53,796 nucleotides of DNA from assembly GCF_013141825.1 (NCBI RefSeq), contig NZ_RZNH01000037.1:1-53796 (forward strand), given 5' to 3'. A model generated the notes under the pieces. The model was not told where the DNA came from. It was given only the letters and a program-made list of their open reading frames with translations, and did no database searches. Shown piece by piece: positions 1 through 53,796 of this stretch; the stretch's first letter is position 1, and each line of letters begins with the position of its first letter. Source of the stretch: Marinifilum caeruleilacunae (lineage in GTDB: Bacteria > Bacteroidota > Bacteroidia > Bacteroidales > Marinifilaceae). The position numbers were made by a program, and so were the translations under genes.

Positions 1-99
1 ACTTGCAAATGTTTTTTTAACTTTTTTTCAAGCTAGATTCTCCCGAAAGCCTCATAGATACTAGTGCTCCAAAGAATCTTCTCTCTTACAAAAGCGGCT

Positions 100-133
100 G
101 CAAAGATAAACACTTTATTTTTACAAATCCAAA
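100..133 (-). promoter_or_regulatory. Bacteroidota-type promoter P1, firing leftwards out of the window
   Basis: On the minus strand this site reads TATCTTTGC (100-108) with a TTTG (130-133) 21 bases upstream. This matches the Bacteroidota primary sigma pattern TTTG-N19-21-TAnnTTTG. No coding start lies between it and the window edge. The following sequence (CAGCCGCTTTTG...) resembles the leader of strongly expressed stable-RNA operons in this phylum, but the transcript itself is not visible. Confidence 0.6.
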
Positions 134-249
134 ACTTTTTTGAAAAAAAAATAAAAAACTTCAAAATTGTAATTCCTTAAAAATGCAATCGTGGTTCAAC
201 CACTCTTCTCTCCAGAATTACGCTAACGCCTTACCGTTGTAAAGCGGGT

Positions 250-283
250 GCAAAGATAACAGATAATAATTCCTATTTCCAAA
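250..283 (-). promoter_or_regulatory. Bacteroidota-type promoter P2, tandem with P1
   Basis: On the minus strand this reads TATCTTTGC (250-258) with TTTG at 280-283, again with a 21-base spacer. The downstream bases (ACCCGCTTTA) parallel those of the P1 site 150 bases further on. Two near-identical strong promoters in tandem are typical of rRNA or other stable-RNA operons, so such an operon probably lies to the left of the window. That is inference. The rest of 1-394 holds no gene I can support. Confidence 0.6.
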
Positions 284-394
284 TAAAAACTTCAAGTTTT
301 TTGGCAAAAAGAAATAGCTGCCTGAAAATCAGTAGCTATTTTTTTATGTGGAAAGGGAAAAACAAATTACGAAATTTAGTTGAGAATGTCCAAC

Positions 395-1384
395 TTAATT
401 TTGAAGATTTTTTCGCATTAACTTTCTCTCTGCCTCGAATGATAGATTTGGCAGTTCTTTTTCCAATATTTCCATTCCGGAAATGGTATTTTGAATGAAT
501 TTTTGATGCGATTCGGAATCGGGATTAAAAGGACGATGTTCGGCTGCTGAAATCATCTTCTTTATTTTTTTCATGTAATCCCTGGTTGGCTTTTCCATGT
601 ATACATCTGTAAAGCGCGACCATATGTAATTTGTTGAAGTGGAATTCATGTGAATCATATCTTCGTGATAGAACCTGTAATCTCTTAATTCGTCCATCAC
701 AATTTCGTAAGAAGGAAAATAGCTAACATGCTCGAACAACTGTACCAACTGATCGACAGCCAATAGCAAAGTAGATTTGCTCAACTGGTTGCCATGGGCT
801 CCATCTTTCCAGTGTCGAATTGGACTTACGGTAAAAACAATTTTCAGATGTGGGTTAAAAAGTGACAAGGACAGAATCAAATCTTTATAGAAACGAACAA
901 TTTCGTCAACCTCAAGCCGGTAACGATTAAATGATTTGGCCGGTTGCTTATGGCAATTGGAAACAATCTTACCAGAATCGATTAATTCGTATACCCATGA
1001 AGTACCAAATGTAATGAATAGAATATCCGCTGTAGCGAGATCTAAAGATGCCGATTGCATTTGGGTATTGATTTTTTTCAGGCACTCTTCGGAAGATACA
1101 GACGAAAAACTCCCATGATGTGAGTAACTAAAGTACAAATCGTTGGCAAAATTAAGGTCTTCTTCGGCAAATGTTTTGTTATCGATTAAAAGTTGAATGC
1201 TGTTACCTACACTAATAGGATTGTAAATTACACCAAATGGATTCAAACTTGTATTGAATTTATTTTGCACAAGCAGTTTTCCAATGTTCTCGACAAAACA
1301 AGAACCCAGCATTAGAATTTTCGAATGGTAGGTAACTTTATATTCCGATTCCGGTATGTCAACAATTGTTCTGAATTGATCCAT
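395..1384 (-). CDS. GSCFA domain-containing protein
   Basis: This 329-residue protein carries the family-defining LGSCF motif at residues 26-30, followed by VENIG. It matches the GSCFA family, whose biochemical function is not established; the Ser/Cys-containing motif and the fold suggest a GDSL/SGNH-like hydrolase. It has no signal peptide, so it is probably cytoplasmic. The ATG at 1384 is preferred; an in-frame TTG two codons upstream (1390) abuts the stop of the upstream hydrolase gene, so the two genes are almost certainly co-transcribed. No terminator is obvious after the stop. Family assignment is firm, function is not. Confidence 0.9.
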   Translation of the reverse strand: MDQFRTIVDIPESEYKVTYHSKILMLGSCFVENIGKLLVQNKFNTSLNPFGVIYNPISVGNSIQLLIDNKTFAEEDLNFANDLYFSYSHHGSFSSVSSEECLKKINTQMQSASLDLATADILFITFGTSWVYELIDSGKIVSNCHKQPAKSFNRYRLEVDEIVRFYKDLILSLSLFNPHLKIVFTVSPIRHWKDGAHGNQLSKSTLLLAVDQLVQLFEHVSYFPSYEIVMDELRDYRFYHEDMIHMNSTSTNYIWSRFTDVYMEKPTRDYMKKIKKMISAAEHRPFNPDSESHQKFIQNTISGMEILEKELPNLSFEAERKLMRKNLQN

Positions 1385-1390
1385 GGTCAA

Positions 1391-2227
1391 CTATTTCTTG
1401 AGTAATTGATTTATCCAATTGCAAATGTAATCGAACACTTCCTGATTACAGGTTTCATTATGCAATTCATGATAAGCATTCTTCCACAATTTAAAGGTAC
1501 AGTTTTCCTGATTTTTATCGGCAAAAAACTTACTGGCAGCAGAATCGGTAATTTCATCCTCATCGCCATGCATGAGCAAGAGCGGTTTTTTAATTTTCTC
1601 CTGAGAATTGTTTACAAAATAACCCGCATCGTAAGCATCTACAAACAAACGCAAGGATACCCAATGATGCACAAATTCATCCTCATCGTATTTTTTGCAA
1701 ACTTCTGCATCGTGAGAGAGCAAACTTGAATCGAATTTGGTTTTGATACTGAATTTTGGAATCAATGCATTGAATAATCTCAGCAATGGAATTACAAATT
1801 TTGGTGGTGCAGCCTGGGAGATAATCCAGGGCGAAGTTGAAATTACGCCTTTATAATTGCCGTTTCTTCTTAACAGGTGATTCAATACCTCTCCTCCACC
1901 CATGCTATGTCCGTATAATATAAGTGGTAAGTCTGGATATTTTTCTTCTGCATTTTTCAGGAGCAAATCGATATCATTCATAAAATCGTTGTAAGAAGAA
2001 ATGACTCCCCGCTTCCCTTCTGATAAACCATGTCCTTTTTGATCGTAAGTTAGCAGAGCAAAACCTTTGTTTACAAACCTTTCGGCCCAATGCAAATATC
2101 TCGAACTGTGTTCACCAATGCCATGCACCAATACAATTACCGCTTTTATATTCTGTGTAGGGAGAAATTCTTGCGCAAAAAGTTGGGTTTGATCTGATGA
2201 CTGGAGGTGGAAGATTTTGTGTTGCAT
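1391..2227 (-). CDS. alpha/beta hydrolase, monoacylglycerol lipase type
   Basis: This 278-residue alpha/beta hydrolase resembles the serine aminopeptidase S33 / monoacylglycerol lipase group. The oxyanion-hole motif HGIGEHS is at 35-41 and the nucleophile elbow GHSMG at 106-110 gives Ser108. The likely acid is Asp224 in GDEDEITD and the likely base is His253 in AYHELHNE. There is no signal peptide, so it is predicted cytoplasmic. The substrate is probably an acylglycerol or other small ester, inferred from family only. It is transcribed towards the GSCFA gene with essentially no gap. The upstream side holds an interspersed repeat rather than another gene. Confidence 0.88.
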   Translation of the reverse strand: MQHKIFHLQSSDQTQLFAQEFLPTQNIKAVIVLVHGIGEHSSRYLHWAERFVNKGFALLTYDQKGHGLSEGKRGVISSYNDFMNDIDLLLKNAEEKYPDLPLILYGHSMGGGEVLNHLLRRNGNYKGVISTSPWIISQAAPPKFVIPLLRLFNALIPKFSIKTKFDSSLLSHDAEVCKKYDEDEFVHHWVSLRLFVDAYDAGYFVNNSQEKIKKPLLLMHGDEDEITDSAASKFFADKNQENCTFKLWKNAYHELHNETCNQEVFDYICNWINQLLKK

Positions 2228-2300
2228 TGAGATTTTTTTTTGTATTGACTATCAGTTAGAATCGGGAGCTTAAAAAACCTTTATATTATACTTTTTCCTC

Positions 2301-2480
2301 AAGCCGGAAGGCTCTTACTTTCTCCATTGATGAGAAAGTAAGCAAAGAATCTAGGAAGTGTAAGCACAAACTTCTTCTACTTGAAAACTTTAAGTGCGGC
2401 GGGGTGATCTTCTCATTCTTCGAAGCTTCCCCGTCTTTCTAAAAGTTTTCTGCACATAAGCACTTTGTCCTTCCAATATC
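2301..2480 (+). repeat. interspersed intergenic repeat, copy A
   Basis: About 180 bp here is clearly similar to the reverse complement of 24621-24803. Shared blocks include TCCATTGATGA, CTTGAAAACT-TAAGTGCGGCGGG, GATCTTC, CCGTCTT-CTAAAAGTTTTCTGC and CCTTCCAAT. A perfect 9-bp hairpin with loop CATTGAT lies at 2316-2340. Both copies lie between genes and I see no open reading frame in either. This accounts for most of the gene-free stretch 2228-2650; the remainder shows nothing I can name. Confidence 0.8.
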
Positions 2481-2650
2481 CTATAAGTCCGATCTCATTT
2501 TAGCTTTACATTTTGAATCTTTTCGGATTCATTCTTAAACAAGACAAATTAATGAGCATTTATAAAAGGAATTAACTCTTGATTTACTTTATCAAATAAA
2601 TGATTATTTTTTTAATTGGAATTATTAAGACTTATAAAAGTAGAAAGAAA

Positions 2651-3055
2651 ATGCAGAAACAGATCATAATTCGCACCGATAAGCAGAATGCTTTATATGA
2701 TATTACCCGGCAGGTGGAAAAAGCGGTGGCCGAAAGTGGCATTCGTTCGGGCATGGTAAATGTATATGCACAGGGTGCAACTGCGGCCATCATGATTCAG
2801 GAAAATTGGGACGATTCGGTTCAAAACGACGTAGTTACACTGCTAAGAAAATTGATTCCTTCGGGGATTTGGGAGCATGATGCACAGGACAACAATGGCG
2901 ATTCACATTTAAAAGCCGGAATTGTTGGGCCAAGCGAATGCATACCAATTGTTAGTGGTAAAATGGGTTTATCGACCTGGCAAAATATTTTCTTTTGCGA
3001 ATTTGATGGTCCTCGATCGGAGAGAAGTATTATAATTACGTGTTTAGAGATCTAG
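2651..3055 (+). CDS. YjbQ family protein (UPF0047)
   Basis: This 134-residue protein matches the YjbQ/UPF0047 family, small proteins that form compact oligomers and have been linked to weak thiamine-phosphate-synthase activity. The conserved region GDSHLKAGIVGPSE, followed by an SGKMGLSTWQNIFFCEFDGP stretch, is typical. I chose the ATG at 2651 because family members begin close to the QIIIRT strand. An upstream in-frame ATG at 2600 would add 17 residues with no family match. Its 3' end overlaps that of queG by 12 bases in convergent orientation, so the two share a terminal region. Confidence 0.88.
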   Translation: MQKQIIIRTDKQNALYDITRQVEKAVAESGIRSGMVNVYAQGATAAIMIQENWDDSVQNDVVTLLRKLIPSGIWEHDAQDNNGDSHLKAGIVGPSECIPIVSGKMGLSTWQNIFFCEFDGPRSERSIIITCLEI

Positions 3056-3976
3056 AAAATCGAGATTTCTTTTGATTCCTTTGAATTTTGTTCTCTTGAC
3101 AGCCGAATTTCTGAATATCTCGCCAAATTTATGGGCATCCATTTGCTGCCAATCTTCTTTCGACATGCTTAATAAATCGGGATTGGGTTCGAATTCGGGA
3201 ACCTGATGTGCTTTCGACATGCGATTCCATGGGCAAACATCCTGGCAAATGTCGCAACCAAACACCCTGTTTTGGAATTTTCCTTTTCCCTCTTCGGGGA
3301 TTTCCCCTTTCAGTTCGATGGTATAATAAGAAATACACTTGCTTCCGTTTACCACATAGGGTTCGGTAATAGCACCTGTTGGACAGGAACGGATGCAGCG
3401 ATTGCATCCTCCGCAAAAATCGGCGTAGGTCGGATTTTCATATTCGAGCTCGATATCTAAAAACAGCTCGCCAAGAAATAGAAAGGAGCCAATTTTTCGA
3501 TTGATGAGCAGGGAGTTTTTTCCAATCCAGCCCAGGCCGGCTTTCTTGGCCCATGCGTGTTCGAGTATGGGAGCTGAGTCGACAAATGCACGGCCCGATA
3601 CTTCCTGTATTTCTGTATTGATGTATTCGAAAAGTTTGTTTAATCGATCTTTCAACACAAAGTGATAATCTTTTCCGTAGGCATATTTTGCAATGACGGG
3701 TGCTTCGGGATCGGATTGTTGCTGTTTGGGGAAGTAATTTAAACCGACTACAACTATGGATTTTGTGTTTTCGACCAATAATCGTGGATCGAGGCGTTTC
3801 TCGATATTGTTGGCCATGTATCCCATTTCGCCATGATAGCCTTTTTGAATCCAGGAAAGAAAATTTTCTTTTTCATCATCGAGGAAGTCGGCCTTTACAA
3901 TTCCGCAAAGGTCGAGACCAAGCTCATGGGCTTTTTCTTTAATAAGGTTCGATTTTGCCAGAAGTGAGAGATTCAT
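3044..3976 (-). CDS. queG: epoxyqueuosine reductase QueG
   Basis: QueG performs the last step of queuosine synthesis, the cobalamin-dependent reduction of epoxyqueuosine in tRNA. The 310-residue protein has the N-terminal reductase region and the probable catalytic acid Asp133 in the FVDSAPILEH stretch. Two [4Fe-4S] ligand sets follow: C188/C191/C194/C198, and C214 with C241/C244/C248. The length fits the short form without C-terminal HEAT repeats. It lies downstream of the SUF operon, which supplies Fe-S clusters, but 600 bp of non-coding DNA separates them, so co-regulation is not implied. Confidence 0.93.
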   Translation of the reverse strand: MNLSLLAKSNLIKEKAHELGLDLCGIVKADFLDDEKENFLSWIQKGYHGEMGYMANNIEKRLDPRLLVENTKSIVVVGLNYFPKQQQSDPEAPVIAKYAYGKDYHFVLKDRLNKLFEYINTEIQEVSGRAFVDSAPILEHAWAKKAGLGWIGKNSLLINRKIGSFLFLGELFLDIELEYENPTYADFCGGCNRCIRSCPTGAITEPYVVNGSKCISYYTIELKGEIPEEGKGKFQNRVFGCDICQDVCPWNRMSKAHQVPEFEPNPDLLSMSKEDWQQMDAHKFGEIFRNSAVKRTKFKGIKRNLDFLDL

Positions 3977-4010
3977 GTTGGTAAGTTAATGATTTTGGTT
4001 AAAACCCAAG

Positions 4011-4129
4011 TTTTAGGCTGCCTTGCCAGCGGATGTGTTAGGGATTGAAATGAAAACCCCGGAGTGAGGAACGAACGAGGAGTTGCAATGGAAAGCCCGA
4101 CCCGACAAAGGAGGGGAACAGCCTGAAAA
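4011..4129. repeat. structured intergenic element, possible ncRNA or interspersed repeat
   Basis: The ends pair as a 10-bp stem, TTTTAGGCTG (4011-4020) with CAGCCTGAAAA-side bases (4119-4128), including one G-T wobble. The interior contains GTGTTAGGGATTGAAA and GGAAAGCCCGACCCG. From memory, this GTTAGGGATTGAA...AAAGCCCGACCC pattern recurs between genes in many Bacteroidota genomes. I cannot confirm copy number here, and transcription direction is unknown. It is not a protein gene. Confidence 0.5.
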
Positions 4130-4301
4130 GAAAATGAATCCAATTTCTGGTATAAAACTTTCATGATGAAATTAGAAGAACGAAGAAAAATGAAGGTTTT
4201 TCGTGACTTTGTGATTTTGTAAATGTGTATTCCTATGGTTGACTGGGGATAGAAATTAACAATTTTGCTATTACAAACTTTACACTTTTCAAGACATCCA
4301 T

Positions 4302-4327
4302 AAAAAAAAGGGCCGAAACAGCCCTTT
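4302..4327 (-). terminator. terminator downstream of the SUF operon
   Basis: On the minus strand a 7-bp stem AAAGGGC/GCCCTTT with a 7-base loop is followed by a run of T. It lies about 270 bases beyond the last gene of the suf operon, so it would end that transcript after it passes through the palindromic element at 4337-4599. Confidence 0.7.
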
Positions 4328-4336
4328 ATATTTTTC

Positions 4337-4599
4337 AACCTGAATTCCATTAAAAATATTCGCCACAGAAAGTCAGGTTTGTTCAAGATTTAGTTTAAAA
4401 ATTACGAAATTAATATCGGGATATTATGAGAAATTTTTAAGCTAAAGATTGGATGAAGATGACTTTATTAATTTGCTTGTTTTTGGCATAAATTCCCTCA
4501 TATTCTCTTGAAATATCCCGATATTCCTTCGAAAATCTGAGAAAATTTCTACTCAAAATCAAATCAAACTGTGATAATATTTTTAATGGAATTCAGGTT
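4337..4599. repeat. 263-bp imperfect palindrome with 24-bp perfect terminal inverted repeats
   Basis: Bases 4337-4360 are the exact reverse complement of 4576-4599. Two inner copies of AATATCSSGATATT (4412-4425 and 4512-4525) sit symmetrically about nearly the same centre, near 4468. There is no coding capacity inside. The right arm runs into the stop codon of the DUF59 gene. This resembles a miniature inverted-repeat element or a very long RNA hairpin in the suf 3' UTR. I could not identify target-site duplications. Confidence 0.7.
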
Positions 4600-4910
4600 T
4601 ATAGAAAACCCAGTTCGAGTTTTGCTTCTTCGGTCATCATGTCCTTATCCCATGGTGGATCGAATGTTAGCACAACGGTAACATCTTCGATCATTGGTAA
4701 GGCTTTGATTTTCTCGTTTACTTCTTCTAAAATCTGATCGGCCATCGGACAATTAGGAGCAGTAAGGGTCATCAATACCTTCACCTCATCTTCTTCGTAA
4801 AAGTCGATTTCGTAAATTAATCCCAGGTCGTAAATATTTACCGGGATTTCGGGATCGTAAATGGTTTTTAAAACCTCAACGATTATTCCTTCTGTTTCCT
4901 TTTTTCCCAT
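4599..4910 (-). CDS. DUF59 / MIP18-family Fe-S assembly factor (SufT-like)
   Basis: This 103-residue protein is a single DUF59 domain. It has the conserved IYDPEIPVNIYDLGLIY strand region and TLTAPNCPMAD, where the cysteine is the family's reactive or metal-binding residue. Members act late in Fe-S cluster maturation or delivery to client proteins. It is the last gene of the suf operon, 8 bases after sufE, which supports this role. Its stop codon lies in the terminal arm of a long palindrome, so the element abuts or may have reshaped the 3' end. SufT or YitW-like naming is plausible but I leave the symbol empty. Confidence 0.9.
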   Translation of the reverse strand: MGKKETEGIIVEVLKTIYDPEIPVNIYDLGLIYEIDFYEEDEVKVLMTLTAPNCPMADQILEEVNEKIKALPMIEDVTVVLTFDPPWDKDMMTEEAKLELGFL

Positions 4911-4918
4911 CTTGTATT

Positions 4919-5338
4919 TTATTTTACATGATTGAAAGCAATTCCGTACATCTTAATTTGTTTCACCATTGATACCAAACCGTTTGATCTGGTTGGTGAA
5001 AGGTGCTGTTTTAAACCGATTTCGTCGATAAAGTTTAAATCGGCATTCATGATATCTTCAGGAGATTGATTGTTGAATACTCGAATTAACAATGCTGCAA
5101 TTCCTTTTACGATAATGGCATCGCTATCGGCTTCAAGTTTCACTTTTCCTTCTTCCAAACTTGCATTGAACCATACTTTCGACTGGCAACCTTTAATTAG
5201 GTTTTGTTCGGTTTGGTATTTTGCATCCAATCCTTCCAAATCGGTTCCCAACTCGATTAGATATGCGTATTTGTCCATCCAATCTTCGAATCCTGCAAAT
5301 TCTTCAATAATTTCTTCCTGAATCTCGTTTATTGTCAT
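4919..5338 (-). CDS. sufE: cysteine desulfuration protein SufE
   Basis: SufE accepts persulfide sulfur from the SufS cysteine desulfurase and passes it to the SufBCD scaffold. The 139-residue length is normal. The acceptor Cys51 is present in the hallmark NLIKGCQSKVWF segment. It lies between sufS and the DUF59 gene on the minus strand, in line with its role as partner of SufS. The gap to sufS is 75 bases without a terminator, so it should be on the same transcript. Confidence 0.95.
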   Translation of the reverse strand: MTINEIQEEIIEEFAGFEDWMDKYAYLIELGTDLEGLDAKYQTEQNLIKGCQSKVWFNASLEEGKVKLEADSDAIIVKGIAALLIRVFNNQSPEDIMNADLNFIDEIGLKQHLSPTRSNGLVSMVKQIKMYGIAFNHVK

Positions 5339-5413
5339 CTCTCTAATTGTACTTGGTAAAGAGTAGTGTATATTATATATATAGAATACAATACTCCATT
5401 TATTTTAATGGCA

Positions 5414-6637
5414 CTAATGTACAAACATTTTGCAAACTTTTAGGATTCCCTTATAAAGTGCGTCGATTTCTTCTTTTGTATTGTAGAATGAAAAGGATGC
5501 ACGTACGGTTCCATCGATTCCAAAATGCTGCATTACCGGTTCGGTACAATGTGTTCCGGTACGAACGGCAATTCCCATCTGGTCTAAAAGCATTCCCATG
5601 TCGTAAAAATGAATTCCATCGACAAGGAAGGAGATTACAGAGGTTTTGTGTTCGGCAGTACCATATATTCTTAGTCCTTCGATACCCGATAACTTTTCGG
5701 TAGCATAAGCCAGTAGCTCCTGCTCGTAAGCATCGATGTTTTCCAGACCGATGTTTTCTACATATTCGATGGCAGCACCCAGGCCAATGGCATCGATATA
5801 ATTAGGTGTACCCGCTTCGAATTTAAATGGCAACTCGTTAAAAGTTGTGCCTTCGAATCGAACTTCCTTAATCATTTCGCCACCGCCCTGCCATGGTGGC
5901 ATTTCGTTTAGCAAATCTTCTTTACCATACAAAACGCCAATTCCTGTTGGGCCATATAGTTTGTGACCAGAGAATACCAAAAAGTCGACATCCCACTCTT
6001 GTACATCAATTTTTACGTGTTGCACCGATTGGGCTGCATCTACCAATACCTTAACACCGCGCGCATGGGCGATGTCGATAATTTTCTGGATTGGATTAAT
6101 GGTTCCCAAAGAGTTGGAGATGTGATTGACCGCTACAATTTTGGTGCGATCGCTAATTAATGCATCCAACTGATCGACAAGCAGTTCTCCCTTATCGTTG
6201 AAAGGAAGTACTTTAAGAATGGCTTTTTTCTTCTCACAAACCAATTGCCAGGGCACAATGTTCGAATGGTGTTCCATTTCGGAAACAATTACCTCATCGC
6301 CTTCGCTGATGTATTTATCGGCAAATGAATTGGCCACAAGGTTTACCGATTCGGTTGTGCCTCGTGTAAAAATAATTTCGTGAAGATGTTCGGCATTGAT
6401 GAACTTCTGCACAATTTTACGTGCATTCTCGTTTCCATCGGTGGATTTGTTACTTAAATAGTGAACTCCACGATGAATATTAGAATTGTACTTGTAGTAA
6501 TACTTCACCATTTCATCAATCACCTGTGTAGGTTTTTGAGTGGTTGCAGCATTATCGAAGTACACAAGTGGTTTGCCGTGCACTTGTTCCTCAAGAATAG
6601 GAAAATCTTTACGTATTTTTTGAATATCTATAGCCAT
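5414..6637 (-). CDS. sufS: cysteine desulfurase SufS
   Basis: This PLP enzyme converts cysteine to alanine and generates a persulfide for Fe-S assembly. The 407-residue class V aminotransferase fold is complete. The PLP lysine is Lys226 in FSGHKLYGPTG, and the persulfide-forming cysteine is Cys364 in RTGTHCTEP, which is the SufS (group II) arrangement. The ATG at 6637 is 22 bases after the sufD stop. Its position between sufD and sufE in the operon agrees with the assignment. Confidence 0.97.
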   Translation of the reverse strand: MAIDIQKIRKDFPILEEQVHGKPLVYFDNAATTQKPTQVIDEMVKYYYKYNSNIHRGVHYLSNKSTDGNENARKIVQKFINAEHLHEIIFTRGTTESVNLVANSFADKYISEGDEVIVSEMEHHSNIVPWQLVCEKKKAILKVLPFNDKGELLVDQLDALISDRTKIVAVNHISNSLGTINPIQKIIDIAHARGVKVLVDAAQSVQHVKIDVQEWDVDFLVFSGHKLYGPTGIGVLYGKEDLLNEMPPWQGGGEMIKEVRFEGTTFNELPFKFEAGTPNYIDAIGLGAAIEYVENIGLENIDAYEQELLAYATEKLSGIEGLRIYGTAEHKTSVISFLVDGIHFYDMGMLLDQMGIAVRTGTHCTEPVMQHFGIDGTVRASFSFYNTKEEIDALYKGILKVCKMFVH

Positions 6638-6659
6638 TCTTTATCAATGATATAAATTC

Positions 6660-8021
6660 TTAATGATTGCAGGCAATCGCACAAGTATTACATTTCGAAA
6701 TTTCTCCACGTAATCTTTTATCAACCAATTCGTCGATTCTTTCTTTTAAAGGCTCAACCCTGATTTTCTCGATAATTTCGTGAGCGAATGCAAACATCAA
6801 CATCTGACGCGCTTCTTTCTCATCGATTCCTCTTGCACGCAGGTAGAACAATGCATCTTCGTCCATTTGTCCGACAGTTGCACCGTGACTACATTTTACA
6901 TCGTCGGCATCGATTACCAGCTGTGGTTTTGTATTGATTACAGCATCGTTAGAAAGCAACAAATTGTTGTTAGACTGGAAAGCCTGCGTTTGCTGTGCAT
7001 CTCTTCTTACGAAAATTCTTCCTGCAAATGCGCCTGATGCCTGGTCGTCCATTACACCTTTAAAGTGCTCGTTACTCAAACAGTTTGGCTTGGCGTGATC
7101 GATAGATGTAAAGTTATCTACATGCTGATCTCTGTCCATCAGGTACATTCCGAAGGTATTGTTCTCGCAATGCTCCTCATCAAGAATTACATGATGATTG
7201 TTACGAATGGTTCCCCCGTAAAGAGAAATGGTATTCGACAATACATTGGAGTTGCTCTCCTGGCGAATGAATGTTGAATTTAAAATTACAGAGTTTAAAT
7301 GCTGATTTTGCAAAGTATACAAATCGAAGATTGCATTTCTTGCAACATTTACCTCTGTTACCGAATTGGTTAAATATTTATGGTGTGTTAAAGTATGATC
7401 GCACACAATAATTTTTGCCTGCGCATTTTCTTCAACAACAATTAAGTTTCTTTGAGTAGCCATTAGGTCGCGATCGGAACGAAGCAGGTTTACTACCTGA
7501 ATCGGCTTCTCGATTACCACACCTTTTGGTACGTAAATAAAGAATCCATCCTTAGCCAATGCTGTATTTAATGCAACCACACCATCTTCGTCGGTTTTGG
7601 CGTATTTGCCATAGTGTGCATTAAATATTTCAGGATATTTTTCGGCTGCTTCCTGAACACCACAAATAATTACTCCTTTTGGCAGTTCAGTTAGCTCTTT
7701 ATTGTTTCCATAGTACCAACCATTTGTCAATAATACCATATTGGTATCCAATTCAGGCACATCGCACTGGAAAATCTCATTCAAATCAACATCAACCTGC
7801 TGATATCTAAGATTTACATTGTATGGATGATCGAAAGCCGGAATCAAGTTGGTATACTTGTAATTCTCGTTGGCACGAGTAGGCACGCCCAATTTCGAGA
7901 AATCCTGGAATGCATTCTTGCGGGTTTCGTTCATCACATCCGACGAACCCTCTAACAACAATTCATTTCCTTGATTAAACAAATCGGCGAAATCCTTATT
8001 TATTGTATTAATATCGGCCAT
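6660..8021 (-). CDS. sufD: Fe-S cluster assembly protein SufD
   Basis: SufD is the second beta-helix subunit of the SufBC2D scaffold. The protein has the C-terminal SufBD signature region (VDKRLRGEISKC), ending in a Cys-rich tail CNTCAIACNH. The ATG at 8021 gives 453 residues starting MADINTI. A TTG three codons upstream is the only other candidate, and ATG is preferred. It lies directly between sufC and sufS. The Cys-rich C-terminus is common in Bacteroidota SufD and may bind metal, which is inference. Confidence 0.96.
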   Translation of the reverse strand: MADINTINKDFADLFNQGNELLLEGSSDVMNETRKNAFQDFSKLGVPTRANENYKYTNLIPAFDHPYNVNLRYQQVDVDLNEIFQCDVPELDTNMVLLTNGWYYGNNKELTELPKGVIICGVQEAAEKYPEIFNAHYGKYAKTDEDGVVALNTALAKDGFFIYVPKGVVIEKPIQVVNLLRSDRDLMATQRNLIVVEENAQAKIIVCDHTLTHHKYLTNSVTEVNVARNAIFDLYTLQNQHLNSVILNSTFIRQESNSNVLSNTISLYGGTIRNNHHVILDEEHCENNTFGMYLMDRDQHVDNFTSIDHAKPNCLSNEHFKGVMDDQASGAFAGRIFVRRDAQQTQAFQSNNNLLLSNDAVINTKPQLVIDADDVKCSHGATVGQMDEDALFYLRARGIDEKEARQMLMFAFAHEIIEKIRVEPLKERIDELVDKRLRGEISKCNTCAIACNH

Positions 8022-8068
8022 ATCTGACAAATTATTTAATTGAGTGTTTCACCACTCCTTACTATCAA

Positions 8069-8821
8069 CTATTTTCCGTTCTCTTCTTTAATCCAGTCGT
8101 ATCCTTTTTCTTCCAGTTCAAGAGCCAACTCTTTTCCTGCAGTTTTTACGATACGTCCATCATATAATACATGAACAACGTCAGGTACGATGTAATCCAA
8201 CAAACGCTGATAGTGAGTAATTACAATTGTTGCATTATCGCGTGTTTTCAATTTGTTCACACCATTTGCAACAACACGTAGTGCATCGATATCCAAACCT
8301 GAATCGGTTTCGTCCAATACAGCCAACTTAGGTTCAAGCATTGCCATCTGGAAAATCTCATTTTTCTTTTTCTCACCACCCGAGAAACCTTCGTTTACCG
8401 AACGGTTTGTTAGTTTCGAGTCGATTTCGACCAATGATTTTTTCTCGCGCATCAATTTCAAAAAGTCAGAAGCCGATAGTGGATCCAAACCTTTGTATTT
8501 GCGATGCTCGTTAACAGCAGTCTTCATAAAGTTCACAGTAGAAACTCCAGGAATTTCGATTGGATACTGGAATCCAAGAAAAATACCTTCTTTGGCACGA
8601 TCTTCAGGTTCCATATCCAAAAGGTCTTTGCCCTGGAAATTTACTTCACCTTCGGTTACATTAAACAAATCTCTACCTGCCAAAACTGAAGCAAGAGTAC
8701 TTTTTCCGGCACCATTAGGTCCCATAATTGCGTGAACTTCACCTGGCTTTACATCCAGATTGATTCCTTTAAGGATATCTTTTCCTTCGATGGAAACGTG
8801 TAAATTCTTAATGCTTAACAT
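8069..8821 (-). CDS. sufC: Fe-S assembly ATPase SufC
   Basis: SufC is the ABC-type ATPase of the SufBC2D scaffold; it is cytoplasmic and does not transport. Walker A GPNGAGKST is at 34-42, the signature SGGE at 147-150 and Walker B LAVLDE at 166-171, followed by TDSGLD. The family normally begins MLSIKNLHV, so I use the ATG at 8821 (250 residues). An ATG at 8845 would add eight residues. It is located between sufB and sufD, in the standard order. Confidence 0.96.
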   Translation of the reverse strand: MLSIKNLHVSIEGKDILKGINLDVKPGEVHAIMGPNGAGKSTLASVLAGRDLFNVTEGEVNFQGKDLLDMEPEDRAKEGIFLGFQYPIEIPGVSTVNFMKTAVNEHRKYKGLDPLSASDFLKLMREKKSLVEIDSKLTNRSVNEGFSGGEKKKNEIFQMAMLEPKLAVLDETDSGLDIDALRVVANGVNKLKTRDNATIVITHYQRLLDYIVPDVVHVLYDGRIVKTAGKELALELEEKGYDWIKEENGK

Positions 8822-8932
8822 TTCTATATTTAGCTTTTTGCCCATTTGGGCGAATTACTACTTTATTAATTTACCAGTTGCTTGTTTCACTGGCAGAAAG
8901 CCCGGCACTAAATAGCTCCAGGCTTATATATA

Positions 8933-10384
8933 TTATCCTACCGAGCCTTCTAAGCTGATTTGAAGCAATTTTTGTGCTTCAACAGCAAACTCCATAGGCA
9001 TTTTGTTGATTACCTCTTTTGCATATCCGTTTACGATCAAACCAATTGCATCTTCGGTATTGATACCACGTTGGTTACAATAGAAGATCTGGTCTTCACC
9101 AATTTTTGAAGTGGTAGCTTCGTGCTCCACCTTAGCCGTTTGGTTTCCGATTTCGAGATATGGGAAAGTATGTGCACCACACTTATCGCCCAAAAGTAAT
9201 GAATCGCACTGCGAGAAGTTACGAGCACCTTCACAGTTTTTGGCCACTTTTACCAATCCTCGGTAAGAGTTGTTACTCTTTCCTGCCGAAATCCCTTTCG
9301 AGATAATGGTACTCTTGGTATTGTTACCAATGTGAATCATTTTGGTTCCTGTATCGGCTTGCTGGTGGTTGTTGGTTACCGCAACCGAATAGAATTCGCT
9401 CGATGAACCATCACCTTTCAGGATGGTTGATGGATATTTCCAGGTAACCGCCGATCCGGTCTCAACCTGTGCCCACATCAATTTCGAGTTCACCCCTTCG
9501 CAAATACCACGCTTGGTTACAAAGTTGTAAATACCACCTTTACCATTCTTATCGCCAGGGTACCAGTTCTGAACGGTTGAATACTTCACCTCTGCATTAT
9601 CTTTAACGATAATTTCAACGATAGCCGCATGCAGCTGGTTTTCGTCACGCATTGGTGCTGTACATCCTTCCAGGTAACTTACGTATGATTCCTCTTCGCA
9701 AACAATAAGTGTTCTCTCGAACTGACCTGTATTTTCTGCATTGATACGGAAGTAAGTAGACAGTTCCATAGGGCAACGAACGCCTTTTGGAATGTAAACA
9801 AACGAACCATCGGAGAATACAGCCGAGTTTAGTGCTGCATAAAAGTTGTCCTGAATTGGAACTACAGTTCCCATGTACTCCTGAATCAGATCTGGGTGAT
9901 CCTGAACTGCTTCGCTGAAGGAACAGAAAATAATTCCTTTTTCAGCCAAAGCTTCTTTAAAAGTAGTTTTTACCGATGATGAGTCCATTACCACATCAAC
10001 AGCAACATTGGCAAGAATTTTTTGCTCATCCAAAGGAATTCCCAACTTGTCGAAAGTTGCACGAATTTCCGGATCAACATCATCCATGCTCTCCAGCTTT
10101 GCTTTTTGCTTAGGAGCAGAGTAGTAAATGATATCCTGGTAATCAATTTCAGGAATATCCAAATATGCCCATTCAGGCATTTTCATCGTTTTCCAATGAC
10201 GGTAAGCCTTCAATCTGAAATCGAGCATGAACTTAGGCTCTTTCTTTTTCGCCGAGATCATGCGAATGACATCCTCATTCAGACCTTTACCAATGTCATC
10301 GTTCTCAATGTCGGTTACAAAGCCATATTTGTATTCGCTCTCAGTAACCTCATTTAATATTTTATCTTGTTCTTCTTTCGCCAT
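8933..10384 (-). CDS. sufB: Fe-S cluster assembly protein SufB
   Basis: SufB is the main scaffold subunit on which Fe-S clusters are built with SufC and SufD. The 483-residue length and the beta-helix region with many conserved stretches (for example [20 protein letters not shown] and the [13 protein letters not shown]-like segment) are typical. It is the first gene of the minus-strand suf operon. A TATATTTGC -7 element lies about 180 bases upstream. I see no Rrf2-type (IscR/SufR) repressor gene nearby. Confidence 0.97.
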
Positions 10385-10563
10385 AATACCAAAATATTAG
10401 ATCCTGACCGATTTCATTCGCTTTCGCGGAATTGTTATTTCATACCAGTAAGATTCAATTTTTGTCTTCGAAACTATTCTTGCATAGGCTTTAAAAACCT
10501 ATTGTTTCTGCAAAGCAAATAAGAATTTGTGATATATCCCCCTCAAGCCCCTCTGAAATCAAG

Positions 10564-10572
10564 TGCAAATAT
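10564..10572 (-). promoter_or_regulatory. probable suf operon promoter (-7 element)
   Basis: On the minus strand this reads TATATTTGC, matching TAnnTTTGC. It lies 180 bases upstream of the sufB start. No TTTG is seen at the ideal upstream distance, so support rests on the -7 element and location. The rest of the gene-free stretch 10385-10885 shows only a short imperfect tandem repeat. Confidence 0.45.
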
Positions 10573-10772
10573 AAGAAAGTATTTAAATATCTTACTGATA
10601 TGATGCAATAAAATACTTCCAAGTCCTTATTAACTGAAACGTAAATTTTTGGGAATGGATACGTTTGCATGAAAGAGATTTTACTCCCGCCCAAAATTCC
10701 ATTTTTTATACTAAACAAAAAGTTAGGATTGTTTGTTTCAGCTCCTTAGTAAAAAGTTAAGTCGATGCTGAA

Positions 10773-10814
10773 TATGCGTTTGTCGGTATTGGGTATGTGT
10801 TTGTCGATGTTGGT
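10773..10814 (+). repeat. imperfect 21-bp tandem repeat
   Basis: Two adjacent 21-base units begin TATGCGTTTGTCGG and TATGTGTTTGTCGA and match at 17 of 21 positions by eye. They lie about 70 bases upstream of the lipoprotein gene at 10886. They could be a regulator-binding repeat; no function is shown. Confidence 0.5.
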
Positions 10815-10885
10815 TGGATTTCTGATTGTTTATGGTGAGTTTTTATGGAGATTGAAAGTAACTATAAACATTAAAATTTAAGATT

Positions 10886-12199
10886 ATGAAAAAACATTTT
10901 ATTTTGCCAATAGCCTTGGTTTTAATTAATGGACTCATTTATTCTTGTTCAAATGATCCGTTTATGGAAAAAGAAGATCAACCAAAAATTGATCAGTCGA
11001 GTGAACCAAATAACGATCCTAAAGTTTTAAAACTTGGTCAAATCATTGCCAAATCATTAAAAAATTCTAATGTTGGTAATTTTATTCAATCAGAAGCAAT
11101 TAAGAAATTTGATGGTGATAATAATTTCATTCTAGCACTCGCCTATAATCAGAAAATAGATAATGAATCTAAAGTAAAGTCTCAAAAAAAAACATTCATT
11201 GAAACTTTATCCATGTACATTAAGTCTGAAAATGATAAAACAAAAACATCAAATTTTGAAACGCCATCACTTTTTAAAGAATTAGAACAAGACTATCCTC
11301 TAATGCAAATTGCAATTCCTGAAATATTTACTGAGAGTGAAGAAGGAATTGACTTTGCTCGAAAACCTCCGCATGTCGTAATACTTCCTATCGATTTTGA
11401 TGAAAAAACAACAACAACGTTAACTGCGATAGATAATGAAGGAAATTCATACCAAATTGATGCTAACGAACCACCCGAGGAACCTGTTATTGTAATAAGT
11501 GAAAATGAAAGATTAGTAGCTATAGTTAAGAACGAACTAGATAATATTAATCATCACATGGGGATTCCTGATTTTGAGACTGAAGACCATTATTATTACC
11601 AAAGAGGCATGGTAATTCAAGAATTTAACGGTCGCGGATTAAATAGCGGTTCCTCTTCCTCTTCCTCTTCCTCTTCCTCTAGATCAAGAAGATACGATAG
11701 AGATCAGAATGACAACTTAGATAACCTATTAAAGGCTAAATTTATTAGTAAATCAGCTCTGCGGAGTGTAGAAAAGTGGACTCAGGGAAAGCCAGAAGTA
11801 AAACTAATTGTTGTATTTGCCAAGGATGACGATAACCAGTTAGGAACACTTACAAAATACCTTGGCAAAAAAGGTTGGTACCATAGAAAATGGTTAAAAC
11901 TTAAAATTGACACCAAAACACTTAACATTCCAATGCTACAATGGAATAAAAATGAATTCGGGGACAGAATGAAATATGTTTTCATTGAAGAAGATGCTAA
12001 CAGAGGTTCTAAAAATATAGACATTGTATTAACATCGAAGATTGATAATCAGAACACAATAAATACTAAAATCACTCTAGAAGTTAATAAAAATGATGAT
12101 GAAATGGGGGAAGCTTTGTTACAATATACTAATACTACAGCTGGAGAAGGCACTAAGCATTCTACTGGAATTTTTGAGTTTTGGGTTAACCAAAAATAA
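10886..12199 (+). CDS. hypothetical lipoprotein with poly-serine tract
   Basis: I do not recognise a family. The 437-residue protein has a lipoprotein signal peptide (hydrophobic segment ending LIYSC, lipid-modified Cys21), so it is probably anchored in the outer or inner membrane. The middle contains an acidic PPEEPVIVISENE stretch. A run of ten serines near residues 256-265 is encoded by an in-frame hexanucleotide repeat and is followed by a basic-acidic linker (RSRRYDRDQND). The C-terminal part looks like a folded beta-rich domain, and its role is unknown. It opens the AT-rich accessory region; relation to the downstream peptide-export genes is not established. Confidence 0.8.
   Translation: MKKHFILPIALVLINGLIYSCSNDPFMEKEDQPKIDQSSEPNNDPKVLKLGQIIAKSLKNSNVGNFIQSEAIKKFDGDNNFILALAYNQKIDNESKVKSQKKTFIETLSMYIKSENDKTKTSNFETPSLFKELEQDYPLMQIAIPEIFTESEEGIDFARKPPHVVILPIDFDEKTTTTLTAIDNEGNSYQIDANEPPEEPVIVISENERLVAIVKNELDNINHHMGIPDFETEDHYYYQRGMVIQEFNGRGLNSGSSSSSSSSSSRSRRYDRDQNDNLDNLLKAKFISKSALRSVEKWTQGKPEVKLIVVFAKDDDNQLGTLTKYLGKKGWYHRKWLKLKIDTKTLNIPMLQWNKNEFGDRMKYVFIEEDANRGSKNIDIVLTSKIDNQNTINTKITLEVNKNDDEMGEALLQYTNTTAGEGTKHSTGIFEFWVNQK
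11651..11680 (+). repeat. hexanucleotide microsatellite (TCCTCT)x5 inside the lipoprotein gene
   Basis: Five exact tandem TCCTCT units encode a serine run. Because the unit is six bases, copy-number changes keep the reading frame and would only lengthen or shorten the serine linker. Confidence 0.9.
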
Positions 12200-12257
12200 A
12201 TTTCAGTTACCATGATTACAAATTGTATAAAAGATAATCTTCTAACTTATTAATATC

Positions 12258-12905
12258 ATGATATATATATTAACTAGGATTAATTTGATCTTACTTATCC
12301 TTATCTTACTAGCAACACCTGTTCTCGCACAGAAAAAACTCAAAGCATCATTACGAGTAGGAGCAGGCGCCGTACTCAACACAGGAATTGATGGAGTGGG
12401 ATTTAATATGGAACTGCCTATTCAAGCATGTAAGTATTTCGAATTCTCCCCATCTGTTTCCTATGCGCGTATAAAACCCAATTATGAAACAGATTATAAA
12501 CAGCAGGTCTATCTGCAGAACTCGACTAACAATTCAATTTCATATGGTGGACGAACCTATCAATTAGGAAACTCTAATTTCTTTACCTCAAGCAATAGTC
12601 AGTTCGGATTAGATTTGAATGTAAGGTTCAAACCACTTTCATTTCTGTCAAAGCAATTACCATTCGACATTGCTTTAGGTATAGGATATGGTTACAAAAG
12701 CGGTATGGACATCCTGGAAAATTCTTCTGATAATGGGAATTATTGGATTGCACACCGATCGTGGAATTCGATGGAATGGAACCCATTCCTCCTGGATGTA
12801 AACTACCAACTTAATAAGAAACACAAGCTAGGTGTGCATTTTAATATTTACGGTGGTAATGATCATATCAGTCAGTTGGGATTTCATTTTATTACGTGCT
12901 TATAA
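12258..12905 (+). CDS. hypothetical outer-membrane beta-barrel protein
   Basis: This 215-residue protein has an N-terminal signal peptide ending near LATPVLAQ. It then shows alternating hydrophobic/polar strands with aromatic girdle residues and ends in a beta strand (QLGFHFITCL), as small outer-membrane barrels do. No named family is recognised. It follows the lipoprotein gene by 58 bases on the same strand, so the two may be one unit. The cysteine next to the C-terminus is unusual for a barrel. Function is unknown. Confidence 0.75.
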   Translation: MIYILTRINLILLILILLATPVLAQKKLKASLRVGAGAVLNTGIDGVGFNMELPIQACKYFEFSPSVSYARIKPNYETDYKQQVYLQNSTNNSISYGGRTYQLGNSNFFTSSNSQFGLDLNVRFKPLSFLSKQLPFDIALGIGYGYKSGMDILENSSDNGNYWIAHRSWNSMEWNPFLLDVNYQLNKKHKLGVHFNIYGGNDHISQLGFHFITCL

Positions 12906-13058
12906 CTTCAAATCAAACATATCATAATATTTTAACCCCGCTCTTCTTCTTGCTGACAATTAATTTTATTACGTTCATCATTTAGTTGAGTTGTTTGGGT
13001 TACCTTTTGCTCTTTTAGGGAATTAATATGTATAACCAAACATAGGGGACCAATAATT

Positions 13059-13268
13059 ATGAATTACGAAACATTACTAACACGAGAAAAACACCTGAAA
13101 AAACTCATAGAACAAGAAAGCACAGGCACACCGGAACAGTTAGCCAGCAAGCTAAACACCTCTGTAAGTGCCATATACAGATTAATTAGAACGTTAAAAA
13201 AATTAGGAGAGGAAATCGGCTACTCAAAAATCAAACAAACTTACTACTACAAAAAGCTAACAAAATAG
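13059..13268 (+). CDS. small helix-turn-helix regulator
   Basis: This 69-residue protein contains a predicted winged-helix or HTH_11-type fold. Residues 20-48 (TPEQLASKLNTSVSAIYRLIRTLKKLG) look like a DNA-recognition helix pair, and a short basic beta hairpin (YSKIKQTYYYKKL) follows as a wing. It has no sensor or oligomerisation domain. It lies just upstream of the first peptide gene and points the same way, so I infer it is a local transcription regulator, possibly acting on the inverted repeats at 13399-13478 and 14270-14349. Confidence 0.75.
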   Translation: MNYETLLTREKHLKKLIEQESTGTPEQLASKLNTSVSAIYRLIRTLKKLGEEIGYSKIKQTYYYKKLTK

Positions 13269-13378
13269 AAAATGATGCTTGAATTTTGATCTTATTTAGA
13301 ATGGCATTTTATTTCTACTATAATAATTATTATTAATGCCATTCAGGACTTCTACCTTCCCCCTTCCCCTTGATTCAG

Positions 13379-13551
13379 AATAGACTTAATAAAAATAAGC
13401 AAACTATCATCAAATGATAGTTTGCTTACATAACTTAGTTCTTGAGTTCATTCAAATGTGCACATGATCAAACTCAAGTCCATTGTCTCATGCGAAGAGA
13501 TAAGGGCAAAATTAAAGTTAATTTATTATTAAAACTTAAAATTTTGACAAA
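13379..13551 (+). repeat. duplicated structured leader, copy 1 (upstream of peptide gene 1)
   Basis: This 173-bp segment matches 14250-14422 base for base without gaps, differing at about 13 positions. Both copies end exactly at a peptide start codon. Three symmetric elements are visible: an 11-bp perfect hairpin at 13399-13425, an imperfect 38-bp palindrome at 13441-13478 centred on ATGTGCACAT, and a small TCTC/GAGA hairpin. A weaker similarity about 90 bases further upstream (ATCTTATTTAGAA at 13289 and 14159) suggests the duplicated unit was longer. No consensus TAnnTTTG is found. Confidence 0.8.
13399..13425 (+). promoter_or_regulatory. inverted repeat in peptide leader, copy 1
   Basis: GCAAACTATCA and TGATAGTTTGC are perfect 11-bp arms around a 5-base spacer. 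The copy at 14270-14296 has one mismatch. There is no T run after it, so an operator or RNA structure is more likely than a terminator. Confidence 0.6.
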
Positions 13552-13713
13552 ATGAAAGAATTGAATTTCGAACAAATGGAAAACATCCAGGCTGGCGTAC
13601 CTATGATGGAATATTGTGCAACCATACATATGATTTTCGAACACAATCCTGATCAGAGAGATACTGAAGGAATGCGTTATGCTTTATCAATTTGTTATGG
13701 AGCTGGATATTAA
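13552..13713 (+). CDS. precursor peptide 1, Ala-Gly leader, two cysteines
   Basis: This 53-residue peptide begins MKELNFEQMENIQAG, a leader of the double-glycine type with Ala-Gly at the end, as recognised by C39 peptidases. The predicted 38-residue core carries Cys22 and Cys48 (full-length numbering) and the conserved pattern EYC-x-T-I/V-x-MI-x5-N-x-D-x-R, then a helix-like EGMRYALSIC. It is one of three paralogs and lies 21 bases before peptide gene 2. I infer export and leader removal by the C39 transporter at 18337. Activity (bacteriocin, signal or other) is unknown. Confidence 0.85.
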   Translation: MKELNFEQMENIQAGVPMMEYCATIHMIFEHNPDQRDTEGMRYALSICYGAGY

Positions 13714-13734
13714 TTCAATTATAAATATTATAAA

Positions 13735-13896
13735 ATGAAAGAATTAAGCTTTGAGCAGATGGAGAATATCCAAGCTGGTATTTCTGCAAAAGAATATTGT
13801 AAAACTGTACGTATGATCTACGAAAGTAACCCTGACGAAAGACATTCAGAAGGATTGATGTATGCTATGAATCTTTGTCACGCATTGGGACAATAG
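13735..13896 (+). CDS. precursor peptide 2, Ala-Gly leader, two cysteines
   Basis: This 53-residue paralog of the preceding gene has the leader MKELSFEQMENIQAG and cysteines again at 22 and 48. The core shares EYCKT, MIYE, NPDER, EG and YAMNLC with its siblings but is more basic. It is co-transcribed with peptide 1 and followed at once by a strong terminator. Genes 1 and 2 therefore form a short bicistronic unit, which would suit a two-component peptide, though that is inference. Confidence 0.85.
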   Translation: MKELSFEQMENIQAGISAKEYCKTVRMIYESNPDERHSEGLMYAMNLCHALGQ

Positions 13897-13906
13897 ACCT
13901 CTTTTT

Positions 13907-13944
13907 AAAATATCTGGATTTCTAGTAATTCAGATATTTTTTTT
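13907..13944 (+). terminator. terminator of the peptide 1-2 unit
   Basis: A perfect 10-bp stem AAAATATCTG/CAGATATTTT with a 14-base loop runs into eight T. It starts 10 bases after the stop of peptide gene 2 and separates this unit from peptide 3. The remaining gene-free stretch to 14249 holds a small inverted repeat at 14092-14115 and no gene I can see. Confidence 0.85.
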
Positions 13945-14249
13945 ATTCCTATAACTTGCTAGTTTCAACAAATCGCCATTCATTACATTTCCCCCTCAAA
14001 TCATAACTCTTTCGATTCATACATTTAGTCATCCTTATAAGATTATTTAATAAATGAAGTTTTATTAGCTATTAATGCCATTGATCGGCTAATGTTAAAA
14101 TAGTAGCATTAACATCCCCAAAAAACTTAACAACACAAAAAATGACATTCTATTCTTAATCTTATTTAGAACAAAATGTCTATTTAATTATAATTGTTAT
14201 TCTGTATGTATACTAATCCTTATCTTTTACCAAGTATTACTGCCTACAA

Positions 14250-14422
14250 AATAGACTTAATAAAAATAGGCAAACTATCATAAAGTGACAGTTTGCTTAC
14301 ATAACTTAGTTCTCGAGTTCATTCAAATGTGCACATGAAAAAACTCAAGCTCAATTTCTCATGCGAAGAGATAAGGGCAAAATTAAAGTTATTTTATTAT
14401 TAATACTTAAAATTTTGACAAA
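14250..14422 (+). repeat. duplicated structured leader, copy 2 (upstream of peptide gene 3)
   Basis: This is the second copy of the 173-bp leader described at 13379. The outer hairpin is at 14270-14296 (one mismatch in the stem). The palindrome around ATGTGCACAT is at 14327-14336 within 14312-14349. The spacing of every element to the start codon is identical to copy 1, which argues for a functional leader or operator array and not chance. Confidence 0.8.
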
Positions 14423-14593
14423 ATGAAAGAATTGAATTTTGAACAAATGGAAAACATCCAGGCAGGAGTATCTGCAAAAGAATATTGCAAAACTATTCAA
14501 ATGATTTACGATCATAATGAAGATGAACGCGACACTGAAGGTATGGGTGTAGCAAGAGGTATTTGTAGTTTCTATGGATATCCTGTAGGATAA
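14423..14593 (+). CDS. precursor peptide 3, Ala-Gly leader, two cysteines
   Basis: This 56-residue peptide has the same leader as peptide 1 (MKELNFEQMENIQAG), and Cys22 and Cys48 are conserved. The core is distinct at its C-terminus, which is extended to SFYGYPVG. It is the peptide nearest to the export operon and is preceded by the second copy of the duplicated leader. A hairpin, not a full terminator, separates it from the downstream genes, so some transcripts probably continue into them. Confidence 0.85.
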   Translation: MKELNFEQMENIQAGVSAKEYCKTIQMIYDHNEDERDTEGMGVARGICSFYGYPVG

Positions 14594-14600
14594 TCTCTAT

Positions 14601-14620
14601 TTGGGCTCTTAGGAGCCCAA
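14601..14620 (+). promoter_or_regulatory. hairpin between peptide 3 and the export operon
   Basis: TTGGGCTC and GAGCCCAA form a perfect 8-bp stem with a 4-base loop 8 bases after the peptide stop. No T run follows. It could protect the peptide message, mark a processing site, or act as a partial attenuator so that peptide is made in excess of exporter. Confidence 0.55.
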
Positions 14621-14653
14621 TACTCTCCAAACAAAATAACCTACTATTATTTT

Positions 14654-15889
14654 ATGCTTCACAAATTCATATTTTATCTTGGGTTTTTAATCATAACAAA
14701 TCAAACCTGTTTTTCGCAAAACACACAAAAAATAAAAGGCGAAATTTCATGTTTCAGCGATTCAATTGCCATTGCTTATGCACATATTGGAATATTAGGT
14801 ACAGGCATAGGTACTATTTCTAACATTAACGGAGATTTCGAATTAAAAGGACAATTTAACCTTGATAAAGACACCCTCGTGATATCTCATCTTGAGTACG
14901 AAAAAAAATACATCCCATTAAAAGAATTCGTGGCAGAAATCAATCATATCGACCTTGTAAAAAGTAAATATGAATTAGGAGAGGTTATTGTATTACCTAA
15001 TGAAAAAATAAATGAGATTTTTAAGCAGGTAATTGAAAACTTAAAAATCAACTACCCAGATAAATTGTATCAATGTGAAGCATTCTATCGAGAAGTGCAA
15101 TATGAATTAAAAACTAAAACCAATACCCGACTGATAGAAGCTGCGATAAATATTCAGGATGGTAAGGTTAGTTCTCCCAGAACTAAAATAAAATGCAGTG
15201 TTTTACAACTTCGAAAATCAAAGAACTACACACAAGAACATTGGGGCTCAAAGTTATTGAGCAAATTACTTATAGATTACAATCAATTGTACTATTTACT
15301 TCGAGGCAACCCCACCCGCTGTTACAAAGAACTACTAAGCAAAGGCGATTTGTATTGCAACCCAATTCAATGGGCATATGAAAATAAAAAGGGAACTTTA
15401 AGCCTGAAAAGCTTAATTAAGAAAAAGGGTCAGGAAATTTATGTATTTCAATATGATGTAGGCCCTGAACTGAGATTCAATTTTTACATCAACAAATCAG
15501 ATTTTGCGATTTTACAATTCGATCACGAACTAAAAAATATTCAAAAGCAATCGTATCACTTTACAAAAGTTGAGGATAAATATTACCCCTCATTTTTTAA
15601 ATCTGAGAATATTCAAAGCATACTAAAAGACTCTAAAGGACTAGGAATGACCATAAGCTCATTGAGCTTTGTCAATCATAATCCCGATCGAAAAAATTTT
15701 AAACGCTTACGTTCAAAACACGTCGCCGTTAAGGATCTTGAACTTTACGATCTGAAGATGAAGTACGACGAGTATTTTTGGGCTAGCTACAACATATTAC
15801 TAGACGAGCCGATACACCCAAAAATCATTTCAGATTTAGAACAAGGTAAATCCTTACAAACTCAATTTAAAGAAAACTCAAATCTATAA
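14654..15889 (+). CDS. carboxypeptidase-like regulatory domain protein, paralog 1
   Basis: This 411-residue protein has a signal peptide (ending near TCFSQ), so it is exported to the periplasm or outer membrane. Residues ~25-100 form a CarboxypepD_reg-like beta-sandwich with the typical IKGEISC...AYAHIGILGTGIGTISNINGDF pattern. This domain is common at the N-terminus of Bacteroidota TonB-dependent receptors, but here no receptor barrel follows. The remaining ~300 residues (YQCEAFYREVQ and NPDRKNFKRLRSKHV segments) are not assigned. It is the first gene after the peptides and has a close tandem paralog, so both probably act with the export system. Role unknown. Confidence 0.85.
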   Translation: MLHKFIFYLGFLIITNQTCFSQNTQKIKGEISCFSDSIAIAYAHIGILGTGIGTISNINGDFELKGQFNLDKDTLVISHLEYEKKYIPLKEFVAEINHIDLVKSKYELGEVIVLPNEKINEIFKQVIENLKINYPDKLYQCEAFYREVQYELKTKTNTRLIEAAINIQDGKVSSPRTKIKCSVLQLRKSKNYTQEHWGSKLLSKLLIDYNQLYYLLRGNPTRCYKELLSKGDLYCNPIQWAYENKKGTLSLKSLIKKKGQEIYVFQYDVGPELRFNFYINKSDFAILQFDHELKNIQKQSYHFTKVEDKYYPSFFKSENIQSILKDSKGLGMTISSLSFVNHNPDRKNFKRLRSKHVAVKDLELYDLKMKYDEYFWASYNILLDEPIHPKIISDLEQGKSLQTQFKENSNL

Positions 15890-15914
15890 AAGCGAATTAT
15901 AAATAATTAACTCT

Positions 15915-17150
15915 ATGAGTAATAAACTTTTTATATGTCTTGTTTTTATGCTACTAAGCAAACATGCTTACATGCAAAACACTCAAATAATAAGAGGTCA
16001 AATATCATGTTTGGCCGACACAGTTGCCATTCCCTATGCCCATGTAGGAATCCTGGGAACGGGCATAGGAACTGTTACAAATATTAAGGGCGATTTCGAA
16101 TTAAAAGGGCAGTTCAATCTTGAGAAAGACACCCTAATGGTTTCCCATATTGAGTATGAAAAAAAACTGATTCCTTTAAATGAACTTTTATCTGATACCT
16201 GTTATATAAAACTTGTTAGAAATGAATATTTATTAGCCGATGTTATTGTATTGCCTGACAATAAAAAAGAAGAAATCTTTACAAATGTTATTAAAAATCT
16301 AAAACTAAATTATCCAGGCAAATTGTATCAATGCGAAGCATTCTATAGAGAAGTACAATATCAGGAAAGAACCAAACAACATACCAGGTTAATAGAGTCT
16401 GCTGTTAATATTCAAGATGGGAAAGTAACAGCCCCCCTATCAAAAATCAAGTGCAGCTTGCTGCAATTTCGTAAATCTGACAACTTTACTGAAGAACATT
16501 TGGGTTCTAAACTATTCAAAAAAATGCTTGGTTTTTCTCAAAACTATCTGCACTATTTGTTAGTCGGAAATCCTGTTCGTTATTTCAAAGACAGGCTTCA
16601 CACATCTAAGTTTAATCCTCTCTCCCAAAAATACAAGGATAAAGAATTACAATTTGTTTTATCACATCTGATAAAAAAAACGGATTATGAAATCTATGTT
16701 TTTAAATCGACACAAAGTATACCCTGTACTTTTTATATCAATAGTAAAGATTATGCAATATTAAAGTATGAAGAAGAACTGAGAACTAACACCAGGCTTA
16801 TAGCCAAACGCTCTTACCAATACACAAAGATCGACAACAAATATTATCCCGCGTTCTTCTATAGTGTTAGCATAACAGATTACCTTAAAAGTTCAAAAGG
16901 CTTGGGTATAACTGAAAGTAGTCTAACATTTGTGAATTACAGTCCCGATCGAAAAAAATTCAAACGCTTACGTTCCAAACATGTTGTTCCCAATGAAATA
17001 GATCTTTATGATCAGGAAATGGAATATGATGAAAATTTCTGGACAAATTATAATATACTTCTGGATGAGCCTCTGGAAGAAAAAGTCATTACCGATTTAG
17101 AGAAAAAATCATCACTACAAAGCCAATTCAAAGATAACGCCACCAATTAA
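15915..17150 (+). CDS. carboxypeptidase-like regulatory domain protein, paralog 2
   Basis: This is a 411-residue tandem paralog of the preceding gene with the same domain layout: signal peptide, CarboxypepD_reg-like domain (IRGQISC...AYAHVGILGTGIGTVTNIKGDF-type pattern) and the unassigned C-terminal part with SPDRKKFKRLRSKHV. The two are similar along their whole length, with strongest conservation in the N-terminal domain and the RLRSKHV region. The gap is 25 bases. Duplication with divergence may parallel the multiple peptides, for example one partner per peptide, but this is speculation. Confidence 0.85.
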   Translation: MSNKLFICLVFMLLSKHAYMQNTQIIRGQISCLADTVAIPYAHVGILGTGIGTVTNIKGDFELKGQFNLEKDTLMVSHIEYEKKLIPLNELLSDTCYIKLVRNEYLLADVIVLPDNKKEEIFTNVIKNLKLNYPGKLYQCEAFYREVQYQERTKQHTRLIESAVNIQDGKVTAPLSKIKCSLLQFRKSDNFTEEHLGSKLFKKMLGFSQNYLHYLLVGNPVRYFKDRLHTSKFNPLSQKYKDKELQFVLSHLIKKTDYEIYVFKSTQSIPCTFYINSKDYAILKYEEELRTNTRLIAKRSYQYTKIDNKYYPAFFYSVSITDYLKSSKGLGITESSLTFVNYSPDRKKFKRLRSKHVVPNEIDLYDQEMEYDENFWTNYNILLDEPLEEKVITDLEKKSSLQSQFKDNATN

Positions 17151-17163
17151 AATCTAGAAAAAC

Positions 17164-17757
17164 ATGATACAATTCTTAAGACAGTTAAAATGCAGATATG
17201 CATTATTAATATTTTTATCGATCCTACTTATACTTCGATATACGAGTAGTGGAATTGTTTTTGCGAAAGTAAAGGATTCTGAATTTATTCTTAATAACTT
17301 TCTAATATACAATTACCTTTACAACACAATTGTTTATCTATTAAAAATTGCGGTGGTAACTTTACTCATATTAGGAGGAACACTGCTTTCGGGCTACAAA
17401 TTGAAATCTAAACAAGTTTTAAAAACAGTAATCCTTGCTAATTTCGTATACTTTTTTAGATATATTGCCGTAATCACTTGGGCATCTTTCAATTGGAGTA
17501 CATATAATATGGAATCCTTACGTACCTTCAATTCGAAAACCTTTTTAACTTTGAAATTAGGAGATGCAGATCATATTCTGGCTCAATTCCTTAAATCATT
17601 CAGCTTGTACGATATTATTTTTGTTTTTGCACTGCTTCTTTTAACAACACTTCTTAACGATATCAAATGGAAGCAAAGCACGAAAATTATATTTTCTTCC
17701 TATGTCCCGGCAATTATTGTTTATGCTCTTTTTGTTGTTTTTCTAACAGAACTATAA
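17164..17757 (+). CDS. multi-TM membrane protein of the export cluster
   Basis: This 197-residue integral membrane protein has about five predicted helices (near 13-30, 50-75, 85-110, 145-165 and 175-195). I recognise no family. It lies 13 bases after the second paralog and 38 bases before the thioredoxin-like gene, on the same strand, so it belongs to the operon. Candidate roles are self-protection against the peptides or a partner of the exporter; neither can be shown from the sequence. Confidence 0.75.
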   Translation: MIQFLRQLKCRYALLIFLSILLILRYTSSGIVFAKVKDSEFILNNFLIYNYLYNTIVYLLKIAVVTLLILGGTLLSGYKLKSKQVLKTVILANFVYFFRYIAVITWASFNWSTYNMESLRTFNSKTFLTLKLGDADHILAQFLKSFSLYDIIFVFALLLLTTLLNDIKWKQSTKIIFSSYVPAIIVYALFVVFLTEL

Positions 17758-17795
17758 TAAGCAACTCATTTTTTATCAATTAGCAATGCTTCAAA

Positions 17796-18311
17796 ATGAA
17801 TGATCTAAAAAAAATTCTTCCAGTAGCGCTCTTTGTCATCATTGTAGTGACCTTATTGTTCTTTATTAGCACGAAAAGAAAAGCTAATAAAGAAATCGCC
17901 AGCAATTTTGAAATCATTGATTTTAACGACTTCAATTTTTTAGAACCTGTTGAGGATTATGAATTAAATGAAAATTCAGTGATCTGTTTTTTTGCCAGCG
18001 ACTGTTCTTTATGTTCCTACGAAGCCAAGCAACTCAAAAAAGAAGATTTTGTACCAGAAAACCTTGATTTCATTTGGGTATCATCACAAAATCGTGACAG
18101 TATCGTCTCCTTTATTAAAAGCAATGACATTGCAGGTGTGGAGCATTTCAAATTTGCTCAAATTGAGGCAAGTGTTTTAACCGAAAAATACAATATAAAT
18201 GAATATCCAAAAGGCTTAATCTATAAGAATGGAATACTTTGTCATTCGTTTAAGGGTTTAATCAGTTTGTTTACCATAAAGGAACATTTAAATCAAGAAA
18301 TTCCAAACTAA
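17796..18311 (+). CDS. membrane-anchored thioredoxin-fold protein
   Basis: This 171-residue protein has a single N-terminal membrane helix (about 8-25) and then a thioredoxin-like domain facing the periplasm. The redox motif is C70-S-L-C73 after FFASD, and the cis-proline position is Pro138 in NEYPKGLIY. It resembles TlpA- or MauD-like oxidoreductases. Since all three nearby precursor peptides carry exactly two cysteines at fixed positions, I infer it makes or repairs their disulfide, or reduces another operon component. The family call is solid and the substrate is inferred. Confidence 0.82.
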   Translation: MNDLKKILPVALFVIIVVTLLFFISTKRKANKEIASNFEIIDFNDFNFLEPVEDYELNENSVICFFASDCSLCSYEAKQLKKEDFVPENLDFIWVSSQNRDSIVSFIKSNDIAGVEHFKFAQIEASVLTEKYNINEYPKGLIYKNGILCHSFKGLISLFTIKEHLNQEIPN

Positions 18312-18336
18312 ACACTAACATTCAATCTATAATTTT

Positions 18337-20532
18337 GTGAATCGTAAACTCTATAAAAAAGCAAAACAAACTTTTACTTTACAACACGATTATGCTGATT
18401 GCGGTGTTGCTTGTTTGCTGTCCATTATCAAATATTTTGGTGGTACTGGTAATTTTGAATCATTACGTGAATGGAGCGGAACCAGTAAGCAAGGTACAAG
18501 CCTTCTGGGCTTGTATCAAGCTGCAAAAAAGTCCAATTTGTCTGCAAAAGCCTATCAGGCAGAATTTGAGAATTTATTGGAAACAAAGCACCCACTAATT
18601 TTACACCTTGAGCTTGAAAATGGCCTGGAGCACTATGTTGTATTTTATGGATTTCATAACGATAAACTAGTGATAGGTGATCCTGGCAAAGGGATTTGTT
18701 ATTACACACAAAATGAACTGCTAAAAGTATGGAAGTCGAAAGCTCTGTTAACATTAGAGCCAGAAAAATCCTTCGCCCACAAAGAAGAATCAAAAGAACA
18801 GAAGAGAAATTGGATCTTAAACATGATTCAGGAAGACAGACAAATTTTAATGGTCTCTATTTTTATTGGTGTTTTAATTGCCGGCTTGAGTTTAGCAGTC
18901 TCTGTCTTTAACCAAAAACTGATTGATGACATTTTACCATCAAAGGAGTTTTCGAAAGTTATTATTGCCATAACTGTACTGTGTTTATTGCTTGTTTCTC
19001 ACACTTTTTTAAATGCTATCCGCAATAAATTCTTATACATCCAAAGCCGGGATTTTAACATTCGAATGGTTAATTCTTTTTTTAAACAGTTACTCAATTT
19101 ACCCAAAAGTTTTTTTGACAACAGAAAATCAGGAGATTTAATTGCCAGGCTAAATGACAGTGCCAGAATACAAGCTTTTCTTTCGAAAGTAGCTGGTAAT
19201 TTTATAATTGAGATTCTTATTTTACTGGTTTCAATCCTGGTTCTGTTTTTCTATTCCATCACACATGGAATTCTAACTCTCCTGTTTCTTCCTGTTTACG
19301 CAAGCATTCTGATCGTTTTCAACAAAAAAATTGTTTCAGGACAAAAGAATGTGATGGAACATTATGCCCATAACGAAAGTTTCTACATCAATAGTTTAAA
19401 TGGAATCGAAACAATTAAAAACACCAACACGAATAGTTATTTCGAAAATAAAAACCGATCTATCTACACCAATTTTCAAGACAAAATCTTTACGCTGGGA
19501 AAAATAACCATCAATCTATCTTTTTTGTCGGGGATATTAGGAACAATATACATGGCAAGCATTATTGGCGTTGGAGCACAACATGTAATAACCGATACCA
19601 TTAGTTTAGGAGCCCTAATTGCAATGATTGGCATTTCAACGAGAATTTCACCAGCTTTAACAAGCATAATTGCTATGCTCATACAAGTTCAGGAAGCGAA
19701 GGTAGCCTTTGATCGTTTGTTTGAAATGATTAACATTAATACAAATTCTAAACAGAAAGTCAAATCAATCTCGAAAATTACAGACATCCAAATCAATAAT
19801 CTTAACTTTCGATTTCCAGGAAGATCTCTACTTTTAAAAAACATTAACCTGAAGATACAAAAAGGTGAAATCACAAGTCTTCTTGGAGAATCAGGTACTG
19901 GAAAAAGTACTTTGTCCAGTATATTACAGAAATTCTATTTTCCTGAAAATGGAGATATTCTCATGAATGAGATTCCTCTCAATGAGATCTCCAATTCCAA
20001 TCTGAGATCACGAATAGGACACATTCCTCAAAGCATTCATATTTTCAATAGCACACTAGCCTTTAACATTTTGCTTGAAGACATAAATGAACAAAACTTT
20101 ACAGAACTTAAGGCATTTTGCGAAAAGTGGGGTTTTAACAAATTCTTTGACCTATTACCACAAGGATTATCTACAAAAGTGGGTGAAGATGGTATTAACT
20201 TATCGGGCGGCCAAAAGCAACTATTGGCATTTGCCAGAATATTCTATAGAAAACCTGATTTTATCATTCTGGATGAAGCCACCTCTGCTATGGATCGGCT
20301 TACTGAACAGTTTGTTTTTACATTGCTCGAAAAAGTAAAACCAGACGTTGCCATATTAATCATTACACATAGAATCCACATTTTAAAAAGAATTTCAGAC
20401 CAGATATATATTCTGGATCACAAAACAACAGATCATCATGGAACCCATGAAGATTTAATGAAATACGATAATTTCTATAGTCAGTTTTGGAAAGAGTTAC
20501 ATATTGAATCAAACCAACTATCTGCACATTGA
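18337..20532 (+). CDS. C39 peptidase-containing ABC exporter
   Basis: This 731-residue protein combines leader-peptide cleavage with ATP-driven export. The N-terminal C39 domain has oxyanion Gln16, nucleophile Cys22 in DCGVAC, His99 in LEHYVVFYG and Asp115 in IGDP. About six membrane helices span ~165-440. The ATPase domain has Walker A GESGTGKST near 516, LSGGQ near 621, Walker B IILDEATSAMD near 643 and the H-loop THR near 676. The start is GTG, needed to keep the peptidase intact. It is the natural processing exporter for the Ala-Gly-leader peptides upstream. Confidence 0.95.
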   Translation: MNRKLYKKAKQTFTLQHDYADCGVACLLSIIKYFGGTGNFESLREWSGTSKQGTSLLGLYQAAKKSNLSAKAYQAEFENLLETKHPLILHLELENGLEHYVVFYGFHNDKLVIGDPGKGICYYTQNELLKVWKSKALLTLEPEKSFAHKEESKEQKRNWILNMIQEDRQILMVSIFIGVLIAGLSLAVSVFNQKLIDDILPSKEFSKVIIAITVLCLLLVSHTFLNAIRNKFLYIQSRDFNIRMVNSFFKQLLNLPKSFFDNRKSGDLIARLNDSARIQAFLSKVAGNFIIEILILLVSILVLFFYSITHGILTLLFLPVYASILIVFNKKIVSGQKNVMEHYAHNESFYINSLNGIETIKNTNTNSYFENKNRSIYTNFQDKIFTLGKITINLSFLSGILGTIYMASIIGVGAQHVITDTISLGALIAMIGISTRISPALTSIIAMLIQVQEAKVAFDRLFEMININTNSKQKVKSISKITDIQINNLNFRFPGRSLLLKNINLKIQKGEITSLLGESGTGKSTLSSILQKFYFPENGDILMNEIPLNEISNSNLRSRIGHIPQSIHIFNSTLAFNILLEDINEQNFTELKAFCEKWGFNKFFDLLPQGLSTKVGEDGINLSGGQKQLLAFARIFYRKPDFIILDEATSAMDRLTEQFVFTLLEKVKPDVAILIITHRIHILKRISDQIYILDHKTTDHHGTHEDLMKYDNFYSQFWKELHIESNQLSAH

Positions 20533-21791
20533 AAAGATTATACCATATCGCGTACCAAGTAGAGGAAATCTGGCACTCCTTAAAGGAACACAAAAAAAGA
20601 AATCTCTTAACAGGATTTGGAGTCTCCTGGGGGATTTTCATTTTGGTTCTTCTAGTAGGAGCAGGAAATGGGCTTCAAAAAGGAGTAATGGTTCTTTTCC
20701 AGGATTATACTCAAAATAGTTTTTGGATTTATGGTGGCCAAACCAACATTTCAAAGCCCGGACAAAATTCTGGTAGGCATATCCGCTTTAAGCAACAAGA
20801 TATATCTGTGCTGAAAAGTTGGTATCCTGAAATTGAACATACTTCACCTGAGTTAAGATACAATGGAAAACTTTTACACTCTAAAAGCCATAGTTATCAA
20901 AGGTTTGAATGTTATGGAATAAATAGCAGTTATTTTAAAATTAAAACCTACAACACATCACAAGGCAGATATTTCAATCCTTTAGACGATCAGCAAAACA
21001 GAAATATTGCAATTATTGGCAAAGACATTGCCGAAGGATTATTTGATAAAGAAGATGTAGTTGGCAGGTATTTTTGTATGGATGGCGTATGGTTTCAAAT
21101 TATTGGAGTTCTGGCGGAAAAGTCACTCTTTTCAAATAATAAAAGAAACATCTACATCCCATTCGGCACACTTCAAAATCATTTTTTTAAAGACAAGAGC
21201 ATGAATTGTTTCGCCCTTTCTTTAAAAGCTGAAAATTCGGCCAGGAGATTCGAAGAGTCAATTAAAAACTACCTGTCGAAAAATTTTCGATTTGATTTAG
21301 AAGATAAAAATGCAATTTACATTAACAACGTACAGTCTAGTGCCAGTTCAATTAAAGACTTGTTTAAAACCATTAACGGTTTTCTTTGGTTGGTAGGATT
21401 CTGTCTGCTATTAAGTGGTATTGTAGGCGTTAGTAACATTATGCTCGTGGTTGTCAAGGAAAGAACGCAGGAAATTGGTATAAGAAAAGCCATAGGAGCG
21501 AGTCCCAAAAGTATACTTTACATGATTTTGAATGAATCGATAATCATTACCTTCATTTCAGGAATCACAGGTCTGCTGGCTGCTACATTAATTGTGAACC
21601 TTATTAATTTAATAATTGGAGATATGATTTCCGACAGCAATTCTATATTCAAAGGACTGGATGTAAATATTCCCATTGCCATTGGAGCCATTATCACATT
21701 GGTTATCTCAGGTGCTATTGCTGGATTATATCCTGCCAGAAAAGCCGCATCTGTCTTGCCTATAAAAGCCATAAGCTCAGAAAACCCTTAA
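20529..21791 (+). CDS. MacB/FtsX-type ABC transporter permease without an ATPase domain
   Basis: This 420-residue permease starts with TTG overlapping the stop of the C39 exporter by four bases (TTGA). The start is supported because it includes the first membrane helix (27-45). A periplasmic core domain follows (about 48-275), then three C-terminal helices of the FtsX type near 284-306, 337-360 and 379-403, with ERTQEIGIRKAIGA between them. Such permeases need a separate LolD/MacB-type ATPase; no such gene is present in this operon. The permease may borrow an ATPase from elsewhere. Its partner is presumably the HlyD-like protein that follows. Confidence 0.88.
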   Translation: MKRLYHIAYQVEEIWHSLKEHKKRNLLTGFGVSWGIFILVLLVGAGNGLQKGVMVLFQDYTQNSFWIYGGQTNISKPGQNSGRHIRFKQQDISVLKSWYPEIEHTSPELRYNGKLLHSKSHSYQRFECYGINSSYFKIKTYNTSQGRYFNPLDDQQNRNIAIIGKDIAEGLFDKEDVVGRYFCMDGVWFQIIGVLAEKSLFSNNKRNIYIPFGTLQNHFFKDKSMNCFALSLKAENSARRFEESIKNYLSKNFRFDLEDKNAIYINNVQSSASSIKDLFKTINGFLWLVGFCLLLSGIVGVSNIMLVVVKERTQEIGIRKAIGASPKSILYMILNESIIITFISGITGLLAATLIVNLINLIIGDMISDSNSIFKGLDVNIPIAIGAIITLVISGAIAGLYPARKAASVLPIKAISSENP

Positions 21792-21804
21792 TCTTATCTG
21801 CAAC

Positions 21805-22875
21805 ATGAAAAACAAAAGCCTCATCATAACTTTGATTATCCTATCCCTTTGTGTTGGATTTGTATGGTTACACCAAAGCAAAAATAAATATCGTTTTAGC
21901 AATACAGAACAAGCTAGCTTCACTGATCTTGAGTTAAAACAGTTTATTTCAGGCTACCTTGTACCCGAAAGAGAGGTTCAAATTAAATCCCAAATTTCAG
22001 GAATTCTAAAACAGATACATGTAAAAGCGGGCGATACCATAAAAAGAGGCGATTTAATAGCTGAAGTGAGTGTACTGCCAAATCCTCAAAATATTGAGAC
22101 TGCATCGAAAACGCTTACCACCTGTCAAATCAATTATAACAAGTGCAAAAAAGAATATGAGCAATACAAAAAGCTCTATGAAAAAAAAGTAGTTGCCGAA
22201 CAAGAATTTGATCAATATACCGATGCCTATTTAATCAGCCAGGAGGAATTAAAATCTGCAAAAAAGCAACTGGAAATCATCAAAACAGGATATTCAAAAG
22301 ATCAGGAAAACATTCCTAATTTTATACGTTCTACCGTATCGGGAACCGTTCTTGAAATTCCTTTAAAAGAAGGTGCGAGTATTACCGAACGTAATAACTT
22401 CAACGAAGGAAGCAACTTGGCGAGTATTGCCAATTTACAAAGCCTTATTTTTAAGGCCAAAGTCAATGAATCTGACATTTCATATTTGAAAAAGGGAATG
22501 ATTTTCAACCTGGAAATTAGTGCTTTAAAAAACAAAAACATTACGGCTGAATTAACTCACATCACGCCCAAAGCCAAAGAGGAAAATGGGATTATGAAAT
22601 TCGATATTGAAGCCAAAGTTAGTAATGGCAAACACATTCAACTCTATCCCGGTTTTTCAGCTGTTGCAGAAATGATTCTTGACAGGCGGGATAGTGTTCT
22701 CACCATAAAAGAACGAAACCTGATTTTTAAGAACGACAGTATTTATGTAGAGCTTCTTGATGAGCAATATAAAAAACAAAAAAGAGTAGTGAAAACAGGA
22801 TTATCCGATGGTCTTAGAATTGAAATATTAGATGGTTTAAGCCTGGAAGATAAAGTTGTTGTTCAGAAAAATTAA
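21805..22875 (+). CDS. HlyD/MacA-type periplasmic adaptor
   Basis: This 356-residue membrane-fusion protein has an N-terminal anchor helix (6-24). Two half lipoyl motifs follow (the first near 50-90 with VQIKSQISGILKQIHVKAGD), separated by a coiled-coil hairpin (about 95-160), then beta-barrel regions. Such adaptors bridge inner-membrane transporters to a TolC-like channel. It could serve the C39 exporter or the MacB-type permease. No TolC homolog is seen here, so an outer-membrane channel would come from elsewhere. It closes the operon; thiL follows with its own promoter. Confidence 0.9.
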   Translation: MKNKSLIITLIILSLCVGFVWLHQSKNKYRFSNTEQASFTDLELKQFISGYLVPEREVQIKSQISGILKQIHVKAGDTIKRGDLIAEVSVLPNPQNIETASKTLTTCQINYNKCKKEYEQYKKLYEKKVVAEQEFDQYTDAYLISQEELKSAKKQLEIIKTGYSKDQENIPNFIRSTVSGTVLEIPLKEGASITERNNFNEGSNLASIANLQSLIFKAKVNESDISYLKKGMIFNLEISALKNKNITAELTHITPKAKEENGIMKFDIEAKVSNGKHIQLYPGFSAVAEMILDRRDSVLTIKERNLIFKNDSIYVELLDEQYKKQKRVVKTGLSDGLRIEILDGLSLEDKVVVQKN

Positions 22876-22901
22876 GCCAAAATAAATCTCCATTTTTTCC
22901 C

Positions 22902-22910
22902 TACCTTTGC
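22902..22910 (+). promoter_or_regulatory. thiL promoter (-7 element)
   Basis: TACCTTTGC fits TAnnTTTGC and lies 23 bases before the thiL ATG, which implies a short 5' UTR. No clear TTTG is seen upstream at the ideal spacing. Confidence 0.55.
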
Positions 22911-22933
22911 ACGCAAATCATATAGGCGACATT

Positions 22934-23980
22934 ATGCAGGAAAACAAAGCACAAGGAACAGATATCTCAACATTGGGAGAATTTGGCTTGATTAAGCAGT
23001 TGACAAAAAACATCAAAATAAACCATAGCAGCACCAAACTAGGTGTAGGCGATGATGCTGCAGTTTTGGATCATCAAGACAAAAAAACGGTGGTAACTAC
23101 CGATTTGCTGGTGGAAGGAATCCATTTCGATTTAATGTACACCCCATTAAAACACCTGGGATACAAAAGTATTGCAGTAAATGTTTCTGATGTTTATGCC
23201 ATGAATGCTTGTCCGAAGCAGGTTACTGTTTCCATTGCCATTTCGAAGCGATTTACGGTAGAGGCGATTGAGGAAATTTATGATGGAATCCGTTTGGCCT
23301 GCGAAAATTACAACGTCGATTTGGTGGGTGGCGATACAACATCATCGCTAACCGGATTGTGCATTTCGGTTACTGCCATTGGCGAAGCCAAAGAGGAAGA
23401 GCTGGCATACAGAAGTGGTGCAAAAGTAAACGATTTGATCTGCGTAAGCGGTAATCTTGGTGCAGCATATGCCGGTTTACAATTGTTGGAGCGCGAAAAA
23501 GCCATTTTCGAGAACAATCCAAACATGCAACCTGATTTATCGGGTCACGACTACATTTTGGAACGCCAGCTAAAACCAGAAGCCAGAAAAGACATTTACG
23601 AAAGATTGCAAGAAGCGAAGATTGTGCCGACCTCTATGATTGATATTTCGGATGGTTTGTCGTCGGAGTTGATGCACATTTGTGATCAGTCGAAAGTAGG
23701 ATGTCAGATTTACGAGGAGAAAATTCCGGTAGATTACGAAACCCACAAAATGGCCGAAGAATTAAACATGAACTACAGTACCTTTTCGTTAAATGGTGGC
23801 GAAGATTATGAGTTGTTGTTCACCGTGCCATTGGAGAAATTCGACGATGTAGAAAAAATGGAAGATGTAAAAGTAATTGGTCACATTACCGAGGCCGAGA
23901 AAGGCATTTACATGATCACCCGCGACAATAGCGAAATTGCATTGCAGGCACAAGGGTGGAATCCTTTGAAAGAGGAGTAA
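22934..23980 (+). CDS. thiL: thiamine-monophosphate kinase ThiL
   Basis: ThiL phosphorylates thiamine monophosphate to the active cofactor thiamine diphosphate. The 348-residue protein shows the N-terminal GVGDDAAVL motif, the metal/nucleotide-binding VTTDLLVEGIHFD and VNVSDVYAM stretches, and DLVGGDTTSS, as expected for the AIR synthase-like fold. I chose the ATG at 22934. A TTG at 22907 sits within the promoter element and is unlikely. It marks the return to core genes after the accessory region. Confidence 0.95.
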   Translation: MQENKAQGTDISTLGEFGLIKQLTKNIKINHSSTKLGVGDDAAVLDHQDKKTVVTTDLLVEGIHFDLMYTPLKHLGYKSIAVNVSDVYAMNACPKQVTVSIAISKRFTVEAIEEIYDGIRLACENYNVDLVGGDTTSSLTGLCISVTAIGEAKEEELAYRSGAKVNDLICVSGNLGAAYAGLQLLEREKAIFENNPNMQPDLSGHDYILERQLKPEARKDIYERLQEAKIVPTSMIDISDGLSSELMHICDQSKVGCQIYEEKIPVDYETHKMAEELNMNYSTFSLNGGEDYELLFTVPLEKFDDVEKMEDVKVIGHITEAEKGIYMITRDNSEIALQAQGWNPLKEE

Positions 23981-23985
23981 TTTTT

Positions 23986-24022
23986 GAGTGAATGAGGGGT
24001 GAGTGAATGAGTAAATGAGGGG
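23986..24022 (+). repeat. short imperfect tandem repeat downstream of thiL
   Basis: GAGTGAATGAGGGGT is followed directly by GAGTGAATGAGTAAATGAGGGG. No function is evident. Confidence 0.4.
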
Positions 24023-24117
24023 AATACAGTAATTGGGTCTTCCCCTTTATCTGAAAATTTGCACACCCAAAATATAAAGCAGAGAAAATGTGTGAATTTT
24101 CTCTATTTCTTCATAAA

Positions 24118-24579
24118 ATGAAAACTTACTCTTACACCTACCTAGCCAAAGGGCCTTATCTCTTCATTATTCTTTCCTTATTGATCGTATTATTATTTTT
24201 CTCTTTTCTATTAATTGGAATCATTAGGCCTTCAATTAACTGGTCGATATTTATTCTCTTCTCATCTCCCATACTTTTTGCCATTATCCTCCCTTTTCTC
24301 ACAAGAAAGAGAGTTCAGATTAAAACATTAAGCATATCACCAGATGATATCCAATATGAGGAATACACTATTAAATGGGATCAGATTAAATGGGTTAGGA
24401 TCGATCAGAACCCCAAATCTATTTATGAGAAAATTGTCATTCAAACTATAGATCAAAGATATCGAATCCAGTATTTCGACACAAAATCGCACAGAGAAGA
24501 ATGGAAGGTGATCAAGAATGATCTAAAAATAGCCATTGAAAAAAAGTGTCCTGATTTGGAGAAGGCAAAATTGTATTAA
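24118..24579 (+). CDS. small membrane protein with PH-like cytoplasmic domain
   Basis: This 153-residue protein has two predicted N-terminal membrane helices (about 13-35 and 42-60). A beta-rich soluble part follows (KTLSISPDDIQYEEYTIKWDQIKWV...), which looks like a bacterial PH-like (YcxB/bPH type) domain. The ATG at 24118 is preferred because an ATG 30 bases upstream adds a short unlikely extension. It is monocistronic as far as can be seen, and function is unknown. Confidence 0.65.
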   Translation: MKTYSYTYLAKGPYLFIILSLLIVLLFFSFLLIGIIRPSINWSIFILFSSPILFAIILPFLTRKRVQIKTLSISPDDIQYEEYTIKWDQIKWVRIDQNPKSIYEKIVIQTIDQRYRIQYFDTKSHREEWKVIKNDLKIAIEKKCPDLEKAKLY

Positions 24580-24620
24580 ATCTCATCCAATCCCTCTTTA
24601 CGATTTTCGTTGTTTTTGTG

Positions 24621-24803
24621 GGCATTGGAAGGTTAAGCTGCTTATGAGCAGAAAACTTTTAGTAAGACGGGATAGCTGAGAACTTTGTTCGAAGATCCTC
24701 CCGCCGCACTTATAGTTTTCAAGCAGAAGTAGTTTGATCTTACACGCCCTAGATTTTTTGCATACTTTTTCATCAATGGAAAAAGTATGAGCCTTTGCGG
24801 CTA
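24621..24803 (-). repeat. interspersed intergenic repeat, copy B
   Basis: This is the inverted counterpart of 2301-2480. Its hairpin at 24763-24787 has the stem TACTTTTTC/GAAAAAGTA and the same loop CATTGAT on the minus strand. One base pair of the stem differs from copy A on both sides (C-G to T-A), so pairing is kept. It lies between two genes and has no coding content. Confidence 0.8.
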
Positions 24804-24810
24804 GAGCAAT

Positions 24811-24846
24811 TTTTAAAAAAAATGAGACCCTCAAAAGAAGATCTCA
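24811..24846 (-). terminator. terminator of the lpx operon
   Basis: On the minus strand TGAGATC and GGTCTCA pair with one wobble, then eight T follow. It starts 28 bases after the lpxA stop codon. Confidence 0.75.
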
Positions 24847-24874
24847 CTTTTATATATCCTAACTGTTGTGTTCT

Positions 24875-25657
24875 TTACTCAGGGAAGTATCCTCTCATGA
24901 TACCACGCTTAGAGTTCTTCACGAACAGAATAATTTCGTCACGCTCTGGTGAAGCAGGCATTTCAGCTTCGATAGCTTCCAATGCTGTAAAGTTGTTCAT
25001 TCCTTTTTGGTACAGGTAACGGTATACATCCTGAATTTCGCGGATTTTTTCGTTACCGAACTCACGACGACGCAAACCAATTGAGTTTACACCGATGTAA
25101 GAAACCGGTTCGCGACCAGCCTTCACGTATGGAGGAATATCTTTGCGAACCAAAGATCCACCTGATACCATAACATGAGAACCAATGTGAACAAACTGGT
25201 GAATAGCAACAAGTCCACTTAAAATTGCGAAATCGTCGATTACTACCTCACCTGCAATCTGAGTTGCATTACCAATAATACAGTTGTTACCCACAATACT
25301 GTCGTGTGCAACATGAACATAGGCCATCAACAAACAGTTGTTACCAACAATGGTTTTGCCTTTTGCAGCAGTACCACGGTTAATGGTAACACACTCGCGA
25401 ATGGTTGTGTTGTTCCCAATTTCAACTGTAGTTTTCTCACCACGGAATTTCAAATCCTGTGGCACAGCACCAATTACTGCTCCAGGAAATACATTACAGT
25501 TTTTTCCAATTCTGGTTCCTTCCAAAATTGTTGCGTTGGAACCAATTCTTGTACCCTCTTCAATTACTACATCCTTATCGATTGTTACGAATGGCTCAAT
25601 CACTACGTTATCAGCGATTTTTGCCTCAGGGTGTACATATGCTAACGGTTGCTTCAT
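24875..25657 (-). CDS. lpxA: UDP-N-acetylglucosamine acyltransferase LpxA
   Basis: LpxA transfers a 3-hydroxyacyl chain to UDP-GlcNAc, the first step of lipid A synthesis. The 260-residue protein has a long left-handed beta-helix of hexapeptide repeats (about 1-185) and then a helical C-terminal domain. The catalytic histidine lies in AYVHVAHDSIVG, near residue 118. It is the last gene of the minus-strand lpxD-lpxC/fabZ-lpxA unit and is followed by a terminator. Length and motifs are normal. Confidence 0.96.
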   Translation of the reverse strand: MKQPLAYVHPEAKIADNVVIEPFVTIDKDVVIEEGTRIGSNATILEGTRIGKNCNVFPGAVIGAVPQDLKFRGEKTTVEIGNNTTIRECVTINRGTAAKGKTIVGNNCLLMAYVHVAHDSIVGNNCIIGNATQIAGEVVIDDFAILSGLVAIHQFVHIGSHVMVSGGSLVRKDIPPYVKAGREPVSYIGVNSIGLRRREFGNEKIREIQDVYRYLYQKGMNNFTALEAIEAEMPASPERDEIILFVKNSKRGIMRGYFPE

Positions 25658-25724
25658 TTTTTTATTTATTACGTGTTACACAAACTTCTGCCACACCAGA
25701 AATTTGCCTTGTAGTAGTTAAATC

Positions 25725-27116
25725 TTATTTATTTTTTGCGATTTGAGCCATGAACTCACCTTCAGCAACAATAGTATCGCCAACAAAAGCTAAACCGCGC
25801 ATGTTAGCAACTCCCCTACGAATTGGTGACAAAAATTGCAATTTAAAAATCAGAGTATCTCCAGGAACAACTTTCTTTCTGAATTTAATATTGTTCTGAG
25901 TCAAGAAGTAAGTTGAATAATTTTCAGGATCTTCTACCTGACTTAATACTAGAATACCTCCACACTGTGCCATCGCTTCAACCATAAGAACACCTGGCAT
26001 TACAGGTTCTCCAGGGAAGTGTCCTACGAAGAAAGGCTCGTTCATAGAAACATTCTTTACACCTACAATTGTATCATCCTGAATGTCGATAATTTTATCA
26101 ACCAACAAGAATGGAGGACGGTGAGGCAATAGTTTCATTACCCCGTTAATGTCTAAAACAGGCTCTTGGTTTGGGTTATAAGCCGGAACTGAATCTTTTC
26201 CCATTTCTTTTTTTATTCGTTTGATTAATAATTTTGCCATTTGGGTATTTGGACCGTGACCAGGACAAGAAGCAATTACTTTTCCTTTAATAAACTTACC
26301 ACAAAGGGCAAGGTCGCCAATCACGTCTAATAGTTTGTGTCGAGCACACTCATTTGCGAAGTAAAGCTCAAGGTTACTTAAAATTCCTTCTTTTACTTCT
26401 ACATGCTGATGGTCAAACAGGTCGGCAATACGATCCAACTCTTTTTGTTCCATCATTTGGTCCATGATAACAATGGCGTTATCAAGATCTCCCCCTTTGA
26501 CCAAATTGTTATTTAATAGAAATTCCAATTCGCGTACAAAAACAAATGTACGACACATCGAAATTTCATCTTTATAATCTTTCAATGATGTTAATCGAGC
26601 ATACTGATTGTTCAACACCTTTGAATTGAAAGAAATCATGGTGTCAACACTATACTCATTATCCGGAAGAATTGTTAGTTCAGAACCGCGAGCTTCATCT
26701 TTGTATACAATTGGCTCTTTTACCACGAAGTATTCACGTTTTGCCTCTTGTTCTACAATTCCTGCTTCTTCTATACCTTGCACATAGAATTTTGCACTAC
26801 CATCCAAAATTGGAGGTTCAGGAGAATTCATCTCAATCATACAGTTATCAACTCCCATACCGTACAATGCCGATAAGGCATGCTCGATGGTTTGAACTTT
26901 GCATTCCCCTTTTTCAAGTACAGTTCCTCTCGAAGTATCCCCAACATATTCTGCACTTGCATCAATTACTGGTTCGCCTTCTAAATCAACTCTCTTAAAT
27001 TTGTATCCGTGATTTTCAGGAGCAGGTACAAACTTAATGGAAACTTCCAATCCGGTATGAAGACCTTTTCCTGTTAAAGTAAATTCTTTTGCTAATGTTC
27101 TCTGCTTATCAGCCAT
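25725..27116 (-). CDS. lpxC-fabZ: bifunctional LpxC deacetylase / FabZ dehydratase
   Basis: A single 463-residue protein joins LpxC, the zinc deacetylase that commits to lipid A synthesis, to FabZ, the 3-hydroxyacyl-ACP dehydratase. The LpxC part (about 1-305) has zinc ligands His79, His260 and Asp264 and the catalytic His287. The FabZ part (about 315-463) has [10 protein letters not shown], His366 in [11 protein letters not shown] and the catalytic Glu380. This fusion is characteristic of Bacteroidota. It couples acyl-chain supply for membrane lipids with the lipid A branch. It lies between lpxD and lpxA. Confidence 0.97.
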
Positions 27117-27158
27117 AAACTCTTAATATTTATTCTGTTTCCGGAAAACGGAATTCCC

Positions 27159-28199
27159 CTATTTTTCCTCTTCCAGCTTCTTTACTTGCTTTTCCAAATC
27201 CATAATCTGCTCTCTCATTTTTGGCAGATTTTTAAACAACACATATGATTTTTGATATGGACCAAATTCAAAGGCAGGCGATCCTTGCAGAACTTCGCCC
27301 TGCTTTTTAATATTTCGGCCAATACCCGATTGTGCTGCTATTTTTACTTCGTCGGCAATTGACAAATGACCAGCAATACCAACCTGACCACCAAACATGC
27401 AGTTCTTTCCAACTTTAGAACTTCCGGCAATACCGGTTTGCGATGCAATCACAGTATGCTCATCAATCTCAACATTGTGAGCCACCTGTATCAGGTTATC
27501 CAGTTTAACGCCTTTACGGATAATGGTAGATCCCATTGTTGCACGGTCGATACAAGTATTGGCTCCAATCTCAACATGATCTTCCAGGATTACATTCCCA
27601 ACCTGTGGAACTTTCTTATAATCGTTTGCCGATGAAGGAGCAAAACCAAAACCATCGGCTCCGATTACCGAACCCGAATGAATGATACAATCATTACCGA
27701 TTTTACAGTTTTCATACACCTTAACGCCAGAATTCAAAATTGTATTGTCTCCAATAATTACATTATCGCCGATATAGGTATGTGGATAAATTTTTACATT
27801 CTCTCCAATCTTTACATTGCTACCAACATAAGCAAAGGCTCCCACATAAATCTTATCGCCAATTGTGGCCGATTTACTTACGAAAGAAGGCTCTTCAATT
27901 CCTACTTTCTGAGGCTTGCTTTGCTCATACATTTCCAACAACTGGGCCAATGCCTGGTAAGCATCTTCAACACGAATTAAAGTCGCCTTTATTTCTTTGG
28001 CAGCCTTAAAATCTTTGTTTACTAAAACAATGGATGAGTTGGTTGTGTAGATATGATGTTCGTACTTTGGATTTGCCAAAAAAGAAAGAGTTCCCGGCTT
28101 TCCTTCCTCAATTCTGGAAACATTGTTCACGGCTACCGAAGCATCGCCATCAACCTCACCTTGTAGAAACTCTGCAATATCTTGCGCTGTAAAGTTCAT
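27159..28199 (-). CDS. lpxD: UDP-3-O-acylglucosamine N-acyltransferase LpxD
   Basis: LpxD adds the second (N-linked) acyl chain in lipid A synthesis. The protein has an N-terminal uridine-binding domain (about 1-95), a hexapeptide-repeat beta-helix (about 100-300) with the VAHNVEID histidine region, and a C-terminal helix rich in charged residues. I use the ATG at 28199 (346 residues, beginning [11 protein letters not shown]), the usual family start. An ATG at 28241 would add 14 residues. It is first in the lpx operon. Confidence 0.94.
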
Positions 28200-28308
28200 T
28201 TGTTCTGGTTTTATATCAGATAATAAGTTGGAATTAATCATTCCGAAAACTCATTTTTTATTAGGCGCACATCGTCCAATATATCTGATTAATACGAAAA
28301 AAATTTCT

Positions 28309-28317
28309 GCAAATCTA
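28309..28317 (-). promoter_or_regulatory. probable lpx operon promoter (-7 element)
   Basis: The minus strand reads TAGATTTGC (TAnnTTTGC), about 110 bases upstream of the preferred lpxD start. No upstream TTTG is found at good spacing. Confidence 0.45.
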
Positions 28318-28417
28318 ACAATTATTTCATGCACATAAAATTTTTTTGCTTTTCAGACTGCAAACTTATCGCGATTCACTCTCATTTTCTGATATTTACA
28401 ACACAACAGATTAAACA

Positions 28418-29677
28418 TTACAAAATCTCAATTTTAGGATAGCACAAATAGTATTTTTTTACCGTTTTGGATAGTACATCAATATTCATCATATCCGATG
28501 CTTCGGCAATGTCGCAAATAGAGCCGTCTTTGTGAAGAATATTGATATGATCGCCCGAACTGTATGCATTATTACTGATCATGCCATGAATCACAATAAA
28601 ATCGAGGGCATGTTCAGAACATCCGAAGTATTTCTGAATACCAGCTCTTACCTTACTAATATATTCGGGTGTAAATGGAGTTTTCTGAATCTCGATTTTA
28701 AACAGTTGTCTGTCGCGAATGCATTTGCACAAATAGGAAAGCACCTTATCCGAATGGTTCGACCAAACCTTAATAGACACCATCAAGTCATCATCATCGA
28801 GCTCGGCGAAAACATCGAGGGCACTTTTGCCATTCAGCAGTGGTTTTTCGCTCTCGAAATCGTCAATGCCTACTTTATTATACAGGAAATATCGAAGTGC
28901 AGGGGTGGCAAATAGTTTTTCGCCACGTTCGGCCAAATACTTTGCACGCTTTAATATATATACCAACATTTCTTCCGCAGCAATAACGGTTTTGTGCAGG
29001 TAAACCTGCCAGTACATTAATCGGCGGGCGATTAAAAACTTTTCGATCGAATAAATCCCTTTCTCTTCTACTACCAGGTTATCATTGCGTACATCCAACA
29101 TTTTAATGATTCTGGCCGAACCCACAACTCCTTCGGTAACGCCAGAGAAAAAGCTATCTCTTCTTAGATAATCCAAACGGTCCATATCGAGCTGACTCGA
29201 CACCAACTGGTTGAGGAAACGCTTTGGGTATTCATTTTTAAAAATCTGTATGGCAGTATCCAATTCGCCTTCGAACTGCTTGTTTAGCCTGTTCATGAAC
29301 AATTCTGATAGCTTCTCATGCGTAATTCCATTTACAATGCTGTATTCGAGGGCATGCGAAAACGGACCGTGCCCAATATCGTGAAGTAAAATAGCTGCAT
29401 GAACAGCCTCCGATTCCTTCTCACTTATCTCATTCCCCTTCGATCGCAATACCTCAATAGCCAAACCCATTAAATGCGTAGCACCTAATGCATGCTGAAA
29501 ACGGTTATGAAATGCACCCGGAAAAACCAGGTAAGTCAAACCCAATTGTTTGATTCGCCTTAATCGCTGAAAGTAATGATGTTCGACCATGTCGTAGGAA
29601 ATTCCACTTGGGATATGGATAAAGCCATGAACAGGATCGTTAACAATTTTTTTCTTTGGGGTAAATTGTTCAGACAT
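28418..29677 (-). CDS. HD-domain phosphohydrolase
   Basis: This 419-residue cytoplasmic protein belongs to the HD superfamily, resembling dGTPase-like and YdhJ-type proteins. The metal motif is visible: an upstream His in FHNRFQHALGATH, then HD at residues 99-100 in LLHDIGHGPFSH. The substrate is probably a nucleotide, but family members differ. I choose the ATG at 29677 (MSEQFTPKKK); ATG 29689 and TTG 29704 are alternatives. A TACATTTG promoter element is at 29702-29709. The gene is separate from the lpx operon. Confidence 0.88.
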   Translation of the reverse strand: MSEQFTPKKKIVNDPVHGFIHIPSGISYDMVEHHYFQRLRRIKQLGLTYLVFPGAFHNRFQHALGATHLMGLAIEVLRSKGNEISEKESEAVHAAILLHDIGHGPFSHALEYSIVNGITHEKLSELFMNRLNKQFEGELDTAIQIFKNEYPKRFLNQLVSSQLDMDRLDYLRRDSFFSGVTEGVVGSARIIKMLDVRNDNLVVEEKGIYSIEKFLIARRLMYWQVYLHKTVIAAEEMLVYILKRAKYLAERGEKLFATPALRYFLYNKVGIDDFESEKPLLNGKSALDVFAELDDDDLMVSIKVWSNHSDKVLSYLCKCIRDRQLFKIEIQKTPFTPEYISKVRAGIQKYFGCSEHALDFIVIHGMISNNAYSSGDHINILHKDGSICDIAEASDMMNIDVLSKTVKKYYLCYPKIEIL

Positions 29678-29701
29678 AAACAGATGCATTTTGGTTGTAA
29701 A

Positions 29702-29709
29702 CAAATGTA
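29702..29709 (-). promoter_or_regulatory. promoter -7 element of the HD-domain gene
   Basis: The minus strand reads TACATTTG. It lies 25 bases upstream of the chosen start and so excludes the TTG start at 29704. Confidence 0.45.
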
Positions 29710-29919
29710 TAAAAACACAGCCTAAAAGCCTATCGTATTGAAATTCCTTCTCAGATTTTATGATTTAAATTAGAAATAACTCCTTCACGAGCTTCATTAA
29801 ATATTTATCGTACTGTTTATTAACAGAATTTTCGCCTCCATTTTTTCGAAAAAATCGGCAATAATATTTCAAAAAAATTTTCTTTAGCAGTTAGAATACA
29901 ATAATTTAGAGGAATGCCA

Positions 29920-29952
29920 TTTGTTTTTTAAAACATTTATCTCTAATTTTGC
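29920..29952 (+). promoter_or_regulatory. promoter of the rimP-nusA-infB operon
   Basis: TTTG at 29920-29923 and TAATTTTGC at 29944-29952 are separated by 20 bases, an excellent match to the Bacteroidota consensus. Transcription would start near 29958 and give a leader of about 65 bases before rimP, with a hairpin in it. This placement rules out the upstream ATG at 29921 as the rimP start. Confidence 0.75.
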
Positions 29953-29979
29953 ATCGAAAAGTAAGAATAACGTGTACTT

Positions 29980-30000
29980 TAGGGGGCAGAAAGTCCCCTA
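29980..30000 (+). promoter_or_regulatory. leader hairpin upstream of rimP
   Basis: TAGGGG and CCCCTA form a 6-bp stem around a 9-base loop, followed by TTTTATT. It lies between the promoter and the rimP start, so it could act as an attenuator or RNA-protein site. NusA autoregulates the equivalent operon in other bacteria, which makes the location suggestive. Confidence 0.4.
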
Positions 30001-30022
30001 TTTTATTGACATTAACCGATAT

Positions 30023-30487
30023 ATGATTGATAAAAAAATTGTACTTGAAATTGTTGAAAAAGAAATTGCTGACAGCAACCTCTTTATTGTGGACGTAAGC
30101 GTATCTGCAAGTAATGCAATTTCGGTAATGATTGACAGTATGGAAGGTGTACCAATTAGCACCTGTATTGAGTTAAGTCGTGCAATCGAAAAGAACTTTG
30201 ACCGTGACGCAGAAGATTTTGAACTACAAGTTGCTTCAGCAGGAATAGGTCAACCCTTTCAAGTAATTCAACAATACCAGAAAAACATTGGAAAAGATGT
30301 TGAAGTGCTTACCACCGACGGAATGAAACACAAAGGCAAGTTAATTACAGTTGGTGAAAACGAAATAGAAATTGAAGTTGAAGAGAAAGTAAAAGTGGAA
30401 GGCAAAAAGAAAAAACAAGTTGTTGTGAATGCCTACAGTTTTGCTTTTGATCAAATAAAATCAACAAAAGATATCATTACTTTTTAA
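30023..30487 (+). CDS. rimP: ribosome maturation factor RimP
   Basis: RimP helps assemble the 30S subunit. The 154-residue protein has the N-terminal alpha/beta domain (ADSNLFIVDVSVS, ELSRAIEKNFD) and the C-terminal small beta-barrel domain (KHKGKLITVGENEIEIEVEEKVKVE). The ATG at 30023 is chosen because the promoter lies over the upstream ATG and because the family starts near this point. It is first in the rimP-nusA-infB operon, a widely conserved arrangement. Confidence 0.93.
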   Translation: MIDKKIVLEIVEKEIADSNLFIVDVSVSASNAISVMIDSMEGVPISTCIELSRAIEKNFDRDAEDFELQVASAGIGQPFQVIQQYQKNIGKDVEVLTTDGMKHKGKLITVGENEIEIEVEEKVKVEGKKKKQVVVNAYSFAFDQIKSTKDIITF

Positions 30488-30507
30488 CAAGTAAATAGCT
30501 GAATAAC

Positions 30508-31740
30508 ATGAATCTTATTGAGACTTTTTCAGAATTTAAAGAATTGAAAAACATCGATCGTGCTACCATGATGAGTGTTTTAGAAGATGTATTTAGAAAT
30601 CTTCTTTTAAAGAACTATGGTACCGATGAAAATTTCGATATTATTATCAACCCAGATAAAGGTGACCTTGAAATCTGGAGAAACCGCGAAGTGGTTGAAG
30701 ATGGAGAAGTTGAAGATGCTAATCTTCAGATCTCTCTTACTGAAGCCAAGAAGATTGATGAAGATTACGAGCTTGGCGAAGAGGTAACCGACGAGGTTAA
30801 ATTCCTTGATTTCGGTAGACGTTCGATTTTGACTTTGCGCCAGAATCTTTCGGCAAGAATCCTGGAATTGGAAAAGGATAATATTTTTAACAATTATAAA
30901 GACAGAATTGGTGAAATCGTAACTGGTGAGGTTTACCAAATCTGGAAAAAGGAAATTTTGATTTTGGATGATGAAGGAAATGAATTGATCCTTCCTAAAA
31001 CAGAACAAATTCCTTCTGATTATTTCCGTAAAGGTGAATCGATCAGAGCTGTTGTAATTCGTGTAGAAGTGAAAAACAACAGTCCGTTAATTATCATTTC
31101 GAGAACTTCTCCGGTATTCCTTGAAAGATTATTCGAGCTTGAGGTTCCTGAAATTTTTGATGGATTGATTACCATCAAGAAAATTGTTCGCATACCAGGT
31201 GAAAGAGCTAAAGTTGCTGTTGAATCGTATGACGAAAGAATTGATCCTGTAGGAGCATGTGTGGGTATGAAAGGATCAAGAATTCACGGAATTGTTCGTG
31301 AGTTGAGAAACGAAAATATCGATGTGATCAACTTTACTGCCAACAAGCAGTTGTATATCACCAGAGCTCTGAATCCAGCTAAAATTTCTTCAATTCAAAT
31401 TAATGAAGAAAATGCTCGAGCAGATGTTTATCTGAATCCAGAAGAAGTATCACTGGCAATTGGTAAAGGTGGTTTAAATATTAAACTGGCAAGTCAATTA
31501 ACCGGATACGAAATTGATGTATATCGTGAGAAGACTGAAGAGGAAGCTGAGGAAGATGTTAATCTTTCAGAATTTACTGACGAAATCGATTCATGGATTA
31601 TCGATGAGTTAAAGAAAATTGGTTGCGATACTGCAAGAAGCGTATTGGAACTTTCAGCTGAAGAACTAGAGAAAAGAACTGACCTTGAAATAGAGACTAT
31701 TAACGAAATTTTAGATATTTTTAGATCCGAATTTGAATAG
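30508..31740 (+). CDS. nusA: transcription termination/antitermination factor NusA
   Basis: NusA binds RNA polymerase and modulates pausing, termination and antitermination. The 410-residue protein has the N-terminal polymerase-binding domain (about 1-125), an S1 domain (about 135-200), and KH1 and KH2 domains (KGSRIHGIVREL and GKGGLNIKLASQLTGYEI). A short C-terminal helical tail follows, without the two acidic repeats of enterobacteria, as usual in this phylum. It starts 20 bases after rimP. Confidence 0.96.
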   Translation: MNLIETFSEFKELKNIDRATMMSVLEDVFRNLLLKNYGTDENFDIIINPDKGDLEIWRNREVVEDGEVEDANLQISLTEAKKIDEDYELGEEVTDEVKFLDFGRRSILTLRQNLSARILELEKDNIFNNYKDRIGEIVTGEVYQIWKKEILILDDEGNELILPKTEQIPSDYFRKGESIRAVVIRVEVKNNSPLIIISRTSPVFLERLFELEVPEIFDGLITIKKIVRIPGERAKVAVESYDERIDPVGACVGMKGSRIHGIVRELRNENIDVINFTANKQLYITRALNPAKISSIQINEENARADVYLNPEEVSLAIGKGGLNIKLASQLTGYEIDVYREKTEEEAEEDVNLSEFTDEIDSWIIDELKKIGCDTARSVLELSAEELEKRTDLEIETINEILDIFRSEFE

Positions 31741-31809
31741 TCAGATTGATTTGAGACAGTTCCTCACAAATTATTGAAAACGGCACATTTTAACAGTTAA
31801 CTTCAAAAT

Positions 31810-34800
31810 ATGGCAAAAGTCAATAAAAATATAAGACTTAGTAAACTAGCAAGAGAATTCAATGTTGGGATATCTACTATTGTCGATTTTCTGAACAAAA
31901 AAGGGATTGAGATTGATTCAAATCCAAATACCAAAGTTTCAGATGACGCCTATGATATTCTGGCAAAAGAGTATAGCTCTGATTTGAATCTTAAAAAAGA
32001 ATCGGAGAAAGTAAATTTAAAGAGTACCAGAGAAAAGAAAGAAACTGTATCGATTGATCCAGGATCGGAAGAAGGTACGAAAGAAGAAACTGTTGAAAGA
32101 ACTGAAGAAGAAGCTCCAGAAAAAAATCCTGTTAAGGTTGTTGGTAAAATCGATTTAGATGCATTAAAGCCTAAAGCGAAACAAGAAAAAACAGAAAGTG
32201 AAGCTCCTTCGAAACCTGAAGAGAAACCTGCACCTGTAGAAACTCCAAAGGTAGAGGAAAAACCTCAGCCCGTTAAAGAAGAAGTTACTGAAAAACCATC
32301 AGAGCCGGCTAAGCCTGCAAAAGATGATCAAACTGTTAAAATGGAAAGCCCTAAAAAAGAGGAACCAGCTCAGACTGAAAAGCACGACAACAAGGAAGAG
32401 CTAAAAGTAGTAGGGAAAATTGATTTGGACTCATTGAACCAAAAAACAAGACCTACGAAAAAGACAAAAGCGGAGAAGGAAGAGGAGAGAAAAGTGAAGA
32501 AAATGTCGACACCTCAGCCTAAAGCAAAACAACCAGCCAAGGAAGAAACCCGCGAGCCACAAGCTCAGGAAAAACCAGCTGCTAAAGAAGAAATTTTCAA
32601 ATCTTCTACCCAGAAACTTTCTGGTCCTACGGTAATTGGAAAAATTGAATTACCAGTTGAAAAGAAACCTAGCTCGAACAAAGACAAGCAAGGAAACCAG
32701 CAACGCAAAAAACGCAAAAGAATTAAAAAGGATAGCGAAAAAGTGAATGTTGGCAACCAGGGTCAGGGTCAAGGTAAGCAACAAGGTGGTCAGCAGCAAG
32801 GTCAAGGCAAACAACAAGGTGGTCAGCAAGGTCAGGGACAAAGAAGACCAGGTGGTCAGCAGGGCCAAGGTGGACAAGCTAACAAATTCAAAAAACTGAA
32901 GAAGAAAAAAGCAGTTAAAAAAGAGGTTAGCGAGGAAGATGTACAAAAGCAAATTAAAGATACACTGGCAAGATTAACTTCGAAAGGTGGTAAATCGAAA
33001 GGATCGAAGCACCGTCGTGAGAAGAGAGAGCAAGCTAGTGCTAAACAAGCTGAATTAGCTGAACAGGCTGCAGCAGAAAAGAACATTCTGAAGTTGACCG
33101 AGTTCGTTACAGTAAACGAATTGGCAACCATGATGGAAGTTCCTGTAACCAACATTATTGCAACATGTATGGGGTTAGGTTTGTTTGTATCGATCAACCA
33201 AAGATTGGATGCAGAAACCATTGCCATTGTTGCTGATGAATTCGGATACAAAGCAGAATTCGTAAGTGTTGAACTTCAGGAGTCAATTGAAGAAGAAGAA
33301 GACAAAGAGGAAGATTTATTAGAACGTCCACCAATTGTTACGGTGATGGGTCACGTTGACCACGGTAAGACTTCCCTTTTGGATTACATTCGTCATGCCA
33401 ACGTAATTGCCGGTGAGGCCGGAGGTATTACCCAGCATATTGGTGCATACAATGTATCATTGGATGATGGAAGAAAAATTACTTTCCTTGATACTCCGGG
33501 TCACGAAGCCTTTACAGCGATGCGTGCTCGTGGTGCCCAGGTAACAGATATTGCTATTATTATTGTAGCTGCCGATGATAACGTAATGCCACAGACCATT
33601 GAGGCGATTAATCACGCAAGTGCAGCAGGTGTACCAATTGTATTTGCAATTAACAAGATTGATAAAGATGGAGCAGATCCTGAAAGAATTAAAGGTGAGC
33701 TTGCAAATATGAACTACCTGGTTGAAGACTGGGGTGGTAAATACCAGTGCCAGGAGATTTCGGCAAAGAATGGTATCAATATCGAAGATTTATTGGAAAA
33801 AGTATTGCTTGAGGCTGAATTATTGGAAGCCAAAGCAAATCCAAATAAGCGTGCAGTTGGTTCTGTAATCGAATCATCGCTTGATAAAGGTCGTGGTTAT
33901 GTAACAACACTATTGGTCCAAGCTGGTACTTTGAAAGTAGGTGATGTATTACTTGCAGGTAGCTACACTGGTCACGTAAAAGCCATGTTTAACGAACGTG
34001 GAAACAAGATTGATGCAGTAGGTCCATCGGAACCAGCATTGATTCTTGGATTGAATGGTGCACCACAAGCGGGTGACAACTTCAATGTAATGGAGAGCGA
34101 GAAAGAAGCTCGTGGTATTGCAAACAAACGTGAGCAGCTACAGCGTGAGCAAGGTCTTCGTACTCAGAAACACATTACTCTTGACGAGATTGGTCGTCGT
34201 ATCGCAATTGGAAACTTCCAGGAGTTGAATGTAATTGTGAAAGGTGATGTGGATGGTTCTATCGAGGCACTTTCTGATTCATTAATTAAACTATCTACTG
34301 AAGAGATCCAGGTGAATGTAATTCACAAAGCAGTGGGTCAGATTTCGGAATCGGATGTTATGCTTGCGACAGCTTCGAATGCAATTATCGTAGGTTTCCA
34401 GGTTCGTCCATCGGTTGGTGCGCGTAAACTGGCTGAGAAGGAAGAGATCGATATCCGTCTGTACTCAATCATCTACGATGCAATTGAAGAGTTGAAATCG
34501 GCAATGGAAGGTATGCTTTCTCCTGAAATTAAGGAAGAAATTGTTGCTACTGTTGAGGTTCTTGAAACATTCAAAATCTCTAAAGTGGGTACAATTGCCG
34601 GATGTATTGTTCGTGACGGTAAGATCAAGCGTAGCTCTAAGATCCGCCTGATTCGCGACGGTATTGTAATCTACACCGGAGAACTTGGTTCGTTGAAACG
34701 ATTCAAAGACGATGCGAAAGAAGTTGTGAAAGGATACGAATGTGGTCTGAATATCGACAAATACAACGATATCAAAGTTGGCGATATGGTAGAAGCATTC

Positions 34801-34830
34801 GAAGAAGTAGAAATTCAGAAGAAATTGTAA
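31810..34830 (+). CDS. infB: translation initiation factor IF-2
   Basis: IF-2 is the GTPase that places initiator tRNA on the ribosome. The 1006-residue protein has an N-terminal IF2_N domain and a long Lys/Glu/Pro-rich linker (about 60-420) that includes a Gln/Gly repeat tract (316-357). The G domain carries GHVDHGKTS near 515, DTPGHEAF and NKID; domains II to IV complete it. The long disordered linker is typical of Bacteroidota. It closes the rimP-nusA-infB operon and has a terminator after it. Confidence 0.97.
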
Positions 34831-34850
34831 GAAACAATTCAATGATATGT

Positions 34851-34881
34851 AAAAGCAGTCCTAAGGGGCTGCTTTTTTTTT
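34851..34881 (+). terminator. terminator of the rimP-nusA-infB operon
   Basis: AAAAGCAGTCC and GGGCTGCTTTT pair with one T-G wobble around a TAAG loop, then a run of T follows. It begins 20 bases after the infB stop. Confidence 0.85.
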
Positions 34882-34919
34882 ATTTTATACCAGAGATCAT
34901 TTAAGCTACATAAAAACAA

Positions 34920-34950
34920 AAAACCCTCACACAAATTGTGCGAGGGTTTT
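34920..34950 (-). terminator. terminator of gcvH (probably bidirectional)
   Basis: AAAACCCTCACACAA pairs with TTGTGCGAGGGTTTT with one mismatch or wobble, giving a strong stem. There are A and T tracts on either side, so it can stop transcription from both the gcvH and infB directions. Confidence 0.8.
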
Positions 34951-34970
34951 TCTATATTTTTAGAATACTC

Positions 34971-35345
34971 TTAAAGTAATTCTTTGTAAGCTTCTGCAGT
35001 AAGTAATTCTTCAACTTCAGCCATATCTGCTACCTTAATTTTGATAATCCAACCTTCTCCGTAAGGATCAGAGTTGATCAAATCTGGAGCATCTTCCAAC
35101 TTCTCGTTGAATTCCAAAACTTCACCACCCACTGGCATAAACATGTCAGATACAGTTTTTACAGCTTCAATCGTTCCGAATACTTCTTCCTGATCTAATT
35201 CTTCGCCTTCAGTTTCTACTTCAACAAAAACGATGTCTCCTAGTTCTCCCTGAGCGAAATCAGTAACACCAATAAAAGCTTCTTCGCCTTCTACACGTAC
35301 CCACTCGTGATCTTTAGTGTACTTCAAATTTTCTGGTACATTCAT
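34971..35345 (-). CDS. gcvH: glycine cleavage system H protein
   Basis: GcvH carries the methylamine group on a lipoyl arm in the glycine cleavage system. The 124-residue protein has the lipoylation motif EAVKTVSDM (lipoyl-lysine in VKTV) and the standard [16 protein letters not shown] start at 35345. An ATG at 35405 would add 20 unrelated residues. No other gcv gene is nearby. The ruvA-sprA-gcvH neighbourhood is, from memory, also seen in other Bacteroidota. A TAAATTTG -7 element on the minus strand is at 35384-35391. Confidence 0.95.
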
Positions 35346-35383
35346 GATAGTATGTTGTTTTAAAAGAGGTTTATAAACTGCTC

Positions 35384-35391
35384 CAAATTTA
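35384..35391 (-). promoter_or_regulatory. gcvH promoter (-7 element)
   Basis: The minus strand reads TAAATTTG, 38 bases upstream of the gcvH ATG. No TTTG is seen at ideal spacing. Confidence 0.4.
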
Positions 35392-35527
35392 CAGTTTTTT
35401 TTCAATAATAAAATACTAGTAATTGAGTAATTGTGTTAATAAGTAAATGAGTTTTATCAGCTTTTAATCATTACTTTACGCTCAATTAACGGTTCTCTAT
35501 TCAACAAGCTCACTTTAAATTACAAGT

Positions 35528-38500
35528 TTAATTCGCCAATGTGAATCGTATACTGGCACCAAATTCGGTTGTTGTAGTCGGATAAGACAGTGATACATAT
35601 GGCGTATTCACAATTCTATCGTAGTACAAACGCAGGTTGAATCGGTTACTCAAAACATAGTCTGCACTAAATTTTAAAGTCACTACTTTCTGTCCAGAAG
35701 TTAACTGATCCACCTCGTCAACAATTTTACGAATAATGGTACTGTTTTTACGAATCGAAAGATCGCCACGCAAATTCAAATCAGAATTATATTTCTTCTG
35801 ACGGGAACCCGAACCGATAATCATTCCAAAATTATCAAATCGATATCCCATACCGAAAATTACTTCGTTAGAAGCCACTTCTGTCAGCTGGGTATTCGAA
35901 AGACTCAATATCAGGTTACGAGTACGCTTAATTTCAAAGCTTGTAGAGAAGTTATTCTTCCAAATCATATCCACATTAATTAATGGATTGAATTGCTCGT
36001 TAATCGATATTGAATTGGCTTCGTACAGTGGCAGGAAGTTATCCGACATGTCTCTGATAATACTAAAACCATCTGCATCTTCATCGTAATTTAGGTTGGT
36101 ATTGTATGAACCAACATCGTAAGTTGAAGTATATGCATGCGTTAAATTAATCGACTTAAAGTAGCGTTTTATCAATGGAATTTTCGATAATCCTTCGAAG
36201 GTTACACGCCAGTTTGGTTTCATTTGTGCAATACCAGGAAACAATTTATTGAATCCACTTCCTCCGTTTCCATAGGCCTTTAAGAAGGCTGGAATCAACA
36301 CTTCCTGCGAAGTAGCTCCATATCCTTCGTAATATCCTGTTTCCTCACCTCCCTCAATAATTTCAAAGTCGGCAAATGATGAACCATATCTTTCCTGTGC
36401 CAATCTTAATGATTCTGCTTTACGATTCTCAAGGAACTTATCGAAATATTCAGAAGAGTAATCACCCGTGTTTCCAATGGTAAAGAAGGCGGATTTTAAA
36501 CTTAAGAAACTCATACTAAAGTTTCCTGATTTAACCAGGTTCTCGTTATCGAATCGTCCATTGTCGGTATTATAAATATAATATTCGCTTCTGTTTCTCG
36601 AATAGTTACGATTGGCGGTAAGGTCAATCTTCAATCCTTTCACAGGCTCAATCGTACTTCGCACCGATAGGTTCTGCGTATGGCTCATCACATATGGATC
36701 ATTCATGGTTGGATCGGTTGTAATCCAGCCATTATCGGCTGCTCTGCGAGCAAAATTCTTATCCTGTGCACCTGCAAGGAATCTAAAGCCCGGAGCCTTG
36801 GTACCATTAAACGATTCACCACCAAAGTAATTGGTTTGTGGCAAATATCCTGGCAAGGTGGTCGAGTTGATCTCAGAATAGTTAATACTGATATTTCGTA
36901 CACTCATTAAAGTGCGCAGGAAGTTTTCTCCAATTACAGTTAAAACATTATCCTTTTCGGATACTTTACCCGTAACACGAACCCTCACATCCTTCACATT
37001 TCTGGAGGCGGTAATTTTGGCTCGGTTGCCTGTTACAGGTTTCACCTCAATTTTCACCTCTTTTCCTTGTGTATCGTATGCTCTAATGGTAATATCCTCG
37101 GTCATTAGCTTGTGATAAACCGAAACAGGAACTCCCGCTTTCAGTTCTTCTAACCTGCCCTCGTAATTTACCTTTTTATAGGATTTTGTTTTCTTCTTGT
37201 ATTTGCGATTCGAATCGTATTTCCTGTTGATTTTCTTCAGGAATCCAATTTTATTATACAGGCTCACCATTTTTAATTGCCCATTCAACTGAATATTATT
37301 CGAGTTGCGAATGGTGTTACCCAATTCTATTGTATCGGCAGTAATCGCACCTGCATTCCAATCGTAAGAACCAGAATAGCGAGCATTTAAAGATGTCCAA
37401 TTGAACAAAGGAATTTTGTTAATCGGCACATTATAAGTCACATTAAACTTATGGTGGTATTTGATGTTTCGTCCACCATCCATTAAATTATTCCAGATCG
37501 AATCTTTCCAAACATCGTATGCTTCACGATCTCTGTCTTTGTCAACCAATCCTTCCGGCTCGTCGATACGAGAAGTATTCGTTGCCGAGAAATCAAATTT
37601 CAGTCCTTTGGTCAGATTGTATTTTAAATCGTAATATCTGTACCAGATAAAGTCCTTATCGTAAGAAGGATCAATTTTTAATCCAGGTTCTTCTATATTT
37701 CGTTTTTCAATTTCATGATAGTAACGTTGCAGATCAGATCGGAAAGATAACTGAGTTGGCAAATAATAGAAATTGAAGTCTTTCAACAATCGGAAAGCAG
37801 GTTTTTGGAAAGCTTTCACTTTTCTGAATGGCTGAACAATTTTCGGACGTTCGGTATAATTATAGCTAACAACACCTCTGTAATTCTTCTCTACATCGCG
37901 TACCGTATTTACATCGCGCGAATAAGTTTCGTTGAAAGAATAGGTTAATGCCAGGTTCGATACATCCAACAATTTCGATTTGCCTTCTTGCTTCTCAATT
38001 CTCACATTGGTAAGATTGAAACTTTTGCGTTTTGTATATTCCTGGGAAATGTGTTTGATCGAATCCCTTTCGGCTTTCGAATCAGCATTATCCAGCGCCA
38101 CATCTAAAGGAATATCAGGATCCAAAGGATTGTATTCCGGACTTACCGTTTCCTCCGAAATGGCATAGTACATAGGAATTCTTACTCCCGATTTTTCAGG
38201 GAAGAATTTACCCAATTCCAGACTTGCCGATAAATCATATTGGAAAATATCGTCTTTGTAACGTTCATTTACACCATCTTCGATTCCACCAAAACCTGAG
38301 GTAATTTGACTTCCTGCCCAGGTTACCGTACCCAAATCGGCCAATTTGGTAGTTACCCTTAAATTTGCAGCCCAACCGCCATCTTCATCAAAGTCGGTCA
38401 ATCGCAATTCATTCATCCAAACTTCAACCGATTTTGGCAAAGCATCATCGTTGCCAGTAATATCCTCAATCGGATTTTTGATACCAATCATTACGGTTCT

Positions 38501-41500
38501 TACGTTGGCCAGGTTCGGATTACCCTTAATTCGAACCCTATGCCCTTCTTTTATCGGATCGTTATCATTTGAGAGGTCATTCACTGAAGCATCGTAAACC
38601 GTTAGGTAATCAACGCTTGAACCAACACTTCTCATGGCATCATTACGCAATTGTTTAATGGTTTGGAAAAGTCTTAGTTTAAAATCAAACCTGTTCTCAT
38701 CGGGCCAAACCGCTAACCTGTCGCTGTCGCTATCGCCATTATACAAACCTGGTGCAGTTAGCTTTAATGGAATTTCGTATTCGTAGTAGTTATCCTGATA
38801 ATCGGATCCTAAACGAATAAATGCAGTGACCTCATTATCGTTAATTGGTAAACCATCTATCTCCTCGGCATGGACATCCATTTTCAGTTTTCCATACTTT
38901 CGAATATCCATATTAAGCGTCTTGTAGGCACCTTTTCCTTTCCCATTTTCCAGATCAATTACCTTTAAAAGGATTGCCTGTTCGTTCAATTGAATCAATT
39001 GTGGGTTGCTTGGGTCTACAACTCGGTCGATTCCAGGAGGAAGAATATAGTTTACAGGTTCCTTGGCTGCATTCTCTTCAATATTAATCGCAGTTATATC
39101 GAAGGTAGCATCAGAAACTACAGCATCATTTTCATCTTCGTTAATGGCTTGCTCATACTTTCTCCAATCGTCGCGAACCAGATCAAGTGTTGCGAAACGC
39201 ATAATTACATCCTCTTCAAATCCTTTTAAGAACATTCTCATGAATCGAATCGAGGTAAAATCAGAAATATTTCCAAACTGATCTTCAAACTCACTCACCG
39301 GAATTTTAAACTGATACCAGTCTACCACTCCTTCTGTTCCGTTTGCCAAATCAACTGTACTGGTAATTTTATCGGTAATAAAGTTCTTACCCACCTCCAT
39401 TTCGCTTGGTTCCAAATGAACTCGATATTGGTAGTAAGCTTCTGTTTCACTTAAAGTATTGTCATGATTGATATCCTCAACATCCGGCAAAGTGGTGGCT
39501 GATGTTGGATAAGATTCGGCAGATAATTCAGAGGTAGGCGAGTTTCCTTCCGGACCATTATATCTCTTGTATCGTTCCAAAATACCTAACTCATCAGCAT
39601 CGTAATCGCTTCCGCGGAAATAGTGATAATCATCATTCGACGGGTCGTTGATTGCATTGTTATAGGCTCCCGAACCTGTACCCAAATTTGCAGATAAACT
39701 AATGGCCTGGATATAGTTGTCGAAATAGCTCAACTCATCCTGGGTGCTCATTCCATCTAAACCAACATCCTGGTATCGCCTCGATTCGGTATTGTTATCG
39801 AATGCATTTACCAATGACTGAACAAGAGGAACACGCCCCCAAACAGTCGAATCTACCAATGTTACATTCTCATCGGTTGGCAAACCATTCTCGAATGATT
39901 TCCTCGAATCTCGCAGAATATCTTCCGATACATTCCCAAGGTTAAAATACAGGTCACCACCCTTATGGTTCTCGTCGTATACGAATGGGTCCATCATCCA
40001 GAATTCGATGTATGCAATATTGGCAGCTTCAAAATCGTTGGTTTCAATTCTTCTCATGATACCACCCCAACGTGTTTCCGGTGCCTCCAAACTTCCGTCT
40101 GGATTCATCCCTTGTGAAACACCTGCCTGTCCATCAACATCATAGTTGTACGGACCTTTTTCATCAGGATAATAAGCAAGGTTTAATACCGAAATATTGG
40201 TTGGCACACCAGAAGCTCTCTCTTTGTTTGGCCAAATTTCTTCTTCAAAAATTTCACGCACAAAGTGATTCGATTGCTGATCTTTATCGGCCTTAATATG
40301 TCCTGGAGTTGCCGAATTGTTTCTTAAAAACAATGGGTCGATCACATACCAGGCCAGTTTTGCACGGTTAAAACCATAGGCCAAATCTTCATTTAAATTT
40401 CCTTCCGGGAACAATACATCGTTGTTTTGAGGTGTACTGGCCAAAACCCACGAACTCAAGCTCTTCATATCAATCGATGTTTCGGTTCCTTCAAAATCAT
40501 CGATATAAGCAGTTCCCGAACTTCCAATTGCATTATTATGACCCGGCATTAATTGTGCAAATTCACCTTCTACCGAAATTCTCGATGGTTCTTTGGTTTC
40601 GATAAATGGCAGTTTGTCAATCATTCTTGTCAGGAACATCGATTCGGTCTGGTAACTACCGTTCAGTCCCCAAATGGTATTGGCAATAGGTTCATCACCT
40701 ATGTTTACTTTTTGCGTAAGTGGCTGTTCAGACAAGTGCATCACCGTTGCGCCCAAATTAAAATCATCGTTAATCTGATAATCCATCTGAACACCTAACA
40801 ATGTTTTAGTCTGAATATTAAATAGTGAGTTGTTTTCCGATTCAATACTAATTGGTGTATTGGCTTCCAGTAAACTTTGGTTGATAATTTTCACACGGCC
40901 CAATGTGTAATCAACCGTGTAGTCAATATTTTCAAGTAATTCTCTACCCCCTGCTTTAACACGAACCGATCCCGGTTGTACATTTAAAGCATTCAGCGAA
41001 ATTTCCGAACTGGTTGACGATTTGTAGCTCCCTTTTAAAGAGAATTTGTTCTTCTCGGCAATTTGTTGAGCCTCATTTTGTGTTTTGGTATACAATTCCT
41101 CGAACACATACTTATCTGCAATTCCATCATTCCCAATCTTTTCACGCAGGTAAGCTCCAAATGGTTCAATTTCCGGAAATATAATTCGACCATTGCTGCT
41201 ATAAATGGTTACTCCTTCAATAAAGTCAAACATCCCATCGGCGCCAGGATCCAACTGAGAATTCAATCGATCCAGGTTCATCACCTTCAGAAGAATTTCA
41301 TTTTTGATATCGCCTTCAGGCAAATAGTTAACATTCGATCCTGCCTGGTCGTTCTGATACATGATATTCAAAACAAAATCATCCTGGGTAACCTGGTAAG
41401 CACCAATGTTATAAATATTCTTCATCATCAGTTCCCAGGTAGGCATTTTCGGACTCAGGTTGGTTCCTTTCAAAAGCTTCATTACCAGAGACTGAGGTGC

Positions 41501-43054
41501 ACTAACACCATCGGAGGTAAATTCACCCACTCGGTGTACTTCTCCTCTGTAGGTATACTCGTAAGAAACAGCAAGCACTTCATCGGCATTTAGTGCCTGG
41601 TTTAAGGAGATATAACCCAACTTCATATTAACTGTATATTCCGATTCTGATAATTTTCGAGCGTTTTCGATTTTCTCATAATCGGTTCCACTTGCAAATC
41701 CTGGGGCTAAAGGACCTAATGTTCCTGTTACCTGGTTGATATCACGAATACCCGAATAGGTATTGGTCATTTCATCGTAAGCATTGTTCAAGTCGTTATC
41801 CGGCAGGTTTCCGCTTCCTGTTTGCGAGAACAAACTGGTATTGTAAATGTTTGAAGCGCTTTCACCAATATCAACAAAAGCAACAATATTTCTCGAATCC
41901 TGAAAGTTCGATGTTTTATTGGTTACCCAAACTTCCACCTTGTTAATCGAAACCGCAGAGTTGATCACTGGCAAGTTTTCCAGGGCCTTGTCGTAAGTAT
42001 CATAGAAATATTTCGATAAGAAGAAATGTCGGTTTGCTTCGTATTGATCCACAGAAATTTCGAACTCATTTTTCTGTGCACCATTCTCCATTTGAATGAC
42101 AGATGTTTCTCCTTTTTGTTGTGAGAAAACAGAGGTTACCGATAGTTTCCCGAATTGCATTTGTGTTTTTACACCAAACAAATTCTGTCCTCCTGTAATC
42201 AAGGTATTGGAAATTGGCATCGATACATTACCTGCTTCTACTTTTTTGATGATTTCGTCTTCGTCGCCTGTATATTCCAAACGCATCTGGTTTTCGAAAT
42301 CGAAGGTAGCTTCGGTATTGTAATTCACATCCATCTTTAACTTCTCACCAACCGTCCCTGTTACGTTCATCTGAATTTTTTCATCAAAATCAAAACTGGT
42401 GGTTTTTCTTAAGTTTTCAGGTAAAGTAGGATTCTCAACTTTTGTGGTATTAATACCGAAGGTAAGTTCGGCAGAACCTTGAGGTTTAATCTGAATTGAA
42501 TTGCTACCAAATATCTTATCTATAAACTGGCCTCCAAATTTCATTTCAGGAACCAATTCATTGTTGCCACCTGCTCCGTCGTTTCTACTTCGTTGCATCC
42601 AATAATCGCGAATCGAATTCTCGGCAACATAGGCTTCATATTCTTCGGCTGACATGGTAATGGCACGACGGTAGTTCATATCACCTATGGTTTTAACCAG
42701 GATATAATTTCCCGTTTCCGGATCATACTTAATGGTAGCCTGAATATTGTTTGGATCTTTTAGGTACAAAGGAGACTGTTGTTGTGATCCATATTCCAAA
42801 TTGTCATTCTCATCATCAAAAGGATATCTTAAAGAATCATTTTTAGCATTAGGATTGTCCTTGATAAAAGGTGATTTTTGATTTACGATTCTTTGATTTC
42901 CACGCGTTGTTCTACGGGTGGTATCCTGTTGCTGAACTGCACTAAACTCAAGATCGCTTTGCAAGGCATGAGCATTTGCAAATTGATTCCCTTTTAGTAC
43001 AAAACAAAATATAACAAAACAGAGGCTTAGTGTATATTTAAATAGTTTTTTCAA
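35528..43054 (-). CDS. sprA: type IX secretion system outer-membrane translocon SprA
   Basis: SprA is the very large outer-membrane beta-barrel through which T9SS cargo leaves the cell; it is also needed for gliding in motile relatives. The 2508-residue reading frame is intact. It starts with a signal peptide (about 1-28), beginning at a TTG codon; no in-frame ATG exists before the peptide and a stop lies eight codons upstream. Repeated soluble and barrel segments end in a strand near TTEFGASIRFTLAN. Its presence means the organism probably secretes CTD-tagged proteins. It is followed by gcvH and preceded by ruvA. Confidence 0.97.
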   Translation of the reverse strand: MKKLFKYTLSLCFVIFCFVLKGNQFANAHALQSDLEFSAVQQQDTTRRTTRGNQRIVNQKSPFIKDNPNAKNDSLRYPFDDENDNLEYGSQQQSPLYLKDPNNIQATIKYDPETGNYILVKTIGDMNYRRAITMSAEEYEAYVAENSIRDYWMQRSRNDGAGGNNELVPEMKFGGQFIDKIFGSNSIQIKPQGSAELTFGINTTKVENPTLPENLRKTTSFDFDEKIQMNVTGTVGEKLKMDVNYNTEATFDFENQMRLEYTGDEDEIIKKVEAGNVSMPISNTLITGGQNLFGVKTQMQFGKLSVTSVFSQQKGETSVIQMENGAQKNEFEISVDQYEANRHFFLSKYFYDTYDKALENLPVINSAVSINKVEVWVTNKTSNFQDSRNIVAFVDIGESASNIYNTSLFSQTGSGNLPDNDLNNAYDEMTNTYSGIRDINQVTGTLGPLAPGFASGTDYEKIENARKLSESEYTVNMKLGYISLNQALNADEVLAVSYEYTYRGEVHRVGEFTSDGVSAPQSLVMKLLKGTNLSPKMPTWELMMKNIYNIGAYQVTQDDFVLNIMYQNDQAGSNVNYLPEGDIKNEILLKVMNLDRLNSQLDPGADGMFDFIEGVTIYSSNGRIIFPEIEPFGAYLREKIGNDGIADKYVFEELYTKTQNEAQQIAEKNKFSLKGSYKSSTSSEISLNALNVQPGSVRVKAGGRELLENIDYTVDYTLGRVKIINQSLLEANTPISIESENNSLFNIQTKTLLGVQMDYQINDDFNLGATVMHLSEQPLTQKVNIGDEPIANTIWGLNGSYQTESMFLTRMIDKLPFIETKEPSRISVEGEFAQLMPGHNNAIGSSGTAYIDDFEGTETSIDMKSLSSWVLASTPQNNDVLFPEGNLNEDLAYGFNRAKLAWYVIDPLFLRNNSATPGHIKADKDQQSNHFVREIFEEEIWPNKERASGVPTNISVLNLAYYPDEKGPYNYDVDGQAGVSQGMNPDGSLEAPETRWGGIMRRIETNDFEAANIAYIEFWMMDPFVYDENHKGGDLYFNLGNVSEDILRDSRKSFENGLPTDENVTLVDSTVWGRVPLVQSLVNAFDNNTESRRYQDVGLDGMSTQDELSYFDNYIQAISLSANLGTGSGAYNNAINDPSNDDYHYFRGSDYDADELGILERYKRYNGPEGNSPTSELSAESYPTSATTLPDVEDINHDNTLSETEAYYQYRVHLEPSEMEVGKNFITDKITSTVDLANGTEGVVDWYQFKIPVSEFEDQFGNISDFTSIRFMRMFLKGFEEDVIMRFATLDLVRDDWRKYEQAINEDENDAVVSDATFDITAINIEENAAKEPVNYILPPGIDRVVDPSNPQLIQLNEQAILLKVIDLENGKGKGAYKTLNMDIRKYGKLKMDVHAEEIDGLPINDNEVTAFIRLGSDYQDNYYEYEIPLKLTAPGLYNGDSDSDRLAVWPDENRFDFKLRLFQTIKQLRNDAMRSVGSSVDYLTVYDASVNDLSNDNDPIKEGHRVRIKGNPNLANVRTVMIGIKNPIEDITGNDDALPKSVEVWMNELRLTDFDEDGGWAANLRVTTKLADLGTVTWAGSQITSGFGGIEDGVNERYKDDIFQYDLSASLELGKFFPEKSGVRIPMYYAISEETVSPEYNPLDPDIPLDVALDNADSKAERDSIKHISQEYTKRKSFNLTNVRIEKQEGKSKLLDVSNLALTYSFNETYSRDVNTVRDVEKNYRGVVSYNYTERPKIVQPFRKVKAFQKPAFRLLKDFNFYYLPTQLSFRSDLQRYYHEIEKRNIEEPGLKIDPSYDKDFIWYRYYDLKYNLTKGLKFDFSATNTSRIDEPEGLVDKDRDREAYDVWKDSIWNNLMDGGRNIKYHHKFNVTYNVPINKIPLFNWTSLNARYSGSYDWNAGAITADTIELGNTIRNSNNIQLNGQLKMVSLYNKIGFLKKINRKYDSNRKYKKKTKSYKKVNYEGRLEELKAGVPVSVYHKLMTEDITIRAYDTQGKEVKIEVKPVTGNRAKITASRNVKDVRVRVTGKVSEKDNVLTVIGENFLRTLMSVRNISINYSEINSTTLPGYLPQTNYFGGESFNGTKAPGFRFLAGAQDKNFARRAADNGWITTDPTMNDPYVMSHTQNLSVRSTIEPVKGLKIDLTANRNYSRNRSEYYIYNTDNGRFDNENLVKSGNFSMSFLSLKSAFFTIGNTGDYSSEYFDKFLENRKAESLRLAQERYGSSFADFEIIEGGEETGYYEGYGATSQEVLIPAFLKAYGNGGSGFNKLFPGIAQMKPNWRVTFEGLSKIPLIKRYFKSINLTHAYTSTYDVGSYNTNLNYDEDADGFSIIRDMSDNFLPLYEANSISINEQFNPLINVDMIWKNNFSTSFEIKRTRNLILSLSNTQLTEVASNEVIFGMGYRFDNFGMIIGSGSRQKKYNSDLNLRGDLSIRKNSTIIRKIVDEVDQLTSGQKVVTLKFSADYVLSNRFNLRLYYDRIVNTPYVSLSYPTTTTEFGASIRFTLAN

Positions 43055-43099
43055 TTAAGTTCGGTTTCCTTAGGTTAGTAAAGCAAATACGTTGTTAAT

Positions 43100-43681
43100 T
43101 TACAATTGTTTCAATGCTAATTTGATCAAATCTTCAACGCTTGATGCAGGATTAGCAGTATAAATTTTATCGACTACTTTATATGCAGCATTTTTTGCAA
43201 AACCCAACATCACTAAAGCAGATAACGCTTCTTCTTTATTGGTATTGTTCTGAGGAAGCGAAATTTCCAATATATCTGATTCTTTTCCGAGTTTGTCTTT
43301 CAATTCGATGATAATTCTTTGTGCCGATTTTGCACCAATTCCTTTTACTCCCTGCAAAGTTTTGGCATTATTCGATAAAATGGCTGTTTGAATCTCTGCT
43401 GGGCTCAATGAGGAAAGCATTACTCTTGCAGTGTTTACTCCAACTCCGGAAACTGAAATCAGGTGTCGAAAAATCTCTCTTTCACCGGCATCCATAAATC
43501 CATAAAGCATGTGGGCATCTTCTCTCACCACCTGGTGAAGAAACAATTGTACACTTTTATGACCTGATAATTGGGTGTATGTATTTAATGAAATATGAAT
43601 AAAATATCCGATGCCATTATTCTCGACAATGGCTGAGGTTGGTGTTAAATCGGCGAGTTCACCTTTAATGTACTCAAACAT
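43100..43681 (-). CDS. ruvA: Holliday junction branch migration protein RuvA
   Basis: RuvA binds Holliday junctions and loads the RuvB helicase. The 193-residue protein has the N-terminal OB fold (MFEYIKGELADLTPTSAIVENNGIGYF-type pattern), two helix-hairpin-helix motifs (SVSGVGVNTARVML and GVKGIGAKSAQRIIIEL), and the C-terminal RuvB-binding helical domain. Length is normal. It lies 45 bases upstream of sprA on the same strand, so the two may be co-transcribed. Confidence 0.96.
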   Translation of the reverse strand: MFEYIKGELADLTPTSAIVENNGIGYFIHISLNTYTQLSGHKSVQLFLHQVVREDAHMLYGFMDAGEREIFRHLISVSGVGVNTARVMLSSLSPAEIQTAILSNNAKTLQGVKGIGAKSAQRIIIELKDKLGKESDILEISLPQNNTNKEEALSALVMLGFAKNAAYKVVDKIYTANPASSVEDLIKLALKQL

Positions 43682-43776
43682 AAATTAAGAATTAGATTAT
43701 CCTGAATTTTAAGGATTTTAAAATATGCAAAATTATGCAATTTTTATAATGAAATATAGGCTTTTAACAAAAAAAG

Positions 43777-43807
43777 AAAGAGCGATTAAAATTTAACCGC
43801 TCTCTTT
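43777..43807 (-). terminator. terminator of pdxA
   Basis: AGAGCGGTTAAA and TTTAATCGCTCT pair on the minus strand with one wobble, then a T-rich run follows. It sits 18 bases after the pdxA stop and separates it from ruvA. Confidence 0.8.
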
Positions 43808-43824
43808 ATAATTTTGTTAATTTT

Positions 43825-44883
43825 TTATTGCACGTTTTTTACATTCTCGGCTGGCTTAAGTGGATTTTTATTGATCTGCTTATGCATGATTCGATTCTTA
43901 TAAACATCCAGTGCCAGATACAGTGCTTCTCGGAATGAAATTTCGGAAGCTACATTGGTTCCTGCAATTGAATATGCGGTTCCATGAGCTGGTGAAGTTC
44001 TCACTCCAGAAAGGCCTGCAGTAAAATTCACACCCGAGTCGAATGCCAAGGCTTTAAAGGGTGCTAATCCCTGATCGTGGTACATGGCAAGAATTGCATC
44101 AAATTTTGTGTAATCGTCAGAACCAAAAAATCCATCGGCAGGGAAAGGTCCAAGAGCCATAATACTCTTTTCTCTTGCTTCGTTCAGTGCAGGAACAATA
44201 ATTTCCTGTTCTTCTGTACCAATTAATCCATCGTCTCCTGCATGAGGATTTAAACTTAATACAGCAATTTTAGGACGCTGAATTCCAAAATCCTGTAGCA
44301 ATGAAGTATTCAAAATCTCCAGTTTTTCAAGAATTGCTTCTTTGGTAATTTTTTCAGGAACTTTTGAAATTGGCACATGGCCAGCAACTACACCTACTCT
44401 CAACTTATCGCTAAGCAAAAGCATTAATGATTTTCCCGATTCAAGTTTAGCCTCCAGGTATTCTGTATGACCTGGAAATTCAAAATCTTTCGATTGAATG
44501 TTTTTCTTGTTAATTGGAGCGGTGATCAATACATCAATTGCACCTTTTTTCAAATCGGCAACAGCAGCTTCCAAAGCCTGAAAAGCAGAAGTTCCAGCTG
44601 CATTTGTCGACTTGCCTAACTCCACTTTAATGTTCTCGTCAACACAATTGATAATATTGGCTCTTTTAGGGTGAGCCTCGTTTGCTTCCTTAATATTGTT
44701 CAAGCTAAAATTATCGATATTCAGTGCTTTACGATGATAAGCCGCAACTTTTGGCGAACCGTAAATAATTGGAGTACAAAGTTCGAATAATCTATTATCC
44801 ATTAAAGTTTTAATGATTACCTCGTAACCGATTCCATTGATATCACCGTGAGTTATTCCGACTTTTATTTTGGTATTCTTCAT
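43825..44883 (-). CDS. pdxA: 4-hydroxythreonine-4-phosphate dehydrogenase PdxA
   Basis: PdxA oxidises 4-hydroxythreonine-4-phosphate in pyridoxal phosphate synthesis. The 352-residue protein shows the family signatures GITHGDINGIGYE, PGHTEYLE, SLNPHAGDDGLIG and MYHDQGLAPFKAL; the histidines in the last three are metal ligands. The ATG at 44883 (MKNTKIKVG) is chosen. An ATG 20 codons upstream adds a sequence with no family match. It is monocistronic with its own terminator. Confidence 0.95.
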   Translation of the reverse strand: MKNTKIKVGITHGDINGIGYEVIIKTLMDNRLFELCTPIIYGSPKVAAYHRKALNIDNFSLNNIKEANEAHPKRANIINCVDENIKVELGKSTNAAGTSAFQALEAAVADLKKGAIDVLITAPINKKNIQSKDFEFPGHTEYLEAKLESGKSLMLLLSDKLRVGVVAGHVPISKVPEKITKEAILEKLEILNTSLLQDFGIQRPKIAVLSLNPHAGDDGLIGTEEQEIIVPALNEAREKSIMALGPFPADGFFGSDDYTKFDAILAMYHDQGLAPFKALAFDSGVNFTAGLSGVRTSPAHGTAYSIAGTNVASEISFREALYLALDVYKNRIMHKQINKNPLKPAENVKNVQ

Positions 44884-45061
44884 GAGTTTAAGATATTTAG
44901 TTTGGTGGTTTTCTCCTGTAAAAATCAAGTCTTTGACCTCCAAACAGAATTTAGAACTTATCAGTTCATCATTGCAAGCAATTGTAATCCAAAAGGAAAC
45001 TCACTTGCGTCTACAAAAATAGAAAGAATCCTCTAATCCTTACTATCTTTTTTATGAATCC

Positions 45062-46501
45062 TTATGACTGGTAATTTTTTACGAAATCGAACAACAAACG
45101 CACACCGACTCCTGTTCCTCCTTTTCCTCGATAATTATCGGGTGCACCCAGGAAGGCAGGCCCGGCAATGTCGATATGAACCCAAGGATAATCGGTAAAA
45201 TGTTCCAGGAATTTGCCAGCAGTGATAGCACCTCCATCACGACCACCTATGTTTTTCAGGTCTGCAATGTCAGATTTTATCAGCTCGCCATATTCTTCCC
45301 AAAATGGAAACTCAACCACTCGTTCGTAGGTCATGTTACCCGATTTTTTCAGTTGTTCCATTTTATCCTGACTATCATCGTTCCCCATGGCAACCACGCC
45401 GTATTTACCAATTGCAACGGCAGCTGCACCAGTAAGAGTTGCCAAATCAATCACAAATTCCGGCTTGTATTGTTTCGCATAGCTTAAGGCATCGGCGAGT
45501 ATCAATCTACCTTCTGCATCGGTATTCAGAACCTCAACACTCAGTCCATTGTACATTTTAATAATATCTCCTGGAGCATATGCATTTCCGCCTGGTCGAT
45601 TATCTGTAGCAGGAATTAAACCAATTACATGAACAGGAAGTTTTGCTTTCGCGATAGCATATAAAGCACCTGCGACCGATGCAGCTCCTCCCATATCCGA
45701 TTTCATCAGATCCATGCTATCCTTGGTTGGTTTTAAGCTTAAACCACCTGTATCGTATACTATTCCTTTTCCTACAAAAATTATCGGATTGCTATTTTTT
45801 GCATTTTCAGGCTTCCACTCCAAAATTGAAAAAGTTGGCTCATCAATACTGCCCTGGTTAACTGCAAGCAAACCTCCCATTTTCAAACTTTGAATTTTTG
45901 TCTTTTCAAACACCTCTACGCAAAAGCCCGATTCATCTGCCATTTTCTTTACTTCTTCGCTCAGTTTTTGAGCCGTAAGATAACTTAATGGTTCATTTAC
46001 CAGGTCGCGGGCATGTTTCACAGCCTCACAAACTGCCTGCAGTTCATCCACATCATTTTGCTCAAGAATATCACTCTGTATATTTACTTGATTCAGGCAA
46101 TGCTTTACCTTCTTCGTATCTTTCAAATACTTTATAAACTGGTAATTGCTTAATGATAATCCTTCCAGAACAGGCAAAATAACTTCTTTATTTAGGCGAT
46201 GATCAACAAACACAAGTTCTGATATCTTGCTTTCCTGAATTTTTGCATGCAAAGAATTACCCACTTTTCTCATTTTTTCGTAATCCTTATAGCCAAGCTC
46301 ATCAACCGAGCTTACATGCACAAATACTTTTCTTGTATACTGATTGATCTCGATTAAGGAAGCTTCATTCTCAACTTGCTGCGCGAGATATTGAATTTCA
46401 TTTTCGGCAAGTGGAAGATTCTTGTAATTCTCTTTGTTTGATAAGTAGCATACATCTTTCGTATCTACTGAAATATTCGGACTAAGTAAATTTATTTTCA
46501 T
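45062..46501 (-). CDS. M17 leucyl aminopeptidase
   Basis: This 479-residue cytosol-type aminopeptidase removes N-terminal residues from peptides with two metal ions. The catalytic C-terminal domain has VGKGIVYDTGGLSLKP, the SDMGGAA metal-binding region and NTDAEGRLILADALSYA. The N-terminal domain (about 1-150) is more divergent. I use the ATG at 46501 (MKINLLSP); an ATG 32 codons upstream runs through the terminator region of the gene before and is unlikely. No clear signal peptide is present. Confidence 0.94.
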   Translation of the reverse strand: MKINLLSPNISVDTKDVCYLSNKENYKNLPLAENEIQYLAQQVENEASLIEINQYTRKVFVHVSSVDELGYKDYEKMRKVGNSLHAKIQESKISELVFVDHRLNKEVILPVLEGLSLSNYQFIKYLKDTKKVKHCLNQVNIQSDILEQNDVDELQAVCEAVKHARDLVNEPLSYLTAQKLSEEVKKMADESGFCVEVFEKTKIQSLKMGGLLAVNQGSIDEPTFSILEWKPENAKNSNPIIFVGKGIVYDTGGLSLKPTKDSMDLMKSDMGGAASVAGALYAIAKAKLPVHVIGLIPATDNRPGGNAYAPGDIIKMYNGLSVEVLNTDAEGRLILADALSYAKQYKPEFVIDLATLTGAAAVAIGKYGVVAMGNDDSQDKMEQLKKSGNMTYERVVEFPFWEEYGELIKSDIADLKNIGGRDGGAITAGKFLEHFTDYPWVHIDIAGPAFLGAPDNYRGKGGTGVGVRLLFDFVKNYQS

Positions 46502-46601
46502 GTGATCCTGTTTAAGTTGAACGAACTTTGATCCCAAAGTCTTTATGAAGTTAAGTAAAAATACTAAAAATCTTGGCTTTGCTATCATTCCTGCCAAAAA
46601 G

Positions 46602-46630
46602 AAAAACCGCAGCTTTCCACTGCGGTTTTT
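46602..46630 (-). terminator. terminator after the envelope block
   Basis: AAAAACCGCAG and CTGCGGTTTTT are a perfect 11-bp stem with a 7-base loop. It sits directly after the stop codon of the 126-residue gene and is symmetric, so it could work in either direction. Confidence 0.85.
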
Positions 46631-46632
46631 CT

Positions 46633-47013
46633 TTATAGTTTATCTGGATTTTCTTTAAAATAGTTTCGAATCAGAACCTTTTTCAGCTCTCTTAAAATCA
46701 CCAACTCAGCCAACAAATCAGATTTAGGCACATCGGGATACTGATGTTCTGCCTTCATAATTTGTTTTTCACTTAAATCGATTTGGTAAAGCAGAAGCAC
46801 CAGGCGATGATAATCGCGGCCTAACAACCAGATTAAATGTTCTTTGAGCTGAGCAAACAACTCTTCATAAGCATAATCAACATCGCCCGAAAACTGCACT
46901 TCAAGTCCAAACTGAGCAAAATCCTTCTCAATTTGCGCTGCAACCTGACGAACAATCTCTTCTCGATTTCGGTACGGTTCAATGCTTAAGTTTTTAAAAT
47001 CTGGCAAATTCAT
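46633..47013 (-). CDS. conserved hypothetical protein
   Basis: This 126-residue soluble, mostly helical and acidic protein has the segment LKEHLIWLLGRDYHRLVLLLYQIDLSE. I do not recognise a named family. It starts 3 bases before the DUF4837 lipoprotein stop region and is last in the minus-strand envelope block, followed by a perfect terminator. No signal peptide or membrane helix is seen. Tight linkage suggests a housekeeping role in the same operon, but the function is unknown. Confidence 0.8.
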   Translation of the reverse strand: MNLPDFKNLSIEPYRNREEIVRQVAAQIEKDFAQFGLEVQFSGDVDYAYEELFAQLKEHLIWLLGRDYHRLVLLLYQIDLSEKQIMKAEHQYPDVPKSDLLAELVILRELKKVLIRNYFKENPDKL

Positions 47014-47016
47014 ATC

Positions 47017-48012
47017 CTACTTGTTCATGCTATCGTATGAGTACATAATTGCTTCTAGCTCTCTCAACATCTCGCGCTTATTGTTATTTGGATAGTATAC
47101 GTACGAATCCATACAAATCACACGGTTATTCTTCTCGTCAAGATAAGTAATACTTACAAAAGGACCACCCATAAAATCGTTCTCTACTTTCCAAAGGCCG
47201 CGAGTTTCAAAAGCATAATTTCCTTCAAAATCGAATTGTCTAGAAACAATTGGGTATGATTTTTCTGTTCCCATATAACTTCCCTCGGTCGGACCTGGAA
47301 CATACTTCTTTAGCAAATCATTTCTCCTTTTAATAATTTGATCTTTCGAGAACAAATCTTCCGAAGTATAGCCGTATGAGTAGATGAACATTCCCTGGCT
47401 GGTTGTTGGAGTTTCGTTGCTGATCCAAAGGAAATCCGGCTCATCTTTATTGATTTTATATCCGGCAGGAAATGAAAGTGTGAATTGATATTTTGATTTT
47501 ACTTTCTCAAAAATTTCCTGAACAACAGATCTTCTGAATGTTTTGATCTTTCTGTTTCTCTCACCCAGAAGGAAGTACGCAACAATCTTATTTCTGTTCT
47601 CTTCCAACAATTGGATCATAGCCTGGTTGTCTTTGGCTTCAATTTTCATAAACGATTGAGTTTTGGCATAAAGCTCATCTTTCACCGACAATGAATTTTT
47701 TTCTACCGCTGTTGAAACTCTTAAATCAAGAATACTACGATGCGTTTTAAACATGCTGCCAAAAGCATTGTGCGTAATGTGGATGATATCCAAAACAGGC
47801 TCATCCTGCGGTAATCCTAACTGTGTATCGTTAAGAATTGATTGCAAGGTATCTCCTACTGCACTTTCCCAAAGTGCATCATTGATCAATACCAGAACTT
47901 CGCCCGATCCCCCGGTTACTATAGGTCTTAAGCCTTTTGTTGTCTTCTTACACGATACGGCACCTAAAATTACAAGTGCACAAAGAAGTGTTATATTAAT
48001 AATCTTTTTCAT
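47017..48012 (-). CDS. DUF4837 family lipoprotein
   Basis: This 331-residue protein has a lipoprotein signal peptide (ILGAVSC, modified Cys21) and matches the DUF4837 family of Bacteroidota envelope proteins of unknown function. The N-terminal part contains GSGEVLVLINDALWES and the C-terminal part FVSITYLDEKNNRVICMDSYVYYPNNNKR-type segments. It is probably periplasmic, membrane-anchored. It follows the lytic transglycosylase by 29 bases and is likely co-transcribed with it. Confidence 0.9.
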   Translation of the reverse strand: MKKIINITLLCALVILGAVSCKKTTKGLRPIVTGGSGEVLVLINDALWESAVGDTLQSILNDTQLGLPQDEPVLDIIHITHNAFGSMFKTHRSILDLRVSTAVEKNSLSVKDELYAKTQSFMKIEAKDNQAMIQLLEENRNKIVAYFLLGERNRKIKTFRRSVVQEIFEKVKSKYQFTLSFPAGYKINKDEPDFLWISNETPTTSQGMFIYSYGYTSEDLFSKDQIIKRRNDLLKKYVPGPTEGSYMGTEKSYPIVSRQFDFEGNYAFETRGLWKVENDFMGGPFVSITYLDEKNNRVICMDSYVYYPNNNKREMLRELEAIMYSYDSMNK

Positions 48013-48041
48013 AACTAGATGTTTATTTGGAATTCATTTTA

Positions 48042-49490
48042 TTATTCGTATTGAACGATTTTCAACACCATGCCAGGCTCAACAACCTTGGCCTGATTCA
48101 TGTTGTTCACCTCCACCAGGTCCTTCACCGATTCAACCTTGAATCGAGTAGCTATGGATTGCAAGCTGTCTCCATCCTGCACCTCATAAAGCAAGAACTT
48201 GCTCTTTTTCATGAGTGGATCTCTCTGAGGTTTCTGACTAATATTTTCTGATGGTTCAACCCATATTTTCAAGCGCTGACCAATATAGATATCCTGACTT
48301 TTCATATTGTTCCACTTCATGATATTATGCGTGGTACAGGAATATTTCATGGCTATTTTATGAAAATATTCACCTGCCTGAACTTCGTGATATATTGGAT
48401 ATTTTCCTTTGGTTGATGATAGCTCTTTCTGCAATTCCAGGTATTTCTTTGGCTGATCTTTCATGGCATAAATTTCTTCCTCACGATCGATAAACAATCC
48501 AATTTTTTCAACCGGAAGTACAATTTGAGCCGGCAATTCGCCTGTAGGAATTACATCTCTTTTATAAATTGGATTTAGCTTTCTGATCTCCTCAACAGGA
48601 ACATCAATTACAGCTGCCACGTGTTTAAAGGAAACTTTTTTCTTCACCTTTACAGGAGATACTCTGAAATATGGATATTGATTTGGTTTTGCAACAATAT
48701 TATGCTCTCTGCTATAATTCATAATATAATTAGCCGCAATAAAAATAGGCACATAGTTCCTGGTTTGTTGTGGAAGATAAGGGGCAATTTCCCAGAAATC
48801 GGTTTTACCACCCGACCTTTGGATAGCTTCACGAACCACTCCCGGTCCACCATTATAGGCAGCAATTGCCAATTGCCAATCTCCAAAAATTCTGTGAAGG
48901 TATTGCAGATATTTACAAGCTGCTTCGGTCGATTTTTCTGGATCCATTCTTTCATCCACATAAGACGTAACTCTAAGGTCGAACATCTTGCATGAATTGT
49001 ACATGAACTGCCACAAACCAATCGCTCCCGAGCGCGATCTTGCTTTCGGATCTAAAGCCGATTCGATTACCGACAGATACTTTAATTCCAGTGGCAAATC
49101 GTATTTGTCCAAACACTCTTCGAAAATTGGAAAATACAACTCCGAGCGCTCTATTATTTTACCTGTTTTTTCACGATGGCGAACAGCATAGGCTTCTATA
49201 AACCTGCGAACCACAGGCTGGTAATCCAATTCAATAGGAGTTTGATCATCTAAACGCTGCATTCTTTCCCTGTAAATCTCATCGGAAAAAACCGGAATAT
49301 AGTTGGCATTTAAAATTTCGTTCTCTGGAAGCTCTTCTTTCAAAATTTCATCGGTGAAATAAATCAGTCTTTGATTAATTTCCTCGGCATTTTCAGGCTT
49401 TTCTTTTTGCAAAATACGAAACAAAGATTGAGCAGAAACAGCAGAACTGCCTAAAAGAGAGATTAACAAAAGAAGGAAGAAATTCTTCAT
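48042..49490 (-). CDS. mltD: membrane-bound lytic transglycosylase, SLT plus two LysM
   Basis: This 482-residue exported enzyme cleaves peptidoglycan glycan strands. A signal peptide (about 1-20) is followed by a Slt/MltD-type domain with catalytic Glu143 in IESALDPKARSRSGAIGLWQFM-like sequence and AYNGGPG. Two LysM modules for glycan binding lie near 365-410 and 435-480. The layout is MltD-like, but the lipobox is absent, so anchoring may differ. It sits in the envelope block with rseP, tatA and the DUF4837 gene. Confidence 0.92.
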   Translation of the reverse strand: MKNFFLLLLISLLGSSAVSAQSLFRILQKEKPENAEEINQRLIYFTDEILKEELPENEILNANYIPVFSDEIYRERMQRLDDQTPIELDYQPVVRRFIEAYAVRHREKTGKIIERSELYFPIFEECLDKYDLPLELKYLSVIESALDPKARSRSGAIGLWQFMYNSCKMFDLRVTSYVDERMDPEKSTEAACKYLQYLHRIFGDWQLAIAAYNGGPGVVREAIQRSGGKTDFWEIAPYLPQQTRNYVPIFIAANYIMNYSREHNIVAKPNQYPYFRVSPVKVKKKVSFKHVAAVIDVPVEEIRKLNPIYKRDVIPTGELPAQIVLPVEKIGLFIDREEEIYAMKDQPKKYLELQKELSSTKGKYPIYHEVQAGEYFHKIAMKYSCTTHNIMKWNNMKSQDIYIGQRLKIWVEPSENISQKPQRDPLMKKSKFLLYEVQDGDSLQSIATRFKVESVKDLVEVNNMNQAKVVEPGMVLKIVQYE

Positions 49491-49625
49491 GCAAGTGAGC
49501 GGTTTAGGTTTTAGGGTTTTCTAAATTCGAATTGAAAATAATTAATTTACAAGTAGCATCCAAATGATTTTACAAGTTTTAAACTAAATATTTAGTTGTT
49601 TTCTTTTTTGTTGAATAGAAACATG

Positions 49626-49657
49626 AAAAAAGGCAGGTAAAATACCTGCCTTTTTTT
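49626..49657 (-). terminator. terminator downstream of tatA
   Basis: AAAAAAGGCAGGTA pairs with TACCTGCCTTTTTT (14-bp stem, tiny loop), with T run on the minus strand. It overlaps the tatA stop codon by two bases and so ends the dxr-rseP-tatA direction. Confidence 0.85.
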
Positions 49658-49856
49658 ATTTTTCAATTGAATCTTTATCTTGATTTTTGTCTTTGTCCTG
49701 GTCTTGATCTGTAGCCTTTTTAAATTCTTTCATTCCTTGACCTAATCCTTTCATTAATTCAGGAATTTTTTTGCCACCAAAAAGAAGTAAGATTACAAAT
49801 ACAATTATTACGATTTGCCAGGGACCAATCATTCCCGCTATTACAAAAAGGTTCAT
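49656..49856 (-). CDS. tatA: twin-arginine translocase subunit TatA/E
   Basis: TatA forms the pore-like part of the Tat pathway for folded proteins. The 66-residue protein has one N-terminal membrane helix (about 10-26, [21 protein letters not shown]-type), the FGGKKIPEL motif and an amphipathic helix, followed by a charged Asp/Lys tail. An internal ATG at residue 9 is an alternative start. No tatC is in this window. Confidence 0.93.
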
Positions 49857-49910
49857 ATCAGTTGAGTTTAATTATTTTACACTGCTAATATAGTATTTTT
49901 AATGTAATAA

Positions 49911-51263
49911 TTACCAATTGGATACCCATTTCACCACATCGTTGGCATTTGCAAAAATCAGCAATCCAAATAATAAGATCATTCCAGTTACCTGGGCATA
50001 CTCCATGAATTTATCGCCAGGTTTTCTGCCCGTAACAATCTCATACATCAGGAATAATACATGACCACCATCCAAAGCCGGGATTGGTAAAATATTCATA
50101 ATGGCTAAAATAATCGATAGGAAAGCTGTTAATTCCCAGAAAGCATGCCAATCCCATACCGAAGGGAAAATACTTCCGATGGTACCAAAACCACCAATCG
50201 ATTTGTATCCCTTAATTTCCTTATCGAAAATTAATCCAAATTGTTTAAGGTAATCGTTTAGTTTTTTAAATCCTTTTGCAATACCAGCCGGAACTGCCTG
50301 AGCAAAGCTGTACTCAACGGTTTCGTAGTCAAAATGACTCACATCTGTTCCGCCTCTGATTCCTAACAAACCATATTCATCCAGAACAATACTAAGCGAT
50401 TCTTCTTTTCCATCGCGAGCTACCAATACATTTACTTCCTGGCCTGCTTTAGATTTCATATAATCCTGGAATTCATCGAAGAATACAAAATCTTGTCCAT
50501 CAATTTTTAGAATTTCATCTTTCTTTTGAAGACCTGCTTTCATTGCCGGAGATTCTTTCTGAACCTTAGCAATTTTGTACGGGTGAAATGGATAACGAAG
50601 GCTAATGGTTGGGTCAACTCCAAACTTTTTACTACTTCTTTCAATTAAAGCAGGAATATAGCTCGAAGGAACCGATACATCCATATTCGCTCCATCTCGA
50701 ATAACCTGGATGGTAGAAGGACGATTTAGAATGATTTCCGGCATGATCTGCGAGAATCTTTCTACCTTCTGATTGTCCAGAGCAACAATAATGTCTCCAT
50801 CTTTCAAGCCAATGCTTTCTGATAATGAATCACAAACCACACCATATTTTGCATTTTCTGCCGGAAGATATTGTTCTCCCCAGTAGAATAATACGGCAGT
50901 GTAAATCACAAAGGCCAACAGGAAGTTCACCAAAACTCCACCAACCATAATCAATAATCTTTGCCATGCAGGCTTAGATCTAAACTCGTATGGTTTTGGA
51001 GGCAAAGCCATCTGCTCTTTATCCATCGATTCATCAATCATTCCGGATATTTTAACATATCCTCCCAAAGGAATCCATCCAATTCCATATTCGGTTTCTC
51101 CTCTTTTGTATTTGAAAAGCGAAAAACCAGGATTAAAGAACATGTAAAATTTCTCAACCCTTGTTTTGAACAATTTTGCAAAAACAAAGTGTCCTAACTC
51201 GTGTAAAACCACAAGAATAGACAAACTCAATAAAAACTGTCCTATTTTAACTAATACTTCCAT
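49911..51263 (-). CDS. rseP: site-2 protease RseP
   Basis: RseP is an inner-membrane zinc metalloprotease that cleaves membrane substrates such as anti-sigma factors and remnant signal peptides. The 450-residue protein has the HELGH zinc motif at 21-25, two PDZ-like regions (about 130-320), the NILPIPALDGGH motif with the third ligand, and four predicted membrane helices. It is downstream of dxr, a common order in bacteria. A gap of 138 bases before it holds no gene. Confidence 0.95.
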   Translation of the reverse strand: MEVLVKIGQFLLSLSILVVLHELGHFVFAKLFKTRVEKFYMFFNPGFSLFKYKRGETEYGIGWIPLGGYVKISGMIDESMDKEQMALPPKPYEFRSKPAWQRLLIMVGGVLVNFLLAFVIYTAVLFYWGEQYLPAENAKYGVVCDSLSESIGLKDGDIIVALDNQKVERFSQIMPEIILNRPSTIQVIRDGANMDVSVPSSYIPALIERSSKKFGVDPTISLRYPFHPYKIAKVQKESPAMKAGLQKKDEILKIDGQDFVFFDEFQDYMKSKAGQEVNVLVARDGKEESLSIVLDEYGLLGIRGGTDVSHFDYETVEYSFAQAVPAGIAKGFKKLNDYLKQFGLIFDKEIKGYKSIGGFGTIGSIFPSVWDWHAFWELTAFLSIILAIMNILPIPALDGGHVLFLMYEIVTGRKPGDKFMEYAQVTGMILLFGLLIFANANDVVKWVSNW

Positions 51264-51401
51264 TCAAATTTCTATTTCTAACAAACAGGCTAAGGCAGAT
51301 ACTTTGACCGAAATCATGCTCATAGAAAGCAAGCTTTTGCTACCTGTTTATGATTAATTACTAACTGTTCACTGTAAAAGGCTGCCTAAGATAATTATTT
51401 T

Positions 51402-52550
51402 TTACAACATAGACTCTGCCAATTTTCGAGCTTCTGTATCCGACATCACATAGTCATCGTAAGTTGGCGCTTTTATAAAACTCGCTTTATTCATTACATT
51501 CTCAATGATATCACTCATTTGAAGGAATCCTACTTTATCGCGCAGGAAAGCATCAACCACTATTTCATTTGCAGCATTCACAATGCATGGTAAATTTCCA
51601 CCTTTGTTCATGGCTTCGTAGGCAAGTGCAAGATTTCTAAAATTCTCGGTATCTGCAGGAGCAAAATTCAATTCGGGATAGTCCAAAAAATTAAAACGTG
51701 GAAAATCCGTTTTTAATCTTTTGGGATATGTTAGGGCAAATTGAATTGGCAATTTCATATCCGGCAAACCCATTTGTGCTTTCATCGATCCATCCTGGAA
51801 TTGAACAATAGAGTGTACGATAGACTGGTGATGAACAATTACATCTACCTGGTCGGGACGGAGATCGAACAACCATTTGGCCTCGATTGCCTCAAAACCT
51901 TTATTCATCATACTTGCCGAGTCGATGGTAATTTTGGCTCCCATATCCCAATTTGGATGCTTCAAAGCCTGTTTGGCGGTAACGTTCTCCAAAAATTTCT
52001 TATCCTTTCCTCGAAAAGGACCTCCCGAAGCAGTTAGGTAAATTTTTTCAATTGGATTATCAAACTCTCCAAGCAAACACTGAAAAATTGCAGAATGTTC
52101 CGAATCGACAGGATATATACTTACGCCATATTCTAATGCTAATTTTTGAATGATATCTCCAGCAACTACAAGGGTTTCTTTATTTGCCAGGGCAATATGC
52201 TTTCTTGCCTTAATAGCGTTAATTGTAGGTAACAAACCCGAATAGCCCACCATGGCTGTAACAACTACATCGATGGCTCCCATTTGAACCACTTGTGCTA
52301 TTGCATCCTGTCCGGCATAAACTTTAATCGGTTCATCTTTTAAGGCCTCAACCAGTTGAGGATATTTATCCTCTCGGCCAATAACAACAACATCTGGCTT
52401 AAATTTTTTCGCCTGCTCTATTAACAGTTCAACCTGGTTATTCGCAGTTAAAACGTCAACAACAAATTCTTCGGGATTTGCCTCTACCACTTCCAATGTT
52501 TGGGTTCCGATCGAACCCGTCGATCCCAGAATAGCAATATGCTTACTCAT
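51402..52550 (-). CDS. dxr: 1-deoxy-D-xylulose-5-phosphate reductoisomerase
   Basis: Dxr makes 2-C-methyl-D-erythritol 4-phosphate in the non-mevalonate isoprenoid pathway. The 382-residue protein has the NADPH-binding GSTGSIG motif (9-15), the NKETLVVAG segment, the metal-binding PVDSEHSAIFQCL stretch and ASGGPFRG. Length and motifs are complete. It is followed by rseP and preceded by the M23 protein gene with a 20-base gap. Confidence 0.96.
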   Translation of the reverse strand: MSKHIAILGSTGSIGTQTLEVVEANPEEFVVDVLTANNQVELLIEQAKKFKPDVVVIGREDKYPQLVEALKDEPIKVYAGQDAIAQVVQMGAIDVVVTAMVGYSGLLPTINAIKARKHIALANKETLVVAGDIIQKLALEYGVSIYPVDSEHSAIFQCLLGEFDNPIEKIYLTASGGPFRGKDKKFLENVTAKQALKHPNWDMGAKITIDSASMMNKGFEAIEAKWLFDLRPDQVDVIVHHQSIVHSIVQFQDGSMKAQMGLPDMKLPIQFALTYPKRLKTDFPRFNFLDYPELNFAPADTENFRNLALAYEAMNKGGNLPCIVNAANEIVVDAFLRDKVGFLQMSDIIENVMNKASFIKAPTYDDYVMSDTEARKLAESML

Positions 52551-52570
52551 TAATAATTAGAGTTTTGTTT

Positions 52571-53443
52571 TTAAAATTTTATATAGTCTTCAGGATTTAA
52601 AGGGCGACCATTGTGCCATAATTCGAAATGCAAGTGTGGTCCGGAGGTAAGTTCTCCCGAGTTTCCTAACAAAGCAATGGCCTCACCGGCTTTTACTTGT
52701 TCACCGGCTTTTTTCAGCAATTCTGAATTGTGTTTGTATACCGACAACAGGTTATTAGAATGCTGAATCTGTATCACATAGCCTGTATTAAGGGTCCACT
52801 CAGCAAATATTACCGTACCATCTAAAACCGACGAAATACGCTCATTTACTCCACCTACAATATCAGTACCGTAATGTTGAGATTTACTATCGAAATGATT
52901 TGAAATCATCCCTTTAATTGGCGCAAAGAAATGAGTATTCGATAAGCCTCTGGATTTTGGGGCATCCTCAAGCGTTAAATTGTATTTTTCATCTTCCTCA
53001 TGATCCAATCGAAACAACGAATCGGATTCTGTTCGGGTAAAACTTAGATTTTTATACTTTGGATCGACAATAGAATCAGACGCACTCTGAACAACATTAT
53101 CAAAATCATTTCCTTCAACAACATTTCTAATTCCCTGGAAAAAACGATCTCTCTTTTCCAACTCAAGAATTAAAGAGTCTACCAAAATGGCATTGTTCTC
53201 AATATTTTTTCGCATCACACCATCGGGGTAACCAGGAATGTATTCGCGCAAAGGAGTAAAAGCAATTAAAAGGGTAACCAATACAATCAACAGAACTGAG
53301 AATACACCAGTTACTGTAAAAACATTTAATCTTGATAGTCGAATAGACAGCACTTCATCAAACGTGGCTTCGTTGGAAATGGTGAGTCTGTATTTGTTCT
53401 TTAATTTTTCAATTAAAGGAGTTTTCTCATTTAAACTACTCAT
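52571..53443 (-). CDS. M23 family peptidase, membrane-anchored
   Basis: This 290-residue protein has one N-terminal membrane helix (about 38-60), a coiled-coil-like periplasmic stalk, and a C-terminal LytM/M23 domain. The zinc ligands of M23 appear: His and Asp in HYGTDIVG, and HLHFEL near residue 270. It probably cleaves or regulates cleavage of peptidoglycan cross-links. It starts the block M23-dxr-rseP and has a -7 promoter element 24 bases upstream. Confidence 0.92.
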   Translation of the reverse strand: MSSLNEKTPLIEKLKNKYRLTISNEATFDEVLSIRLSRLNVFTVTGVFSVLLIVLVTLLIAFTPLREYIPGYPDGVMRKNIENNAILVDSLILELEKRDRFFQGIRNVVEGNDFDNVVQSASDSIVDPKYKNLSFTRTESDSLFRLDHEEDEKYNLTLEDAPKSRGLSNTHFFAPIKGMISNHFDSKSQHYGTDIVGGVNERISSVLDGTVIFAEWTLNTGYVIQIQHSNNLLSVYKHNSELLKKAGEQVKAGEAIALLGNSGELTSGPHLHFELWHNGRPLNPEDYIKF

Positions 53444-53466
53444 ACTGATCGTATCTGAAATATTTA

Positions 53467-53475
53467 CGCAAAGGT
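53467..53475 (-). promoter_or_regulatory. promoter -7 element of the M23-dxr-rseP unit
   Basis: The minus strand reads TACCTTTGC, 24 bases before the M23 ATG, giving a short leader. No good TTTG is seen upstream. Confidence 0.55.
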
Positions 53476-53517
53476 AACAGAAATCAACGAAATTGTATGT
53501 TTTTTAGGTAGAAGGAA

Positions 53518-53550
53518 TAAAAAAAGGCTCTGGATTACTCCAAAGCCTTA
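53518..53550 (-). terminator. terminator after the tRNA-like sequence
   Basis: AAGGCTTTGGA and TCCAGAGCCTT pair on the minus strand with one wobble around a 4-base loop, followed by a T run. It lies 8 bases after the tRNA-like 3' end. Confidence 0.75.
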
Positions 53551-53557
53551 ATTCTTA

Positions 53558-53625
53558 GTCGCGGGGGCCAGACTCGAACTGACGTCCGGCGGCTGCCGGA
53601 TATGAGCCCTGCCAATTTGCCCTTA
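53558..53625 (-). other. tRNA-like sequence (T-arm and 3' acceptor strand) after a GIY-YIG gene
   Basis: On the minus strand a 5-bp T-stem with loop TTCGAGT (GTCAG/CTGGC) is followed by CCCCGCG, an acceptor-like 3' strand. A D-arm-like AAATTGGCAG and a CTCATAT loop-like segment precede it. No matching 5' acceptor strand (CGCGGGG) exists, and the anticodon stem does not pair, so it is not a normal tRNA gene. It starts 13 bases after the nuclease stop codon. Confidence 0.5.
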
Positions 53626-53637
53626 TTATATTAACTT

Positions 53638-53796
53638 TCAATAATTCTTTTTAATCAATTCACGAATGAAACTTCTTCCCTGATGAGATTTCAATTGCTT
53701 CTCTCTTTTCATTGATTCCTGTTTTGTATGGAATGATTCTGTGTATAGAATTTCCCAAGGTCTATACCTCATGGTATAACCTTTAGTGGCCAACTC
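53638..53796 (-). CDS. GIY-YIG nuclease family protein, 3' part only
   Basis: The last 52 codons of a minus-strand gene are in the window; the start lies beyond the right edge. The C-terminal motif GYTMRYRPWEILYTESF, then KREKQLKSHQGRSFIRELI, is characteristic of small GIY-YIG (UPF0213-like) proteins abundant in Bacteroidota. The catalytic GIY-YIG residues themselves lie outside the window. The stop at 53638-53640 is followed by a tRNA-like sequence and a terminator. Confidence 0.8.
   Translation of the reverse strand, partial: ELATKGYTMRYRPWEILYTESFHTKQESMKREKQLKSHQGRSFIRELIKKNY

Follow-up and report, generated by a model that had tools for sequence, protein, structure and literature searches.

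Bacteroidetocins (class IIf), a toxin family of gut bacteria, are encoded in regions of which two, A and B, have four genes in common (Coyne et al. 2019, PMC6671954). A bacteroidetocin region comprises a transmembrane (TM) protein, a thiol oxidoreductase, a C39 exporter and a peptide with a leader of 15-16 residues; the study reports no sign of an immunity protein in producers, and leaves active crossing of the outer membrane versus lysis undecided (PMC6671954). Two matters are thus open for peptides of this type, how they exit a Gram-negative cell and how the producer protects itself, and the locus described here offers candidates for both: a MacB permease with its adaptor for the former, and the proteins CarbA and CarbB for the latter.

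The locus lies within a 53,796-nucleotide stretch of Marinifilum caeruleilacunae DNA (the window). On our preferred reading, which has a probability of roughly 0.63 and includes the processing, oxidation, immunity and two-step export proposed below, Marinifilaceae have here a peptide-bacteriocin locus that is bacteroidetocin-like (class IIf-like) and whose specificity module can be exchanged. The first-pass annotation, made from the sequence by itself, had found no described system to which the gene set could be matched. This view is only partly right: short-leader peptides encoded together with a TM protein, a thiol oxidoreductase and a C39 exporter make up the bacteroidetocin region (PMC6671954), so that the idea that no related system is known was rejected. 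The CarbopepD proteins, the MacB permease, the adaptor, a helix-turn-helix (HTH) gene and an RNA leader are additional to that region.

All features described from 13059 to 22875 are on the forward strand. At the head of the locus stands a gene for a small HTH_11 regulator (13059-13268; Pfam PF08279, E 1.1e-7), absent from the first-pass annotation, as was a structured RNA element of about 125 nt that precedes peptide genes 1 and 3 and not gene 2. The list of open reading frames bears out three precursor genes, at 13552-13713 (53 residues, leader 1-15, core 38), 13735-13896 (53 residues, core 38) and 14423-14593 (56 residues, core 41), as well as a same-strand run of seven genes from 14654 to 22875. 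The run begins with CarbA (14654-15889), which has a signal-like N-terminus, a CarbopepD_reg (NTE) domain (PF13715) and a predicted LolA-like domain (AlphaFold2 pLDDT 82.6), followed by its paralogue CarbB (15915-17150; 57% identity). The next gene (17164-17757) encodes a TM protein, in the position of the bacteroidetocin TM gene, whose hydropathy profile has six peaks, two of them overlapping, read as about five TM segments; it has zero Pfam or NCBIfam matches. A thiol oxidoreductase with a CSLC motif and one N-terminal TM segment (17796-18311), for which the AhpC/TSA and thioredoxin models score below their gathering cut-offs, precedes the C39-peptidase ABC exporter, or PCAT (18337-20532; PF03412, PF00664, PF00005). 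The exporter scores 394.5 bits against TIGR01193, under the cut-off of 523.85, and its Cys22, His99 and Asp115, correctly noted as intact in the first-pass annotation, are invariant in an alignment of eight PCAT homologues. The run ends with a MacB-type permease that matches PF12704 and PF02687 only and has no ATPase domain (20529-21791), and a MacA/RND-type periplasmic adaptor (21805-22875), whose 135.6 bits exceed the TIGR01730 cut-off of 94.9. The flanking genes are named here as we recognise them from sequence, presumably sufB, thiL and pheS. Between sufB and the HTH gene lie a lipoprotein-like and an outer-membrane-like gene (10886-12199 and 12258-12905), neither with a significant BLAST relative among the seven cargo proteins compared.

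The three precursors share a leader that is identical apart from N or S at residue 5, and each of them has both cysteines, C22 and C48. Comparing these peptides and the one from Marinifilum fragile, synonymous differences exceed non-synonymous ones in six of six pairs (pS 0.57-0.87, pN 0.16-0.24), indicating that the open reading frames are genuine genes; no further copy in the genome matches at E<=0.001. The window leaders end in AG and that of the M. fragile orthologue in GG. Among nine precursor leaders from seven related loci, all of 15 residues, eight end in GG and one in AG, so that cleavage after residue 15 and export by the C39 exporter, as originally proposed, are well supported. The cores in the seven loci are about 30-43 residues long and very divergent in sequence, with two cysteines each. 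An AlphaFold2 model of peptide 3 built from nine sequences (pLDDT 85.2) places one helix in the leader (6-13) and two in the core (18-31 and 39-50), the cores thus being predicted helical hairpins; C22 and C48 sit one on each core helix, which, together with the co-encoded CxxC oxidoreductase, makes a single C22-C48 disulfide plausible. With charges of -1.1 to -3.2, the three cores of the window are acidic; their average masses, calculated for the oxidised form with one disulfide, are 4413.0, 4388.0 and 4632.1 Da. Membership in class IIa (pediocin-like) was rejected, as by reading none of the three cores contains the YGNGVxC motif.

Relatives of the window peptides are rare. A peptide profile recovered full-length relatives in only two of 58 related genomes, the window's own and M. 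fragile, and two further genomes matched in the leader alone. A phylum-wide search with the YC peptides ([E/D]YC ... C) gave matches in six of 395 genomes at E<=1e-3; in three of these (G145, G170, G381) the match is confined to the leader, leaving YC core matches in three, the window's own genome, G184 and G408. The YC cores of G184 and G408 lie behind a longer leader type (two in tandem at L166 9600-10700; L167 9150-9800), and no exporter, oxidoreductase or Carb match was found near them within the stretch examined. Cores of YC type were seen outside Marinifilaceae at five exporter loci (L055, L093, L101, L117, L125). In one Bacteroidaceae locus (L122 7416-9322), four GG peptides each carry CLNC and CxPC cysteine pairs.

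The exporter is more widespread than the peptides. Among 57 genomes of the family, a clade with at least 39% identity is present in eight, the window's own included, the other matches listed having at most 32%; in seven of the eight the locus adjoins the suf operon, while in G002 it lies elsewhere. In a scan of GTDB genomes, the closest among the matches listed were from Marinifilum fragile (87%) and Labilibaculum (81%). From at least 546 confirmed loci 80 were kept, of which 55 counted as full, having an exporter open reading frame and 3.5 kb upstream; three were set aside for lack of that frame and 22, among them L101, a YC locus with Carb, for too short an upstream part. By HMM a TM gene is found in 53 of the 55, an oxidoreductase in 54 and a GG-type peptide in 48. 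The core cysteines and the linkage to the exporter, on whose conservation in relatives the first-pass proposal turned, both recur in Marinifilaceae.

Comparison between genomes, with peptide 3 representing the window core, revealed that identities along the locus break at two places. Relative to G003, of the same genus, the window is alike in SufB (99%), HTH (77%) and RND adaptor (82%), and unlike in core (9%), Carb (29%), TM (24%), oxidoreductase (19%) and PCAT (39%); the middle part of G003 is instead close to the corresponding part of G010, a genome of a different genus (core 52, Carb 76, TM 79, oxidoreductase 79, PCAT 88%). The window and G013 are alike in oxidoreductase (76%, the G013 protein being taken as a 115-residue open reading frame), PCAT (81%), MacB (85%) and RND (82%), and unlike in core (19%), Carb (28%) and TM (38%). 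The comparison omits the oxidoreductase of G012, though the gene is present in L127. Since peptide, Carb and TM genes vary together while the oxidation and export genes and the flanks stay alike, the three look, from these sequence comparisons, like a swappable specificity module, and their joint difference is as expected for a toxin with specific partners.

In the mechanism we propose, PCAT would cleave the 15-residue leader after Gly15 and deliver a core of 38-41 residues to the periplasm, where the membrane-anchored CSLC oxidoreductase would link Cys22 to Cys48 and pin the two helices; the single N-terminal TM segment of the enzyme is the reason to suppose that oxidation may occur in the periplasm. 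CarbA and CarbB would protect the producer by binding either the core or the outer-membrane target of the core. The folded peptide would be driven across the outer membrane by the MacB permease and its adaptor, working with a TolC and an ATPase encoded outside the locus, and would then attack related Bacteroidota.

Our leading candidates for an immunity or carrier role are CarbA and CarbB. Structure comparison of the AlphaFold2 model suggests, at low TM-scores, a LolA/LolB-like fold for CarbA residues 115-357, and among 15 Carb members no Lol family appears in Pfam matches at E<=0.5. A PDB sequence search matched the N-terminal domain only, to SusC-type and TonB-linked receptors apart from one weak other match; this domain is common to SusC-type proteins too. 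BamP of the F. johnsoniae BAM complex blocks darobactin (PMC12611786). Membership of CarbA and CarbB in that family was rejected: CarbA scores 36 bits against NF053692, in the N-terminal domain only, where the cut-off is 230 bits, and the C-terminal parts do not align. At E<=1e-15, BamP matches occur in 11 of 118 genomes of the phylum and not in the window's own.

The predicted LolA fold would fit either role, carrier or immunity protein, and the strongest alternative to immunity, possible though clearly the less probable, is that the Carb proteins are periplasmic carriers that receive the peptide from PCAT, hold it during oxidation and pass it to the MacB-adaptor pump. LolA serves the MacB-related LolCDE, a MacB permease lies in the same gene run, and Carb covaries with the peptide, all as a carrier would have it. 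Against this, three YC loci with Carb from outside Marinifilaceae that are long enough to judge (L055, L093, L117) have no MacB or RND gene within 6 kb, and in G001 a Carb-Carb-TM-oxidoreductase set stands without a peptide or exporter found alongside. Sets of this kind bear on immunity as well. In G002 there is a similar Carb set, and roughly 3 kb upstream of it a possible AG-type peptide; in G012 a Carb-Carb-Carb-TM-oxidoreductase set lies directly downstream of a complete locus; a CarbA homologue with 51% identity is also present in G012, with no YC-type peptide seen in that stretch. G001 is therefore the only clean orphan set, and "orphan immunity" is not a clean description even so, because the orphan sets retain the TM and oxidoreductase genes, both needed for bacteroidetocin production. 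Pairwise dN/dS in the sets, for the pairs that could be computed, is 0.08-0.45 (0.08-0.22 for Carb and oxidoreductase, up to 0.45 for TM) and may reflect the time before exporter loss. One YC locus, L125, has no Carb gene, which counts against our preferred reading, as do the rarity of full-length relatives of the window peptides, the YC sites of G184 and G408, and the ATPase-less MacB that few PCAT loci share.

Among the literature matches listed, judged from those listings, none described bacteriocin immunity of LolA or CarbopepD type, and none naming Marinifilum with bacteriocin concerned such a locus by title or abstract. A bolder and rather doubtful extension of the immunity reading would make CarbA and CarbB a new class of bacteriocin immunity proteins: secreted proteins of NTE-LolA-like kind, with paralogues encoded at other places in these genomes. 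When hairpin peptides pinned by a disulfide attack, they would either protect or imitate some part of the outer-membrane biogenesis machinery (BamA, in the manner of BamP against darobactin, or the Lol pathway), with the peptide-Carb-TM triplet a swappable attack and protection cassette under a multi-cargo HTH-RNA unit.

The MacB permease and MacA-type adaptor point to a second export step, across the outer membrane. MacAB-TolC is known to export a periplasmic peptide once its disulfide has formed (PMC5985334). As the permease of the locus has no ATPase domain, the motor must come from elsewhere, and no TolC was seen among the genes of the locus. Of the 80 PCAT loci kept, 77 have an exporter open reading frame (some being cut by contig ends), and MacB was found downstream in five of these, so that it is no general feature of loci of this kind. 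Peptide resistance is another role of MacB-type transporters (PMC5985334), and the permease and adaptor adjoin the exporter; the pair might then be a self-resistance pump of LanFEG/BceAB kind directed against the peptides. We consider this unlikely, because MacB and the adaptor track the export genes and not the peptide type: between the window and G013 the core is 19% identical while MacB is 85% and RND 82% identical.

The RNA element lies at 13383-13507 (copy 1) and 14254-14378 (copy 2), scoring 144.2 and 141.1 bits with a covariance model, R1, built from eight sequences that include both copies. No Rfam family matched at E<=1 between positions 12900 and 14700. Under strict filters R1 found the element in 18 of 97 relatives, all 18 of them Marinifilaceae. 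In the first eight elements, from whose alignment the structure itself was derived, 10 of 25 pairs have changes on both sides; in 22 elements at E<=1e-8 this rises to 16 of 25, and the covariation score is 0.355, compared with 0.172 for shuffles, of which none in 500 scored as high, in an alignment that is fitted to the model and consists of related sequences. H1 of the RNA scores as an intrinsic terminator in the window on the minus strand only, and a T run follows H1 in three other elements (G002c, G003b, G026b).

Fifteen further element loci (L144-L158) were collected, 12 at the suf/thiL site and three elsewhere, and 13 of the 15 have an HTH homologue near the element. The cargo behind the unit varies across Marinifilaceae, with lipoprotein-like genes, GG-type peptides and others, including a gene with what we take to be a radical-SAM-like CxxxCxxC motif (L148) and presumed lanthipeptide-like genes (L157). 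Three loci (L154, L155, L157) mark a second chromosomal site of the unit, adjoining what appears to be a pheS-like gene. At the suf/thiL site, many loci also hold a conserved gene of about 160 residues (MKNNDLIQV...; L144 11625-12122 and equivalents). From the recurrent HTH homologue and the varied cargo, the HTH-RNA unit appears to be a common control element serving interchangeable cargo. That the peptides are instead signals for the producer's own population, with HTH gene and RNA leader as response circuit, would account for the position of both ahead of the peptides and for three paralogues in one genome, but is improbable given that cores diverge between close relatives whose HTH proteins stay alike (9% against 77% between the window and G003), that the same unit precedes cargo unlike a GG peptide, and that none of the locus genes was recognisable as coding for a receptor.

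Placed beside known systems, the locus resembles MacAB-TolC in its MacB periplasmic core with FtsX permease and its MacA-like adaptor, and differs in having no ATPase domain in MacB and no TolC in view. CarbA may resemble the LolA/LolB carriers in the predicted fold of its C-terminal part, and differs in being fused to an NTE domain and in that the Carb members belong to no Lol family by sequence profile. With the bacteroidetocins the locus has in common the occurrence in Bacteroidota, a leader 15-16 residues long with a double-glycine-type site at its end (here 15, ending AG and not GG), at least two core cysteines and, compared by kind of gene, the TM, thiol oxidoreductase and C39 exporter genes. 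The bacteroidetocin class is further marked by killing of Bacteroidota by way of BamA, where for the window peptides an action on related Bacteroidota is proposed. Two differences count against our reading: the window cores are acidic, of YC...C type, whereas bacteroidetocins A and B are somewhat basic, and bacteroidetocin producers seem to have no immunity protein, where CarbA and CarbB are candidates here. The locus provides a new type of peptide core and an RNA leader that shows covariation and matches no Rfam family. What it adds to the bacteroidetocin plan is YC cores accompanied by two CarbopepD/LolA-like proteins, a MacB permease with an adaptor, an apparently swappable module, and an HTH gene with an RNA leader.
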